A program made the translations under genes and the position numbers. 60,846 nucleotides of DNA from Caldilineaceae bacterium SB0661_bin_34. Its GTDB lineage: Bacteria; Chloroflexota; Anaerolineae; Caldilineales; Caldilineaceae. The stretch lies in NCBI GenBank assembly GCA_009841145.1, contig VXMJ01000089.1, positions 27,474-88,319 on the forward strand, given 5' to 3'. Shown here piece after piece: positions 1 to 60,846 of the stretch (positions are counted from its first letter, which is position 1; each line of letters opens with the position of its first letter). The notes under the pieces are model-generated. The model did not search any database, was not told where the DNA came from, and saw only the letters and a program-made list of their open reading frames with translations.

Positions 1-152
1 CGCCCTGGTGTCGGTGTGCGTCTCACTAACCGCGGGCCCCGTCGCGCAGCTCGGCCCCGCCCCCGGGGGGGGGGGGTGTTTTTTGTTGCCCCCCCCCCCC
101 CCCCGCGCCCCATACCGCATCCGGACCAATCAGTTGACCGCGGAGGCACCCC
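1..152. other. Low-complexity contig edge
   Basis: This stretch holds a run of G's at about 65-76 followed by a T-rich patch and a run of C's at about 89-104. No ORF or RNA is visible. The pattern resembles a sequencing or assembly artefact at a contig end. Only the last ~15 bases matter biologically, because they carry a GGAGG ribosome binding site for the gene starting at 153. Confidence 0.6.
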
Positions 153-2129
153 GTGACCGAAACCCAATGGTCGTTTGATGTGGATCGAGTGGACTCGACT
201 GTCTACGACATCGTTACTTCCGGACCGGGGCCCTCCGGATCCCTGCCTTTGGACGACGACCTGCTCCGCAATGCCCCGTCCGGCGACTTGTTCGGACTCA
301 CCCAGAATGCGGGAATGGGTTGGTCCCCGGGCCGGTTGCGCCAACCCGAGTTCCTGGTTCTTTCAACCCAGGGTGGACTCAGGGCACCCGATGGACATCC
401 GATCGCCCTTGGCTTCCACACGGGTCACTGGGAAGTGGGGCTCCTCGTGGAGGAGGCCGCCCGCACGATCGCATCCCTCGACTGCACCCCCTTTGCAGCC
501 TATGTGAGCGACCCGTGCGACGGTCGCACTCAGGGAACCCGGGGGATGTTCGACAGCCTGGCCTACCGCAACGACGCCGCCCAAGTTATGCGAAGGCTCA
601 TCCGCTCCCTGCCCACGCGCAAGGGAGTCATGGGAGTCGCGACCTGCGACAAGGGCCTGCCGGCCATGATGATCGCCTTGGCATCCCAGTCGAACCTGCC
701 GGCGGTCGTCGTGCCCGGTGGGGTCACCTTGCCTCCGGAACGCGGCGAGGATGCAGGCAAGGTCCAGACCATCGGCGCCCGGTACGCGCAGGATTTGATT
801 TCGCTGGAAGAAGCCGCTGAACTCGGTTGCCGGGCCTGTGGTTCGCCCGGCGGCGGTTGCCAGTTCCTTGGCACGGCCGGTACCAGCCAGGTTGTGGCTG
901 AAGCCCTGGGCATGTCCGTGACCCACTCCGCCTTGGCCCCTTCCGGACAGGAAATTTGGCGGGACATGGCCCGGCAGTCCGCCAAGTGCTTGGTACGAAT
1001 GCACACCGACGGCGTCACGATGGCGGACATCCTGACCGAGGACGCCCTGCATAACGGCATGGTGGTGCATGCCGCGTTCGGCGGTAGTACAAACCTGTTG
1101 CTGCACATTCCGGCGGTGGCGTATGCGGCAGGTCTCCCCCGCCCCACCGTGGAAGATTGGAAACGAATCAATTCGAGGGTACCCCGACTGGTCGATGTCC
1201 TACCCAACGGTCCCCGCGGTTGGGTCACCGTGCAGGCATTCCTCGCGGGCGGCGTGCCCGAGGTGATGCTGCATCTCAGGAACATGAATCTGATTAAGCT
1301 GGACGCCCTGACGGCCACCGGCCAAACCGTTGGCGACAATCTGGACCAGTGGGAACGCAGCGAACGCAGGGCCCGGGTGCGATCGATCCTGGAGGAACGG
1401 GACGGAGTCGCGCCCGACCAAGTCATCATGGGGCCTGTCGCCGCACTGCGGAACGGAATGACCAGTACCGTAACTTTCCCCACCGGCAATCTGGCACCGG
1501 AAGGGTCCGTCATCAAGAGCACGTCCATCGATCCGACGGTGCTAGACGATGCCGGAGTCCTGCACATGACCGGTCCGGCCCGCGTATTCACCCGGGAACG
1601 CGATGCCATCAGGGCCATCAAGGGTTTGACGGACAGTCCAGTCCAGGCTGGCGATATCATCGTCCTCATGGGCCGCGGCCCTGCCGGCAGCGGTATGGAG
1701 GAGACCTATCAACTGACGTCAGCCCTCCGCTATCTGGAGTGGGGCAAGCATGTGGCTCTGGTGACCGATGCGAGATTTAGCGGAGTCAGCACCGGTGCGT
1801 GCATCGGCCACGTCGGACCGGAGGCGCTGGCTGGCGGCCCGCTGGGCCGGTTGCGGGAAGGAGACCAAGTCACCATCGAAGTGGACACGCGCAACCTGAC
1901 CGGATCGATCAACCTGACCGGCACTGCGGACGGAACCGTGCTGTCCCCGGATCAGGCTCAGGCTGTGCTGGATACCCGCACACCACACCCAGACCTGGGC
2001 CCGGACGACCTGCTACCGGAGGACACACGCCTGTGGGCCGCCCTACAGAACGCGAGCGGAGGCACTTGGGGAGGGTGCGTGTACGATGTGGACGCCATTG
2101 TGGAAGCACTGAACGGCCATACCCAGTAG
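153..2129 (+). CDS. YjhG/YagF-type sugar-acid dehydratase (IlvD/Edd family)
   Basis: This 658-aa protein belongs to the IlvD/Edd dehydratase family, and the YjhG/YagF (D-xylonate dehydratase-like) branch fits best. Such enzymes use an Fe-S cluster to turn aldonic acids into 2-keto-3-deoxy acids. The three expected cluster cysteines are visible at about C122 ([10 protein letters not shown]), C165 (ATCDKGLP, with the conserved DK pair) and C236 ([13 protein letters not shown]). The full length matches the branch. It starts at GTG with GGAGG about 6 nt upstream. It is followed by an oxidoreductase and an FAH-family hydrolase, which suggests a small sugar-acid degradation cluster. The substrate (xylonate or another aldonate) cannot be fixed from sequence. 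Confidence 0.9.
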
Positions 2130-2236
2130 TTCACAGAGTGCGCGGGTTGCCGTCCACAGGTCCCCGGTTCCGGACTTCAGCATTCTCGTTGCCTGCCCGT
2201 ACAATTCCAGTTGCAACCATGGAGGTGTATAAATCC

Positions 2237-3274
2237 GTGATCGTTGGGCTTACCGGAATCGGTGCCCGACGTCCCGAATCGGCTTCTGGGATCCCCGTGT
2301 ACGGAGAGGTTGGCAGATCCCATGCAGCGGCCTACCACCAGCATCCACAGACCGATGTGGTCGGGGTTTGTGACATCCGACCCGAGGCCCTGTCGGAGTT
2401 CAAGGATTTGTGGGGCGACGTCTGGCCCGATGTTCGCTGCTACACCGACTACCGGAAGCTGCTGGAACACGAGCAGCCGGACATTGTGAGTGTGGTCACA
2501 CCGGACCACCTGCATGCCGACATCACAATCGAGGCGGCCCGCGGCAGTGCCCGCGCTGTCCTGTGCGAAAAACCCATCGCCACCACACTGGCGGATGCCG
2601 ACCGCATGATCGAGGTGACGGCCGAGGAGGGGGTTCTGCTTTCAGTGGAGCACACCCGTCGCTGGAGCCATGAGTTCCACCTTGTGCGCCAGTTGATCAG
2701 ATCGGGTACATACGGCTCTCTCCGCAACATTGTGGCCAATCTGTACGGTCCGCGCGCCATGTTGTTCCGCAACGGTACGCATACGGTGGACATGATCTGT
2801 TTTTTCGCCGAGTCCGACCCTGAGTGGCTAACAGCCGCCTTGGAACCGGGATTCGAGGGTTATGGGGAATATCTGGGGGACGGAGGCCACGATCCGGCTT
2901 CCGAGCCTTCCGCAAACGCCTTCATCCAATTTGCAAACGGGGTGCGCGCCTACTACAACAGTGCCAAGTCGAACTTCACCGGCATGCAGTTCGAGTTGCT
3001 GTTGGACGATGCCAGAATCGAGGTTTCCGATCGCCGAACCGTGGTCATCACCAGTTCCGGCCACCTGAACTGGTCCTATCAGGATATGGTTTCGGATCGC
3101 GCATACGCGATGGTGCACCAAGCAGGGGCGGTGGCCGAACTGGTGCACGTCCTGGACCACGGCGACAATCTGGCATCGCCCGGCACCAAGGCACGCCAGA
3201 GTCTGGAAATCCTGCTGGCGATGCTTCAATCTCACGTTGAAGGGAACACGAAGGTCGCCATGCCCCTGGCTTGA
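2237..3274 (+). CDS. Gfo/Idh/MocA family oxidoreductase
   Basis: This NAD(P)-dependent oxidoreductase of about 345 aa has an N-terminal Rossmann segment (VIVGLTGIGARR) and the family's catalytic-region motif CEKPIATT near residue 110. Such enzymes act on sugars, inositols or their acids. The GTG at 2237 is preferred because GGAGG lies at 2221-2225. An in-frame ATG at 2219 overlaps that site and has no ribosome binding site of its own. It sits about 100 nt after the YjhG-type dehydratase on the same strand and probably belongs to the same catabolic operon. The substrate is unknown. Confidence 0.85.
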   Translation: MIVGLTGIGARRPESASGIPVYGEVGRSHAAAYHQHPQTDVVGVCDIRPEALSEFKDLWGDVWPDVRCYTDYRKLLEHEQPDIVSVVTPDHLHADITIEAARGSARAVLCEKPIATTLADADRMIEVTAEEGVLLSVEHTRRWSHEFHLVRQLIRSGTYGSLRNIVANLYGPRAMLFRNGTHTVDMICFFAESDPEWLTAALEPGFEGYGEYLGDGGHDPASEPSANAFIQFANGVRAYYNSAKSNFTGMQFELLLDDARIEVSDRRTVVITSSGHLNWSYQDMVSDRAYAMVHQAGAVAELVHVLDHGDNLASPGTKARQSLEILLAMLQSHVEGNTKVAMPLA

Positions 3275-3326
3275 ACCCAGGCAAAGTGCGCCTGGCCGCG
3301 TGGAGACATGTGCACCGAGGACTCCA

Positions 3327-4259
3327 ATGAAACTTGCAACCTACCAATCTGAAACCGGACCTCGTACCGGGGCCGTTGCCGGAGACCGCATCATCGACTT
3401 GGTTGGGGCCTTGGACCTGAGCGGCCTGGCACCTGCCAACCTGGCAGCCACCATGCAGTCACTCCTCACTGCCGGAACGGACGGTCTCCGAACCGCCGCG
3501 GCAGCCGTAGAGTGGCATCAGCAGAGCGGTTCGGAGACATCCAACTTTGATCTGACCGACGCGCGGTTGCTGGCCCCCTTGCCCAATCCGGGAAAATTGA
3601 TGTGCCTGGCAGGCAACTACGCCGATCACATCCTGGAAGGCGGCGGCGTCTTTCCCGGCAAGGACAAAATGACGCCGCACTTCTTCATGAAACCTTCAAC
3701 AGCCGTGATCGGGCCGGACGCGGCGATTCGCATTCCGCCATCAACTAAATTCGCCGACTGGGAACTAGAACTGGCCGTGGTGGTTGGCCGGGCTGGACGC
3801 GGGTTTTCCGTAGAGGAAGCCCAGTCGGCCATCGTCGGCTACACGATCTTCAACGATATCTCCGCGCGCGAACTGTCCTTCCGGGACAACCTGCCCATGC
3901 AGGAAGGGGACGGCTTCTTCGACTGGCTGGTCGGCAAGTGGCTCGACACTTTCGGACCCATGGGGCCTTGGATCACCACGGCCGACGAAATCAACGATCC
4001 CTCGGCCCTCAAAATGCAACTGTTCCTGAACGACAAGTTGCAACAGGATGCCAGTACCGGCCAGATGATCTTCTCGCCGGCGGAGGCATTGGCGTTCATC
4101 ACCCAGTTCGTCACGGTCGAACCGGGCGACATGATCAGCATGGGCACCCCCGCCGGAGTTGGGCACTCGAAGAAGCTCAGGTTGCAGCCCGGCGATCGCA
4201 TCCGGGGCGAAATCGCCGAACTAGGCACCCTGTCCAACCCGGTCGAGGCCTTGTCCTGA
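3327..4259 (+). CDS. Fumarylacetoacetate hydrolase (FAH) family protein
   Basis: This 310-aa protein is of the FAH superfamily, which cleaves or hydrates beta-diketo and 2-keto acids, for example 2-keto-3-deoxy acid or acylpyruvate hydrolases. The metal-binding ELE motif (WELELAVVVG) is visible near residue 145, followed by the typical GYTIFNDISARE block. GAGG at 3317-3320 precedes the ATG. Its place after a sugar-acid dehydratase and an oxidoreductase suggests it processes the keto acid that they generate. It converges, 2 nt apart, with the siroheme synthase gene. Confidence 0.9.
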   Translation: MKLATYQSETGPRTGAVAGDRIIDLVGALDLSGLAPANLAATMQSLLTAGTDGLRTAAAAVEWHQQSGSETSNFDLTDARLLAPLPNPGKLMCLAGNYADHILEGGGVFPGKDKMTPHFFMKPSTAVIGPDAAIRIPPSTKFADWELELAVVVGRAGRGFSVEEAQSAIVGYTIFNDISARELSFRDNLPMQEGDGFFDWLVGKWLDTFGPMGPWITTADEINDPSALKMQLFLNDKLQQDASTGQMIFSPAEALAFITQFVTVEPGDMISMGTPAGVGHSKKLRLQPGDRIRGEIAELGTLSNPVEALS

Positions 4260-4261
4260 AT

Positions 4262-5563
4262 TCAAGCCCCCGGGGCAACCAAGTTTTCCCGAATGCGATC
4301 CCGCAGCCGCCGGGCACGCCGGGGATCCCCCTCCACGGAGCTGACAGACACGAGCAAGCCGTCGGTTTCGAGCACGGCCGGCACCCGGAAGTCACCCGAT
4401 GTTGTATCGGTCGCCACATTGCAGAACAGACCGAGTTCGGCAGCATCCTGCGCGATCTTCACGTTAATCCGATGGTCGTTGGTGGCCGCAAACACCAGGC
4501 AACACCCCTGCAGATGGTCGGGTCGATATTGTCCGCGGATCCAGTCCACCTCGCCGGACCGAGACCAGTCCTGCAGCTCAGAAGTCGCGGTCGGACTGCA
4601 CACCACCACCCGTGCCCCAACGTCAAGCAGGCGTCGAACCTTGCGTGCACCAACCCTGCCGCCACCCGCCACAAGAGCCCGGCGACCGGCAAGGTTGGTC
4701 AGTGTCATGGGATACAAACCGGATGGTTTCCGAGATTCCGGCACCTCATCGGAAGGTTCCGAAGAGGAGAGTTGGAGGTCTGCGTCACGCCTGACAAATC
4801 CGGACGCATCCGGTGAGGCAAGGTCCTCGTCCCCCGGTTTCCATGCACCGGCCACCTCGCCAATGACGATGATGGTCGGGTATCCAATTGACTGTTCCCT
4901 GACGGTTGCATCCAATTGTCCCAGCACCGTCCGGTGGGTAGACTGGGTCGGAAGGGTCCCGTCGTTGATCAGCAGGACCGGCGTGTCGGGAGCCCGCCCG
5001 GCAGCGACCAGTTCGGTCTGAAGTTCCAAGGCCGCGCCGACACCCATAAACACCACAACCGTGTCCAATCCAGCCAGCGCACGCCACTGGTCTTTCGGCA
5101 AAGTACCTCCCGTCATCGGGCGGCCGGTCATGACGGCAAAGGTTGACGACAGGCCACGCCGGGTCAGGGACAGACCTGCAGTCGCCGTGGCACCCGTCAA
5201 GGCACTGATCCCCGGTACAACCTCCACTGCGCAACCCGCTTCCAGCAGGGCCTGGCGCTCCTCGGCTCCCCTGCCGAAGATGTACGGATCACCGCCCTTG
5301 AGCCGGACCACGCGCTTGCCTTGGCGGGCCATGCGCACCAGCATTTCGTTGATGTCGCTTTGCGAGGGGGACGATCTGCCGGGTGCCTTGCCCGCATCGA
5401 TGCACTCGACGGAAGGTGGCAGTTCGGCAATCAGGGTGTCGGACACAAGCCGATCGTGAACCACCACATCGGCGGCATGCAGCAACCGATGGCCCTTCCG
5501 GGTGATGAGTTCCGGGTCGCCGGGACCCGCGCCCACCAGCCATACCTTGCCCAGACCCGTCAT
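4262..5563 (-). CDS. Fused uroporphyrinogen-III methyltransferase / precorrin-2 dehydrogenase
   Basis: This 433-aa bifunctional siroheme enzyme has its SUMT (CobA/SirA) domain first, at residues 1 to about 250, with KVWLVGAGPGDPELIT at the start and the GGDPYIFGRG motif. A Rossmann precorrin-2 dehydrogenase (SirC) domain follows from about residue 286 (RRALVAGGGRVGARK). In E. coli CysG and many relatives the dehydrogenase comes first, so this order is permuted. The C-terminal part ends soon after the dinucleotide fold and seems to lack the CysG dimer/chelatase region. The adjacent CbiX/SirB gene can supply iron insertion. The ATG overlaps the TGA of that upstream gene (ATGA), which indicates translational coupling. 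It is the last gene of the sulfite-reduction operon. Confidence 0.9.
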   Translation of the reverse strand: MTGLGKVWLVGAGPGDPELITRKGHRLLHAADVVVHDRLVSDTLIAELPPSVECIDAGKAPGRSSPSQSDINEMLVRMARQGKRVVRLKGGDPYIFGRGAEERQALLEAGCAVEVVPGISALTGATATAGLSLTRRGLSSTFAVMTGRPMTGGTLPKDQWRALAGLDTVVVFMGVGAALELQTELVAAGRAPDTPVLLINDGTLPTQSTHRTVLGQLDATVREQSIGYPTIIVIGEVAGAWKPGDEDLASPDASGFVRRDADLQLSSSEPSDEVPESRKPSGLYPMTLTNLAGRRALVAGGGRVGARKVRRLLDVGARVVVCSPTATSELQDWSRSGEVDWIRGQYRPDHLQGCCLVFAATNDHRINVKIAQDAAELGLFCNVATDTTSGDFRVPAVLETDGLLVSVSSVEGDPRRARRLRDRIRENLVAPGA

Positions 5564-6354
5564 GCCGGCATGCCTGTAGCCTCCACAGTGGCCGAATCGA
5601 GGTCGATGGCCTTTGAGACGAGGTCGCGCAGAATCGGGGTCAAGAAAGTGGTCTCGCCCAGATGATCCGTCAGGACCACAACGCAGTCCGGATGCCTGTG
5701 CTGAAACAATCCGATGGCCCTGGGCACGTCCTCCCGGGTGTGGCGGCCCGCGCTGAGCAGGACCGGCACCACGCACAATCGCCTGATCCCCTCGTCATAT
5801 AGGTTGGAGGCTGCGGTCAGGACATCCGGTTGCTCGACATCCAAATACCCGGTTGCAACCGGAACCGGCGACAGAACCTCCCTCAACCGACCAGTCATCC
5901 TGCGAACCTGCTCCACTGCCGGCTCGTACCGGGAACCGTGTACGACGAATAGGCAACCCTGTTCAGGATCGGAAGGGTCGATGGCAGGAAGCGCAAGTTC
6001 CATCACTGCTCGGGTCCAGGCGGGGTGCTCTGCAATCTCCGGTCCCAAGACACTGCCAACCGCCGGCCAGCGGCGGTCCAGAGCGCGGAGTCGTTGCGGC
6101 AGATCCCGCCTGGTGTATTGGCCGCCGAACAGGAAATAGGGTTGGACCCGTACTGTGGTCGCACCCATGGCGGCCAGCTTGGCAAAGCCAGCCTCAAGCA
6201 GCGGTTCGCCGTAATTCAGGAAACACCCCAGCGCCTGCCGGGGCTCGGTACGGTCGACCTTCCACGTAGCATTCAGTTCGGCGACTACGGCACGCAGAGT
6301 CGTGTCGGCTCCGGCACGCAAGCTGCCGTGGGCAACCAGCAGCACTCCATCCAT
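5560..6354 (-). CDS. Sirohydrochlorin chelatase, CbiX/SirB family
   Basis: This protein of about 264 aa has two CbiX repeats, each starting with the family's xxVxHGSR-type motif: LLVAHGSLRAG near the N-terminus and LFVVHGSRYEP near the middle. The protein also contains YFLFGGQYTRRDLP and VLLSAGRHTREDVP, where the second histidine-containing motif is expected. It would insert Fe2+ into sirohydrochlorin to make siroheme for the sulfite reductase upstream. The start chosen is the ATG just before the first motif. A 130-nt gap separates it from cysH. The downstream SUMT-SirC gene overlaps its stop codon, so the two are probably co-translated. Confidence 0.88.
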   Translation of the reverse strand: MDGVLLVAHGSLRAGADTTLRAVVAELNATWKVDRTEPRQALGCFLNYGEPLLEAGFAKLAAMGATTVRVQPYFLFGGQYTRRDLPQRLRALDRRWPAVGSVLGPEIAEHPAWTRAVMELALPAIDPSDPEQGCLFVVHGSRYEPAVEQVRRMTGRLREVLSPVPVATGYLDVEQPDVLTAASNLYDEGIRRLCVVPVLLSAGRHTREDVPRAIGLFQHRHPDCVVVLTDHLGETTFLTPILRDLVSKAIDLDSATVEATGMPA

Positions 6355-6484
6355 GGCGGCAGATCGTTGTCCGGTTCGGACACCACAAGCTTCAACCCGG
6401 CGATCCCGGACCGGAGACCGAAACGCGGAACCTGTCGCCCACAGGTCTCCGGCACAGGAGCCGACTGACACGCATCCTGGCCGG

Positions 6485-7267
6485 TCAACCGGATTGTCCG
6501 GCCAGTGCCAACTCCTCGGGAGTATCGTCATCGGTCTGCAAGCCGCACTCGGTCTTGTCCATCCCGCGCCACCGGCCGGCCCGTTCGTCCTCGCCTTCCG
6601 AAACCGGCTGTGTGCAGGGCCAGCAACCGATCGATGGATAGCCTTGGTCGTGCAGTTCGTTGTAGGGCAGGTTGTGTTCCCGCACGTAGTCCCAAACCTG
6701 GTCACCGGTCACTTCTGCCATTGGGGTTAGCTTCAGGACGTTGAACTTGTCGTTCCAGGCAATATACGGGGTGTCGACCCGGGTCGGAGACTGATCGCGC
6801 CGGATGGACGTGATCCAAATCGAACTGTCCTTGAGGGCATGGATTTGGGTGTACACCTTTCTGATTTTGCAGCACTGGTTGGGATCCGTGCTGTACAGGG
6901 CCGGACCATACCGTTCGGCTTGTTCGGGGATCGTAAGGTGCGGCATTATGCTGCGGAAGCTGCGCCCGAAATGTTCCTCGGCTCGGGCAATCTGGTCCAT
7001 GGTCTGAGGGAACAGGTACTCAGTGTTGAGATAGTAGATGTCGATGTGGGGATCGATCTTCAGGGCCATGTCCATCATCATCAGACCGGAGGGGCCAAAC
7101 GAAGTGCCCAGGGAAACCCCGGTCCGGAAGTTGGAAAGGCACCACTCCAGAATCTCCTGAGGCGTACAGGACTCGAACTGCCGATTCATTTCTTCAAGGA
7201 ACTCGGCCGTGACGAATGCCGGGCGGCCAGTGCTGGTGGCGAAGAAAGTCGGAGCGTGGTGAGACAT
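6485..7267 (-). CDS. cysH: Adenylyl-/phosphoadenylyl-sulfate reductase
   Basis: This 260-aa CysH-family reductase makes sulfite from APS (or PAPS). The four [4Fe-4S] ligand cysteines typical of APS-type enzymes are visible: CC at 132-133 and CxxC at 215-218 (GCWPC). That favours APS over PAPS as substrate. The catalytic cysteine is C241, in TECGLQ. The usual signature is ECGLH or ECGIH, so the last residue is unusual. The start at 7267 has a GGAGG just upstream, although only 3 nt away. It lies 29 nt after the TrpD2-like gene in the sulfite-reduction operon. No sulfate-activation genes (cysDN or sat) are in the window. Confidence 0.93.
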   Translation of the reverse strand: MSHHAPTFFATSTGRPAFVTAEFLEEMNRQFESCTPQEILEWCLSNFRTGVSLGTSFGPSGLMMMDMALKIDPHIDIYYLNTEYLFPQTMDQIARAEEHFGRSFRSIMPHLTIPEQAERYGPALYSTDPNQCCKIRKVYTQIHALKDSSIWITSIRRDQSPTRVDTPYIAWNDKFNVLKLTPMAEVTGDQVWDYVREHNLPYNELHDQGYPSIGCWPCTQPVSEGEDERAGRWRGMDKTECGLQTDDDTPEELALAGQSG

Positions 7268-7296
7268 ATGCCTCCAGGTTGGAACGTGGAAAACGA

Positions 7297-8370
7297 TCAA
7301 CTCGACATGGATTGAAGAATGGCATTGGCGCGGCCGCTGGCGAGTGCCAACCGCGCCGCCTCGATTCCGGAAGGAATGTCCGGTACGCTACCGAATAGCG
7401 ACAGGATTACACCCGTCGTCAAGGCCACCTGATCTCTGGCCGGACAGTCCTCGTCGTTGACAGCCTGCCCGTTGAGGGCGGCGTGCGCCGCGGGATCCGG
7501 ATCCGGTTCCACTGCCACGCGCCGGGCGAATCCGAGGGCTTCCGGGTCAAGAACCACGGTTTCATTTGCAGACTGTCCGTAGATGCGGGTCTTGCGGCCC
7601 GAGCGCATCTCGATCGAGCCTTCCTCGCCTTGGACAATCCAACTGGCTTGCCCGCCGGTCTGGGCGGCCCGAACATGGTCGATGTATTTGGTGTGGTAGA
7701 AGCCCGTCACCTGCCACTCGGCGTTGGCCGGATTCACAAGCTTCTCAACCGTGTTCAGCACGGTCCGCAAACCGAATTCCCACCGCATCGGCAACAGGTC
7801 GTGCCAAGCGGGCATGAATCGAGCGGCACTGCAGTAGGCCACGCCGTCCGCTTCCAGCCTAAATCCGACCTCGGTGGGGACTAGATCGGTGGCAACACCC
7901 AACTGGTCCAACACGGCACCGACCGTCACCCCTGCCTTGGTCGGGACCTGTTCGTCACCGTGCAGCATCACCGGCAGGCCACAGGCGGCCAGGGTCAACG
8001 CCACGGCCGGGACCAACTGAGCCGTCCGTTCCTTGCCGTCGTAGGGGACTGCCAAATCAAGCAGCGGTGAAACCGAGTGCGGAACAGGTTCCAACCAACG
8101 TTGGCGAACCGCGTCCGCGAATCCGGAAATCTCGGCAGCGCACTCGCCCTTGACCCGCTGGGCAATCAGGAAAGCGCCGGTTTGTGCTTCGGTGGCCGAG
8201 CCGCCGAGAATGCGATCCAGGGCATCACAGGCTTCTGCCCGGGTAAGGTCCCTGCGCAAGGTGGCACCGCGGCCAAGGGCCTGCACATGTGGGATGAATC
8301 CGGCCGGATCGCGCGCGGGGACGGCCACATCCGCCATTGGCGGTGGATGTGGCAAGGTGGCGATCGACAT
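7297..8370 (-). CDS. TrpD2/YbiB-like glycosyltransferase-family protein
   Basis: This 357-aa protein resembles anthranilate phosphoribosyltransferase (glycosyl transferase family 3 fold) but fits the TrpD2/YbiB paralogue group. The phosphoribosyl-pyrophosphate loop of true TrpD (GTGGD) is replaced by a segment reading VPYDGKERTAQL, followed by the VMLHG strand seen in YbiB-like proteins. No other trp genes are nearby. It sits inside the sulfite reductase-cysH operon, with 29 nt to cysH and 24 nt from the upstream 198-aa gene. That suggests a role tied to sulfur assimilation rather than tryptophan synthesis. The activity is unknown. Confidence 0.75.
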   Translation of the reverse strand: MSIATLPHPPPMADVAVPARDPAGFIPHVQALGRGATLRRDLTRAEACDALDRILGGSATEAQTGAFLIAQRVKGECAAEISGFADAVRQRWLEPVPHSVSPLLDLAVPYDGKERTAQLVPAVALTLAACGLPVMLHGDEQVPTKAGVTVGAVLDQLGVATDLVPTEVGFRLEADGVAYCSAARFMPAWHDLLPMRWEFGLRTVLNTVEKLVNPANAEWQVTGFYHTKYIDHVRAAQTGGQASWIVQGEEGSIEMRSGRKTRIYGQSANETVVLDPEALGFARRVAVEPDPDPAAHAALNGQAVNDEDCPARDQVALTTGVILSLFGSVPDIPSGIEAARLALASGRANAILQSMSS

Positions 8371-8394
8371 GTTCAGGAGCCTTGCGCTTCGGAT

Positions 8395-8991
8395 TCAGTT
8401 ACCTGACGCCTGCACGGAAGCCACCGAGTGCTCACCGGCCACCGCCACCGTCAAGGTCAAGGGCAACCGTTCGTCAATCCCGGGATGAGACACCGTAACG
8501 GCCGCGGAGCCGAACACCTCGGCAAGCCATTCCTGCACCAAGGCCGCGACCGCCTGTACGTTTGCTTCCGTGAAGGCATAGCGCAACCGGTCCGGAACCA
8601 TCAATTGCAGGCGGCCCGGGTTGATCGACACTCCCAAGCCGGCTTCCTGTTCGAGAGCCTCGGCCGCTTCCAGGGCGTTAGTCCACAACTGGCGAAGCCG
8701 TTCCAGGAAGGATGCCTCGTCCGCCAGGCGGGCGTGTTTGCGGGTGTAGTGGAATCCCTGACCCGACTCGGTCCGCGGCAAGCCATTATCGATGCCGCAG
8801 TCGTCCGTGTGCCCAATCAGGACCACACCGGGACTGGCCTCGACGTGCTTGTAGTCGGCCACGTCGATCAGCATGGTCGACAGCCGGCCATTCTGAATCC
8901 AGCCGTGGAAGACTGGAATAACATCGTCCAGGTTCACTGGCGCGTCACCATGCAGTTCAAAGCGCAGGATGAGCCGTTGGGGCTGTTCCAT
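8395..8991 (-). CDS. Conserved-looking hypothetical protein in sulfite-reduction operon
   Basis: I do not recognise this 198-aa protein. It starts at an ATG with a strong GGGGAGGG site 8 nt upstream, which overlaps the sulfite reductase stop codon, so the two are tightly coupled. The sequence is acidic with no membrane segment or signal peptide. It includes the segments VVLIGHTDDCGIDNG and PRTESGQGFHYTRK. It is followed 24 nt later by the TrpD2-like gene. Position and coupling suggest a cytosolic accessory of sulfite reduction or electron supply, but nothing in the sequence shows a catalytic motif. Confidence 0.7.
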   Translation of the reverse strand: MEQPQRLILRFELHGDAPVNLDDVIPVFHGWIQNGRLSTMLIDVADYKHVEASPGVVLIGHTDDCGIDNGLPRTESGQGFHYTRKHARLADEASFLERLRQLWTNALEAAEALEQEAGLGVSINPGRLQLMVPDRLRYAFTEANVQAVAALVQEWLAEVFGSAAVTVSHPGIDERLPLTLTVAVAGEHSVASVQASGN

Positions 8992-9006
8992 AACCAATGC
9001 CCTCCC

Positions 9007-11277
9007 CTACAGCTGAATGCCGCCGGTGGTCGGCGTCGCGGCCGCGGCAATGCGGCCGTCGCAGGCATGGGCAGCCTCGATGAACAGATAGGCCTCTTCG
9101 ATCGTCTCGTGGGCCGCCACCGCATCCGGATCCTCGACACGCTGCCGGTGGTGCTTGAACAGGTACTGGCCAAACTTGCCCTTGGCAAAACGATCAAAGA
9201 ACAGTTCGGTATCGTAGAAGCGGCTCTTGAACTCCGCCACAATCTCAGTTTCGTCGTTGGTGATGTCCACCGTCTGGCCGCGCAGCAGGGCCCTGGCCGC
9301 AAGCACCATCGACTGCACCGCCCCGGCGTAGGCCTCGCTGTGCCGCCCGTCGTCCATGGAAATTTGCGCCTCGAACACCTCGGCCTCCGCCCGCGCAATC
9401 TCCAGGGTGAACAGCGACACGACCTCGCCGGCACATTCGCCGACGCCGATGTCGCCGGTGGTGAACTCCCGGGGATCGCCCCAGTCGCTGTAGAACTGGG
9501 GACTGTCCTCGTACAGGGGGATCTGGGTGAAGGGCTTGAGCAGTTCGCGAATGTTTTTCTTGCCGAAGCGGTCGACCCAGGACTGGAACGATTCGCCGTC
9601 TTCGCGGTCGGTGTGGAATCGGTTGGTCAATTCGGTCAGGACTTCGGGCACGGAGCGCGACGGGACGGCCCCCACGGCCAAGCCGTAGCTGCCGGCGTTC
9701 TCCTGCCACTGGCCACCCAACACCACCTGGAAGTGGGGCACGGTCCGCTTGTTGCGGTGGCGGCTGTTGCCAAAGAAGCCGATGTCCGCCACATGATGCT
9801 GGCCGCAGGAGTTGAAGCAGCCGCTGATCTTGATCTTCAGCTCCTGGACCTCGGGTGGCAGTTCCTCCACCTGTTGGGCCAGTCGCGCGCCCAGTTCCCC
9901 GGCCAAACCGCGGGACGAGGCAATGCCGAGCTTGCAGGTGTCCGTGCCGGGACAGGCGGTGATATCCGCAATGCTGCCGGCCCAGGCCGTGGCCAGATCG
10001 GCCGCCTTCAGGTCCGCGTACAGGTCGCGCAGATCCTGGTCGGCAACCCACCGCAGAACGAAGTTCTGTTCCACGGTGGTGCGAATGTGGTCGCCCACGT
10101 ACTTGCGGGCGATGTCCGCCAGGTCCAGAGACTGCTGCACGGTCAAATCGCCAAGCGGCAGGGCGACGTGCACGACGGAGAAACCTCCCTGGCGCTGCCG
10201 ATAGACGTTGGTGGCGAACCAGCGTTCGTACTCGGGATCGGAATCCCCGTACTCGATGGCTATCGGCTGGCGCACCGGCTGCTCGGTGAAACCTTCGAGG
10301 CCATCCAGGTAGCTGGTCCAGCGGTCATCGTGGGGCAGGATCTCCCGCTCCTCAAAGACCAGCCGACTGAACTCCTCCATGCCCAGCTTGGCCACGAGGA
10401 ACTTGATGCGGGCCCGGTTCCGGTTGCGCTTTTCGCCCAGCCGGGCAAAGACGCGGCAGACCGCTTGGGAGAGAGGCAAAATTTCCTCTTCGGACACGAA
10501 TGCCTGCAAGAGGCGGGCTTGATGGGGTACGGCCCCCAGACCGCCGCCCACGTACATGTCGAATCCCCGAACCGTGCGGCCGTCGCGCACCTCGGTGCGG
10601 GCAATGAAACCCAGATCGTGCATTGACACCAGGCCGCAGGCCTCGTGTTCGCAGCCGGAGAAGGCAATCTTGAACTTGCGGCCGAAGTCCTGCACATCGT
10701 CGTGACCCAGCAGGAAGAAGGTCAGCGCGTCGGCATAGGGTGTGACGTCGAACTCCTCGGTACGGCACACTCCGGCCAAGGGACACGCCGTGACGTTGCG
10801 CACCGAGTTGCCGCAAGCTTCGCGGGTGGTGATGCCAACCGCGGCCAGGCGGCGCATCAAGTCGGGGGTGTCCTCCACATGGACAAAGTGCAACTGGAAG
10901 TCCTGCCTCGTCGTGATGTGCAGGATCCCGTCGGAGTATTCGTCCGCCAGTGCGGCCAGAACTTCCAACTGGTCCGGCTTGAGGCCGCCCCAGGGAATTT
11001 TGATCCGCTGCATGCCGGGCGCATCCCAAAACGTGTCGGGACCCTTGACGGCCTCGCCCGACGGAAAATTGAGTTCCTGTTCCCGAATGCCGTCGTGCCG
11101 TTTGCCGTTGTCGTACCGCTGCCCGTAGACCCCTCGCCGCAGCCGGGTCTCGGCGAATACCTTGTCCTCCAAGGTGCCATTGAACACCAGGCCCATCTGG
11201 CCTTCGAAGGTGTCTACCTCCTGTGCCCAGCTTTCGGGAATCTGATCCTGGAGGGCGGACTTCCAACTGTTGGCCAT
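9007..11277 (-). CDS. Ferredoxin-type sulfite (nitrite/sulfite) reductase with C-terminal extension
   Basis: This 756-aa siroheme/[4Fe-4S] enzyme reduces sulfite to sulfide for cysteine synthesis. The cluster and siroheme ligands are visible as C442/C448 (TACPGTDTC) and C487/C491 (SGCFNSCGQH). The N-terminal half also carries C165/C171 (TACPLAGVC) and C209/C214 (SGCEHEAC), positions that usually lack such pairs. The region from about residue 640 to the end is an extra helical domain resembling HEPN-type C-terminal extensions. Nitrite as substrate is possible, but cysH and the siroheme genes downstream favour sulfite. The start is the ATG after a GAGAGAG site. Its leader carries a Cys-rich ORF and a terminator. 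Confidence 0.9.
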   Translation of the reverse strand: MANSWKSALQDQIPESWAQEVDTFEGQMGLVFNGTLEDKVFAETRLRRGVYGQRYDNGKRHDGIREQELNFPSGEAVKGPDTFWDAPGMQRIKIPWGGLKPDQLEVLAALADEYSDGILHITTRQDFQLHFVHVEDTPDLMRRLAAVGITTREACGNSVRNVTACPLAGVCRTEEFDVTPYADALTFFLLGHDDVQDFGRKFKIAFSGCEHEACGLVSMHDLGFIARTEVRDGRTVRGFDMYVGGGLGAVPHQARLLQAFVSEEEILPLSQAVCRVFARLGEKRNRNRARIKFLVAKLGMEEFSRLVFEEREILPHDDRWTSYLDGLEGFTEQPVRQPIAIEYGDSDPEYERWFATNVYRQRQGGFSVVHVALPLGDLTVQQSLDLADIARKYVGDHIRTTVEQNFVLRWVADQDLRDLYADLKAADLATAWAGSIADITACPGTDTCKLGIASSRGLAGELGARLAQQVEELPPEVQELKIKISGCFNSCGQHHVADIGFFGNSRHRNKRTVPHFQVVLGGQWQENAGSYGLAVGAVPSRSVPEVLTELTNRFHTDREDGESFQSWVDRFGKKNIRELLKPFTQIPLYEDSPQFYSDWGDPREFTTGDIGVGECAGEVVSLFTLEIARAEAEVFEAQISMDDGRHSEAYAGAVQSMVLAARALLRGQTVDITNDETEIVAEFKSRFYDTELFFDRFAKGKFGQYLFKHHRQRVEDPDAVAAHETIEEAYLFIEAAHACDGRIAAAATPTTGGIQL

Positions 11278-11401
11278 GGGGACTCTCTCAAATGAAATGG
11301 ACGAAGGCACGGATCGAGCCTTCTCTGGGCATACGCCTGGACCGGCCGGGGCAAACCATGACGAGGGCAGCGCGGACCGCCTTCGGCCACGTCGGACAGG
11401 C

Positions 11402-11432
11402 AAAAAAACAGGCCCGTCCAACGACGAGCCTG
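11402..11432 (-). terminator. Intrinsic terminator in sulfite reductase leader
   Basis: On the minus strand, arms CAGGCTCGTC and GACGGGCCTG form a 10-bp stem with one G-U pair and a GTTG loop. Seven consecutive T's follow directly (A's at 11402-11408 on the plus strand). It lies between the Cys-rich ORF and the sulfite reductase gene, so it must be read through for the operon to be expressed. Confidence 0.85.
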
Positions 11433-11490
11433 CGGTCTTGCGATGCTCGCTCCTGTCGGATGGAGCACCGCGCCAAACGGAGTTCGCCGT

Positions 11491-11664
11491 CTATCCGGAA
11501 GGACAGCAACTACACGAGCAGCTGCAACTACACGAGCAGCTGCAACTGGTACGGCAACAGCAGCAGCCGCAGTTGCAAGTTGAGCAGGCCTGGCAGGCCG
11601 AGCAACAACTCGAGATTTTGGCAGCGCCAAGCTGACACTGCATTCCAGAATCGATTCTCTCCAT
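11491..11664 (-). CDS. Cys-rich leader peptide (57 aa, 19 Cys)
   Basis: This short ORF is preceded by AAGGAG, 8 nt before its ATG. It encodes 57 residues of which 19 are cysteine, at positions 10, 20, 21, 24, 27, 30, 32, 34-37, then every second residue from 41 to 53, and 54. Residues 34-37 are four Cys in a row. Residues 40-53 are seven Ser-Cys pairs, partly encoded by an 18-bp tandem repeat (11508-11543). It ends 213 nt before the sulfite reductase start, with a terminator between. The simplest reading is a regulatory leader whose translation senses Cys-tRNA. A small metal-binding (metallothionein-like) or other thiol-rich protein is the alternative. No transmembrane or signal segment is seen. 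Confidence 0.8.
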   Translation of the reverse strand: MERIDSGMQCQLGAAKISSCCSACQACSTCNCGCCCCRTSCSCSCSCSCSCSCCPSG

Positions 11665-11716
11665 GATTGGATCTCCTTACTTCGAGTCGAAGAGTAACGG
11701 TCATCCAACACCACCG

Positions 11717-11722
11717 ATTCTA
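11717..11722 (-). promoter_or_regulatory. Possible -10 box for the sulfur operon
   Basis: On the minus strand TAGAAT matches 5 of 6 positions of the sigma-70 -10 consensus. It would place the transcript start about 45 nt before the Cys-rich ORF. No convincing -35 hexamer is seen 16-18 nt further upstream, so this is tentative. Confidence 0.3.
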
Positions 11723-11727
11723 ACACA

Positions 11728-12575
11728 GGGCCAAAGCAGCTTGCACCGCATGTTGATGGCGGCGCCCTGTATCAGTTTCGCAGGGCGCGGACCGAGCCAT
11801 GCGCACGAGCCATTGTCCAGTCCGGGTGTACTTCACGACAACCTACAAGGGGGCTTTGCCGCGGTCGTCAATCCCGCCCCAACCTTGGCCAATGTCCATG
11901 TCCACACCAGGTCCCACCCCTTCATAAGCCGCACCTGACGGCTCCGTGCGTACCTGATCTTTCCGCGTCGGGCGGTCTATCTTCCTGGACCGCAAACATT
12001 TCTTCACCATACATTGGGGAACGGCGCCAGCGCGGCAGCGTGGCACACCAGCTGGGCCTCGCTTGATGGTGCGCGACCCTACCGGTGTCGGTCGTGTTCG
12101 TGTTCCTGCAGCGGCATTCCATTCAAAGAATGGCATTGCACGGGCAAGGGTTGAAGAATCTGCTTGGTTCACCGGGTTTCCGGTGGCTTGTTCGTTTGGG
12201 TGTCGAATCGTTTGGCATAGCTTCAAGGCCACAGTGGCCGGAAAATTGGGACTTCGGGCAAAGACCCCGATTGGAATGGTGACAACATCGGCAGCAGCCG
12301 ACCTGCGACGACACACACCTTCAATCCCGCTTCCCGGCCCGGATTCGGTGTCCACTATGACGGCCGGACCGGGTGGCAGTGGCTTCAGTCCCCAAACGGG
12401 AACGCGAACTTCACAATTTATGTTTTCTTGATTCGCCCCTGTAGGCGAGCAACGATTCCTGCGCCGTGTGCCACCTACGCTGTATCTGGTCGGCTGGCAA
12501 GGTGCATCCCATCACTCGGGTCAACCGTGTCCAACCGACTCCCGCATTCATCCCATCACCCATAGGACACAGACC
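11728..12575. other. Intergenic region without a supportable gene
   Basis: About 850 bases lie between the divergent sulfur operon and the protease gene. Overlapping ORFs exist here on both strands, but none has a ribosome binding site or a recognisable protein. A plus-frame stretch at about 12265-12430 reads like protein (including GFGVHYDGRTGWQW) but has no start codon and may be a gene remnant. Any promoter of the protease gene should also lie here. I see no RNA gene. Confidence 0.45.
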
Positions 12576-13718
12576 ATGGTGCAATTGAAGTCGTTGCCAC
12601 GCCCTGCGAGGCTTGTCAGCCTCAGCCTCCTCCTGGCCTTGCTGACTACGGCCGCCGTGCTGATGGCTGCCGTCCGGCAACCGGTGTTCGGACAGTCCGC
12701 ACCGCCTGCCGGCCCGATGCTCGATGCCGGCACAATCTATGACCGAATGACCGACAGCGTGGTTCGCATAGAGGCCACCGGAGGCGACGAAACCGCGTTT
12801 CTTGGCGATATGGATCTGGACGCGCTGCAGGACCGCCTGCCCCCCGCCATCAGGAACCAGATACAGGAGGGATTCGCCGATGGACGCCGGGGTTCCGGTT
12901 TCTTCTTCGACAACGCCGGCCATATTGCCACCAGCAACCACGTGGTTGACGGCGCCGAGGCCATTCACGTTGTATTCGCTGACGGAACCTTCGCGGCAGC
13001 CGAGATTGTCGGCCAGGATCCACACTCGAATCTGGCGATCCTCGCTGTATCCGACCTTGACCGCGCAATCGCCCCGCTGCCGGTGGCGGACAACGCGGCA
13101 CTGAAAATCGGCGACTCCATCTATGCCTTCGGCTACCCGGGCAATCTGTTCGGTACGCTCACCCAGGGCATTGTCAGCGGATTCGAGACTGGGCCGGCCA
13201 GCGAGACGGGATACTCGGTACCCAACATGATCCTGAGCAACCTCAACCTCCTGCCCGGACATTCCGGCGGTCCGTTGGTCAATGCGTCGGGCGAGGTGAT
13301 TGGCATCGCCAACGGAAGGCTTCAGGGCTTCATGGGCGAAGGCTCCCTCAGCCGCAATGTTCCGGCAAGCATGCTGACCCGCGTCGCACCGGATCTGCTC
13401 GCCAATGGCAGCGCCACCTACCCGCAGCTGGGGCTGTCCGGCGGCAACCTGTCCGTTGCACAGGCGACCGCCATCGGCTTGGACACCATCCACGCAGGGG
13501 CGTTTGTCAACCGTTTGCAGCCGGACGGTCCGGCGGCAAGCGGAGGCATTGAGGAGGGCGACATCGTGGTGTCGCTTGGCGGCAACCAAGTGCGCACATT
13601 CAGCGAAATGGTCGGCATGTTGATCCTGGACTACAACGCAGGCGATGAGGTGTCGGTCGGAGTCCTGCGCGATGGCAAGACGGTCGATCTGACGGTTACT
13701 CTCGGCACACGAAGCTAG
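12576..13718 (+). CDS. HtrA/DegP-like trypsin-family protease with PDZ domain
   Basis: This 380-aa exported protein has a basic N-terminus and a hydrophobic segment at residues 13-33, a signal peptide or anchor. The trypsin-like domain shows H122 (SNHVVDG) and S230 (GHSGGPLV). The position of the catalytic Asp reads DPHSNLAIL, with N152 where DegP has Asp. This could weaken activity or shift the Asp ligand to a neighbouring residue. A PDZ-like domain follows at about 290-380 (GAFVNRLQPDGPAASGGIEEGDIVVSLGG). It would act in the periplasm or outside the membrane in protein quality control. It is followed by a strong terminator and appears monocistronic. Confidence 0.88.
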   Translation: MVQLKSLPRPARLVSLSLLLALLTTAAVLMAAVRQPVFGQSAPPAGPMLDAGTIYDRMTDSVVRIEATGGDETAFLGDMDLDALQDRLPPAIRNQIQEGFADGRRGSGFFFDNAGHIATSNHVVDGAEAIHVVFADGTFAAAEIVGQDPHSNLAILAVSDLDRAIAPLPVADNAALKIGDSIYAFGYPGNLFGTLTQGIVSGFETGPASETGYSVPNMILSNLNLLPGHSGGPLVNASGEVIGIANGRLQGFMGEGSLSRNVPASMLTRVAPDLLANGSATYPQLGLSGGNLSVAQATAIGLDTIHAGAFVNRLQPDGPAASGGIEEGDIVVSLGGNQVRTFSEMVGMLILDYNAGDEVSVGVLRDGKTVDLTVTLGTRS

Positions 13719-13771
13719 AACGCGCGGGTCTTGCCAGACCCGAAGCCGGTTTTCGGCCGGCCTAATTTGCT

Positions 13772-13805
13772 CCAAGGACCGGGTTCGGACCCGGTCCTTG
13801 GTTTT
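13772..13805 (+). terminator. Intrinsic terminator after the HtrA-like gene
   Basis: A perfect 13-bp stem (CCAAGGACCGGGT / ACCCGGTCCTTGG) closes a TCGG loop at 13772-13801 and is followed by TTTT. It lies 54 nt after the protease stop codon. Confidence 0.85.
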
Positions 13806-13946
13806 GGCATTTTGGCCACCAGCCGGAAGCGGTACCATCCCTGCCCTGAACAAGCCGGATTGTTCTGGGCATCGCGGATCCCAGGTGCTAGAATCCGACG
13901 CTTGGAGCACCCCTCCACCCCTCAGCATCCCCAACAGGCACTTTAC

Positions 13947-14960
13947 ATGGGCCAGATCGTCAACCGCGAGGTAGTTCTTGCGTCCCGTCCGGACGGCATG
14001 CCAACTCCCGAGAACTTCGAAATCCGGGAATCGGTAGTACCGGACCTTGGCTCGAACGAGCTGCTGATTCGGAACAAGTTCATGTCCGTGGATCCCTATA
14101 TGCGGGGACGCATGCGGGCGGGCAAATCCTACGCGGCCCCCTTCCAGGAGGGCGAGGCCATGTACGGTGGCGCCGTCGGCACGGTGGTGGCATCCAACAA
14201 TGCCAACTGGAAGGAAGGCGACGAAGTCGTAAACTCGTCGGGTTGGCGGGAATACACGGTGTCCACGGGCATGGGCCTGAACCGTGTCGACACCTCCATT
14301 GCCCCCATGCAGAGCTTCCTGGGCATCGCCGGTATGCCCGGCCAGACTGCCTATTTCGGACTGCTGCGCGTTGGGGAGCCCAAGCCTGGCGAAACCGTCT
14401 TTGTATCCGCGGCGTCCGGCGCGGTGGGCGGACTGGTGTGCCAGATCGCCAAGCTCCATGGCTGCCGCGTGGTCGGCAGCGTCGGGTCAGCGGCCAAGGC
14501 CCAGTGGCTGCGGGACGAGGCCGGAGTTGACGAAACCATCGTCTGGCGGGATACCGACGACCTGAGCGCCGAACTCGGTCGCGCCTGCCCCGACGGCATC
14601 GACGTTTACTTCGAAAATGTGGGTGGCGAGCACCTGCAGGCGGCTCTGGCCAACATGAACATGTACGGACGCGTCGCGGCCTGCGGCATGATTTCCACCT
14701 ACAACGCGCGCACGCCCCAGCCGGGACCGAGCAACTTGATGCTGATCGTCGGCAACCGGATTCGCATTCAGGGATTCATCGTGTCGGACTTCGCAGAGGA
14801 CACGGACCAGTTCTACGCGGATCTCAAGAAGTGGATTGACGCCGGTCAAATCAAGTGGCAGGAAACCATCGTGCACGGGATCGAACAGGCACCGCAGGCC
14901 TTCATCAATCTGTTCACCGGAGCCAACAACGGCAAGATGCTGGTCCAACTGCACGACTGA
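13947..14960 (+). CDS. Zinc-independent MDR NADP-dependent oxidoreductase (CurA/LTB4DH-like)
   Basis: This 337-aa medium-chain reductase has the prostaglandin-reductase/CurA signature: MSVDPYMRGRM near residue 50 and the nucleotide loop FVSAASGAVGG near residue 155. No zinc ligands are visible, as expected for this subfamily, which reduces alkenal/enone double bonds with NADPH. It starts a plus-strand unit after the terminator at 13772. The UxaA-family gene follows 27 nt later, so the two are probably co-transcribed. The substrate is unknown. Confidence 0.9.
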   Translation: MGQIVNREVVLASRPDGMPTPENFEIRESVVPDLGSNELLIRNKFMSVDPYMRGRMRAGKSYAAPFQEGEAMYGGAVGTVVASNNANWKEGDEVVNSSGWREYTVSTGMGLNRVDTSIAPMQSFLGIAGMPGQTAYFGLLRVGEPKPGETVFVSAASGAVGGLVCQIAKLHGCRVVGSVGSAAKAQWLRDEAGVDETIVWRDTDDLSAELGRACPDGIDVYFENVGGEHLQAALANMNMYGRVAACGMISTYNARTPQPGPSNLMLIVGNRIRIQGFIVSDFAEDTDQFYADLKKWIDAGQIKWQETIVHGIEQAPQAFINLFTGANNGKMLVQLHD

Positions 14961-14987
14961 CGGACCTTCCGCCTGCCGGCGAGGACC

Positions 14988-17651
14988 ATGTCCATGGCAT
15001 CACTCCCGTTTTCCTTGGTAGCCCGCCTACCGTTGCCCGGCGACAACGTTGCCATTGCCACGCGCCGGCTGGAAAGAGGCACCGAGATCGCGACGGAACA
15101 GGGCACGTTCGCCTTGGATGCGACGGTCCTGGAGGGACACCGCTTCGCCATCGAGCCGATCGCAGCCGGCAAACAGTTGCTGTCCTGGCAGATGCCGTTC
15201 GGCACGGCCGCGGTCGGGATCGAACCGGGCCAGTATGTGTGCAACGACGGCATGTTGGAAGCGTTGGCAGGCCGTGCGGTGCAAATGGACCTGCCCGAAA
15301 CCCCGAACTTTGAAAGCGAAATCCCGCCGTTTGTTCTGGATGCCGAAACGTTCCAGCCCGGCGAACCGGTGCCGGTCAAACCCGTTCCGGACACGTTCAT
15401 GGGCTATCCCCGGACCGGAGGACGCGGCAGCGGCACGCGCAACGTAATCCTGCTGCTGGGTACATCGTCTCTGGCCGGCGGCTTTGTCCGGGCCCTGGAA
15501 GCCAAGCTCCAGGCCGATGCCAACACCCTTGACAACGTCGACGCGATCGTGGCCGTGGCCCACACCGAAGGTGCGGTTCCGGACCCGAACAACCTGGAGT
15601 TGGTCCTGCGGACCCTGGCCGGGTTCGTAATCCATCCCAACGCCGCGGCGGTGTTGGCGGTGGACCATGGGACCGAACCCGTCAACAATCGGGCGCTCGC
15701 GGCGTGGATGGCCGACAAGGGCTACCCTGTCGGCCATGTCAAGCACGAGTTCCTGTCCCTCTCCGGAACCTTTGAAGAGGACCTTGACCGCGCCGCCGAC
15801 ACGGTTCGCAACTGGTATCCAGAACTGGCCCAAACACAACGGATCGCCCAGCCCGTATCGGAACTCAAGCTTGCGCTGCAGTGCGGCGGTTCCGACTCGT
15901 TTTCGGGCATCTCGGGCAATCCGCTGGCCGCCTGGGTGGCGCGCGAAATCATCCGCAACGGCGGGGGAGCCAATCTTGCCGAAACCGACGAGCTGATCGG
16001 TGCGGAACCCTACATCTGCAACAACGTCAGGGACCTAGCCACGGCCCGCGAGTTCCTGGACACCGTGGAGGCCTTCAAGGCGCGGGCAGCCCGCCACGGC
16101 CATTCGGCGGAGGGGAACCCGTCCGGTGGCAACAAGTTCCGCGGCCTCTACAACATCTTCCTCAAGTCCATCGGGGCCGCCATGAAGCGGGATCCGGACG
16201 TGCGGCTGGAGCACGTACTGGCCTACGGGCAACTGATGGAGGAACCGGGATTCTGTTTCATGGACAGTCCCGGCAACGACTTGGAGAGCATCGCCGGCCA
16301 GGTGGCCTCGGGTTGCAACATCATCTTCTTCGTAACCGGCAACGGATCGATTACAAACTTTCCCTTCGTGCCCACCGTCAAAATAGTTACGACCACCGAG
16401 AGATTCGACTTGCTCCAGGGCGACATGGACATCAATGCGGGCCGGTACCTGGACGGCACGCCGATGGACGACCTGGGCCGGGACCTTTACGCACGGACCT
16501 TGGCCGTGGCCGGTGGCGAACGAACGGTGGGAGAGAAGGCTGGGCACTCCCAAGTACAGCTGTGGCGCAACTGGGCTCTGGACTCCGACGACCAAGCGAT
16601 GGTCCCACCGGCACCGATACAGACTGGCAAGGCCATTCAGGTGGTCAATGGTCGCGGCGATCTCGACTTCGCGTTTCCGGGGATTCGCCGCGGGGACCGG
16701 GTACTCCCCCGGGACATGAACCTGATCGTGCCGACGAGCCTCTGTTCCGGCCAGATTGCCGCCCTGGCAGTGCGGCGACTGTCCAATGTACTGGGTGCAG
16801 CCGGCAACTTTGCCACCGTGGTTCACCACGAGGGATGCGGAGCCTCAAGCGGTACGTCCGAGGAACTGTATGCCCGAACCCTGGCCGGCTATGTCCGCCA
16901 TCCCCAGGTTCGTCACTGCCTGCTCATGGAACACGGCTGCGAAAAGACCCACAACGATTTCATGCGGCACGTTCTGGAGGACATTGGGGGGGAAACGGAC
17001 AACCTTGGTTGGGCCAGCGTGCAGTTGGACGGCGGCATCGCCCCGGTTCTTTCGAAGGTCGAGGATTGGTTCCGGAGCAGGTTGGAAAGCGAACCCACCG
17101 TTGTCCCGGAGATCGGATCCCTGGACCAGTTGCGGATCGCCCTGGGCCATGTTGGTGGCCTTTCCGACTCCGACCAAAGAATTTTGGCAAGTTTGGCCAC
17201 CACCGTCACCGCGCACGGGGGCCTGGTGGTAGTGCCGGCCAACGCCGACTGGCTGTCGCTGATTCCCGAAGCCACCGATGCCGGTCCCACGCTGGCCTAT
17301 GCCCAACAGGCCGCGGAACACGGCCTGCACCTGATGGATTGTCCGACGGTGCACTGGGTGGAAACCCTATCCGGACTGGGGGCCACCGGCCCGGATCTGA
17401 TTCTGGTCCTCGTTACCGGCCATCCGGTGCAGGGCCATCCCTTCATTCCGACCGTGGAATTTGGTTTGGATCCCAATGCAAGCCCCGATCTTGACCTTGC
17501 CCTAGACCCCAACCTGCCCGTATCCGAGCAAGTCGCCCGGATACTCTCGGTGGCCGAGGAAGTGCTGTCCGGGAGCCGGAAGGTCCGGGCGTTGCAAACG
17601 GGCAACATCGACTTCCAGATCACGCGCGGCCCAACCGGCATTTCGCTGTAG
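14988..17651 (+). CDS. UxaA-family (altronate/galactarate dehydratase-like) protein with internal duplication
   Basis: This 887-aa protein begins with a SAF-like domain (1 to about 90). A UxaA core follows at about 139-560, with GYPRTGGRGSGTRN, the CGGSDSFSG motif at 299-307 and FMDSPGND near 424. A second diverged core follows from about 565 to 850, with GIRRGDRVLPRD, the GCG motif near 615, GCEKTH near 650 and LMDCPTVHW later. Standard UxaA or GarD proteins are about 500 aa with one core. The first copy keeps the CGGSDxF motif but has lost the GCG and GCE cysteines. The second copy keeps those but lacks an evident CGGSD segment. It probably dehydrates a hexarate or hexonate, and the substrate is not readable. 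Confidence 0.85.
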   Translation: MSMASLPFSLVARLPLPGDNVAIATRRLERGTEIATEQGTFALDATVLEGHRFAIEPIAAGKQLLSWQMPFGTAAVGIEPGQYVCNDGMLEALAGRAVQMDLPETPNFESEIPPFVLDAETFQPGEPVPVKPVPDTFMGYPRTGGRGSGTRNVILLLGTSSLAGGFVRALEAKLQADANTLDNVDAIVAVAHTEGAVPDPNNLELVLRTLAGFVIHPNAAAVLAVDHGTEPVNNRALAAWMADKGYPVGHVKHEFLSLSGTFEEDLDRAADTVRNWYPELAQTQRIAQPVSELKLALQCGGSDSFSGISGNPLAAWVAREIIRNGGGANLAETDELIGAEPYICNNVRDLATAREFLDTVEAFKARAARHGHSAEGNPSGGNKFRGLYNIFLKSIGAAMKRDPDVRLEHVLAYGQLMEEPGFCFMDSPGNDLESIAGQVASGCNIIFFVTGNGSITNFPFVPTVKIVTTTERFDLLQGDMDINAGRYLDGTPMDDLGRDLYARTLAVAGGERTVGEKAGHSQVQLWRNWALDSDDQAMVPPAPIQTGKAIQVVNGRGDLDFAFPGIRRGDRVLPRDMNLIVPTSLCSGQIAALAVRRLSNVLGAAGNFATVVHHEGCGASSGTSEELYARTLAGYVRHPQVRHCLLMEHGCEKTHNDFMRHVLEDIGGETDNLGWASVQLDGGIAPVLSKVEDWFRSRLESEPTVVPEIGSLDQLRIALGHVGGLSDSDQRILASLATTVTAHGGLVVVPANADWLSLIPEATDAGPTLAYAQQAAEHGLHLMDCPTVHWVETLSGLGATGPDLILVLVTGHPVQGHPFIPTVEFGLDPNASPDLDLALDPNLPVSEQVARILSVAEEVLSGSRKVRALQTGNIDFQITRGPTGISL

Positions 17652-17849
17652 GCGCGGCCCCTGCGTCACGAGGCACATCTGGTTGGCTGTACGCAAGCCG
17701 GGTCCACCGCAGCGGTTCCACGCAGGACAAGCAGATTTCCATCCGCCTGTCCAAAGCCTCAGACGGATTCCACCTGTCAGCAGGCTTGTCCATGGGTCCC
17801 TATAGGGCTCTTTGGAAAGTTTCGGACCGCCATCAACAGAGGAATCAAA

Positions 17850-18500
17850 ATGGATGCAATCGGTGAAATGCATCTCATAGCAGATGAGTTGCACAGCATT
17901 GCAGATCTGGGATTGCACTTTGCCCAATCCGAATACGACAAGGCCAGGTACGGCAGAGTTCGATCGTTGAGCGCCCAGTTGATTGCCGCGATCGAAGGCA
18001 GTACGACCAATGCAGTACTGGAGAGCTGGGAAACGGTGATTCGCGCCACTCCCTTTGTCTCTGCCGATGCGGCCGTGTTTCGGGAAGGACATATCCTCCT
18101 AATCAAACGTGAAGACAACGGCCTTTGGGCATTGCCGGGTGGAGCGACAGAGGTTGGCGAGACATGGGCGGAATCTGTGGAGCGAGAACTTCGCGAAGAA
18201 ACCGGGGCGCAGGGATCCGCTACGGAATTGCTCGGAGTGTTTGATGCCCGTCTGTGGGGGAGTCGTGCCAAGCAACACGTCTATGCCAGCATTTGGCTGG
18301 TTGAAATCGACGAACACCAAATCCCCTTTGCAGGTCCGGAGACAACGGACGTAGGGTTTTTCGCCGAGGATGCCCTGCCTGATCTGTCGCCAGGCCACAA
18401 GGAGCGTGTGCCGGCAGTGTTCAAACTTGCGCGGGGAGATTTGTCCACCCCCTACTTCGATCCAACCAATCGCTCGAGGCGTGCCGCGACAAGTCGGTAG
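17850..18500 (+). CDS. Nudix hydrolase with N-terminal NUDIX_N_2-like domain
   Basis: This 216-aa protein carries a complete Nudix box at residues 98-120: GGATEVGETWAES with REETGA at the end. The first ~65 residues form a helical domain like that of ADP-ribose or nucleotide-sugar pyrophosphatases of this subgroup. It would hydrolyse a nucleoside diphosphate linked to another moiety, using Mg2+ in the cytosol. It is about 200 nt after the UxaA-family gene and 78 nt before the DUF2961 gene. A weak site precedes the ATG. The substrate is unknown. Confidence 0.88.
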   Translation: MDAIGEMHLIADELHSIADLGLHFAQSEYDKARYGRVRSLSAQLIAAIEGSTTNAVLESWETVIRATPFVSADAAVFREGHILLIKREDNGLWALPGGATEVGETWAESVERELREETGAQGSATELLGVFDARLWGSRAKQHVYASIWLVEIDEHQIPFAGPETTDVGFFAEDALPDLSPGHKERVPAVFKLARGDLSTPYFDPTNRSRRAATSR

Positions 18501-18578
18501 GGGCTGACATTGGAAGACGATTCAGCCAAAATAGTTTGGAAATAGTTTCCAGGTTCACTGGAGGAGGGTCTCATACCC

Positions 18579-19679
18579 ATGAATTCGGAATTCAACGGCC
18601 TCAATATGGGGTTGGGCACGATCGCCCGCCTTTCGCCTGCCAAGTCACGATCCATCTCGGCCGAGAACTTGGACGGCGCACCCGGACAGGGAGGGCGCGC
18701 CACCGAAGGAACCGGCGCGGATGCCGCCCGGGAACTGGGCCATGGCTGGAAGGTGTCCCCCAGCATCCATCTTGCTCCCGAGTCCGTGACCCCGATTGCG
18801 GACATCGAAGGTCCGGGGCAGATTCAGCACATCTGGTTTGCCTGCCGTCCCGAATACTTCCGGTCGCTGGTGTTCCGCGCTTATTGGGACAACGAGGACA
18901 ACCCGTCCGTCGAAGCCCCCTTGGGCGACCTGTTCTGCAACGGCTGGACCGAGCCGGTCATGGTGAACTCGCTGCCTGTCTCGGTCAACGCCGTCGGCGC
19001 GCTGAACAGCTACTGGCCCATGCCCTTTCGCAAACACGCCCGCATTGAAATCGTCAACCTGAGTCCGGAACCGGCCCACGGGTTCTATTACCAGGTCGAC
19101 TACACGTTGACAGACGTGCCGGAGGACGTAGCCTACTTCCATGCCCAGTGGCGTCGGATCAATCCCCTGCCCTACAAGGATGTCTACACCGTGCTGGACG
19201 GTGTAGAGGGCCGCGGCCACTACGCAGGTGTTTACGTCGCCTGGGGATCCAACAACAACGGCTGGTGGGGCGAAGGTGAGATGAAGTTCTACCTGGACGG
19301 CGACGAGTGGCCCACCATCTGCGGCACCGGAACCGAGGACTACTTCGGTGGCGCCTGGGGGTTCCACGGCGTCGGCCTTGAGGGATACCAGACGTACTCA
19401 ACCCCGTATCTGGGATTCCATCAGGTCATCGAGCCGGACGGGTTCCTGCGCAGTCAAACGCGTTTCGGCATGTATCGCTGGCACATCATGGATCCCATCC
19501 GGTTCGAACAGGATCTGCAGGTGACTCTCCAAGCCTTGGGCTGGCGCAAACCCAAGGAGGGCAAGCGCAGGTATCTGGCCCTGCAGGACGACATCGCCTC
19601 AACTGCCGTGTGGTACCAGGCCGAACCCCACAACCAGTTTCCCCTGCTCACGGATCTGGACCATCTGGAAGTCGTCTGA
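18579..19679 (+). CDS. DUF2961 family protein (GH172-type glycoside hydrolase candidate)
   Basis: This 366-aa protein has the DUF2961 signature, including ICGTGTEDYFGGAWGF and the WGEGEMKFYLDGDEWP block. DUF2961 members include GH172 enzymes acting on fructofuranose or arabinofuranose linkages, so a sugar-cleaving role is likely. The Glu/Asp residues in these blocks are candidate catalytic acids. No signal peptide is evident, which suggests cytosolic action on imported oligosaccharides. GGAGGAGG precedes the ATG. It is followed by a convergent recQ gene, so it ends the plus-strand unit. Confidence 0.85.
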   Translation: MNSEFNGLNMGLGTIARLSPAKSRSISAENLDGAPGQGGRATEGTGADAARELGHGWKVSPSIHLAPESVTPIADIEGPGQIQHIWFACRPEYFRSLVFRAYWDNEDNPSVEAPLGDLFCNGWTEPVMVNSLPVSVNAVGALNSYWPMPFRKHARIEIVNLSPEPAHGFYYQVDYTLTDVPEDVAYFHAQWRRINPLPYKDVYTVLDGVEGRGHYAGVYVAWGSNNNGWWGEGEMKFYLDGDEWPTICGTGTEDYFGGAWGFHGVGLEGYQTYSTPYLGFHQVIEPDGFLRSQTRFGMYRWHIMDPIRFEQDLQVTLQALGWRKPKEGKRRYLALQDDIASTAVWYQAEPHNQFPLLTDLDHLEVV

Positions 19680-19820
19680 GCGTCCGACAACCACCACGGA
19701 CCATCCGATCCCGCCGGATCTTCGGCGTGGCCCACAGCAGTGGATCCAAAAAACTGTCCGCTGACGTTTCTTGATGCAGGGCCCCACGCCGGATCCGGTT
19801 TGGGGCATGCCGGAGGGTGC

Positions 19821-22034
19821 CTATCCGCTTGGCAGGCCGTGTTGCACCTGTGCGGACACATGCGTGTCGATGGCGGACAGGAACACCTCGCCAAACTTGG
19901 CGAGCTTGACATCGCCAATGCCATGGACGGATTTCAATTCCGGAAGGCTCCGGGGCTTGCGGACGGCCATCTCAATCAAAGTCCGATCGGAGAAGATCAT
20001 GAAGGCCGGCACGTTGTGGGTGCGGGCAAGGGTCAGCCGCGTCTCCCTCAAATGCTCGAACAGCTCCCGGTTCTCCCGATCCGCCAGCGCATCCTGCTTC
20101 CCTTCGTTTCCGGATTCTGAACGACTCCGCTCCAACGCATCCTGCGAGTCGATGCGGGGACTTTCCCGGGACATGCCGGGGGGGCCTTCGCCGATCGTGA
20201 GTCCCCGCTGCATCTGATCGGTTCCGTGCCTGTCGATAGCCGACAGGAACACCTCGCCGAACTTCTTGACCTTGACATCACCCACACCATGGACCAATTT
20301 GAGTTCCGCAGGTGTCCGGGGCCTGCGGGCGGCCATGTCTGTCAATGTCCGGTCCGAGAAGATCATGAAGGCCGGCACGTTGTGGGTGCGGGCGAGGGTC
20401 AGCCGCGTCTCTCTCAATCGCTCAAACAGCTCTTGGTCCTTCCGTTCCACCAATGCATCGTGCTTCTCCTCGCTTCCTGGGCCTGGACGGCTCCGGCCCG
20501 TCACCACCTGCGGGTCAATCCGAAACCTGAAGGTTTCCGCGCCGGACAACAACCGCCGTCCCTTGGGCGTTATGGACATCCCGCCCTTGCCGCCAATGTC
20601 GGCTGCCAGAAAACCGCCTGCCACCAGCTGGCGAACAATGGACCTCCATTCATCCTTGTTGTGTTCGCGGCCCACCCCGAAAGTGGGCAGGGAGTCATGA
20701 CCCCATTCCTGGATCCTGGTCGTCGCGTTGCCCAGCAGCACATCAATCAGATAGGCTGCTCCGAATCGCTGCCCGGTACGGTGGGCCGCGGACAGGACTT
20801 TCTGTCCCTCGACCAACCCCTCCCTCACCTCGGGCGGGTTCCGGCAGTTGTCACAGTTGCCGCAGGGCTCTTCCAACCGTTCGTCGAAGGCACCCAGAAG
20901 TGCCTGCCTGCGGCAACCCGCCCCTTCGCAGTAGCCGAGCAGCAGGTTCAGGCGCTGATGTTCATGACGTTGGAATTCGGGATCGGCATCCGACTCCTCA
21001 ATGAAACGGCGCCTTTGCACAATGTCCGCCAAGCCATAGAGCATCAGGGTGTCGGCTGACAATCCATCCCGTCCCGCCCGTCCAATCTCCTGGTAGTACG
21101 CTTCCATGCTGGCAGGCAGGTCGGTGTGAAAGACAAAGCGGATATCCGCCTTATCGATCCCCATGCCGAAGGCGACTGTCGCAACCATGACCACGCCGTT
21201 TTGCGACATGAACATCTGCTGGTGCTCAAGGCGCTCGGATGCGTCCAACCCGGCATGGTAGGGCAGGGCGGCAACACCATGGGAACGCAGCAGCGCGGCT
21301 GTATTCTCGGTTGACTTCCGGGACAGACAGTAGACGATGCCGCTCTGTCCCGGATGGGAGCGCACGAATTCCAGCAGCGTCCGCTGAAGATTTCGGCGAG
21401 GTTGGACCGCGAGGTGAATGTTGGGACGATCGAAGCCCTGGCTGAACACTCGTCCCGAGCGGTTGAACAGCTTCTCGCAGATGTCGCGTCGGGTTGCGCG
21501 GTCCGCGGTGGCCGTAAATGCCGCAATCGGAACATCGGGGAACAGATCGCCCAACTGGGACAGACCCACGTAGTCCGGTCTGAAAGCCGGCCCCCACTTC
21601 GAGATGCAGTGGGCCTCGTCCACGGCAATGAGGTTGATGGGAAGGCGCTGCAGCGATGCAATCATGCGCGGCTGCATCATACGCTCGGGTGCCAAGTACA
21701 GCAGCTTCGCATGTCCGGCAGACACCTGTTGCCATGCGGCCAGATTGTCGGAACGGCTCCGGTTTCCGTTAATGGTCTCCGCGGCTACGCCGGACAACCT
21801 CAGTGCCGCCACCTGATCGTCCATCAGGGCGACCAGCGGCGAAACCACCAAAGTAAGCCCGTCCAGGACGAGCGCGGGCAACTGATAACAGAGAGACTTG
21901 CCGGCGCCGGTAGGCATTACCCCCAGCACGTGGTTGCGCTGGAGAATGGCCTCAATGATGTCCGCTTGACCCGGACGCAGACTTGGGAAGCCGAAGACCC
22001 GTTCCAGGATGGGTTGATAGGCATCCGACAGCAT
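19821..22034 (-). CDS. recQ: ATP-dependent DNA helicase RecQ with tandem HRDC domains
   Basis: This RecQ helicase of about 737 aa acts in recombination and replication-fork repair. Walker A is TGAGKS, the DEAH box is visible (VDEAHCISKWG), and the zinc-binding cysteines follow in CEGAGC and CGNCDNC. A winged-helix region comes next, then two HRDC domains of nearly identical sequence (both contain LARTHNVPAFMIFSDRTL) separated by related linkers. RecQ usually has one HRDC. Deinococcus and Neisseria have more. An in-frame GTG lies 9 nt upstream at 22043, and the ATG is preferred. It is a single gene converging on the DUF2961 gene. Confidence 0.95.
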   Translation of the reverse strand: MLSDAYQPILERVFGFPSLRPGQADIIEAILQRNHVLGVMPTGAGKSLCYQLPALVLDGLTLVVSPLVALMDDQVAALRLSGVAAETINGNRSRSDNLAAWQQVSAGHAKLLYLAPERMMQPRMIASLQRLPINLIAVDEAHCISKWGPAFRPDYVGLSQLGDLFPDVPIAAFTATADRATRRDICEKLFNRSGRVFSQGFDRPNIHLAVQPRRNLQRTLLEFVRSHPGQSGIVYCLSRKSTENTAALLRSHGVAALPYHAGLDASERLEHQQMFMSQNGVVMVATVAFGMGIDKADIRFVFHTDLPASMEAYYQEIGRAGRDGLSADTLMLYGLADIVQRRRFIEESDADPEFQRHEHQRLNLLLGYCEGAGCRRQALLGAFDERLEEPCGNCDNCRNPPEVREGLVEGQKVLSAAHRTGQRFGAAYLIDVLLGNATTRIQEWGHDSLPTFGVGREHNKDEWRSIVRQLVAGGFLAADIGGKGGMSITPKGRRLLSGAETFRFRIDPQVVTGRSRPGPGSEEKHDALVERKDQELFERLRETRLTLARTHNVPAFMIFSDRTLTDMAARRPRTPAELKLVHGVGDVKVKKFGEVFLSAIDRHGTDQMQRGLTIGEGPPGMSRESPRIDSQDALERSRSESGNEGKQDALADRENRELFEHLRETRLTLARTHNVPAFMIFSDRTLIEMAVRKPRSLPELKSVHGIGDVKLAKFGEVFLSAIDTHVSAQVQHGLPSG
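19865..20451 (-). repeat. Internal tandem repeat encoding two HRDC modules in recQ
   Basis: Two segments at about 19865-20085 and 20231-20451 are near-identical at the nucleotide level, offset by 366 bp (122 codons). Each encodes an HRDC domain plus part of a linker. The high DNA identity points to a recent duplication or ongoing gene conversion. Confidence 0.85.
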
Positions 22035-22257
22035 TGAATGCACTTGGTATCGCCGTTGTTGAATTCCGAATTCGACCGATAGCCCATGGCGGGCCTTGGT
22101 TCAATCGTCGTCGGTCCAGTCCCCAGGGAACTGCACCGCGGACGAACACCGGTCTCAAAGCCGTCCCAAGGTTTGGACCAGCGCAATCTTGTGGCACTTG
22201 GCGGCATCCGCCTTGGTTGTTGCGGCGCATGGCTGCACTGGACCTGAGCGTCACCCC

Positions 22258-23397
22258 CTACCAATTGGTAAACGAACCGTCCAAGCGCCGTAGCTGAGGC
22301 ATTTCCCGTTCCTGCGCTGGAGCACTGCGAGCCAATTCCCGGTCGAATTCGATTCCCAGGCCCGGACCTTCCGGCGGCAACAGCGATCCGTCCTTCCATT
22401 CGGGTTGACCCCGACAGACATCGGTCAGGAACGTTCCGGGTTTGGCCGGCTGTTCCTGCACCCCGAAGTTGCTGGTGGCCAGGTTCAAGTGCAGGCAGGC
22501 CATGGACGATACCGGGCCGAGAGGGTTGTGCAGAGCCAGTTTGATGTAGTGGGTTTCACACCAGCCGGCGATCTTGCGTGCCTCTGTCAGACCGCCCACG
22601 ATACACAAATCAATCCGCGCGTAGTCGATCCACTCCTCTTCGATCATCTGTCGGAACTCCCACTTGGACGAGAAGTGCTCTCCCGCCGCCAGTGGCACCG
22701 ATGTGCGGGGACGGAGCGTTTTGAAGGAGTCCTGATTCTCGGCGCGCAGTGGATCCTCGACGAAGAACGGATGCAGCGGCTCGAACTCCTTGCATAACCA
22801 AAGCGTGTCCGGCAGATCCAGACGCGTGTGGACATCGAAGCACATTTCGATGTGGTCGCCCACCGCTTCCCGGACGGCCTCGGCCTGAGCAATCGCCGCC
22901 AAGACCGACTGCCTTGGCTCCAAGATGTCACCATCCGAAGGCAGGCCCCACCGAATGAACTTCCATCCTTCTTCCTTGGTCTCCAGGCACGACTCGACCA
23001 AGGGTTCAATGTCCATCGAGTGACCGGCATTGTGGGGATAGCAGACCACACTGTCCCTTACCCGGCCGCCGAGCAGGTCGTAGACCGGCACGCCAAGGAC
23101 CTTGCCCTTGATGTCCCACAGCGCGATGTCAATCGCGGAAATCGCGGCCGACACGATCCGCTGTGCGGGAAAGAACCCGCCCCGAAACATCAACTGCCAC
23201 AGGTGCTCGGTCCGCATCGGATCCTGTCCCTTCAGCACCTGGTCGAAGTGCCGAACGGCCCCTTCCACCGCCAGCTCGCGGCTGGTGATGCCGGCCTCGC
23301 CAACGCCCGAGATGCCTTCGTCCGTGTCGACCACCACGAATAGGAAGTTGCGGCTGCCATTCCAGACGCGGAACGACTCGATGCCTGTAATCTTCAT
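22258..23397 (-). CDS. Enolase-superfamily sugar-acid dehydratase (galactonate/mannonate dehydratase-like)
   Basis: This 379-aa MR/MLE-family enzyme abstracts an alpha proton from a carboxylic acid using Mg2+. The metal-ligand pattern is visible: Asp and a following His in FDVHTRL, Glu in FVEDPL and Glu in AAGEHF, with a catalytic His in LHNPLGP. The DxH arrangement and HNPLGP fit the DgoD/ManD/RspA subgroup that dehydrates aldonic acids. It lies 23 nt after the DegT-type aminotransferase on the same strand. No more specific substrate can be read. Confidence 0.88.
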   Translation of the reverse strand: MKITGIESFRVWNGSRNFLFVVVDTDEGISGVGEAGITSRELAVEGAVRHFDQVLKGQDPMRTEHLWQLMFRGGFFPAQRIVSAAISAIDIALWDIKGKVLGVPVYDLLGGRVRDSVVCYPHNAGHSMDIEPLVESCLETKEEGWKFIRWGLPSDGDILEPRQSVLAAIAQAEAVREAVGDHIEMCFDVHTRLDLPDTLWLCKEFEPLHPFFVEDPLRAENQDSFKTLRPRTSVPLAAGEHFSSKWEFRQMIEEEWIDYARIDLCIVGGLTEARKIAGWCETHYIKLALHNPLGPVSSMACLHLNLATSNFGVQEQPAKPGTFLTDVCRGQPEWKDGSLLPPEGPGLGIEFDRELARSAPAQEREMPQLRRLDGSFTNW

Positions 23398-23420
23398 GCC
23401 TGTTCGGTCTCCGATGGGGA

Positions 23421-24695
23421 CTACAGAAGTGCTGACAGGACCTTGATGGTCCCGTCAATGGTTTCCTCAACGTCCGTGTTGCTCATCGTGGGCATCACGT
23501 GCAGCTGTACCGCGCGCGACAACAGGTCCGTGCTGACAGGACACATGTCCGGCGAATACTCGATGTCGCGCCGAGCCCACGACCAGGGACCACCTGCCTC
23601 CGACCACTGCATCTTGTTGAGGACCGAGTGCCAAGAGGCGTACACGTGCTGGTCCACACCTTCCGGATCGAACATGCGCCCGGCACTGATGTTCTCGGCG
23701 GCGAGAGCCGTTCCCACACGGCCAGCATCCTCCTGGGTGGGCAGGAACATGACCAGGGACACGGCCGTATCGCCTTCCTCGTCATGGAGACGTCGGAAGC
23801 CAATCCCTTTCTCGGCAGCAACCTCACCAATTCCGTTCTTGATGAGCCCTTTGCGTACCCGCATGGCATCCACGATCCGTTTGCGCTTGGCCAACTGCAC
23901 CCGTCCCGCGGCCGCGATCATTTCGTTCATGCGGAAGTTCAGTCCCCACATCAAACGGCTTTCGGGCACCTCCACAAGGCGCGACGCGAACGGGTCGTGG
24001 AACATGGTGGCCCGCGTGTAGACCTCGTCATCATCGGTGATCACCATGCCGCCCTCGCCGGTTGTGATGATCTTGCTGGCCTGGAGACTGAAGGCACCTA
24101 CATCGCCAATGCTGCCCAGCGCCTTGCCTCCAAAGGAGCCGCCGTTGGCCTGTGCCGTGTCCTCCAACACCAGCAGGCCGTGTTCCTTGGCAATCTCCAC
24201 GATGGCCGTCATGTTGGCAGGAACTCCTCGCATGTGCACCGGCATGATGGCCTTGGTGTACGGGGAAATGTTGGCCCGCACCGCATCAGGGTCCAAGGTA
24301 AGCGAGTCGTCGACTTCGGTGATGATGGGAACGGCTCCGATGGCCAGGATGGCCGACACGGATGCAATCCAGCAGAAAGCCGGCACAATCACTTCGTCTC
24401 CGGGTCCTACACCCAACCCCTGCAGCGAACAGAGCAAGGCCGCCGTGCCCGATGTAACAGCCAGTGCATGCTTGGTTCCATTGGCTTCCGCCATCTCGAG
24501 CTCCAGTTGCCTGGCCGGTGAATCTCCCTCATCACCCATGAAGCGATACAGGTTGCGGCCCCGGATTACCTCAACGACGGCCCTCTCCTCGTCTTCGGTA
24601 TAGGCCAACAACCCCGGCAACGGAGCTTCTGGCGGTGTGGAGCGGGCCGGGGTGCCTTCGGCGATGGCCAGCGTATCTGTGTTTGTTGCGGTCAT
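23421..24695 (-). CDS. DegT/DnrJ/EryC1/StrS family aminotransferase
   Basis: This 424-aa PLP enzyme shows the family Lys in LQASKIITTGEGG, plus the EDTAQANGG block that holds the PLP ring. Family members transaminate keto sugars for surface glycans or natural products, or use related sugar-derived substrates. Here the gene heads a two-gene unit with a sugar-acid dehydratase, so catabolic use of an amino or keto sugar is plausible. A 297-bp intergenic region upstream is shared with a divergent methyltransferase. It contains a TTGACA at 24716, but I see no clear complete promoter. Confidence 0.9.
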   Translation of the reverse strand: MTATNTDTLAIAEGTPARSTPPEAPLPGLLAYTEDEERAVVEVIRGRNLYRFMGDEGDSPARQLELEMAEANGTKHALAVTSGTAALLCSLQGLGVGPGDEVIVPAFCWIASVSAILAIGAVPIITEVDDSLTLDPDAVRANISPYTKAIMPVHMRGVPANMTAIVEIAKEHGLLVLEDTAQANGGSFGGKALGSIGDVGAFSLQASKIITTGEGGMVITDDDEVYTRATMFHDPFASRLVEVPESRLMWGLNFRMNEMIAAAGRVQLAKRKRIVDAMRVRKGLIKNGIGEVAAEKGIGFRRLHDEEGDTAVSLVMFLPTQEDAGRVGTALAAENISAGRMFDPEGVDQHVYASWHSVLNKMQWSEAGGPWSWARRDIEYSPDMCPVSTDLLSRAVQLHVMPTMSNTDVEETIDGTIKVLSALL

Positions 24696-24992
24696 GGCGT
24701 TCCACCCAATTGGGGTTGACAGTTGGATGCCATTACATTACATCAGGCGCACAAGGAAGAGGCTGGTACCGGCTTGCCCGCCCAAACGTTTGTCCAAGCA
24801 GCCTCAAAAACATTTCTTACGGTCCCATGCGCTGTCCCGTTCCTTGCGGGCGAAGGCAGACATGGGAGTGTGAAATTCGCTGTTTGGGCGGTTGGCAGCG
24901 ATACCCTAGAGGTTAATCGGAACCAAGTTCCATAGTTCGACAAAGATCCGGCGACCCGAAACGGTGCGCGCGGAAGGGACCGGGAGGCCGAA

Positions 24993-25856
24993 GTGACCGA
25001 AGGAAGTGGATACGGGACTTGCAGGCAGTTTGAGAATCAGGACCGGGGGTTAAGCGCGCAGAACCGCAAACGCTGGAACGCTCTCTCCAAAGCAAGGGTC
25101 CTTTATGCCAGGCCATTCCTTACCCTGAACCGTACAGAGGCACACCGCTTCCTGGACACCGAAGGGCTGATGGATCCTCCAGAAGGGAAACGAGTGCTGG
25201 TGTTGGCAGGGGGTGGCGGTCAGCAATCCGCCTGCTTGGCCTTGCTTGGCGCAAAGGTAACCGTATTGGACCTGTCGGATGAGCAGTTGGAACGCGATCG
25301 GGAAGCGGCCCGTGCGCTTGGACTTCAACTGGACTTGCATCAGGGCGACATGCGAGATCTGTCTCGGTTCGATGGAAATTCTTTCGATATGGTCTATCAC
25401 CCGCATTCCATCAACTTCATCCCCGATGTCGATGAGGTGTTTGCAGAAGTGGCACGGGTGTTGGCCCCTGGGGGACAGTACCGGGTGGACTGGCACAACC
25501 CGTTTACCCAGCTGGTCGACGACGAGAGTTACAGGGACGGGGTGGGATATGGACTGCTCCATCCCTATCGGGACGGCGAAGTGGACCTACAAGCCGTGTT
25601 TGGTTCAGACCAATGGCCTGTGGAACTGGCGGACGGTTCGATTGTGTCGATGGATCATCCGCGCAGCTGGGTTCATACCCTGGGAACCTTCGTGGGGAGC
25701 CTGGCCCGCAACGGATTTGTAATTTTGGGCATTGGAGAGGAAACCTCGACCGACGACGAAGCCGAGCCTGGCAGTTGGGAGCATTTCAAGCGGATCACGG
25801 TTCCCTACCTGCGGGTATGGACACGCTTGGTGCCGGACGCATTTGGTTCTACATAG
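24993..25856 (+). CDS. Class I SAM-dependent methyltransferase
   Basis: This 287-aa protein has a Rossmann-type methyltransferase fold. Motif I is glycine-rich (VLVLAGGGGQQS), the acidic ribose-binding residue follows in TVLDLSDEQL, and HQGDMRDL and FDMVYHPHSIN form later motifs. The target is unknown. It resembles generic UbiE/Methyltransf_11-type enzymes. GTG is used as start, with GGGAGG about 8 nt upstream. It stands alone between a divergent aminotransferase and the Uma2 gene. Confidence 0.85.
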   Translation: MTEGSGYGTCRQFENQDRGLSAQNRKRWNALSKARVLYARPFLTLNRTEAHRFLDTEGLMDPPEGKRVLVLAGGGGQQSACLALLGAKVTVLDLSDEQLERDREAARALGLQLDLHQGDMRDLSRFDGNSFDMVYHPHSINFIPDVDEVFAEVARVLAPGGQYRVDWHNPFTQLVDDESYRDGVGYGLLHPYRDGEVDLQAVFGSDQWPVELADGSIVSMDHPRSWVHTLGTFVGSLARNGFVILGIGEETSTDDEAEPGSWEHFKRITVPYLRVWTRLVPDAFGST

Positions 25857-26045
25857 CGATGACTGTTTATCATCGCGTGACAGCGTCCATGGCTTCACGT
25901 GTCCAACGATCCCATGGTGTAAGGGAGCAGAGTCTTCGTTGACGGTGCCTGGGTTCTTTCTCGACACCCTCATGCATGATGGACGTCCTAAGGACGGCCA
26001 AGCTGCGGGGTAGAATCGGGCCTCGGCACACGCGGGAGTCGTGAG

Positions 26046-27278
26046 ATGAATGCGGTTGCAATTCGGGAGCGGACCCAGGCGGCACCCAACGGGCGCACGG
26101 AGGAACTACACCCCGATGCCAACCCGTATATGACACAGGAAGCACGGGCGAAACGGGCCGCGTGGCGGCTGGCCCACCCGGAGGCTTGGCGCGCCCACCT
26201 CAAGCACCTTGTCTATTACGACCCGGAATACGCGTACGATGTCGGGCACGAGTACGAGGACGACTGGACCACCGATCCGGACCATGCCGGCAACGGCATC
26301 GAATTCGCGGAATACGACGAGGACGGCGTTTTGGAGCCCATCGATGACCGACGAACGATGCTCGAGGGAAGCATGCTCTTCCTGCTCCGCAAACTGCTCG
26401 GCAACCGCGCCGAGTCCCAGGGACGCCTTTATTTCCCCGGTCCCGTCGCGGAGCACCTGCGGCTCCGGACCCAGCAGGGCCGCCGCAGCAGCTACGTAAA
26501 ACCGGATCTGATGGTGTTCCCGCCGGCCTACGAGCTGCCGGCGGAGGCGCACCGGGACCGCAGCGACTGTGCCCTGCGCGTGCATGAAGGCGCACCGCCG
26601 CCGGAACTGGCGGTCGAAATCCTGTCAGTCTCCTCCGTGGCGCGGGACTACGGGGTCAAGCGGGAGCTGTATGCGGCCCTCGGCGTGCACGAGTACTGGA
26701 TATGTGACGTGGGCGGTATCCGCCATTCGAGCTCGCCCGTGGAACTGCAGGTGTACCGGTTGACAACTGATGGCACCTATGCGGAAGTTCCGCCGGCATG
26801 GACGGACGCGGCCCAGGACGACGCGCCGACGTTTTGGAGTGAGGTGTGCAACAGGCACGTTCACGTGATGCCAGGCGACTACGCGCCACGCTTCCAGTGG
26901 TACGACGAGGACCAAGGCCGCTGGCGGGACAACGAAACCGACGCACAGGACGAAAAGGAGCGGCTCCAACAGGAGAGCCGAGCGGAGGGACGAGCGGCAG
27001 GACGAGAAGAGGGTCGAGAAGTGGGACGGGAAGAAGGGCGGACGGAAGAAGCCGTCAACACAATGCGCGAATTCCTGAATATGGATCTGGATCCGGCGTA
27101 CCTGGACCGGATCGAGGCTGTCTGGCGCCGGGATGGCCCGCCGTCCGATACCGCCCGGCGTATCCGGGCCGTGCTGCGCACTCCCAACGAATGGCGGACC
27201 CTGTTGCAAGTCCCGGACGCGGACGTCAACAACAGTCCCCACCGTGCTCCGCCGCCTCGGGACACCGCTCCTCAGTAG
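26046..27278 (+). CDS. Uma2 family (DUF820) endonuclease-like protein
   Basis: This 410-aa protein contains the Uma2/DUF820 PD-(D/E)XK-like core: YVKPDLMVFP, then PELAVEILSVSS and a Lys in YGVKRELYA, ending in HEYWICD. The C-terminal part carries a highly charged repetitive stretch (AEGRAAGREEGREVGREEGR) common in these proteins and probably a coiled coil. Uma2 proteins are often mobile and multicopy. Their biological role is poorly known. A TAGAAT box at about 26012 and GGGAG before the ATG may drive it. It starts the defence/mobile zone. Confidence 0.85.
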   Translation: MNAVAIRERTQAAPNGRTEELHPDANPYMTQEARAKRAAWRLAHPEAWRAHLKHLVYYDPEYAYDVGHEYEDDWTTDPDHAGNGIEFAEYDEDGVLEPIDDRRTMLEGSMLFLLRKLLGNRAESQGRLYFPGPVAEHLRLRTQQGRRSSYVKPDLMVFPPAYELPAEAHRDRSDCALRVHEGAPPPELAVEILSVSSVARDYGVKRELYAALGVHEYWICDVGGIRHSSSPVELQVYRLTTDGTYAEVPPAWTDAAQDDAPTFWSEVCNRHVHVMPGDYAPRFQWYDEDQGRWRDNETDAQDEKERLQQESRAEGRAAGREEGREVGREEGRTEEAVNTMREFLNMDLDPAYLDRIEAVWRRDGPPSDTARRIRAVLRTPNEWRTLLQVPDADVNNSPHRAPPPRDTAPQ

Positions 27279-27573
27279 CACCGTGGTTCCTGCCAATGGG
27301 TGAGTACCGAACCCGTCCAAAACCGGGGGACAAGGCACGTTTCGCGCCTGATGAACATGGCTGTTCGTCCGATGGCCGACCGGAGGCTGGTATTCCGCAT
27401 TACAGGGTTGTGGTCAAGGCGGTACACACCGGCACGAGACTTGTCAGATTTTCGGGTTTTGGTCCTGATCCAACGATGCTGATACAGTGCCGACGGCACA
27501 CCGTTTCCAGAGATCAGTGCTGAATCGGATAGACTCCCGCTTGCTTTGGTGATTTCAGACACAACTTCCAGCC

Positions 27574-29316
27574 ATGACTGAAGTATTTCGGATGCGCTTG
27601 GGCACAAGCGGTTATTACGAACAGCGCGCCATCGACGAAGGTGTTCTGATACTGGGATGGACACATGAAGATGTGACCGATTATTCGTGGGATGAAGTCA
27701 GATCAGCCATACAGAAAGAACATCCGGATGCAAAACCCAATACTATAGTCCAGTGGACTGGCATGACCCGTCAATTTTTGTTCGCATCCATTGGCGACTT
27801 CGTGATTGTCGATATGAAGACTCTTCAACGCGTGGCAGTCGGGAAGATCACCGGCCCTTACACCAAAGGCAACGATGATGAGCACTTGAGGCCGGTCGAG
27901 TGGCTCAGACTGGACATCGACAAGTCGGACCTGGGCGAGGACGTGCTAGGCACGCTGGGTACCCGACGGACATTCTCAGCGGTGGGATTTGTCAATGCCG
28001 TTGACCGGGTCAAACACATCATCACCACCGGCAAGGATCCCGGACCGAGCAGGCACTCAGTGGAGGCCACCGGGGTGACGCGTGGCGATTTGCCAGGAAG
28101 ATTTGACCTTATGCTGCCCGTCCTCCGCGCATTGAACGACCTTGGCGGAGAGGCGTGGAAACAAGACTTGTTCGCTACGTTGGCGAACAATCTAGGCCTA
28201 CCTCAATCAATGAGAGACATTCTTCACGGTGATGGGCCCCAAACCGAGTTTGACTATCAAGCTGCTTGGACACTTTCTTATCTGCGTGCAATCGATGCTG
28301 TCGATCGCATGGCATCAGGGTATTGGAAGATCACAGACACGGGTAGGTGTTATCTCCAGAACTTGACGAATGAAGAACTCATAGAACGGCATCGGAAGCT
28401 CGACAAACCTGTGAATGGCACGGTCAGGTACTCCGTGGACGACATTGTCCAAGACGGCTGTTTTATGGAACACCAGCGAATCTCCAACATCCTTGAGCGG
28501 CTACGGTCCAAGAAGAACCTGATCCTCCAAGGTCCGCCAGGCACCGGGAAGACGTGGCTGGCAAAAAGGTTGGCTTGGGCTCTCGTCGGCTGGAAGGATG
28601 CGCGCCACGTTCGCGCGGTCCAGTTTCATCCAAACCTATCCTACGAAGACTTCGTGCGCGGCTGGAGGCCATCCTCCGATGGCAAGCTGAACTTGGTGGA
28701 CGGCCCCTTCCTCGAAATGTGTGAGGCGGCCATCAGGGATACCGAGGGTACGTACGTGCTCGTGATCGAAGAGGTCAACCGAGGCAATCCGGCCCAAATC
28801 CTGGGTGAAATGCTCACACTCCTGGAAGCCGACAAACGCAGTCCCGAAAGTGCCTTGGAGCTAACCTACAAGCGGGAAGGCGAACAGGGCATCCACCTCC
28901 CTCCCAATCTGTACGTCGTCGGAACGATGAACATTGCGGACCGATCGCTGGCTCTCGTGGACCTGGCTCTCAGGCGACGCTTTGCGTTTGTCGACTTGGT
29001 GCCCGAGATCGGTGAACGTTGGAAGAACTGGGTCAGAGACCGATGCGGATTCGATGAGTTGGTCCTGTCCGAAATCCAGGAGCGCATGGTGAATCTCAAC
29101 CAGACCATCGAGTCCGATTCGAAACTCGGCAGGCAGTTTCAGGTTGGCCATAGCTACGTCACACCCCCGCCTGGCGTTGAAACCGACCCAGGCACCTGGT
29201 ATCGGGACGTTGTGGAGTCGGAAATTGGTCCCCTCCTGGACGAATACTGGTTCGATGAACCATCCAAGGCGCAGCGGGAACGAGAGAGACTCCGGGAAGG
29301 ATTGGACTGGCTGTAA
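27574..29316 (+). CDS. mcrB: McrB-like AAA+ GTPase/ATPase of a type IV restriction system
   Basis: This 580-aa protein pairs with the McrC gene 23 nt downstream. The N-terminal ~300 residues look like a sequence-sensing module (an EVE-like start and a winged-helix region). The AAA+ module follows, with Walker A GPPGTGKTW, Walker B VIEEVNRGNPA and the McrB-signature loop GTMNIADRSLALVD, which is MNTADRS in E. coli. It would bind modified DNA and translocate on it, with McrC as nuclease. The start is weak: no clear ribosome binding site at 27574, and an in-frame ATG at 27592 is possible. GC appears lower than in flanking genes, consistent with transfer. Confidence 0.9.
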   Translation: MTEVFRMRLGTSGYYEQRAIDEGVLILGWTHEDVTDYSWDEVRSAIQKEHPDAKPNTIVQWTGMTRQFLFASIGDFVIVDMKTLQRVAVGKITGPYTKGNDDEHLRPVEWLRLDIDKSDLGEDVLGTLGTRRTFSAVGFVNAVDRVKHIITTGKDPGPSRHSVEATGVTRGDLPGRFDLMLPVLRALNDLGGEAWKQDLFATLANNLGLPQSMRDILHGDGPQTEFDYQAAWTLSYLRAIDAVDRMASGYWKITDTGRCYLQNLTNEELIERHRKLDKPVNGTVRYSVDDIVQDGCFMEHQRISNILERLRSKKNLILQGPPGTGKTWLAKRLAWALVGWKDARHVRAVQFHPNLSYEDFVRGWRPSSDGKLNLVDGPFLEMCEAAIRDTEGTYVLVIEEVNRGNPAQILGEMLTLLEADKRSPESALELTYKREGEQGIHLPPNLYVVGTMNIADRSLALVDLALRRRFAFVDLVPEIGERWKNWVRDRCGFDELVLSEIQERMVNLNQTIESDSKLGRQFQVGHSYVTPPPGVETDPGTWYRDVVESEIGPLLDEYWFDEPSKAQRERERLREGLDWL

Positions 29317-29339
29317 TCCAAGCCGATTCGGAGCGAGCC

Positions 29340-30443
29340 ATGGGATTCATCGGGCGGATACCCATCCGCAACATCTGGCTTCTGATGTTCTATGCATCCG
29401 ATCTGTACAGGCACATCGGCGACCGGAACGGCACGGTCGAAGAAAATCCAGATCCCCTCGCCGACCTGGTTGCGGAAATCCTGGCGCACCGCGTTGAACA
29501 TCGCCTCCGGCGGCAACTGAGCACGGGGTTCCAACCCCGGGAAGCAAACCTGAGACGGGTCAAGGGCCGCATCGACCTGCTCCGCACCACCCGACACCGA
29601 TTGCTGGACCAAGGGCTGGTTGCCTGCCGGTTCGATGAACTGTCGCTGGATACTCCGGCAAACCGCCTGGTGTTGGCTGCCTTGGAGACGATGGCGAACA
29701 CCGTCCAGAATCGGGACCTCTGCTCGCGATGCGGTTCCCTGGCATTGCGGCTGCGCCGCGCGGGGGTCTCCGGCAAGAGGCCAACCAGGCGGCAGGTTGC
29801 TTCGGTTGCCGACAGCCGACTGCTGAGGGACGATGCAGCAATGATGGCCGCAGCTCGATTGGCCCTCGATCTGGCATTGCCGACGGAACAGGAAGGAATA
29901 CATTCGCTGCCGGTGCCCGACCGGGAAGCACACTGGGCACGGCAGCTGTTTGAACGCGCGGTGGCGGGTTTCTACGATGTGGTTGCCAGCCCGTCGGGAT
30001 GGAAAGTGCGGCCGGGAAAGCCGTTCAGATGGAACGAACAGGATCCTTCGCCCGGGCTCGATGCCATCCTGCCGTCCATGAAAACCGATATCGTCCTCGA
30101 TCACGAGGATCGTGGTCACCGGATCGTGATCGATACCAAGTTCACCGAAATTGTCAAAGCTGGCCACCGCAGAGAGTCAACCCTCAACAGTGGTTATATC
30201 TACCAAATGTACGCCTACATCCGTTCTCAGGAAGGCCAAGGGGATCCAATGGCTGATCGTGCATCCGGCCTGCTCTTGCATCCAGCGGTTGGTTCCGACT
30301 TGGACGAGGGCGCGGAGTTCCAAGGCCACAGGATTAGATTCGCGACCGTCGATCTCACAGCATCGGCCTGGGACATCCGCAACCGCCTGTTGCAAGTCAT
30401 TCAAGTTCCCTTCACTGCAACCGCCTCGGACATGGCTCGATAG
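29340..30443 (+). CDS. mcrC: McrC-like nuclease subunit of a type IV restriction system
   Basis: This 367-aa protein has the McrC architecture. The N-terminal region starts IPIRNIWLLMFYAS and continues with LRRVKGRIDLL. A PD-(D/E)XK nuclease core is visible near the C-terminus as MKTDIVLDH followed by RIVIDTKFTEI. It would cut DNA containing modified bases when driven by the adjacent McrB. GGAG lies about 6 nt before the ATG. The downstream gene is an enolase-superfamily enzyme, which marks the end of the restriction module. Confidence 0.9.
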   Translation: MGFIGRIPIRNIWLLMFYASDLYRHIGDRNGTVEENPDPLADLVAEILAHRVEHRLRRQLSTGFQPREANLRRVKGRIDLLRTTRHRLLDQGLVACRFDELSLDTPANRLVLAALETMANTVQNRDLCSRCGSLALRLRRAGVSGKRPTRRQVASVADSRLLRDDAAMMAAARLALDLALPTEQEGIHSLPVPDREAHWARQLFERAVAGFYDVVASPSGWKVRPGKPFRWNEQDPSPGLDAILPSMKTDIVLDHEDRGHRIVIDTKFTEIVKAGHRRESTLNSGYIYQMYAYIRSQEGQGDPMADRASGLLLHPAVGSDLDEGAEFQGHRIRFATVDLTASAWDIRNRLLQVIQVPFTATASDMAR

Positions 30444-30550
30444 GTCCCAAGGGCCGACAACCGGTTGCTGCAAACCAACACAGGAAGTTTCGACTACTTG
30501 GCAGGCAGCCGAAACCGATTCAACTTTCGCCTCAGCCACACACTCGCCCC

Positions 30551-31708
30551 GTGAGGATTTCCCAAGTCAAGCTGCATCCGGTCGCCACCAGGCGTCGTTC
30601 CGGCATTCGCAACCAGCACGTGATTGTCCGCATCGACACGGACAACGACTGGACCGGTTGGGGCGAGATGAGCGATCTCAGCCACCTTCCCGCCTGGCAC
30701 TTCGATCTCGACAGTTTGGAGCAAACCCTTGCGGATGCGCTGACCAGTCAGGATCCCCGAAATCTGGCACGGTTGGAGGGAATGCTCCTGGATCTGTTCC
30801 CGATGGAAACCTACCTGTACAGTCGGTCGGCATCTGTCCGTCAGGGAGTGGATCTGGCCCTCCACGACTTGGTTGCCAAAGCCAACAACCAACCGGTATA
30901 CAACCTGTTGGGCGGACGCGTGCGGGATAGGATGGATGTATGCCTTCCCATCTTCCGAATGCAAACCACGGACCAAGTGCAGGACCGGCTCAGGGTGCTG
31001 GCATGGGCATACAACCTCGGGTTCAGGCTTGTCCGGATTTACGTGGGAGCCTGTCCGGATGCCGACCACATACTGCTGAAGGCCATGGCCGAGACCTACG
31101 GGAACGAAATGCAGGTCAAGTCGTGGGACTTCTCGGGTGGTCTCCATTGGAAGGCCGCCCTGGCCGCGTCCGAGGCACTCAGCGAATACGGAACCTGCCA
31201 ACTGATTGAAAGCCCCGCCCCGGCCCTGGACCTGGACGGACTGCGGGAGTTCCGGCAACGTTCCCGCCTTCCGATCTCGGAACATGTCCTTTCGCAGCAC
31301 CACGCGTGGCAACTGCTCCACGGTGGCTGCGTGGACATCCTGAACATCTCACCCTTCGTCCTCGGCGGATTGCGGCCCTGCCAATGGGTTATGGCCCTGG
31401 CGGAAAGTGCCCATGCCAGCATTCTGCTCGGCACAACCCAGGAACTGGCCATCGGCACCGCTGCCACCGCCCATCTCGCCGCGTCGGCACATTCCATTGA
31501 CTGGCCTGGAGACAGTACAGGCCCGTTGCTGTACGACGACGATGTCGTGGAGGAAGGCGTGACCTACCGAAACGGAGCCCTCACCGTACCGGATGGTCCC
31601 GGGCTCGGTGTCACGGTCTCGGAATCGCGGTTGGAGTCGCTGACCGCACCTCTGGCATCAAACGCGCCTCGGAACCTGACCGAGATACGAGACCGGACCA
31701 CGAACTGA
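30551..31708 (+). CDS. Enolase-superfamily protein lacking the canonical KxK motif
   Basis: This 385-aa MR/MLE-family protein has the two-domain layout and likely metal ligands in SWDFSGG (Asp), LIESPAP (Glu) and PISEHVLS (Glu). The strand that carries the KxK acid/base lysines in many relatives reads FRLVRIYVG, without Lys. The catalytic Asp-His dyad is also not obvious. It may be a divergent subgroup with another base, or a degenerate paralogue. The start codon is GTG. It lies just after mcrC but need not belong to that operon. The substrate is unknown. Confidence 0.75.
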   Translation: MRISQVKLHPVATRRRSGIRNQHVIVRIDTDNDWTGWGEMSDLSHLPAWHFDLDSLEQTLADALTSQDPRNLARLEGMLLDLFPMETYLYSRSASVRQGVDLALHDLVAKANNQPVYNLLGGRVRDRMDVCLPIFRMQTTDQVQDRLRVLAWAYNLGFRLVRIYVGACPDADHILLKAMAETYGNEMQVKSWDFSGGLHWKAALAASEALSEYGTCQLIESPAPALDLDGLREFRQRSRLPISEHVLSQHHAWQLLHGGCVDILNISPFVLGGLRPCQWVMALAESAHASILLGTTQELAIGTAATAHLAASAHSIDWPGDSTGPLLYDDDVVEEGVTYRNGALTVPDGPGLGVTVSESRLESLTAPLASNAPRNLTEIRDRTTN

Positions 31709-31974
31709 TCCCGGTTCCCGGGTAGGGCCTCTGTCGGAAATTGCGGACTTCCCAGACCCGGAAGCGGATTCGGACGATGCAACTCGCAGGCTGAAGATGG
31801 AGATGGAAGCATTCCGCTTCCTGTACCTGATGACAACTGCCATGGCTTGGCGCAAATAAACAAGACTTTCCCGCGCCCATGACAACAGTCCCCGTCATTG
31901 TCCGCAACCGGACTCCCCCGCCCGCCTACGACACGCTCAAGTCCATGACCCAACCGGCCATCATACAAGGGTGT

Positions 31975-32160
31975 TTATGAAGACGGAATTCGTGCCGGTC
32001 GGCACAGCATGAGGCCGGTCATGGCGACGTGAATCCAGGCCTCGGTGGTCTCCGGCAGCCCCTCGCAGTCCTTGCTCAAGTGCCGGTACCGCCCCAGCCA
32101 GGCGAAGGTGTGCTCCATCACACAACGCCGGGGCAGCACCTGGAAGCCCAGCGCTGACAG
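31975..32160 (-). pseudogene. IS5-family transposase C-terminal remnant
   Basis: Read on the minus strand, this stretch encodes the end of a DDE transposase of the IS5 type: [21 protein letters not shown] followed by [18 protein letters not shown] and a stop. The catalytic Glu region is present, but the N-terminal two-thirds of the gene and any terminal inverted repeats are absent. It is therefore a decayed insertion in the defence/mobile zone. The rest of 31709-32170 holds nothing recognisable. Confidence 0.8.
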
Positions 32161-32170
32161 GAGTTGGAAT

Positions 32171-32345
32171 CCGGTTTGGAGTCCGATTCAGTGTGGCGCT
32201 CCCGCCTGCAGGACCGTCTGCAGTACGGGGTTGGCAAAAGTCGACTACTCGGCCGCGACCGGTCTGCCCCGATCGGTCCTCCGCGACCCATACGTCATGC
32301 CAATGAATGCCTCACCTGCGATTTCAAACCGAGACACTACCCCTT
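32171..32345. repeat. Direct repeat copy 1 beside the AAA/PD-(D/E)XK gene
   Basis: This stretch of about 170 bp matches the segment at 34737-34912 over most of its length, by eye at roughly three quarters identity. Shared blocks include GCAGGACCGTCTGCAG, ACGGGGTTGGCA and GATTTCAAACCG. It overlaps the last few codons of the flanked gene. It may be a copy of a dispersed intergenic element or the edge of a mobile unit. Confidence 0.7.
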
Positions 32346-34670
32346 TATGTCCGGGTGGGTCTGCAAATGGCGGTTGATGCGGGCGCTGCCGTGGGCTTGG
32401 TCCGTCATGACAAAGCCCTTCTCATCCAGCAGCTTCTCCACCGCTTGGTTGTGCGCAAAGTATTTTCTCCGCGCCTCCTCCCGCTCCGTCCCGGTGGCAT
32501 CCTGCGGATAGCTGTAGCCCTCCGCCATGGCCGGCAGAGCTTCCTGGTCACCGTCGGCGTACAACCGAACGTGGCGGTCGTTGGTCATGCGGTGCATGGC
32601 ATAGTAGTCCAAGTACTCCCGGCCATCGTCAGCGCCGATATCGAAGCGCGTCCAGATGGTCCATCCCCGTTGAACAATTTGCCAAACCACGCCGGGCGAC
32701 AGGGCATCGACCGGCAATTCGATCTCCCAGTTCGCAAAGGCACGGTTGAACCGCTGTCGTAGCTTCTCCCTGTCGTTCATCCGTTGTATGAGAGGTTCCC
32801 CTTGTTTCACGAGGTCACCTTCGTACCTGTCCTGCCCCGCTTCCGTAAGCTCCGACCTGGTCCCCTGCCCGCGTTCCGCCAGCAGGGCCGCAAGCTCGTC
32901 GAACCGGCATTCCAGACGGGGTCCGTCCGACAGATCGTGTCGGTAGGCAAGGACCACGGCGGTGACCTCCAAACCTGCCTCCAGGTGTTCCCGTCCGTAC
33001 TGCCGATCCCGGATTTGGTTGCGAGCCTGGGCAACAGGCCGATTGTATTTGACCTCGAACACGTAGACGCGCGCGCCGATTCTGATCTCGTGGTCCGCGC
33101 GACCGCCCTGGGTGGATTTCTCCGACTGGGTGGGTTCCGCCATCTGCAGGAACAGGGATTGCAACAGCGTGCGGAAGCTGGCCTCACTTTGCAGGTTTTC
33201 GCGAGCCAGCCCAAAGGCAAAGGTTTCCAAACGCCTGGCAAACCCCGGCACATCGCCCCGTTCCAAGCACATGCGCAGGTCGCGCACCAGCCGTCCGTCC
33301 CGCTCCGGCGCAAACACCCTGACGTTCAGGATGTCGAACACCCAGGATTCCGCCACTTCGCGGTTGGGAAAGTTCAAGTGGGCGGGCAGGTCGTCCGTGC
33401 CGCCGTGCCAAGTGTAGTACCCGGTGTCCAGCATCAGGCCCGAGTAGTCGGGACGGACGAGATTGCCAAGGCCAGGAGTCGGCAGCGGAGGCAAACCACC
33501 CTCCCACACGGTTCCGGGCAGGAACTGGCGCGTGTCCGCGGCCAAGCGCGCGGACAGTCCCGGGTGCCCCGATTCGCTCCAAGCAGAAGGCCAACGTCCT
33601 GCCACGGCCAAGGAGCGCAGATCGGCCTCTTTCAGGGTCCGGTCCAGGCCGTGGATTAGGGTGAAGGGGTTGTAGACGTGCGGTGTACTGGGGAACGGTG
33701 CGAAGCGATAGCCGTTGTATTGATCCCGCCATGCGCCCAGGATGTCCCGGTCCTGCAAGCGCGGCTCCATGGCGACCAACGCCTCCCGGTAGAATGCAAG
33801 GTCTCGTGCCACCTCCGCTTCCGTGAAGCCGCAGAGGGCCCCATAGGCCGGCAGTTCGGAGATATCCGTCATGTTGTTGGCGGCCGAGAACAAATGCCCT
33901 CGGGCAAAGCGGGTGATGACAGTCAGAAACACGCAGTACAACAGGCCTTGATCATCCTTGAGTACTCGGTAACAATCCTGAAGTGCTTCGACTGTGGGGT
34001 AGGGATCCCGATCGGTACCGATATGTTTGGTGATGGGCGCGTCGTACTCGTCCACCAGCACCACAGGTTTCCGGCCGTAGTGCCGTCCCAGGGCATCCAT
34101 CACATCGAACAGAATGTCCGACGGCGAATCGTCGGGAGACGGCGGCACCCAGTCCGGTGTGCCCCAAGGCACGCCGCGCCGCCCCCAGAGGTTCACCTGT
34201 CGCCACAGATACCGCTGCAGGGCGCGGCGGGTTTCGGTGGAGTCCGGTGACGCCACCCTCGACATGTCCAGGCGGATGACAGGATGCCAGCCATGCACAC
34301 CATGCCAATTCCCGGCATCAAGACCTTCCCACAGCCAGGCGGGGGATGTCCAGCCGGTTGGCAATTCATCCCAGTCTCCGGTTTCGCCTGCGGGGTTGGA
34401 AAGGTGTCCAGGCGGCAAGCCCTGAAACCAGATTTCCAAGGTGTCGACGAGCAGACTCTTGCCAAAGCGTCGGGGGCGCGCCAGGAACTGGTGGGTGTTG
34501 CGGAGTGCGGGCTCGACACCGGGTACCACCTCGCCTTCCGCGACCTCCAGCAGTTGCCGGAACCATGGCGTCTTGTCCACGTAAAGCCCCTTGTTCCGAC
34601 GAATGTCGGCAAAAGCCGCCTGGTTGGGGTGCAGGGCGGGGAACTGGTTCATGGCGGGCGATTGTGCCAT
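32337..34670 (-). CDS. AAA-ATPase-like / PD-(D/E)XK nuclease superfamily protein
   Basis: This protein of about 777 aa has the architecture of AAA-ATPase_like (PF09820) plus a PD-(D/E)XK C-terminal nuclease domain. ATPase motifs are RPRRFGKSLL (Walker A-like) and VVLVDEYDAPI (Walker B). The nuclease core is ADHEIRIG with VFEVKYNRPVAQA, followed by a nonstandard C-terminal tail of about 200 residues. Such proteins are common in mobile and defence contexts but lack a settled function. The start is uncertain: ATGs at 34670 and 34652 both lack a clear ribosome binding site, and the frame is open to 34727. It is flanked by direct repeats and so may have moved as a unit. Confidence 0.8.
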   Translation of the reverse strand: MAQSPAMNQFPALHPNQAAFADIRRNKGLYVDKTPWFRQLLEVAEGEVVPGVEPALRNTHQFLARPRRFGKSLLVDTLEIWFQGLPPGHLSNPAGETGDWDELPTGWTSPAWLWEGLDAGNWHGVHGWHPVIRLDMSRVASPDSTETRRALQRYLWRQVNLWGRRGVPWGTPDWVPPSPDDSPSDILFDVMDALGRHYGRKPVVLVDEYDAPITKHIGTDRDPYPTVEALQDCYRVLKDDQGLLYCVFLTVITRFARGHLFSAANNMTDISELPAYGALCGFTEAEVARDLAFYREALVAMEPRLQDRDILGAWRDQYNGYRFAPFPSTPHVYNPFTLIHGLDRTLKEADLRSLAVAGRWPSAWSESGHPGLSARLAADTRQFLPGTVWEGGLPPLPTPGLGNLVRPDYSGLMLDTGYYTWHGGTDDLPAHLNFPNREVAESWVFDILNVRVFAPERDGRLVRDLRMCLERGDVPGFARRLETFAFGLARENLQSEASFRTLLQSLFLQMAEPTQSEKSTQGGRADHEIRIGARVYVFEVKYNRPVAQARNQIRDRQYGREHLEAGLEVTAVVLAYRHDLSDGPRLECRFDELAALLAERGQGTRSELTEAGQDRYEGDLVKQGEPLIQRMNDREKLRQRFNRAFANWEIELPVDALSPGVVWQIVQRGWTIWTRFDIGADDGREYLDYYAMHRMTNDRHVRLYADGDQEALPAMAEGYSYPQDATGTEREEARRKYFAHNQAVEKLLDEKGFVMTDQAHGSARINRHLQTHPDIKG

Positions 34671-34736
34671 GCTTAGGAAGCCGGATTTTGTACGGCCCTG
34701 TTTTAGTGTCGTTGACTTCGGCCACATGGTTTGGAC

Positions 34737-34912
34737 CCTGTTTTGGGTCCGATTCGGTGTGCCGATCCCATCAGCAGGACCGTCTGCAGCACGGGGTTGG
34801 CAGAAGGCAACTACCCAGGCGTGGCCGGTCTATCCCGTTCTGTCATCCACGACCAACACGTCATTCCGGAGTCTGACCCGCCTGTGATTTCAAACCGGGA
34901 CGCTACCGCCTC
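34737..34912. repeat. Direct repeat copy 2 beside the AAA/PD-(D/E)XK gene
   Basis: This is the partner of 32171-32345 in the same orientation, lying just upstream of the flanked gene's start. The two together bracket a single gene of about 2.4 kb. The copies differ at many positions, so the duplication is not recent. Confidence 0.7.
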
Positions 34913-34950
34913 TTGGGTCGTGCCTCAGTGTGAATAGCCAACAACCGTGT

Positions 34951-35769
34951 TCAGGGAGTCCCATGCGCACAGCCGGACCGACCACCTGTTTCCGGTGCAG
35001 ACTTACTGCACCGGGGCCTTGAGCATGATACGCCCCGAGCATCGTCGGGCCTCGAAGCACAATCTGATGAAATCCGTGTTTCGGTACGGCGAGATGTTGC
35101 GGAACATGAAGTGGGACGATGTGCCTGCCCAAGCGGTGAAGCGAGGGAACCACACCCACGGGCTGCAGTCTCCTCCGCCTGCTCGTCCGATCCCCACGTA
35201 AGAGGCCAGCCAATACGACCAGGCAACCCGGTGGCGCGGATCCAGGCAGCAAAGGCGTCCACGGCTTCGGGCGGAAAGCGGTTGCGGTGGCCGCGGCCGG
35301 GACAGACCACGTTGACATCGGCGCAGGGCGGCACGGGGGGTCCTTCACCACCCCAGTAGACAAAATCCCAGGCGATCAGCACCTGCCGGCCCCGCAGGTC
35401 GCGGGCGCGAAGCCATGCCCTGTCGTGATACGAGCCGGGTACGGTGTTCCACGTCCCCGTCGCGGGGTCGAACCAGTGGAGGTTGTCGCCGGCGCGGCGG
35501 GACGGAGAACCGGCCAGATCTGGACGCTTGGCATGGAAGCGGGGATCGCACCAGTAGGCCTCAAAGTCCAGGATTTCGGCCACTTGCATGGCGTAGACAG
35601 CCCGTCCCCGGTACCCTCGGGTCTTGGAGCCCGTGCCCAGGATCCAGTCGCCGACACGGGCGGTGCGGCGGATCACGGGCTTGCAAATGGCCAGGGTGCA
35701 AACACCGTGGAACGGGTTGGGAGCCAGCCCCAAATCGGTGGCAACGACGTAAGTGTGAAGCCGGGTCAT
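34951..35769 (-). CDS. Nmad2-like (nucleotide-modification-associated) protein, C-terminus uncertain
   Basis: This ORF of 272 aa starts with a clear GGAGG 5 nt upstream. Residues 1 to about 195 match the Nmad2-type domain: GLAPNPFHGVCTLAICKP, VGDWILGTGS and FVYWGGEGPP, then PGRGHRNRFPPEAVDAF. These domains are linked to modified-nucleobase systems in phages and bacteria. The last ~75 residues are low-complexity Arg/Ser-rich. In another frame (35003-35197) a more protein-like tail is present, suggesting a frameshift or a fused remnant after the domain. It lies in the defence zone close to McrBC, which targets modified DNA. Confidence 0.65.
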   Translation of the reverse strand: MTRLHTYVVATDLGLAPNPFHGVCTLAICKPVIRRTARVGDWILGTGSKTRGYRGRAVYAMQVAEILDFEAYWCDPRFHAKRPDLAGSPSRRAGDNLHWFDPATGTWNTVPGSYHDRAWLRARDLRGRQVLIAWDFVYWGGEGPPVPPCADVNVVCPGRGHRNRFPPEAVDAFAAWIRATGLPGRIGWPLTWGSDEQAEETAARGCGSLASPLGQAHRPTSCSATSRRTETRISSDCASRPDDARGVSCSRPRCSKSAPETGGRSGCAHGTP

Positions 35770-35950
35770 GGGAACCTCCATGCGCGCAGCGGATTGGCGT
35801 GTGCCACGGGGCGATGCATATGCACTATGCAGCTGGGGCATCCGGTCCCGATCCGGCCTGCCGAACGGGGAGCCGCCATCAGTTCGTTCCACACACCCCT
35901 GTGGCAGCGCAGTAGGCTATCAAAAACATGGTCGGCACTGGTATCGAGTC

Positions 35951-37093
35951 CTACTGGTAAGACAGGGATCCGTCAGGTTTCCACAACTGACTGCGCCGCC
36001 AGGACACGAAAGGAGCTTCCTCCAGCACCGCTGGATTCAGCGAAACACCCAGCCCCGGTTTCTCGGGCACAGTCAGATAGCCATCCTGAAGCGGTATTGG
36101 CTCTTCCAGGATGGTCCTACGAATACCCGCATCATCCGGGTGGTACTCCAGAACCTCGAAGTTCTGCGTACTCAGCGCAAAGTGGGCATTGACCGCATTG
36201 GCCACAGGTCCACAAGGATTGTGCGGCAGGACTGAAACGTAGTGGGCTTCAGCCATCGCGGCGATCTTTTTCATTTCCCATAAACCACCCGTGACACAGA
36301 TGTCGGGTTGGATGAAGTCAACTGCGTTCTGGTTCAACAGGGGACGAAACTGATGCCGGGTGTAGAGCATCTCACCAGTCGCCAACGGAACCCGCACCTG
36401 CCGCCTGAGCACTCCGAGCGCCTCCACATTTTCCGGTCTGAGCGGCTCCTCCACAAACATCGGGTTCATAGGGGCCACCACATCACACAGTTGGGCTGCC
36501 CTTCCAATCTCCAGAATACGAGCATGTGGGTCCAACCCGATGTCTATGTCGGAGCCGACCGCGTCCCGAACCGCAGCCACCCGAGCTTCGGTCTCGCGGA
36601 GCACCCGATTCCATGGCTTCAGATGAAAGTCATTGGGCAGTGGTCCCATCTTGAGAGCTGTATACCCGTAGGTCTCAATCAATTCCCGGGCGTGATCCGC
36701 CAACTCGGCAGGTGAATCTCCGCCGACCGATTGATAGACGCGTACCTTGTCCCTGCATTTGCCCCCGACCAGCCGGTACACCGGCAATCCGGCCGCCTTG
36801 CCCGCGATGTCCCAAAGCGCATGCTCGATCCCGCTGATCGCGGCGTTCAACACCATGCCGCCCGGGAAACGGGACCCGGTGTACATCAGATGCCACAACT
36901 TCTCCACGTCCCTGGGGTCCCTTCCCACAAGCCATTCCCTGAAGTCGTCGATAACCTTGACAGTGCCCAGGTCGGGGCCGGCGGAATATGCCTCTCCGAG
37001 ACCAGTGATGCCCTCGTCGGTGAAGACCTGAACGAAGGGAATGTTGCGGTGGCCCATGTTGACCACATGGGCAGTGATATCAGTTATCTTCAT
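35951..37093 (-). CDS. Enolase-superfamily dehydratase (galactonate dehydratase-like)
   Basis: This 380-aa MR/MLE-family enzyme has catalytic and ligand motifs in order: LKMGPLPND (Lys), GLDPHARI (Asp and His), FVEEPLRPEN (Glu), ATGEMLYT (Glu) and LPHNPCGP (His). This is the DgoD-like aldonate dehydratase pattern. It is divergent from the sulfatase gene that starts 132 nt away, so the two may share a regulator and a sulfated sugar substrate. The substrate is not identifiable. Confidence 0.88.
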   Translation of the reverse strand: MKITDITAHVVNMGHRNIPFVQVFTDEGITGLGEAYSAGPDLGTVKVIDDFREWLVGRDPRDVEKLWHLMYTGSRFPGGMVLNAAISGIEHALWDIAGKAAGLPVYRLVGGKCRDKVRVYQSVGGDSPAELADHARELIETYGYTALKMGPLPNDFHLKPWNRVLRETEARVAAVRDAVGSDIDIGLDPHARILEIGRAAQLCDVVAPMNPMFVEEPLRPENVEALGVLRRQVRVPLATGEMLYTRHQFRPLLNQNAVDFIQPDICVTGGLWEMKKIAAMAEAHYVSVLPHNPCGPVANAVNAHFALSTQNFEVLEYHPDDAGIRRTILEEPIPLQDGYLTVPEKPGLGVSLNPAVLEEAPFVSWRRSQLWKPDGSLSYQ

Positions 37094-37224
37094 GGCTACT
37101 TGCCTTATGGAGGGACGCGTGTTGGAATGAGTATGCCGCGCGGTGCCGGGCATTCCGAATGGACAACCGCCCGACTTCCGCCGTCGGCCCTGTGTCGGCC
37201 CCCCTCTCAACCTCGAAAAATAAG

Positions 37225-38718
37225 ATGACCGATTCCGCTCCCCGTCCCAATCTGCTGTACATCCACTCGGACCAACATGCCCAGCACGTCCTGGACTGCT
37301 ACGGCGACCCGCTGTTGGGTGAGACCAACCTGGGGCGACTGGCAGCCGGCGGAACAGTCTTCGACAACGTTTACTGCGATTCCCCGATCTGCGTGCCATC
37401 GCGCATGTCGATGCTCACGGGATTGCGTCCCTACGAAACCAGCGTCTGGACCAACGAACAGCAACTCGATCCCGCCTATCCCACGCTCGCCCATTCCCTT
37501 GGCGCAGCCGGTTACCTGCCGGTGCTAATCGGGCGCATGCATGCCAACGGGCCGGATCAACTGCACGGATACACCAAGCGGTTGGTGGGCGACCACGGTC
37601 CCAACCAGATTGGAGGCCCGCGCCTCGACCGCGGCGGTCTGGAAGGCACTGCAGGCCCACACCGCATCAGCCTCATCAAGTCCGGAGCCGGCCAAAGCGC
37701 CTATCAGTTGCACGATGAGGATGTATACAAGGAGGCCAAATCCTTTCTGACCGATGCCTGCCGCGAACTCCAAACCGGGCGAAGACAGATTCCGTTCAAC
37801 CTGTCCATTGGGTTCATGCTGCCCCATCCGCCCTATGTCGCCCACAGGGAGGACTTCGATCGATTTGCGGGAAGCATGACACTGCCTTCCAAACAGGTGC
37901 CGATGGAGGACGTTCAACACCCGTTCCTGCGGTGGTGGCGCACCGACACGGAGATTGAGACGGTGCCCGACGAGGAAGTGTTGCGCGCCCGCGCGGCCTA
38001 CTGGGCCTTGGTTTGGCGCATGGACCAGTGGATTGGAGACCTGATTCAGGTCCTCAAGGACCACGACCAGTTTGACAACACCCTCATCATCTATACCTCG
38101 GACCATGGCGACATGCTGGGCGAACACGGCCTCTGGTGGAAGCATGTCTTCTATGAGGAGTCGGTGAAGGTGCCGCTCATCATGTCTTGGCCCGGCCGCA
38201 TTCCGGCCGGCCGACGGTGCGAACGCGTCATGAGCGGCATCGACGTGACTGCAACGCTTCTGGACCTCATGGGCGCACCGCCATTGCCGGAAAGCAGCGG
38301 GCGGTCCGTCCTGCCCGAGTTGCTCAATCCCGGATCCGCGAACTGGCAGGATCTGGCGTTTTCCGAGTACAGTTCACGGATGTTCGCCCCGGACGAAGGC
38401 TGCTATCAGCGGATGATTCGGGACGGCGACTTCAAGCTGATCTACCACGCCGGCATGCCCAGCCAGCTGTTCAACCTGGCGGACGACCCCGATGAACTCA
38501 TCGACCTGGGCCAGGATCCCGGCTACACAGCCGTGCGTCAACAACTGGAGGATGCCGTGCTCGACGGCTGGGACCCCGCCGCGATTTCGGACGCGCTCGA
38601 CCGCGCCGACAGTGCCAACAGCATCTTCGAGAAATGGGGCCGCAACACAAAGGTGGCGGACAGCATCCGCTGGCGGTTGGACCCGTCCATGAACTGGCTG
38701 GAAGCCGACCGGACCTGA
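37225..38718 (+). CDS. Sulfatase (formylglycine-dependent, type I)
   Basis: This 497-aa sulfatase releases sulfate from an organic ester, probably a sulfated saccharide. The formylglycine site is C56 in CVPSRMSMLTG (the CxPSR motif). The N-terminal metal-site motif is HSDQH and the C-terminal motif is YTSDHGDMLGEHG. The Cys type needs a formylglycine-generating enzyme or anSME, neither seen in the window. No signal peptide is evident, which points to cytosolic action. The ATG at 37225 sits just before the domain. An in-frame ATG at 37159 would add 22 residues. It is followed by a mandelate-racemase-type gene. Confidence 0.9.
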   Translation: MTDSAPRPNLLYIHSDQHAQHVLDCYGDPLLGETNLGRLAAGGTVFDNVYCDSPICVPSRMSMLTGLRPYETSVWTNEQQLDPAYPTLAHSLGAAGYLPVLIGRMHANGPDQLHGYTKRLVGDHGPNQIGGPRLDRGGLEGTAGPHRISLIKSGAGQSAYQLHDEDVYKEAKSFLTDACRELQTGRRQIPFNLSIGFMLPHPPYVAHREDFDRFAGSMTLPSKQVPMEDVQHPFLRWWRTDTEIETVPDEEVLRARAAYWALVWRMDQWIGDLIQVLKDHDQFDNTLIIYTSDHGDMLGEHGLWWKHVFYEESVKVPLIMSWPGRIPAGRRCERVMSGIDVTATLLDLMGAPPLPESSGRSVLPELLNPGSANWQDLAFSEYSSRMFAPDEGCYQRMIRDGDFKLIYHAGMPSQLFNLADDPDELIDLGQDPGYTAVRQQLEDAVLDGWDPAAISDALDRADSANSIFEKWGRNTKVADSIRWRLDPSMNWLEADRT

Positions 38719-38781
38719 GCCGCCTCCGTGCTCGGCGCGACATGCTGCAGCAGTGACTAATTCCCACACCGGGTTACTCCC

Positions 38782-39939
38782 ATGAAAATCACGAAGCTGG
38801 AAACCATTTGCCTTTCCCGGATGCACGCCCCGCACGAGCAGTGGATCACCGCCCAGTACCGTACCGTGAAGGCGGACTGCACCATCGTGGTGGTGCATAC
38901 CGACACCGGCATCAAAGGCATTGGAGAAGCATCCAGCTACGGCTGGCCCCTGAACATCCGGGACTGGGTGGACTTCCTGGCCCCCACCCTGATCGGCGCC
39001 GATCCCGAGGATCCCGCGATTTCACCGCCTCCGGTCGGCAACAACCGGGGACACGACGGCGCGGTGGCCGGAATCGACTGCGCCCTATGGGACATCCGCG
39101 GCCAGGCGTCCGGAAAATCCGTCAACGAACTCATTACGGGCCAACCCGTAGAGTCGGTGCAGTTGTATGCCTCCAGCGGCTGTCGGTACGACTGGCGATA
39201 CAACCCGGAACAACTGTTCCAGGAAGCGGAGGATTACATTGAACGCGGGTTCGAGGTCATGAAGTTCCGCATTGGCACGGACTGGAGTTGGGACGGGATC
39301 ACCGTTGATCGATTCCTCGACCATGTCCGGGAATTGGTCCGGGTAGTCGATGGCCGGATGAAGTTGGCCTTGGACGGCAACTGCCGCCTCACGCCCGAAG
39401 AATCGCTGCCCATTGCGCGGGAGTTGGACCGATTGGGATTCGCCTGGTTCGAGGAGCCCATGCCCTGGTCGGATGTTGACTCCTACGCGGAGCTTAATCG
39501 GGCGGTGGAACTTCCCATCACCGGTGGCGAGTCGTTCGCGACCCTTGCGCAGATGCGCCCCTACCTGGATGCCTGCGCCTACGACGTGGTGCAGCCTGAT
39601 GCCGGGTTCAGCGGTATCACGGAGTTGCTGCGCATCGGCAAGGTCGCGGAAGAGCGAGGGGTCAAGCTGTACCCACACAGTTGGCACAACGGGCTCATGG
39701 GTTTGGCCAATGGACATGTCGTCGCCTCGCTGCCCAACAGCGACTATCTGGAACTGTGCATGATCCAGGGGCCGTTGCAATGGGCCTTCGCAGCCGAACC
39801 CCCAGAAATCAAAGGCGGAAGGCTGTACTTCCCGAACAAGGGCGGTTTCGGAGTCGAATTGGCCGAAGGCCTCGATCAACGGTACCCGTACCTCGAAGGC
39901 ATCTATAGCCTGAACGTTGAACGAGACCTGATCCTGTAG
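38782..39939 (+). CDS. Enolase-superfamily enzyme, mandelate racemase type
   Basis: This 385-aa protein has the mandelate racemase residue pattern: KFR (in VMKFRIG) at the KxK position, DGN (in ALDGNCRL), Glu in WFEEPMPW, Glu in TGGESF, an Asp in VVQPDAGFSG and a His in YPHSWHNG for the His-Asp dyad. It could be a sugar-acid dehydratase or a racemase. It is 63 nt after the sulfatase and probably co-transcribed, suggesting action on the desulfated product. Confidence 0.88.
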   Translation: MKITKLETICLSRMHAPHEQWITAQYRTVKADCTIVVVHTDTGIKGIGEASSYGWPLNIRDWVDFLAPTLIGADPEDPAISPPPVGNNRGHDGAVAGIDCALWDIRGQASGKSVNELITGQPVESVQLYASSGCRYDWRYNPEQLFQEAEDYIERGFEVMKFRIGTDWSWDGITVDRFLDHVRELVRVVDGRMKLALDGNCRLTPEESLPIARELDRLGFAWFEEPMPWSDVDSYAELNRAVELPITGGESFATLAQMRPYLDACAYDVVQPDAGFSGITELLRIGKVAEERGVKLYPHSWHNGLMGLANGHVVASLPNSDYLELCMIQGPLQWAFAAEPPEIKGGRLYFPNKGGFGVELAEGLDQRYPYLEGIYSLNVERDLIL

Positions 39940-40142
39940 TCTCGGGACTTCAGCATCGAAAGCTGACCCGGAGCTTTCCAGAGGAAACCAAAACCGGCTC
40001 GCCCTCAGGCACAACACCTCACCCTTAAGGATGTTATGTAAAGTATCCACTGTTGCTTGGGACTACCCAAGCTGAATTGCCGTTCTTCAATGCCGCCAAA
40101 CCTTTCTCCCGTTCATCCACATCCAGCACACGGATCTCCGCC

Positions 40143-40940
40143 ATGCCCCGGCCTCAAATTACCGCTCCCCTACCTGAACTTCCCCAACCCGACAATCTGG
40201 AACTGCCGGTCGACGGCGGACCGGTGACCAGACCCCAGCCGGAACTAGTCGAGCAACTCAAGACCGTGTCCAGTGCTACGGCGAGCGCAAACCTACACAA
40301 ACTGGGCCTGAAGAACAGTTGGATCCAGGGACCCGTGGCCCGTCAGCGAGGACGAAAGATCGTAGGCCCGGCCGTGACGCTCGCCTTCATGCCGCAACGC
40401 GAAGACTTGTTGGCAGGACCTGGTCAGGAACAGACGGAGAAACGAAGTGCCCTGTGGTCAGTGTTCGAATCCGTCCAACCGGGCGATGTGCTGTGCATAC
40501 AGGCCTATGGAGACCCCTACACCGGATGCGTAGGCGAGATGTTGTCCACATTCTTCAAGGGACGCGGCGGGGCCGGCATGGTCGTGGATGGCAGCATCCG
40601 CGACTGGACGGAAATCCAGCATATCGATCTCCCGATGTGGACCCGTGGGGTTACCCCCAACTACGCCTCGCAGTCCAGACTCTTCCCGTGGGCCTTCAAC
40701 GTGCCGGTGGCCTTGAGCAGGGTCACGGTGATTCCGGGTGACGCCATCATTGCCGACGACGACGGAGCCGTAATGGTTCCGCGGGCCATGATCCCGTTGG
40801 TCCTGGAACATTCGCTCGAACATGAGGAATGGGAGGAGTTCAGCCGCCTCAAACTGCAGGAAGGAGGCGACCTGAGACGCTACTATCCACTCTCGGACGA
40901 AGGGTGGGAAGAATACGAACAGTGGAAGGCGGCTCAATAG
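40143..40940 (+). CDS. RraA/HMG-aldolase family protein
   Basis: This 265-aa protein has the RraA-like fold signature: GRKIVGPAVTLAF, GGAGMVVDGSIRDW and DAIIADDDGAVMVPR. Family members include 4-hydroxy-4-methyl-2-oxoglutarate/oxaloacetate aldolases and RNase E regulator RraA. In a sugar-acid catabolic setting an aldolase cleaving a keto acid is more likely. It is 203 nt after the enolase-type gene and 39 nt before an SDR gene. Confidence 0.85.
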   Translation: MPRPQITAPLPELPQPDNLELPVDGGPVTRPQPELVEQLKTVSSATASANLHKLGLKNSWIQGPVARQRGRKIVGPAVTLAFMPQREDLLAGPGQEQTEKRSALWSVFESVQPGDVLCIQAYGDPYTGCVGEMLSTFFKGRGGAGMVVDGSIRDWTEIQHIDLPMWTRGVTPNYASQSRLFPWAFNVPVALSRVTVIPGDAIIADDDGAVMVPRAMIPLVLEHSLEHEEWEEFSRLKLQEGGDLRRYYPLSDEGWEEYEQWKAAQ

Positions 40941-40979
40941 GGAAATCCCTTCCAACTCCAAAGTAAAGGAAACACCACC

Positions 40980-41759
40980 ATGGATTTGAAGAACAGCGTT
41001 GCCCTCGTCACCGGCGCCGGATCGGGAATCGGCAAAGGCGCAGCCATTCGGCTGGCGCGCGAAGGCGCCAAGGTGGGAGTGCTGAGCCGAACCGATGTCC
41101 AAATCCTGGATGTGGTCCAGGAAATCAGGGACGGCGGCGGCGAGGCCATGCCGTTGATTGCCGACGTGTCGAAGTCGGACCAGCTCCAAAGTGCAATCAC
41201 CGAACTGGCCGCAGCCTACGGCGGCATCCAGGTGGTGGTGGCGAACGCCGGAGTCAACGGCCTCTGGGCACCCATCGAGCAGATCTCCGAGGACGACTGG
41301 GACTACACGATGGACATCAACCTGAAGGGCACGTTCATGACCATCAAGTACGCCTTGCCCTGGCTCAGACAGTCCGGCGGAGCGATAGCCGTCGTCGCTT
41401 CGGTCAACGGCACACGCATCTTCAGCAACACGGGAGCCACGGCCTACGCGTGCTCAAAGGGAGGACAGGTCATCATGACAAAGATGCTTGCTCCCGAACT
41501 AGCCCACGACAATGTCCGCATCAATGTGATCTGCCCGGGGTCCATTCGGACCGAAATCAGCGACAACACAGTGATCAGCAATCAGGACATTGTGTGGCCC
41601 GTAACGTTCGAAAAGGGACAGATCCCGCTGACACGTAACCAGCCGGGAACCATTGAACAGTGCGCCGATCTGATCCACTTCCTGGTATCGGACGCGTCCG
41701 CCCATATCACGGGCACGGAACTGTGGATCGACGGAGCCCAATCCCTGATCAAGGGATGA
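40980..41759 (+). CDS. Short-chain dehydrogenase/reductase (SDR)
   Basis: This 259-aa classical SDR has the cofactor loop TGAGSGIG, the NAG motif (VVANAGVNG), the catalytic Ser region (VVASVNGTR) and the YxxxK motif in AYACSKGG. It would oxidise or reduce a hydroxyl/keto group with NAD(P). A GGA-rich site precedes the ATG. It ends the plus-strand unit with sulfatase, enolase-type and RraA genes, and converges on the next unit with 18 nt between. Confidence 0.92.
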   Translation: MDLKNSVALVTGAGSGIGKGAAIRLAREGAKVGVLSRTDVQILDVVQEIRDGGGEAMPLIADVSKSDQLQSAITELAAAYGGIQVVVANAGVNGLWAPIEQISEDDWDYTMDINLKGTFMTIKYALPWLRQSGGAIAVVASVNGTRIFSNTGATAYACSKGGQVIMTKMLAPELAHDNVRINVICPGSIRTEISDNTVISNQDIVWPVTFEKGQIPLTRNQPGTIEQCADLIHFLVSDASAHITGTELWIDGAQSLIKG

Positions 41760-41777
41760 AGCACTCCGGGCTGCAGT

Positions 41778-42920
41778 TCAGACTTCGGCCTTGGACGAGT
41801 CCCTGGTGTCCGGCTCAGCCAACCAGAACCTGCGCATGGTCTTGGCGTTCAGCGTGTGGCCCAGGCCGGGCCTGTCCGACACGATGAGATAGCCGTCTTC
41901 TACTTGCTCGGGCGGATCGAGAAGCTCGGCTCGCCAAGGCACCTCGCCCCAGGCAAACTCGAGGATGTTGAATCCCCTGGCGGCCGCACACACGTGACCG
42001 CTGTGCATGCTGGCCACGGGCCCCGAGGGGTTGTGCGGTGCGAAATCAACCCCGTGCAGCGCGGCCAGTTCACCTACAAGCAAGGTTTCCTGATCGCCTC
42101 CGGCATGCTTGACATCCGGCATGACGACATCCGCGGCACCTGCTTCCAGTAGGCGGTGAAAGGAATCGGCACCGAAGAGGCTTTCGGCCGTGGCCAGCCG
42201 CTGCCGAATCCCTGACCTGACCTCGTGCAGGCCCTTGAGGTTCGAAACCGGGAGCGGCTCCTCAAACCAATACAAGTTCAAGGGTTCGAGTGCCGCTGCC
42301 ACCAAGAAACTTTCACTCAGGGCGAATCGGCTGTGACAGTCCACCGCTACATTCACAGCCGGTCCAACCGCCTCACATACCGCCCTGACGCGTTCCACTC
42401 CGGGCCACCAGTTCGCCTCATCCGCGGACCGTCGCTGGTTCGGCGGCTTCACTTCATCGAACGGCGCCAACTTGATCATGCGAAATCCTTCCGCGGCCGC
42501 CGTTTCTGCGGCCTTGGCGAAGGAAGCCGGGGAACGCTCCTCAACATGGCGATTGATGTTGGCGTACAACAGAACACGGTCAAGGACCTTTCCGCCCCAT
42601 AATCGAGCCAACGACATCCCCGCGACCTGAGCTCGCACATCCTGAGCCGCTTGTTCAATCGCGCTCAAGGCAGTATTTATGACGCGATCCTTCCTATAAC
42701 GTCCCAGCTCACGGCGCAACCCATTGATGTTGGCGGGATCCTTGCCGATCAGATCCTCGGCAAGACTCGCCACGACCCCACAAACCGAGTGATCGTTGCC
42801 GCTGTGGCTCGCTTCACCGATTCCGGTCAACCCCTCTTCGGTTTCCAGGACTACGAAGATCCAGTCGCCCCGCCGGTTGACCTGGACTCCTTCGGTCCTG
42901 ATGGCCCTGATCGTCAACAT
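41778..42920 (-). CDS. Enolase-superfamily dehydratase
   Basis: This 380-aa MR/MLE-family protein shows Lys in MIKLAPF, Asp and His in AVDCHSRF, Glu in FEEPLPV, Glu in ATAESLFG, Asp in VMPDVKHAGG and His in APHNPSGP. This resembles the aldonate-dehydratase type with an Asp-x-His ligand pair. It is the last gene of a minus-strand operon with an amidohydrolase (13 nt upstream) and an alcohol dehydrogenase. That context hints at use of an acylated amino sugar acid or amino acid derivative. Confidence 0.87.
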   Translation of the reverse strand: MLTIRAIRTEGVQVNRRGDWIFVVLETEEGLTGIGEASHSGNDHSVCGVVASLAEDLIGKDPANINGLRRELGRYRKDRVINTALSAIEQAAQDVRAQVAGMSLARLWGGKVLDRVLLYANINRHVEERSPASFAKAAETAAAEGFRMIKLAPFDEVKPPNQRRSADEANWWPGVERVRAVCEAVGPAVNVAVDCHSRFALSESFLVAAALEPLNLYWFEEPLPVSNLKGLHEVRSGIRQRLATAESLFGADSFHRLLEAGAADVVMPDVKHAGGDQETLLVGELAALHGVDFAPHNPSGPVASMHSGHVCAAARGFNILEFAWGEVPWRAELLDPPEQVEDGYLIVSDRPGLGHTLNAKTMRRFWLAEPDTRDSSKAEV

Positions 42921-42933
42921 GTCAGTGCCTCAT

Positions 42934-44502
42934 TCAGGTTGGCTGATAGCGCAAGGCGCGCCCCGGGAACCGATCCCCAGTGGAATCCATCAGCCTACCG
43001 GAGGAGATGACTGGCTGTCCGTTGACCCACATATGGTCAAGACCTTCGGCCAGTACAACCGGATTGTCGAATCCATTGCGCTCCTTGAACCGTTGGGGAT
43101 CGATCACCAACAGGTCCGCAAAGCATCCTTCCGCAATCCTGCCTCGATTCCGCAGCCCGAATCTGTCGGCGGACCGTCCGGTCATCGAGTGCACGGCCTG
43201 TTCCAAACTCAGCACTCCTCTGGCAATCAACGTGTCCAGCATGCGCGGGGCGCTACCGTACTGCCGGGGGTGGACATGTCCGCCTGGATGCAAAATCCCG
43301 TCGGTACCCAGGAGAAAACAAGGATGTTGCAGGAAAGCATCTGCCAGTTCGTCCGCTCCGCGGTGGAACACGAGCAGCACCGCTAGGTTCTCTTCGATCA
43401 GAAAGTCGCACAAGGCGTCGCCGGCAGGCTTGCCCGAGGCATCCACATAGGCCTGCAGGGTGGCTCCCTGCCAGCAGGTATTCCCTTTCCCCGGCACCCA
43501 GGCAATGACCATGCTGTCCAGTTCCAACCGCGACGAAGCTGCAGCTTGGGTGACGCCGTCACGCAGCCGCCGACTGGTCAGGGCGGACATCACTCCCAGC
43601 GGCCCGTTGCGCCAAGCTTCGTAGGGCATCAGGTAGTTCAACATTGTCGAACCCGGCAGATACGGGTAGACATCAAACGTGAAGTCCACCTCGTGAACCG
43701 CTTTGTTGTCGATGTATTCAAGCAACTGGTCCCGTTCCTGCTCGCTGTTGCCCTTCAGATGGGAAATGTGCACCTTCGCGCCCGACTGCAAGCCTATGCG
43801 AACCGCTTCCTGCATTCCCGCCAGGGTTCCATGCTTGTATCGCACGTGGGTCGCATAGATGCCGCCAAAACCAGCGATCGCCTCGGCTGCACGAACCAGT
43901 TCGTCGGTGTCCGCCCAACACTGTGCGACATAGTCCAAACCGGTTGACAGACCGCAAGCACCTTCTTCCATCGCCTGAGCAATCCGATCCTGGATCTCTA
44001 GGGTCTGGTAGTCATCCGGTGCCGACTGGCCCCATCCACAGGCCAGCACCCGCACGTTGGCGTAGGGAACCTGCGCCAACGCGTTTTGGGCATTGCGACC
44101 ATCCACCAACGACATGAAGTCGGCTATCGATTCCCAGTTCGCATAGTCTTCCTGTTGCAGGGCGTTGAGTCCCTTCAGGTAGTAGATCCACTCCCCTGCA
44201 TTTTGGCGGGACACCGGCGCGTACGAGATTCCGTCCGACATGATGATTTCGGTCGTGAAACCCTGCCGAAGCTTGCTTGCGATGAGCGGGGTCTTGACCA
44301 GCCAGCCGTCCATGTGGGTGTGAACGTCAATGAAACCCGGTGTGACCCAGCTGCCATTGGCATCGACCACCGTATCCCCCGGCTGAGCCGGCAACCGACC
44401 CACGGCGGTAATTTGATCACCGGCAATGCGCACGTCGGTGACGCGCGGTGCGGCCCCTGTCCCATCGATGACGGTGCCGCCCCTAATCAATGTTCCGGAC
44501 AT
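42934..44502 (-). CDS. N-acyl-D-amino-acid deacylase-type amidohydrolase
   Basis: This 522-aa amidohydrolase-superfamily enzyme has the metal-site motif FIDVHTHMDG at about residue 58. It also has the ATHVRYKHG segment, a metal-bridging Cys in the LACGWG region typical of D-aminoacylases, HISHLKGN, and LLGTDGILHPGGHVHPRQYG near the C-terminus. It would deacylate N-acyl-D-amino acids or related amides. It lies between an alcohol dehydrogenase (40 nt) and an enolase-type gene (13 nt) in one operon. Confidence 0.87.
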   Translation of the reverse strand: MSGTLIRGGTVIDGTGAAPRVTDVRIAGDQITAVGRLPAQPGDTVVDANGSWVTPGFIDVHTHMDGWLVKTPLIASKLRQGFTTEIIMSDGISYAPVSRQNAGEWIYYLKGLNALQQEDYANWESIADFMSLVDGRNAQNALAQVPYANVRVLACGWGQSAPDDYQTLEIQDRIAQAMEEGACGLSTGLDYVAQCWADTDELVRAAEAIAGFGGIYATHVRYKHGTLAGMQEAVRIGLQSGAKVHISHLKGNSEQERDQLLEYIDNKAVHEVDFTFDVYPYLPGSTMLNYLMPYEAWRNGPLGVMSALTSRRLRDGVTQAAASSRLELDSMVIAWVPGKGNTCWQGATLQAYVDASGKPAGDALCDFLIEENLAVLLVFHRGADELADAFLQHPCFLLGTDGILHPGGHVHPRQYGSAPRMLDTLIARGVLSLEQAVHSMTGRSADRFGLRNRGRIAEGCFADLLVIDPQRFKERNGFDNPVVLAEGLDHMWVNGQPVISSGRLMDSTGDRFPGRALRYQPT

Positions 44503-44542
44503 CGTTCGCGTTCCCTTCCCTGTCTGTGGCAAACCATTGGCG

Positions 44543-45646
44543 TCAATGCTTGAACTCAAGCACGCCCCGCACAACGCGCCCGCCCACCATGTCGTCGAAC
44601 GCTGACTGGACCTCATCGATTCCGTAGGTCTTGGTGACCAGTGCATCCAGGTCCAATGTGCCTTGGCTGTACATGTTCAAAATACGCGGGATGTCGAAGT
44701 GAGGTTTGGAGGTTCCCACGAAGGAACCGAGCAACTGCCGATTCATGGCCACCAGCTGGGCGGGGGATATCGGAACCGTGTCCTTGAAGGCATGCATCCC
44801 CACAACCACCACCTTGCCCCCGGGTTTGACCGCCTCCAGGCTGTCCGTCATGGTTCCCGCGCCCACCGTGTCCACAATGCAGTCGACTCTGGCCGGATAC
44901 AGCTCCTCCAGGCCGTCGGCGAAATCCGTCTCGGACACATCCAGGGTCAGATCCGCCCCCAGGGCTTCGGCGAATCGCAATTTGGCCTGGTCCCGATCAA
45001 CTCCGATGACGGGACTGCAACCGGCAACCTTGGCACCCATCAACGCACTGAGCCCGACACCGCCGCATCCAACTACGGCCAATCCTTGGCCAGGCCGGGC
45101 CTGAGCCGTGTTCCAAACCGCACCCATACCGGTCACCACGGCACATCCCACAATCGCGCTGGTGGCCATTGGAATATCGATCTCGTAGGGAATGACGTTG
45201 CGCTCGTGGGTCACCATATATTCGGCCATGGTGGCCACGCCCAAGTGGTGTTTGAGAGGTTCCCCGTCTTGATCCAGGATCCGGGATACCTTGTTGGGCA
45301 ACAGTCCCTGCAGGGTTGTGGAAGGAAATTCCTCGCACAGGTTGGGCATACCGGACAGGCATGTGCCACAACTGTTGCACGCCGGCAACCAGTTGTAGAT
45401 CACCTTGTCCCCAGGATTCACGGAAGTGACAGCCTTGCCTGTTTCAACCACAACCCCGCTGCCCTCGTGACCCAAGACCAACGGAGGCTTCACCCGCAAT
45501 TCGCCCTTGAGTGTATGCAGGTCGGAGTGACAGACCCCCGCGGCGTGGTTTTCGATCAACACCTCCGACTCGCCGGGAGGCGCCAGTGCAATCATCTGCA
45601 CTTCCAACTGATCGACTTCGGGAACGACGACGGCCCTCACTTGCAT
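44543..45646 (-). CDS. Zinc-dependent alcohol dehydrogenase (MDR, class III-like)
   Basis: This 367-aa zinc MDR enzyme shows the catalytic zinc ligands GVCHSDLHT and LGHEGSGVV. The structural-zinc lobe is CNSCGTCLSGMPNLC with all four Cys. The nucleotide loop is VVGCGGVGLSA. It oxidises an alcohol or thiol-adduct with NAD. It is the first gene of the unit with deacylase and enolase-type genes. The hairpin at 45767 lies upstream. Confidence 0.92.
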   Translation of the reverse strand: MQVRAVVVPEVDQLEVQMIALAPPGESEVLIENHAAGVCHSDLHTLKGELRVKPPLVLGHEGSGVVVETGKAVTSVNPGDKVIYNWLPACNSCGTCLSGMPNLCEEFPSTTLQGLLPNKVSRILDQDGEPLKHHLGVATMAEYMVTHERNVIPYEIDIPMATSAIVGCAVVTGMGAVWNTAQARPGQGLAVVGCGGVGLSALMGAKVAGCSPVIGVDRDQAKLRFAEALGADLTLDVSETDFADGLEELYPARVDCIVDTVGAGTMTDSLEAVKPGGKVVVVGMHAFKDTVPISPAQLVAMNRQLLGSFVGTSKPHFDIPRILNMYSQGTLDLDALVTKTYGIDEVQSAFDDMVGGRVVRGVLEFKH

Positions 45647-45766
45647 CCGGTTCCTCTCTTGGCTGTAGTTTCAGACTTGGCCTCAGACCCGTATGACAGA
45701 AGCCGTTTGAACAAATGCTTGGTGGCGATTCCCCGGGACTGCCCGCCGAGTTGACTCTAACCCAAG

Positions 45767-45795
45767 CCGCGGGTGTGGATACCCGACACCCGCGG
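45767..45795. repeat. Strong inverted repeat between response regulator and alcohol dehydrogenase
   Basis: CCGCGGGTGT and ACACCCGCGG form a perfect 10-bp stem with a 9-nt loop. No T-tract follows on either strand. It could be a rho-dependent or imperfect terminator for the response regulator gene, or a protein-binding site upstream of the alcohol dehydrogenase operon. Confidence 0.5.
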
Positions 45796-45919
45796 CCCGC
45801 CTGTGGCACGAGATGCCAGTGTTCCTCGCCTGCCTCACCGATGGTCGGAAACCTGCATTGCTTCGGGATTCGCCAACTGCACGACCAAAACGGCAGGTGG
45901 TGAGGAACCGCTTGGTGAA

Positions 45920-46627
45920 CTAATGGCTGGCTGTCACCACCAACGGTACAGCGTGGAAACGGTAGCCCAAGCCAGGAATGTTTTCAATGAAGTGAGGCGA
46001 ATCGGGTCTCGGCTCGAGCTTGCGGCGCAGTCGGCTAACCAACCCCCGCACCAATGTCGAGTCTCCATCTCCGTGATAGCCCCAAACCCGTTCGGCTATG
46101 GATTCGGTGGGTACCACGTGTTCCTGGTTGGACATGAGCAGGTACAGCAACCTGAACTCCAATTGGGTTAGGCGCATTGGGTCGCCGCCTTGCACGGACA
46201 CCGTCCGGTCCGACGTGTCGAGGACAATGTGTTCCAAGGCCATTTCATTCAGGATGGTGGAAGGAACCGACGCTGCCAACCGCGAAAACACCTTGAGGTA
46301 GTTGGACAGCAGTCGTAGGGATACCGGACGGTCCAACATCAATGCGGCCCCGCGCTCAAGCAGGAGGCATTCCTGGGTATCCGGCACCGGCTCATGCAGA
46401 ACCAGGATCGGCACGGCCTTGGTTACCGCGCGGATGGTGTCCAGCTCCTGCAGGGGCAGATCCACCCTGTTGGACGCCAGAACGATGACATCACCGGGAT
46501 CCTCTTCCCACCGTTCCATCCGCGTCACAAGATCCGGTGCGGCGGCAGCAGTGATGCCAAACTCCCGCATGGCCACACTGATAACGCGACCTTCGGTCGG
46601 GTCGTCGGCAAACACTACAACTCGCAT
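45920..46627 (-). CDS. OmpR-family response regulator with degenerate receiver
   Basis: This 235-aa protein has an N-terminal receiver-like domain and a C-terminal winged helix (about 130-228, with LTQLEFRLLYLLM and TLVRGLVSRLRRKLEP). The receiver keeps the acidic pair D8/D9. The phosphoacceptor position reads VIVLASN (Ala/Ser instead of Asp), and the usual Lys is Arg in LDRPV. No kinase gene is nearby. It probably works without phosphorylation, as an orphan regulator sensing something else. It is divergent from a DAO-family oxidase, with a palindrome between them. Confidence 0.88.
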   Translation of the reverse strand: MRVVVFADDPTEGRVISVAMREFGITAAAAPDLVTRMERWEEDPGDVIVLASNRVDLPLQELDTIRAVTKAVPILVLHEPVPDTQECLLLERGAALMLDRPVSLRLLSNYLKVFSRLAASVPSTILNEMALEHIVLDTSDRTVSVQGGDPMRLTQLEFRLLYLLMSNQEHVVPTESIAERVWGYHGDGDSTLVRGLVSRLRRKLEPRPDSPHFIENIPGLGYRFHAVPLVVTASH

Positions 46628-46672
46628 GCAGATGCGTCTCCCGGATGCACCTGGCCAATCCTCGAAGGACTA

Positions 46673-46702
46673 AGTATAGGGCGGGTACAGCCCGTCTATA
46701 CT
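46673..46702. promoter_or_regulatory. Palindromic operator/promoter site between divergent genes
   Basis: AGTATA at 46673 and TATACT at 46697 form the ends of an interrupted dyad, with GCGGG and CCCGT inside. TATACT on each strand also resembles a -10 box for the gene it faces: the oxidase on plus and the response regulator on minus. The winged-helix regulator made next door is an obvious candidate ligand. Confidence 0.5.
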
Positions 46703-46772
46703 CAACTTCCGGACACGAACCGGAACATTCCATGACGGCAACTCTTGCGTTGGCGCCACCGTATCTCAGCCT

Positions 46773-47963
46773 ATGGCCAGCAACATTCTCATTGCCGGGG
46801 CCGGAGCCTTCGGATTATCCGCAGCCCTTGCACTAATGGAACGGGGACATCAGGTGGCTGTAGTCGACCCTACCGGTCCCACCAGCCATTCGCAGGCTGC
46901 TTCCCGGGACATCAGTAAGATCGTGAGGTCGGAGTACTGGTCCGATTCAGCCTATACCGAGTTGGCCGAAGCAGCCATTGACCGATGGCATGAATGGAAC
47001 GATCGGTTTGGCCTTCTCTACCACGAAACGGGCGTCACCCTCCTGGCACCGGCCTTGGAACCAGACTCCTTCGAGGCGCAGAGTCTGGCCACTGCCCGAC
47101 AGTTCGGTAAACCGGTTGAGGAACTTGATGCGGACGACGTGACCCGCAGGTATCCCATGGTGAAGGCGGGATCACTCAAGGCCGGTTACCACAATCCAAG
47201 AGGAGGCTTCGTCGAATCCTTGGAGGCACTGCGCGCGCTATGCCGGGATCTGACCGACCGGGGAGTGGAGTTCCACCTCGGCCAGGTTGTGGAACAGCCA
47301 GTCAAGGTGGGTGGCCGGTGCATTGGATTTCGGCTCAAGGACGGCCAACTCCTGGAAGCCGATCACATGCTCGTGTGCGGCGGTGCCTGGACCGGTGCCA
47401 TGGTACCGGGCCTGGCAACGAACATCAGAGCCACTGGCCAGCCAGTGTTCCATCTGCAGGTTGCAGACCCGGTTCCCTATACCCCTCCGAACTTCACGGT
47501 GTTAATGCTGAACTTTGCCTGTGCCGGAATATATGTGCTGCCGCAGCACCCGAGGCAACAGGTGGTGAAGGTTGGGCTTCATACCTCCGGTCGGGACTTG
47601 GACCCGGTGTGCGACGACCGTATCGTGTCCGACGTCGAAATCCGCGTCATGCGCCACATGTTTGGCAAGTACATCCCGGAACTGGCCGCGGCCCCGGTGA
47701 TCGACAGCCGCATCTGCCTCTATTGCGACACTCCCGACTACGACTTCTGGATTGACCGGCATCCTGACATCGACAACCTGACGGTAGCCTGTGGCGGGTC
47801 GGGCCACGCCTTCAAGTTCACACCGGTACTGGGCGAGATCATTGCGGATGCGGTGGAGGGCAAGCCCAATCGGTACCACGGAAAGTTTGGCTGGCGCGAA
47901 CCGAATCCCTCCCGGTCCCACCATGACGAACGATTGGAATTGACCAGCTTGATGTTGGACTGA
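46773..47963 (+). CDS. DAO-family FAD-dependent oxidoreductase (sarcosine/methyltryptophan oxidase-like)
   Basis: This 396-aa flavoprotein has the FAD-binding GAGAFGLSAA at residues 8-17, and an RSEYWSDSAYTELA segment as in monomeric sarcosine oxidase and SolA. A GGSGHAFKFTP motif near the C-terminus matches sites of covalent or tight flavin contact in that group. It would oxidise a secondary amine or amino acid. It is divergent from the orphan response regulator. The downstream MFS genes are convergent. Confidence 0.87.
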   Translation: MASNILIAGAGAFGLSAALALMERGHQVAVVDPTGPTSHSQAASRDISKIVRSEYWSDSAYTELAEAAIDRWHEWNDRFGLLYHETGVTLLAPALEPDSFEAQSLATARQFGKPVEELDADDVTRRYPMVKAGSLKAGYHNPRGGFVESLEALRALCRDLTDRGVEFHLGQVVEQPVKVGGRCIGFRLKDGQLLEADHMLVCGGAWTGAMVPGLATNIRATGQPVFHLQVADPVPYTPPNFTVLMLNFACAGIYVLPQHPRQQVVKVGLHTSGRDLDPVCDDRIVSDVEIRVMRHMFGKYIPELAAAPVIDSRICLYCDTPDYDFWIDRHPDIDNLTVACGGSGHAFKFTPVLGEIIADAVEGKPNRYHGKFGWREPNPSRSHHDERLELTSLMLD

Positions 47964-48008
47964 AACTGTAAACCTTTGCCGCGCATCGGGGCGTGGGGCA
48001 GCGAGTCG

Positions 48009-49220
48009 CTACCCCAGGCCCTGTCGGGCGCGCCCGCGCCTGGTCAAGGCCCACAGGGCCAACATGGCAAACACCAATGCGGTCGCCACATACACGGCAC
48101 TGAGGCCCAATTGCCATGCAACGGCGGCACTTAAGGCCGGAGCGACCGTCCGCGCGGCGGCCCGAATGCTGTTCTCCAACCCGAACACGACCCCCTGCTG
48201 ACCATCCGCCGACACCGCCGCCAGCATTGCACCGACGGCCGGATATATCCCGCCGATCGCAAACCCCACGGCTGCATACAGCAGGGCCTGTTGCCAAACA
48301 TGGGTCGTGAACCCCTGCGGCACGAACAGGAATGCCGACACGGCAGCACATGACAGGAGCACAAGGCGGCCGCCGTAGCGGTCCGCCAAAGGCCCCAGGG
48401 TGAGGGCACCCAAGGCACCGGTGACCGCATGGAGCCCGAAAACCGTTCCGGCCGCGGTGGCGATGGGAACTTCAAATTCACCAAACGAGCGATTCAATTG
48501 TGTGAGGTACAGCGATGCGAAAGGGGTGACAAACGTTACGGCCAGATGGATCAGGAACACGAACGAATACAGGCTGGGGACATTGGGCCGCTGCCATAGG
48601 GCGAACAACCGGAAAAAAGGCGTGCGCAGCCCCTTGGCCGGGTTGGCAGCCCGTTGTTCCGGCAACAGGAGCAGAACCAGAATGCCGGAGGCAATCATGA
48701 AGCCGCCGTTGAGCCAGAAACTTGCCCGATAGCCAAGCATGTCGCTGACCATGCCACCGACCACGGGGCCGGCTGCGAACCCGGTCAGCCGCGCCGTCGA
48801 AACCCAGCCCAACGCCTGGCCCCGAAACCCGGACGGCACGTCGGACGAAATATAGGAACTCGACGCGGACACAACCCCGGTGGTGAATCCCTGGGCCAGA
48901 CGCAGGACAAACAGCTGTTCGACCGAGGTCACGAAGGCCATGGAGGTCATGACGAGCCCTCCGACCAGCGTCGCCCTGAGAATCATCAGGCGCCGTCCAA
49001 AGCGATCCCCAACCATGCCCCAAACCGGTGAGACGAGCATCATGGTCAGGCCCTGGGCTCCCAGAACCAGGCCGACCCACAACGTAATGTCAATTGGTAG
49101 GGATACGGCCAGTTCCTGCATGAAGAGCGGCAGGAACGGCATGACGATCGTGAAACCCAGCGACGTCAGGAACTGGGCTGCACAGATAATGAGCGTGCGC
49201 CGACGCCAGCGGTGCGTCAC
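48009..49220 (-). CDS. Major facilitator superfamily transporter
   Basis: This 403-aa membrane protein has about 12 hydrophobic segments and the MFS loop motif GMVGDRFGRRLMIL between helices 2 and 3. It probably exports or imports a small molecule. Sugar or drug efflux resemblance is generic. It starts with GTG, which overlaps the stop of the second MFS gene (GTGA), so the two are translationally coupled. It is the last gene of the rsmI-patatin-MFS-MFS unit. Confidence 0.87.
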   Translation of the reverse strand: MTHRWRRRTLIICAAQFLTSLGFTIVMPFLPLFMQELAVSLPIDITLWVGLVLGAQGLTMMLVSPVWGMVGDRFGRRLMILRATLVGGLVMTSMAFVTSVEQLFVLRLAQGFTTGVVSASSSYISSDVPSGFRGQALGWVSTARLTGFAAGPVVGGMVSDMLGYRASFWLNGGFMIASGILVLLLLPEQRAANPAKGLRTPFFRLFALWQRPNVPSLYSFVFLIHLAVTFVTPFASLYLTQLNRSFGEFEVPIATAAGTVFGLHAVTGALGALTLGPLADRYGGRLVLLSCAAVSAFLFVPQGFTTHVWQQALLYAAVGFAIGGIYPAVGAMLAAVSADGQQGVVFGLENSIRAAARTVAPALSAAVAWQLGLSAVYVATALVFAMLALWALTRRGRARQGLG

Positions 49221-50431
49221 GGGTTTGCCTCGGGGTGCTCCCGAGAGCTGCGAGCGTATCCGATGGAGAGTAGAAGCAGGACGGTGGCACAGCCGGAGAA
49301 TAGGGGTGGGATTAGGGATGGCTGGAACCAGGTTAGGCTCAGGATCGGACCCACGGCCGCGGCCAAGTCGTCGAGGGACGCGTAGCCTCCCATGATCAGG
49401 TGCGCGTCGGGCAGGGCGCGGGTACGGTCTGCCATCGCAACTTCCACCGCCATCCGCAAGCTGCTGAACCCCAGCATCGCACCCACACCGGCGGCTACCG
49501 CCCACAGGTCGTGGGCGAATGCCGCGCACACCAGCGAGAACGCCGTGGTTCCCGCCCCCAGCATCAAGGTCCTAAGGTGGCCGATCCGGTCCGCCAGCCA
49601 ACCGACCACCGGCCCGGCCAGGAGCAGGGACATCCAGTGCACGGACAGCACCAAGCCGGCGCTGAATCCAATGCCGGTCCATCCGTCCGACAAGGTCATC
49701 CGGGTTTGCAGGTACAGCGACATGAGCGTAGTCGACACCGTGATCGCCAGGCGCGTTCCCGCTCCCAGAAACAACAGCCATCGCAACGGCGCATTCCGTG
49801 AGACGGTTAGCCAAGTACGCCTCAGGCCAAAGGGAATGTTGTCCTCAAACGGGATGGCCCCTGGTGGCCACCGGATAATTGCCGCCAGCCCCACGCCCAG
49901 AGCCGCCAGGCCGGCCAAGACCCAGAAGGCGGCGGTGAAGCCATGCAGATCCAGCACGATTCCACCCAGGAGCACCCCCACACCGCTACCAACCCGGACA
50001 ATGCCCCACCAGTAGCCCAGTTGCCGTCCCTGGCGTTCGCGGGGCTCCTGCCACACCGCCAGATAGGCTGACTGCCGAAACACGGACCAGGCCAATCCCC
50101 ACACAATGCGCGCCAATACCATGACCCCGAAGGCAGGTTGCCGTATGAACACGACCGTAGAGGCCAGTCCAAGAACCGATGCACCGGCAAAGAACCACCG
50201 TATTGGCAGGCGCGGGACGAGCAATGCCACCACCGTGTTCGACGCCAGCCGTACCCAGCGGTTGGCGCTCAGCAACACGCTGACCTGGAACAGGCTCAGG
50301 TGCAGGTCCGGGGCACTTACCGGCAGGGCGCTGTACAGAAAGGAGTCGCCCATGATGAGGAGGGCGACGGCCCCGGCACACAGGACAGTCGGCGTGGGCC
50401 GAATTCCTCGGTCCCTGCCGGAACCACTCAT
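49217..50431 (-). CDS. Major facilitator superfamily transporter
   Basis: This protein of about 404 aa has around 12 hydrophobic segments and an MFS-type loop in GWLADRIGHLRTL at the domain boundary. Its ATG shares a base with the patatin stop (TGATG), and its stop overlaps the GTG of the following MFS gene. Two adjacent MFS genes in one coupled operon might form a heteromer or act on related substrates. The substrate is unknown. Confidence 0.85.
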   Translation of the reverse strand: MSGSGRDRGIRPTPTVLCAGAVALLIMGDSFLYSALPVSAPDLHLSLFQVSVLLSANRWVRLASNTVVALLVPRLPIRWFFAGASVLGLASTVVFIRQPAFGVMVLARIVWGLAWSVFRQSAYLAVWQEPRERQGRQLGYWWGIVRVGSGVGVLLGGIVLDLHGFTAAFWVLAGLAALGVGLAAIIRWPPGAIPFEDNIPFGLRRTWLTVSRNAPLRWLLFLGAGTRLAITVSTTLMSLYLQTRMTLSDGWTGIGFSAGLVLSVHWMSLLLAGPVVGWLADRIGHLRTLMLGAGTTAFSLVCAAFAHDLWAVAAGVGAMLGFSSLRMAVEVAMADRTRALPDAHLIMGGYASLDDLAAAVGPILSLTWFQPSLIPPLFSGCATVLLLLSIGYARSSREHPEANP

Positions 50432-51357
50432 CAATCCACGATGTGGCGCGCCGAAGCGGACACCCACTCCCTGGCCCCGGGAATGCGGAGCGGTGCGACA
50501 AATTCGGGAGACGGCGGCTGCGGGAAGCTGAGGGGCCGGGGGGAAACCAGATAGGCCCGAGCGGCCTGGTTGCCGGCTTCCATCATCTGCTTGGTTCGGC
50601 TGAAATCCATGATGGAGACATCGCGGAAAGCGCTCAGGTGGAGATGGTGCAACTGCACATTCCGGTTCTCCATGGCGCGATCGAGGTCCTTGAACAGGGA
50701 ATTGGTCAGAACCACGTTAATCGTTCGACCGAAAATCTCCTGTACTCCTTTTGCAGGCTGCAAGCGCTGGCCCCCGTACCCTACGTTAAGCACCCAGATT
50801 TCCAAGGCACCCTTGTCCATGGCAACTTCCGCCGGCACATTGTCAAGGACCCCGCCGTCCACCAACTGCAGATCCTGATAAGGGATTGGAGGATGCAGCA
50901 CCGGAATGGAAGCGCTGGCCAAGGCGGCCTCGAGGAACTCAGAGTCCGCGCTTTCACCAAAAAGGTAGAGGCGCTGCGTGCGCAGGTCGGTGGCGGTCAG
51001 ATAGCAGGGCATCAGCAGATCGCCGAAAGTCTTCATTTCGGAGGGAACCTGCTTGGTCACAAACTTCCTTAGGGCCGTGCCTCCGTGCAAGCTGTCCTTG
51101 CCCTGCAGGAACCTGAACGCCGAAAACCAGGGGTTGGATGGAAAGACATTGCGCTTGTGCACTTTCTCCCATGTCTTGCGAAGTCGAGTCAACCCCGCTT
51201 CTTCAAGACCATGGCAAGCCAAATGCAGGGCATTCAGCGCACCCACGGAGGAACCCACCACGAAATCCGGCACAATCCCGGCTTCCCGCAACGCGAAGAT
51301 CGCTCCCGCCTGCAGGGCGCCGCGGCTGCCGCCTCCGCTCATTACGAAGGCAATCAC
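50431..51357 (-). CDS. Patatin-like phospholipase
   Basis: This 308-aa serine hydrolase of the patatin family has the oxyanion loop SGGGSRGALQAG, the nucleophile motif GSSVG near residue 36, and the Asp of the catalytic dyad in VDGGVLDNVP. It would cleave acyl esters of lipids in the cytosol or at the membrane. It starts with GTG overlapping the rsmI stop and is followed directly by an MFS gene, so it is tightly co-translated with unrelated functions. Confidence 0.9.
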   Translation of the reverse strand: MIAFVMSGGGSRGALQAGAIFALREAGIVPDFVVGSSVGALNALHLACHGLEEAGLTRLRKTWEKVHKRNVFPSNPWFSAFRFLQGKDSLHGGTALRKFVTKQVPSEMKTFGDLLMPCYLTATDLRTQRLYLFGESADSEFLEAALASASIPVLHPPIPYQDLQLVDGGVLDNVPAEVAMDKGALEIWVLNVGYGGQRLQPAKGVQEIFGRTINVVLTNSLFKDLDRAMENRNVQLHHLHLSAFRDVSIMDFSRTKQMMEAGNQAARAYLVSPRPLSFPQPPSPEFVAPLRIPGAREWVSASARHIVD

Positions 51358-52064
51358 GGCGTAGTTGCCCCGCGTTCAACGCCGGCTACCAGCACCACGC
51401 ATTCGCCCTTGAGGGTTCTGTCGGCCAAGTTTGAAAGCAGTTCCGACACGGTGCCGCGCAGGGTTTCCTCGTGCAATTTGGTGGCTTCGCGGACCAGTGC
51501 CGCACGCCGATCACCCAACACGTCCAATACATCGGTCAGCAACCGGACCACTCGATGGGGACTCTCGTAGAAAATCAAGGTGTGGGGACTCGCAATTTCA
51601 CTTTCTAGGGACTTGCGTCGCGGGCCGGACTTGCGCGGTGCAAACCCCTTGAACGTGAAGCTGTGCACAGGCAAGCCGGACTGCACCAGAGCCGGGACGA
51701 GAGCGGTTGGACCTGGCAGTACCCTGACCTGCAGGCCGGCCTCGCAGGCCATGCGCACGAGCGTAAAACCCGGATCCGAAATCCCGGGTGTTCCCGCGTT
51801 GCTCAAATAGGCAACGTCCATCCCGGATTCGAGCAGATTTCGTACCTTGGGCACAGCCCTGTGTTCATTGTGCTCATGGACTGAAAAAAGTGGTTTGTCG
51901 ATTCCGTACCGCGCCAGGAGCCTGCGGCTGTGCCGGGGATCTTCGCACGCGATCGAGTCGACAGTGGACAGGGTTTCAATCGACCGGTACGTGACGTCTC
52001 CCAGGTTGCCAATCGGTGATGGCACCAGGTACAGACTGCCAGGAGGCTGATCCGACACGGCCAT
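51354..52064 (-). CDS. rsmI: 16S rRNA (cytidine1402-2'-O)-methyltransferase
   Basis: This 236-aa RsmI-like protein has the family signatures LYLVPSPIGNLGD at the N-terminus, ACEDPRHSRRLL, SNAGTPGISDPG and LPGPTALVPALVQSG, and FYESPHRV. It would use SAM to 2'-O-methylate C1402 in 16S rRNA. The protein is slightly shorter than typical RsmI (about 280 aa) at the C-terminus. It lies 9 nt after a class V aminotransferase and overlaps the patatin start. Confidence 0.93.
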   Translation of the reverse strand: MAVSDQPPGSLYLVPSPIGNLGDVTYRSIETLSTVDSIACEDPRHSRRLLARYGIDKPLFSVHEHNEHRAVPKVRNLLESGMDVAYLSNAGTPGISDPGFTLVRMACEAGLQVRVLPGPTALVPALVQSGLPVHSFTFKGFAPRKSGPRRKSLESEIASPHTLIFYESPHRVVRLLTDVLDVLGDRRAALVREATKLHEETLRGTVSELLSNLADRTLKGECVVLVAGVERGATTP

Positions 52065-52073
52065 CCACTCGAA

Positions 52074-53195
52074 TTAGACCGTACCGGACTCGATGACCGC
52101 AAACAGCCGCTGCAGGTCGTGGGCCCTCAGTTCTCCGAGATGTCCAATCCTGAAAGACTTGCTCTTTTCCTTGCCGTATCCGCTGCCAACCGCCATGCCC
52201 GCCGCGGCCAGCCTTTGGTTCATCGTACTCAGGTCCCATCCCCGAGGACCGGCCAGGGTGGTCACCGTCACGGAAGCGTGTTCATCCGGGACACACAACG
52301 AAAAGCCTCGGTCCACTGCCCACCTGCGGGTGAGATCCCTGAGGTGGCGATGCCGTTCCCACCTGGCCTCAAGCCCTTCCTCAAGTATGCGGTCCAATTG
52401 AACCAAGAGACTCTGCACCAGGGAGATGGCCGGAGTCGCCGGGGTTGTCCCCCTGACCAGGTACGCCTCCAGGTTCAGGAAGTCGAAGTACCAGCCGCGT
52501 CCTTCAACCTCGGCGGCGCGCTCCAGCACACGGTCGCTGACGGCCCCGACCGCCAAACCCGGTGGTACGGCGAGTGCCTTTTGTGACGAGGTCAGGCAGA
52601 TATCCAGTTGCCAGTCGTCGCATCTGATCTCGGTGCCTGCCAGCGAGGAAACGGCATCCACCAGGAACAGGGCGTTCGGAGCCGCGGACCGGATGGCATC
52701 GGAAATCCCGGCCAAGTTGTGCATGACACCGGTGCTGGTCTCGTTGTGCACAAGACATACCGCATCCAAGTTGCCGTCCGTGTTCGCCTGCTCCACCGCG
52801 GCTGCCACTACGTCGGGGATAAAGGCCTCGAACCACGGAAGTTCGTGCTTGACCACCGTTCGTCCGCATCCCGCAGCCACGTCATGCCAGCGCTGCGAAA
52901 ACCCGCCGCAAACCAGGACCAGGACCTTGGCGCCGGTATGCGGCATCCTGACACAATTCCGGATTGCGGCTTCCTGCAACCCACTGCCCGAACAGGCGAG
53001 CAGGTAAACCCGGCTGTCCGTGCAAAACACCTTGCGGAGCCGGTCCTGAACCGCGCCGAACAGCTCGTCCATCTGGTCGGACCGATGCCCGAACAGCGGC
53101 TTCAGCTGTGCCGCCATGGCGTCGTCCGGTACGTCCACAGGACCCGGAAAAAACATATGGGGATCGTCGGCGAAGAGAGCGGTTTCCGGAGTCAC
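52074..53195 (-). CDS. Class V aminotransferase (alanine-glyoxylate / serine-type)
   Basis: This PLP-dependent protein of about 373 aa opens with MFFPGPVDVPDDAMAA, as in alanine-glyoxylate or serine-pyruvate aminotransferases. The PLP Lys is in TSSQKALAVPPGLA, and the aspartate that pairs with the PLP pyridine is in FLVDAVSSLAG. The start is uncertain: GTG at 53195 and ATG at 53156 both lack a clear ribosome binding site. It heads the minus-strand rsmI unit, 9 nt from rsmI. The upstream K+ channel gene is divergent. Confidence 0.85.
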   Translation of the reverse strand: MTPETALFADDPHMFFPGPVDVPDDAMAAQLKPLFGHRSDQMDELFGAVQDRLRKVFCTDSRVYLLACSGSGLQEAAIRNCVRMPHTGAKVLVLVCGGFSQRWHDVAAGCGRTVVKHELPWFEAFIPDVVAAAVEQANTDGNLDAVCLVHNETSTGVMHNLAGISDAIRSAAPNALFLVDAVSSLAGTEIRCDDWQLDICLTSSQKALAVPPGLAVGAVSDRVLERAAEVEGRGWYFDFLNLEAYLVRGTTPATPAISLVQSLLVQLDRILEEGLEARWERHRHLRDLTRRWAVDRGFSLCVPDEHASVTVTTLAGPRGWDLSTMNQRLAAAGMAVGSGYGKEKSKSFRIGHLGELRAHDLQRLFAVIESGTV

Positions 53196-53478
53196 GAGAA
53201 CTGGAGGCTGAGGTGGATACAACTGACCGCAAGGCCGCAACCAACGCGGATTGGTCGGCCGTACGGGCCGCCATGGGGATGCCGCCGACCCGACGGTTAA
53301 TTTATTATGGCACGGCGAATCCGGATTGGTGCCGGTGGCGGGGCCTGTCCCCAGTTCGACGACTGTCGGCCTGTTGGCCAGTCGCTGCAGCAACAGGGTC
53401 TTGCATTCCGTAACCGTATCTCGGTCAACCCTGTCTTTGGCCCTCGATTCGAGCAACAGATTCCAGCAAACCAGGCTG

Positions 53479-54204
53479 ATGTCGGAAAGTTCGCAGGTCC
53501 CTGAACTGGAACAGGTAACTGATACGGCACCGGAAGCCAGCTTCTCCGTCTTCGAGATGGCGGTGCTCGTGCTCGCGGTCCTATCCGTGTTCCTCTGGCC
53601 CGGCCTCTACGGTGCATCCGAAGCAACAACCCGGATTCTGGAACTGGCCGACTACGCTGTGAGCGCGGTATTTCTGGTCAAGTTTGCCCTTGACTTGCTT
53701 AGAGCCCCCAGCAAACGGCGCTTCATGCGATGGGGCTGGATCGACCTGATCGCCAGCATCCCCGTCCTGCCGGTCCTGCACGGCCTGCGGCTGTTCCGCA
53801 TCGTGCGCCTGTTTCGCCAGGCCAAGATCCTTCACTCCAAGAGTGCCGTGCTACAGCACCTGACCGCCCGGCGGGCGGAGGCGACGTTTTCCTTCATCGT
53901 TCTGGTCATGTTGGTTTCGATGGGTGCCGGATCGCTACTAATCCTGAACCTGGAGTCGGAGACCGGAAACATTACGACCCCCGAGGAAGCCATCTGGTGG
54001 GCTTTCGTCACCGTCACCACCGTGGGGTACGGCGACTACTATCCGGTAACGACTTGGGGCAGACTCGTAGCCGCGCTCCTGTCCGTATGCGGTATCGGCA
54101 TGTTTGGCGTCTTCACCGGTTGGGTGGCCACCTTCCTGCTGGATCCCCTCAGGGACGCAAATCGATCCACAGAATCCAACACGTTGGGAGAAGGCGAAGC
54201 ATGA
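53479..54204 (+). CDS. Voltage-sensor-type potassium channel
   Basis: This 241-aa membrane protein has the layout of a six-helix K+ channel. An arginine-rich S4-like segment (LRLFRIVRLFRQAKIL) sits near residue 105, and the selectivity filter TVTTVGYGDYYP near residue 175 is followed by a last helix. It would sit in the cytoplasmic membrane. Its stop overlaps the ATG of the next gene (ATGA), so it is coupled to an MDR dehydrogenase, an odd pairing. No ligand-binding C-terminal domain is present. Confidence 0.9.
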   Translation: MSESSQVPELEQVTDTAPEASFSVFEMAVLVLAVLSVFLWPGLYGASEATTRILELADYAVSAVFLVKFALDLLRAPSKRRFMRWGWIDLIASIPVLPVLHGLRLFRIVRLFRQAKILHSKSAVLQHLTARRAEATFSFIVLVMLVSMGAGSLLILNLESETGNITTPEEAIWWAFVTVTTVGYGDYYPVTTWGRLVAALLSVCGIGMFGVFTGWVATFLLDPLRDANRSTESNTLGEGEA

Positions 54205-55232
54205 AGGCACTGGTTTGGGAAGCCCCGCGTGAAATGCGCATCCGGGAGCAGGAAGTGCCACGGCCCGGACCGGGCGAAACGCTGATCAAGGTCGACTATG
54301 CCGGAATTTGCGGCTCCGAACTGAGTGGCTACCTGGGCCACAACGCCCTGCGCGTGCCGCCCCTGGTCATGGGTCACGAGTTCGCGGGAACAGTCGCCGA
54401 GGTTGGACCGACGGCATCCGACTCGGAACCGTCGTTGTCCACAGGCGATGCCGTGACCGTCAATCCGCTGTACTGCACCGGAGAATCGGAACTCCAGGTA
54501 CGGGGCCTGAATCAACTGTGCCCCACTCGGCAACTGGTAGGCGCACACGTGCCCGGCGCGTATGCCGAATTTGTGGCAGTGCCCACACGAACCGTCCACC
54601 CGTTGCCTGCGGGCATGTCCACGCGCGTCGGCGCTCTCACCGAACCGGTGGGTTGCGGCGTTCGCATCGGCGAACTGGCCGGCAACGTGCGCGATGCGAC
54701 ATGCCTCATCGTGGGCATGGGACCGATCGGCCTGCTGGCACTGCAGGTGCTTCTGCGCAGCGGAGCGAAGGATGTGGTGGTTGCCGACCTGGACGCGGAA
54801 CGATTGGTCATGGGCGAGCGCTACGGCGGGATTCCGATTGATCCTGCGGAGCGCGACCCGGTGGAGGAGGTCCTGAACCGAACCGACGGAATAGGCGCCG
54901 TGGCCAGCGTGGATGCCGTGGGCACCGGACGCACGCGCACGCAGTGTGTGGCCGGCACCATGACGACCGGCACCGTGATCCTGAGCGGCCTGCACGAAGA
55001 AACCAGCGAGATCCCGGCCGCGGACATCATTCGCCGCGAAATCACACTGCGCGGTTCGTTCTCCTATTCGCCGGCGAATTTCAGGGAGGCGCTGGTCCTG
55101 CTGGACCGGGAGGAGATTTCGTTGGAACCCTGGATCGTGGAGGCACCCTTGGCCGACGGCGGCAAGTGGTTCGACAGGCTGATCGACGCGCCGGGCGATG
55201 TCTCCAAGGTCCTGCTGGTTCCCGAAAGTTAA
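54201..55232 (+). CDS. Zinc-dependent MDR dehydrogenase (sorbitol/threonine dehydrogenase-like)
   Basis: This 343-aa MDR enzyme shows catalytic zinc ligands in GICGSELSG (Cys) and MGHEFAGTV (His and Glu), and the nucleotide loop VGMGPIGLLA. The lobe that usually holds four structural-zinc cysteines reads YCTGESELQVRGLNQLCP, with only two Cys, so that site may be lost. It probably oxidises a polyol or sugar alcohol. AGAAGG precedes the ATG, which overlaps the channel stop. A TnpB element follows and separates it from a rhamnonate-dehydratase-like gene that may once have been in the same operon. Confidence 0.88.
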   Translation: MKALVWEAPREMRIREQEVPRPGPGETLIKVDYAGICGSELSGYLGHNALRVPPLVMGHEFAGTVAEVGPTASDSEPSLSTGDAVTVNPLYCTGESELQVRGLNQLCPTRQLVGAHVPGAYAEFVAVPTRTVHPLPAGMSTRVGALTEPVGCGVRIGELAGNVRDATCLIVGMGPIGLLALQVLLRSGAKDVVVADLDAERLVMGERYGGIPIDPAERDPVEEVLNRTDGIGAVASVDAVGTGRTRTQCVAGTMTTGTVILSGLHEETSEIPAADIIRREITLRGSFSYSPANFREALVLLDREEISLEPWIVEAPLADGGKWFDRLIDAPGDVSKVLLVPES

Positions 55233-55250
55233 GGGTCTTATATCCGATAG

Positions 55251-55277
55251 TTGACAGTCGAACTCTTGTGCTACAAT
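55251..55277 (+). promoter_or_regulatory. Probable promoter of tnpB
   Basis: A perfect -35 hexamer TTGACA (55251-55256) and TACAAT (55272-55277, 5 of 6) are separated by 15 nt. They lie about 65 nt before the TnpB start. The spacing is short by 1-2 nt. Confidence 0.5.
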
Positions 55278-55342
55278 TGCTGCGAGAGAGAGGACCCGAC
55301 TGCAACCCGGGCCCTTGACCGGACACAGTGATAGGGAACACC

Positions 55343-56689
55343 GTGGCCAGCAAGCCCCGTTCTACAATGCAGGAGCCCCCGACCGTCATACGGACACTGC
55401 GTGTGCGTCTGTACCCCGGCACGGCCGCGAACGGCCGGTACCTTGAACAACTGGCGGGGGCCTGCCGGTTCGCGTGGAACCACGTGCTGGCTGGGCATGA
55501 ACGCGACTACCGCACATGGAAGGCGTGCGGCAAGCCGGGGGAGGGTCCGGGTGATCCGACCTTCTTCACGCTGGGCCAGCGGTTCACGCAGTTGCGGAAC
55601 GCACCCGGCAACGAGTGGCTGAAGGACTACAACTATGAAATCATCCGGTACGCCTGCAAGTACATGGGGGACGCCTATGCCGCGTTCTTCGACCCGGACC
55701 GTCCGGACCATGGGCGTCCGCAGTACAAGGCCAAGCACTACACCAAGCCTGCCTTCACCATCCCGTCCCACGTGCGCATCCAGGACGGGAGGCTGTACAT
55801 ACCCAAGCGGGGATGGATGCGTCTCGGTCCCATCCACCGGTACGCCGACGGCAAGCCCCTGACGGTGCGGGTCAAGCAGGAGTCGGAGGGCAAACAGCCG
55901 AAGTGGTACGCCTACATCGTGTTCGAGGTGCCGAGCGACCACCCCGATGTGGGCCGGCCCGCGGAGTCCGGAGCGGTCGGCGTTGACCGCAACGTGGGGC
56001 AGGCCACGGACAGCACGGGCGAAGTCCATGCCCTCCCCGACACGACCGTCGAGGACGCGAAGATCAAGCGGTACCAGCGCAGGATGGCCCGGCAGCAGAA
56101 GGGCTCCCAACGCCGCCGCGGGACTGGCGGGAAACTGCGCAAACTCCAGCGCAAGCGCGCCCGACGCCGGGACAACGCCACACACCAAATCAGCCGCAAG
56201 GTGGCGGACACGGCCCACACCGTCGTGCTCGAGGACCTGAACACCAAGGCCATGACGAAGAGTGCGAAGGGCACGGTCGAGAACCCCGGCAAGAACGTGA
56301 AGCAGAAAGCGGGACTCAACCGTGCCATCCTGGCCTCCGGCTGGGGACAGCTGGAGCGCAAGTTCGATTACAAGGCCAGCGAGTTGCGGTTCGTCGAGCC
56401 GGCCTACACTTCGCAAGCCTGCAGCCAATGCGGGTACACCGCCAAGTCAAACCGACCGTCGCAGGCGGTGTTCCGATGCGGGGCCTGCGGGTTCCGGGCG
56501 AACGCCGACCACAATGCGGCGATCAACATCCTGGTGCGGGCGGGACTTCCGCCCGCACCCGTTTCGGCCCGCGGGACTGGGGCTGCTGCACGGCGAGGAG
56601 CGCTCCCTCCCTGGTCGGCCGCAAGGCCAGCCACAGGGACTCCCGCGACCCGTGAACCGGATATGCGTGGTGTCCACCCTCGTATATAA
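55343..56689 (+). CDS. tnpB: TnpB, IS200/IS605-type RNA-guided nuclease
   Basis: This TnpB-family protein of about 448 aa has RuvC-like catalytic residues in order: Asp in GVDRNVG near residue 214 (motif I, with Asn-Val instead of the usual Leu-Gly), Glu in VVLEDLNTK near 296 (motif II), a zinc ribbon from CSQCGY to CGACGF near 358-380, and Asp in ANADHNAAINI near 388 (motif III). The active site therefore looks intact. The GTG at 55343 follows AGGGA. The upstream GTG at 55328 is possible. The C-terminal ~55 residues are encoded by sequence that also folds as RNA. Confidence 0.92.
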   Translation: MASKPRSTMQEPPTVIRTLRVRLYPGTAANGRYLEQLAGACRFAWNHVLAGHERDYRTWKACGKPGEGPGDPTFFTLGQRFTQLRNAPGNEWLKDYNYEIIRYACKYMGDAYAAFFDPDRPDHGRPQYKAKHYTKPAFTIPSHVRIQDGRLYIPKRGWMRLGPIHRYADGKPLTVRVKQESEGKQPKWYAYIVFEVPSDHPDVGRPAESGAVGVDRNVGQATDSTGEVHALPDTTVEDAKIKRYQRRMARQQKGSQRRRGTGGKLRKLQRKRARRRDNATHQISRKVADTAHTVVLEDLNTKAMTKSAKGTVENPGKNVKQKAGLNRAILASGWGQLERKFDYKASELRFVEPAYTSQACSQCGYTAKSNRPSQAVFRCGACGFRANADHNAAINILVRAGLPPAPVSARGTGAAARRGALPPWSAARPATGTPATREPDMRGVHPRI

Positions 56690-56700
56690 GCCCCAGAGTC
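56533..56700 (+). ncRNA. Predicted omega RNA at the 3' end of tnpB
   Basis: The end of tnpB carries a perfect 11-bp stem (GGTGCGGGCGG at 56533, CCGCCCGCACC at 56549) with loop GACTT. A second stem (TGGTCGGCC ... GGCCAGCCA, GNRA-type GCAA loop, one mismatch) follows at about 56610-56635. In known TnpB systems the guide (omega) RNA overlaps this region and ends at the element's right end. The span is my estimate. Confidence 0.5.
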
Positions 56701-56740
56701 AATGAAGCAAGGCCGCTGGTGGCGCGGCCGGAGGTCGACC

Positions 56741-57937
56741 ATGAAGATCGTTGACATCAGAGCCGTCCGCGTGGTTCCGCCGGATCGTCCCGCACCGGCC
56801 GGTGCCACGGCGCGCTCCTGGCACTACACCGCCGAAGTGGCCAATCCGATGTCCGGCTATCCGCGTTACAAGGCACATCGGAGCCTGTGGCTGCCGACCT
56901 GGGAACAAACCTGGTGCCAAGTCACGCTTGAGGACGGAACACGCGGCCTCGGCAGTACACCGCACGGTCGGGTCACCGCCGCCATCATCGACGATCATCT
57001 GGCCCCCATCCTGGTTGGTGAAGACGGTTACGCTGTTGAAAAGCTGGCCGACATGATGTTCAGGTTGACCAAGCCCTACGGTTCGGGAGGCTTGGCAGCC
57101 TGTGCAGTCAGCGCTGTGGACTTGGCCCTTTGGGATGCTAAGGGACGCAGTCTGGAACAACCGGTGTACAGCCTGATTGGCGGTACGGTACGGGATTCCA
57201 TACCGTGCTATGCCACAGGCAACGATGTTGACTGGTACCAAACCTGCGGGTATACGCGCTTCAAGCTGGCCTGTCCCTACGGTCCGGCGGATGGCCTCGC
57301 GGGCTTGGACAAAAATGAAGTATTCGTGGCGGATGCCCGGGCCCGGATTGGGGAACACTGCGACTTGATGCTCGACTGTTGGATGGCCTTTGACGTGGAG
57401 TACACCGTGGAGCTGGCCAACCGTCTGCGACCCTATCGCCTGAAGTGGATGGAGGAGTATCTGATACCCGAGGATTTCGACGGCCACCTCGAAGTGCGAC
57501 AACGTCTACCCTGGCAAACCTTGGCCACCGGCGAACACTGGTACGGAGTGCAGCCATTCCAGTGGGCTGCACATCATCAGGCCATCGACATCTTCCAGCC
57601 GGACATCGCCTGGTGCGGTGGTCTGTCCACCTGCCTGAAAATCGCGGCCGTGGCAGAGTCCGCTGGCAAGCGTTTGATTCTGCATGGGGGCGGCAACACG
57701 GTCTGGGGCCAGCACTTCAGTGTCTCGCGGGCATGCGTACCGCTGCTGGAGTGCTTCCAGAGCACGGACCCCGGCGTGGACCCGGCTGATGCTGTCACCT
57801 TGCCCGGCTTGGCTGTGCCTGCCCAGGGATCCCTCGTACCCAACGATGGACCTGGATTTGGCCTGGAGATTGAGGACGCGTGGATTGAGAACTTCTTCAC
57901 CTTCAGCCAACCGGATGTTCCTCGGCCAACACATTGA
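56741..57937 (+). CDS. L-rhamnonate dehydratase-like enolase-superfamily protein
   Basis: This 398-aa MR/MLE-family enzyme closely resembles L-rhamnonate dehydratase. It has Lys in FKLACPYG, the metal ligand Asp in LDCWMAFD, Glu in WMEEYLIPED, Glu in TGEHWYG and His in LILHGGGNT, with the DIFQPDIAWCGGLS block. It would dehydrate L-rhamnonate or a related acid sugar to a 2-keto-3-deoxy acid. GGAGG lies 6 nt before the ATG. It lies directly downstream of the TnpB element, with a PhyH gene following. Confidence 0.88.
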   Translation: MKIVDIRAVRVVPPDRPAPAGATARSWHYTAEVANPMSGYPRYKAHRSLWLPTWEQTWCQVTLEDGTRGLGSTPHGRVTAAIIDDHLAPILVGEDGYAVEKLADMMFRLTKPYGSGGLAACAVSAVDLALWDAKGRSLEQPVYSLIGGTVRDSIPCYATGNDVDWYQTCGYTRFKLACPYGPADGLAGLDKNEVFVADARARIGEHCDLMLDCWMAFDVEYTVELANRLRPYRLKWMEEYLIPEDFDGHLEVRQRLPWQTLATGEHWYGVQPFQWAAHHQAIDIFQPDIAWCGGLSTCLKIAAVAESAGKRLILHGGGNTVWGQHFSVSRACVPLLECFQSTDPGVDPADAVTLPGLAVPAQGSLVPNDGPGFGLEIEDAWIENFFTFSQPDVPRPTH

Positions 57938-58066
57938 AGACGGTTGGACCGGAGGCTCCTGTTCGACCCTATAATTTGTGTAGGCCGCGCCTAATTGCTG
58001 TAACTGGCAACAAATCCGTCAACATCCGAAACACGGCACACTGCACCTTCCAAGGAGCGTTAACGC

Positions 58067-58891
58067 ATGGGTACCCGGTTCACAGACGATGAAATGCTGT
58101 TCTTCAAGCGCAATGGATTCGTCATCAAGCGCAACGTTCTGAAGCCGGAACACGTCGCGAAGGCCCAAGAGGTATTTTGGGCCGAGGCGCCCCCGCAGTT
58201 GGACAGGGATGATCCTTCCACCTGGGTCGGCCCCTTCAGAGAGGAATTCGAAATCACTGTCGAGGACAAGGCCCCGGGGACGGACCAGCGCCAGGGTTAT
58301 CGTTGGAATCTCCGCCACATTGGCGAAGACGACTGGATGATGGACATGATCCCGCGCAATCCGGACCTGATCAGCATGGCCGAGCAGCTTCTGGGAGCCG
58401 GCAACCTGGTGCCGCCCATGCGCACGCGGGGCATCTACACAACCCTGCCCCGCAAGGACGGGGCGGAGCTGGACGATCACCTCCATGTGGATCAGCACGT
58501 CTTTCATCTCGGAACCGTCACCTACCTCGGTACGGTGGTTCCTGGCGGTGGCGGATTCAGGGTTTGGTCCGGGAGCCATCGGTGGTTCTACAACACGTTC
58601 GAGTCCCAGTACAAGGGCACCCGATTCAACGAGAACGAGGCGACCACAAACCGATATTTGGAGACCAAGGAGTTCTTTGAGACCCAACCCTCCGTTGAGT
58701 GCACAGGTGGCGCCGGAGACGTGGTGTTCTGGCATCACCGCCTCGCCCATATGGCCGGCCACAACACCTCGGACAACCTACGTCAGGCAATCCTGTACGA
58801 CTTCAAGAAAGTCGACTTCGACTACACGCAGGAGCTTCCGCCCCAGCCCAACATGTGGGTTGACTGGCCGGGCCTTAACAGCCTCAACTGA
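58067..58891 (+). CDS. Phytanoyl-CoA dioxygenase (PhyH) family protein
   Basis: This 274-aa Fe(II)/2-oxoglutarate-type dioxygenase has the iron-binding HxD motif at H140-V-D142 (HLHVDQH). The distal His is in the HRLAHMAGHN region near 225-235. PhyH enzymes hydroxylate alkyl chains or natural-product precursors with O2 and 2-oxoglutarate. The substrate is unknown. A weak ribosome binding site precedes the ATG. It is followed by an intrinsic terminator at 58956. Confidence 0.88.
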   Translation: MGTRFTDDEMLFFKRNGFVIKRNVLKPEHVAKAQEVFWAEAPPQLDRDDPSTWVGPFREEFEITVEDKAPGTDQRQGYRWNLRHIGEDDWMMDMIPRNPDLISMAEQLLGAGNLVPPMRTRGIYTTLPRKDGAELDDHLHVDQHVFHLGTVTYLGTVVPGGGGFRVWSGSHRWFYNTFESQYKGTRFNENEATTNRYLETKEFFETQPSVECTGGAGDVVFWHHRLAHMAGHNTSDNLRQAILYDFKKVDFDYTQELPPQPNMWVDWPGLNSLN

Positions 58892-58955
58892 CTAACGAAA
58901 CCCGGCTGCAAAAAGAAGAGCCACCTGTGGACAGCAGACTTCATCGTTGACCCAT

Positions 58956-58985
58956 GGGCTGGTCCGGGCCGGACCAGCCCTTTTT
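58956..58985 (+). terminator. Intrinsic terminator after the PhyH gene
   Basis: GGGCTGGTCCG and CGGACCAGCCC form a perfect 11-bp stem with a GGC loop, followed by TTTTT. It also shows that the downstream gene starts at the ATG at 59008 rather than at the upstream in-frame ATG at 58954. Confidence 0.88.
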
Positions 58986-59007
58986 GTTGCAAGGACAGCC
59001 CTATTTC

Positions 59008-60177
59008 ATGACCGACCCCAAGCCGGAGACCTCGGACGCTTGGCGCGCCCATTACTCGCTCGATCCGGACATTGCCTTTCTCAACCACGGCAGCTTTGGA
59101 GCGGTGCCCATACCGGTCCAGAAAGATTTCCAAGAGTGGCACCGCCAAATTGAAACCAACCCGGTGGACTTCATGGGCTCGGTGGTACCGGAAGGCACCG
59201 ACAGGGCCCGCGCTGCACTTGCGGAGTTCGTGGGGGTTCCCGCCAAACAGCTCGCGTTCGTCACCAACGCCACGATGGGCATCAACATCTTTGCCCGAGC
59301 CCTGCAACTATCAACTGGAGACGAAGTGCTGGCCACCAACCAGGAGTACGGCGCGACCCAGAAAGCCATGCAGTACTGGACACGACAGGCCGGGGCCAGC
59401 TATCGCATTCAGGAAGTCCCCTTCCCGGCTATGGACAAGGAGGAGTGGCTCGACACATTCTGGAAGGGAGTAACCGCCTCTACAAAAGCGCTGTTCGTCA
59501 GTCACATCACGGCCCCAACTGCGTTCACTTTGCCCTTGGAAGAACTATGTGCCAAAGCCCGGGCGGAGGGGATCGCGACAGTGGTGGACGGAGCCCATGC
59601 TCCGGGCAACATCGACCTTTCGCTGGAGCAGTCCGGTGTGGACTTCTACACCGGCAACTGCCACAAGTGGTTGTCCAGTCCCAGAGGAACTGGATTCATT
59701 TATGTCAAAGAGCGCTTCAACAAGCAGCTGGAACCCCTTGTCGTCAGTCACGGTTGGGATCCGGAGGCACGGAGCGACGAACCCGTCAAGGAGTACGTGA
59801 ACTACCAGGGCACCATCGATCCCTGCGCCCGGCTGAGCGTTCCGGCGGCCATCCAGTTTCTGAAGGACCTCCCCATGCAGGAAGCGCGTCAACGGAACCA
59901 CCACTTGGCCAGGTCCACGCGCCAGGCGATTGCGGACCTCTTCGGCATGCCGGTGACATGCGCAGACGGTCAGGGTTGGTTCAGCCAGATGGTCACGGCT
60001 TGGCTCCCTCCAGGATCAGCCGAGAAGATCGGGGACAGGCTGTGGACCAAGCACCGGATCATCATTCCTTTGGGCAGTGCCAAGGGTGTTGATTTGGTGA
60101 GGATTTCCGTCAAGGAGTACAACCTGGCCGATGACCTCGACCGTCTAGTTGCCGCGCTGAGAGCCGAACTGCTGTAG
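59008..60177 (+). CDS. Class V aminotransferase-fold PLP enzyme (isopenicillin-N epimerase-like)
   Basis: This 389-aa PLP-dependent protein is of the class V aminotransferase/cysteine desulfurase fold. It starts with SLDPDIAFLNHGSFGAVP, an opening typical of isopenicillin-N epimerase and similar proteins. The PLP Lys is in TGNCHKWLSSPRGTGF and the pyridine-binding Asp is in VVDGAHAPGN. No cysteine in the position of a desulfurase loop is evident. The actual reaction is unknown. It is separated from the PhyH gene by a terminator and so may have its own promoter. Confidence 0.87.
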   Translation: MTDPKPETSDAWRAHYSLDPDIAFLNHGSFGAVPIPVQKDFQEWHRQIETNPVDFMGSVVPEGTDRARAALAEFVGVPAKQLAFVTNATMGINIFARALQLSTGDEVLATNQEYGATQKAMQYWTRQAGASYRIQEVPFPAMDKEEWLDTFWKGVTASTKALFVSHITAPTAFTLPLEELCAKARAEGIATVVDGAHAPGNIDLSLEQSGVDFYTGNCHKWLSSPRGTGFIYVKERFNKQLEPLVVSHGWDPEARSDEPVKEYVNYQGTIDPCARLSVPAAIQFLKDLPMQEARQRNHHLARSTRQAIADLFGMPVTCADGQGWFSQMVTAWLPPGSAEKIGDRLWTKHRIIIPLGSAKGVDLVRISVKEYNLADDLDRLVAALRAELL

Positions 60178-60459
60178 ATGGCCTTGAGCGGTTTCCCCAA
60201 CACAGAGATTCCACTCCCGACCATGTGCACTTAGGATGACTGGCCCGTACACTGGAACCAAGTACCCATCGGCACGGAAGCACCGAAATGCGGTGGTTGC
60301 AAACCACTCCGTGAGCCCGTTTGGAACCATTTGAACTGTTGATTGCTCCATGGCATCCACGTACTCGGGCAGTTCCCAGTCCCAGTCCGGGAAATAGCGC
60401 GTGTAATCGGCCTCCGGAACCAAGTCAATGAAGTCCACGTCGTGCCCGACACGAGTCAA
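60145..60459 (-). CDS. Short unrecognised ORF (104 aa), possible gene remnant
   Basis: This minus-strand ORF reads like natural protein (for example DLVPEADYTRYFPDWDWELPE and VPNGLTEWFATTAFRCFRADG), with sensible amino-acid composition. It has no clear ribosome binding site and its end overlaps the class V aminotransferase gene by 33 nt. I do not recognise the family. It could be a truncated remnant of a longer enzyme gene or a small real gene. It fills most of the otherwise empty 60178-60560 gap. Confidence 0.4.
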   Translation of the reverse strand: MTRVGHDVDFIDLVPEADYTRYFPDWDWELPEYVDAMEQSTVQMVPNGLTEWFATTAFRCFRADGYLVPVYGPVILSAHGREWNLCVGETAQGHLQQFGSQRGN

Positions 60460-60560
60460 CTGAAATTATCCATGTGTTTGGCTTGTCGCCTCGCGGTTCG
60501 TCCTCAACCATCGGCCAATGCCGGTAGCTGTCCTTCCACCAAAGTCATCAGGGAACCTCT

Positions 60561-60846
60561 ATGAAAACAGTTCTTGTCACCGGCAGTACCGACGGCATTG
60601 GCAAAGCCACCGCCAAGGCCTTGGCCGAACAGGGTTGCGAAGTCATCCTCCACGGACGCAACGAAGCACGAGCAAAGTCCGCACAACGGGACCTGATCGC
60701 CGCCACCCACAATCCGAACATCCGGACAGTCTCGGCCGATTTCTCCTCGCTGTCTCAGGTCAGGGACATGGCCAATGAAATCAACGACCTGGGCACTGTT
60801 TCAATCTCGTTGATATTGGTGGCGGGCGCGCAAACGGCGAGGGTTC
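60561..60846 (+). CDS. Short-chain dehydrogenase/reductase, truncated by the window end
   Basis: The visible 95 residues start with the SDR cofactor motif TGSTDGIG and the HGRN segment typical of NADP-using SDRs. AGGGA lies about 7 nt before the ATG. The place where the NNAG motif is expected reads LILVAGAQTA instead, at the very edge of the window. Divergence or a sequence error at the contig end is possible. The remaining two thirds of the gene are outside the window. Confidence 0.8.
   Translation, partial: MKTVLVTGSTDGIGKATAKALAEQGCEVILHGRNEARAKSAQRDLIAATHNPNIRTVSADFSSLSQVRDMANEINDLGTVSISLILVAGAQTARV

Follow-up and report, generated by a model that had tools for sequence, protein, structure and literature searches.

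The 60,846-nt stretch of Caldilineaceae bacterium SB0661_bin_34 analysed here (the window) carries a short, cysteine-rich leader ORF and an intrinsic terminator in front of a reductase, CysH and siroheme operon. Together these very probably form a transcription attenuator of the trp type, in which a translating ribosome monitors the supply of Cys-tRNA. Because unrelated-looking versions of the arrangement recur across the class Anaerolineae, the cell very probably senses cysteine by means of a stalling ribosome. The initial annotation had proposed such an attenuator, and this reading gains support at the sequence level from conservation in the genus, recurrence in the class, co-occurrence with terminators and a computed switch. 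The features are listed in Table 1.

Table 1. Features of the leader and its operon in the window.
Feature	Position	Strand	Description	Basis
Probable -10 element of leader promoter	11717..11723	-	TTAGAAT (extended: TGTGTTAGAAT)	Deduced from sequence
Shine-Dalgarno sequence of leader ORF	11672..11677	-	AAGGAG, about 8 nt 5′ of ATG; limits +/-1-2 nt	Sequence
Leader ORF	11491..11664	-	57 codons, 19 Cys	ORF and translation; kept in relatives G001-G003
Antiterminator 5′ strand (predicted)	11484..11491	-	GACGGCGA; begins at last base of stop codon	Folding
Internal hairpin	11437..11475	-	GCGGTGCTCC...GGAGCGAGCATCGC; approximate limits	MFE structures
Antiterminator 3′ strand (predicted)	11420..11427	-	TCGTCGTT; overlaps terminator 5′ arm and loop	Folding
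Intrinsic terminator	11402..11432	-	10-bp stem 11432-11409, loop GTTG, U7 11408-11402	Sequence and folding; near-invariant in genus
First gene, siroheme/4Fe-4S nitrite/sulfite reductase family	9007..11277	-	756 aa	PF01077, PF03460; below NCBIfam CysI/Sir cut-offs
Rest of sulfate-assimilation part of operon	6485..8997	-		Pfam and NCBIfam
TrpD-like glycosyltransferase family 3 gene	7297-8370	-		Pfam/NCBIfam
CysH (PAPS reductase) gene	6485-7252	-		Pfam/NCBIfam
Siroheme genes	4262..6705	-		Domain matches
CbiX-type chelatase	within 5560-6705	-		Domain match
TP_methylase and NAD_binding_7, siroheme-synthase-like	4262-5776	-		Domain match

The leader ORF starts with ATG and encodes MERIDSGMQCQLGAAKISSCCSACQACSTCNCGCCCCRTSCSCSCSCSCSCSCCPSG, followed by a stop codon. 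Its Cys codons (TGC 13 times, TGT 6 times) include a single CCCC run and a last tract with seven Ser-Cys pairs, and an 18-nt tandem repeat, AGTTGCAGCTGCTCGTGT, encodes Ser-Cys three times inside the ORF. The initial annotation had described the length, ribosome binding site and cysteine content of this ORF exactly to the base. When 80 homologous upstream regions were dinucleotide-shuffled, the maximum was 4 Cys in 8 codons, against 6 in a near-identical relative of the window ORF; the Cys tract is therefore not a chance product. The best -10-like match lies 52 nt 5′ of the ATG, and TGTGTTAGAATCG is unchanged in all four genomes of the genus, with diverged flanks. The ORF in this genus is SD-led, and its 5′ UTR would be about 45 nt long.

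The terminator stands between the leader ORF and the first structural gene. Its arms, CAGGCTCGTC and GACGGGCCTG, form a stem of -20.3 kcal/mol, counting one extra G-U pair. The stem begins 58 nt after the leader stop codon and U7 lies 124 nt from the reductase ATG (11277); these spacings, and the hairpin itself, had been given correctly in the initial annotation. A 12-bp hairpin (CGTTGGACGGGC/GCCTGTCCGACG, 11423-11390, minus strand) overlaps the terminator and could form only after readthrough; it is retained in the congeners G002 and G003 with wobble changes.

The operon had been called a sulfite reductase operon. Pfam places its first gene in the NIR_SIR family, but the gene falls under the NCBIfam cut-offs for CysI and Sir, so that the name rests on the operon. 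The nearest named records of this protein came from Caldilineaceae and Caldilineales MAGs, with 97-98% identity over the protein. The gene between the reductase and TrpD-like genes (8395-8997, minus strand, 200 aa) had no Pfam or NCBIfam match. Cysteine, the amino acid proposed as the sensed one, is the end product of the pathway encoded by the operon.

Three congeners (G001-G003) retain the Cys tract, the ORF and a near-invariant terminator. The most distant of them, G003, is 76% identical in DNA sequence across this region. It kept each of the 16 aligned Cys residues, against 18 of 35 other residues (17 changed; P = 3e-4). This is the conservation of Cys codons without the other residues that had been suggested as a check. 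G003 lacks one 18-nt repeat unit, in frame, and its ORF runs on to a later stop codon. Even so, G003 and the window have the same sequence from CAGGCTCG through U7. The pattern looks like selection on codons and RNA structure rather than on a protein.

For the class, we scanned the regions upstream of homologous reductase genes on 80 named contigs, within about 600 nt, for short ORFs containing 4 or more Cys codons in a stretch of 8. Such an ORF preceded 26 of the 80 genes. The antisense strand gave 2 of 80, and dinucleotide shuffles predicted 0.4 of 80. A terminator was found in 21 of the 26 loci with a Cys ORF but in only 7 of the 54 without one (P = 4e-9, an optimistic value, since the 80 loci are related and the counts are not independent events). 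Two of the 26, L090 and L100, look like chance cases, with the terminator absent and the start unclear. The leaders of L015/L046, L016 and L048 had no recognised terminator; L046 is a MAG that bears the name Litorilinea aerophila.

Leaders of other genera and families differ in sequence and have the Cys tract but little else in common. Examples from other lineages are MFVNAITTQMMCLCCMCPHTGDGTARQGG, MNKNAQTALCCCCCMCTSATRVSRF and MLNKTVTTCCMCCCPTIRETATRLV; in the window's own family, MSALRT...PCSCIPCCCPCCSR and ...SCCFSCCFSCCFSCNSCPCC were found, and more occur in families f22, f28, f36 and f45. Peptides of other genera share nothing beyond the Cys tract, which means that the ORF does not encode a conserved Cys-rich protein. 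A conserved Cys-rich protein with no terminator nearby had been named as evidence against attenuation; what we found was a conserved terminator and peptides alike only in their Cys tracts. Terminators also recur in other families, with differing sequences. The covariation that had also been called for was seen in part: between close relatives, both partners of a terminator-stem pair had changed (A-U to G-C between L059 and L063, C-G to U-A between L073 and L076), but the antiterminator strands do not vary within the genus and so give no covariation evidence.

The distribution in the class is patchy. All ten genomes of family f36 in which the reductase gene was found carry the arrangement. In genus g9 (L018-L034), which belongs to the window's family and has the same reductase gene, no Cys leader was present upstream, nor any terminator in those checked; this may reflect either a clean loss or a different mode of control. 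Neither leader nor terminator was seen in the scanned regions of the genus g141 genomes examined, and both were absent from several further lineages.

The Cys leader appears specific to the reductase operon when control genes are compared: the same test gave 0 of 30 upstream regions for ATP sulfurylase and 1 of 30 for cysK. In the window's own genome, no leader was found upstream of cysK or ATP sulfurylase. In L235, a short ORF, MSMARISIIQVCMCRCSCRMRRRWTLPASQDQAC, and a GC-rich hairpin precede cysK and may mark a second target of Cys attenuation there. Poly-Cys DNA patterns gave 168 matches in the window's own genome against 106 in a reversed control, most of them chance matches inside coding sequence, as were most matches in 150 genomes of the class; these scans are therefore uninformative about a wider regulon. 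Neither the window nor 17 relatives gave an Rfam match at or above a family's gathering score; weaker matches (Ms_IGR-4, Atu_C8, suhB), far under these scores, were taken as chance.

For the switch, we folded the nascent leader up to the terminator loop after removing the RNA that a ribosome covers or has already passed, its A site being on the Cys codons or on the stop codon and its footprint reaching 9 nt past the A site. As readout we took how far upstream RNA paired with the 5′ arm of the terminator, in 25 leaders (18 in a smaller set). Moving the ribosome from the Cys codons to the stop lowered sequestration of the arm by a mean of 0.32. The drop was 0.07 +/- 0.04 in spacer shuffles (maximum 0.16) and 0.19 +/- 0.03 with terminators exchanged among leaders (maximum 0.25). 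In the window leader, sequestration fell from 0.72 to 0.29. Five of the 25 leaders showed little or no computed switch, including that of congener G003 (0.08). By this computation, the predicted antiterminator excludes the terminator and depends on ribosome position.

In the folded window leader, 11491-11484 pairs with 11427-11420 if the ribosome is on the Cys codons and is masked if it is at the stop. A ribosome at the stop would cover this segment because the antiterminator helix begins at the stop codon, as in trp. The initial annotation had assigned the switching role to another segment, 11450-11444. Its two alternative pairings do exist in the window (energies of -11.1 with the Cys tract and -9.6 with the terminator arm), but G003 has GCGACCT at this place and the pairing is lost, so that we rejected it as the antiterminator. 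It is contained in the internal hairpin, which forms with the ribosome at either position. The likeliest antiterminator in the window, as judged by folding, is 11491-11484 with 11427-11420. Leaders of the L063 type show a longer chain of pairings: the end of the ORF may bind GACCGCTCC, which leaves GGAGCAGTC available to the terminator GACTGC; otherwise GACCGCTCC and GGAGCAGTC pair with each other.

When the full window leader was folded at equilibrium, the terminator formed in every state, even with a stalled ribosome. The switch would therefore need co-transcriptional order and polymerase pausing, as in known attenuators.

The proposed mechanism is as follows. RNA polymerase would start about 45 nt 5′ of the leader ORF, with a ribosome following. 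With ample Cys-tRNA, the ribosome would reach the stop codon and cover GACGGCGA, the terminator hairpin would form and transcription would end at U7. With scarce cysteine, the ribosome would halt in the Cys tract and leave GACGGCGA free to pair with TCGTCGTT before the terminator 3′ arm is synthesized; the terminator would be pre-empted and the reductase-CysH-siroheme operon transcribed. In this model, we infer where transcription starts, that the leader is translated and the ribosome stalls on it, which way the response goes, and that Cys-tRNA is the signal.

Classical attenuators of the trp, his, leu, thr, ilv and phe operons combine control codons, an antiterminator that the ribosome covers on reaching the stop codon, and a terminator. 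The window leader likewise is a translatable ORF rich in codons for the end product (one third Cys, SD-led, kept in the genus and enriched in the class), followed by a terminator. It differs in that cysteine would be sensed and in its long, repeat-built leader. The literature searched yielded no attenuator of this class from Chloroflexota.

Canestrari et al. (2020) reportedly described poly-Cys leader ORFs in mycobacteria, with translational control in M. smegmatis. By analogy, a stalled ribosome might instead free a sequestered ribosome binding site of the reductase gene, with the hairpin and U7 secondary. This is consistent with the few Anaerolineae leaders without a recognised terminator and with the poly-Cys leaders described in Actinobacteria in 2005 before cys operons, for which no conserved terminators were found (PMC1262725); a further article cites translation attenuation of cysteine genes in M. 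smegmatis (PMC13236596). We nevertheless consider it unlikely here. Terminators accompany most of the Cys ORFs and are rare otherwise, the window terminator lies 124 nt before the ATG of the reductase gene, and it is the terminator arm on which the computed switch acts. The mycobacterial and actinobacterial leaders resemble this one as short poly-Cys ORFs before cys operons, and some Anaerolineae leaders also look leaderless. The window leader is set apart by its conserved intrinsic terminator, and its SD and the distance of its probable -10-like box from the ATG do not fit a leaderless start.

With 19 Cys in 57 residues, the peptide itself might be functional, with a metal- or redox-binding role like that of CruR or a metallothionein, so that the nascent chain senses the state of metal or sulfur. 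Alternatively, the ORF might simply be a separate small gene that has a terminator of its own. Copper-sensing uORF products that contain Cys do exist: CruR is a copper-responsive uORF encoding a conserved DUF2946 protein with CXXC and RAPP motifs, which acts through Rho-dependent termination (PMC9426467). The likeness lies in a uORF with functionally important Cys that acts on downstream genes. The window peptide, however, matched no Pfam family and has no RAPP motif, the tract length varies by repeat units, no spacing or motif outside the tract is common to the peptides of other genera, and the ORF is found specifically before the reductase gene; both readings are thus very improbable. The tandem repeat and the many other overlapping ORFs could also suggest a chance origin, in which a repeat merely happens to read as Cys-rich and the terminator belongs elsewhere. 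Recurrence in unrelated contexts, enrichment over shuffles and antisense strand, and terminator co-occurrence already contradict this explanation, and hardly any weight is left to it.

Among the known systems closest to the proposed Cys attenuator is the uORFC-8-2 motif of the Rhodobacterales cysS leader, reported in 2021, with a Cys-codon uORF, predicted stalling at low Cys-tRNA and a subsequent intrinsic terminator (PMC8632094). Both have tandem Cys codons followed by an intrinsic terminator. In uORFC-8-2, one conserved RNA motif of Alphaproteobacteria with two Cys codons at positions 14-15 controls cysteinyl-tRNA synthetase; in the Anaerolineae, the tracts are long, the leaders are non-homologous between lineages, and the genes downstream in the window are those for the reductase, CysH and siroheme synthesis, not cysS. 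The initial annotation had set the window leader apart from mycobacteria by its SD and terminator. Both are indeed present, and the terminator is conserved; a Cys attenuator with a terminator is not unique, because the Rhodobacterales case had already been described. A search of open-access literature found no described Cys attenuator from Chloroflexota. Cys attenuation itself is thus known, and the arrangement is new in phylum, operon and breadth.

In 5 of 23 leaders, a strong -35/-10-like pair ended 6-8 nt 5′ of the ATG, while every other 3-nt bin held at most one. This suggests that the poly-Cys ORFs of these five (L065, L070, L131, L269 and L273, with the pair ending 7-8 nt from the ATG) are leaderless, as in mycobacteria, yet they have terminators. 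In L054 and L091, two poly-Cys ORF-terminator modules stand in series upstream of the reductase gene. Tentatively, there may be a class-wide Anaerolineae family in which poly-Cys ORFs, apparently leaderless in several lineages and forming two attenuators in series in some, control intrinsic termination before reductase operons. Such a family would join leaderless initiation to transcription attenuation, and an ORF of mycobacterial type to a terminator of enterobacterial type. As the leaders are not homologous, it might have been reinvented repeatedly.

These results point to cysteine as a signal for assimilatory sulfur metabolism in Anaerolineae, a large class, mostly uncultured and with little-studied regulation, where this mechanism can be read from the genome. 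The control codons and the operon stay the same while peptides and terminators are unrelated, ORFs start with an SD or leaderless, and modules are single or in tandem; this offers a natural series on the origin and loss of attenuators. For annotation, such a leader ORF should be treated as a sensor and not as a Cys-rich protein. In L063, L064, L068 and L079, the stretch directly 5′ of the leader ATG, where the transcript probably begins, contains a long hairpin of the AGACCCTAAGGGTTTTTGAAACCCTTAGGGTCT type.
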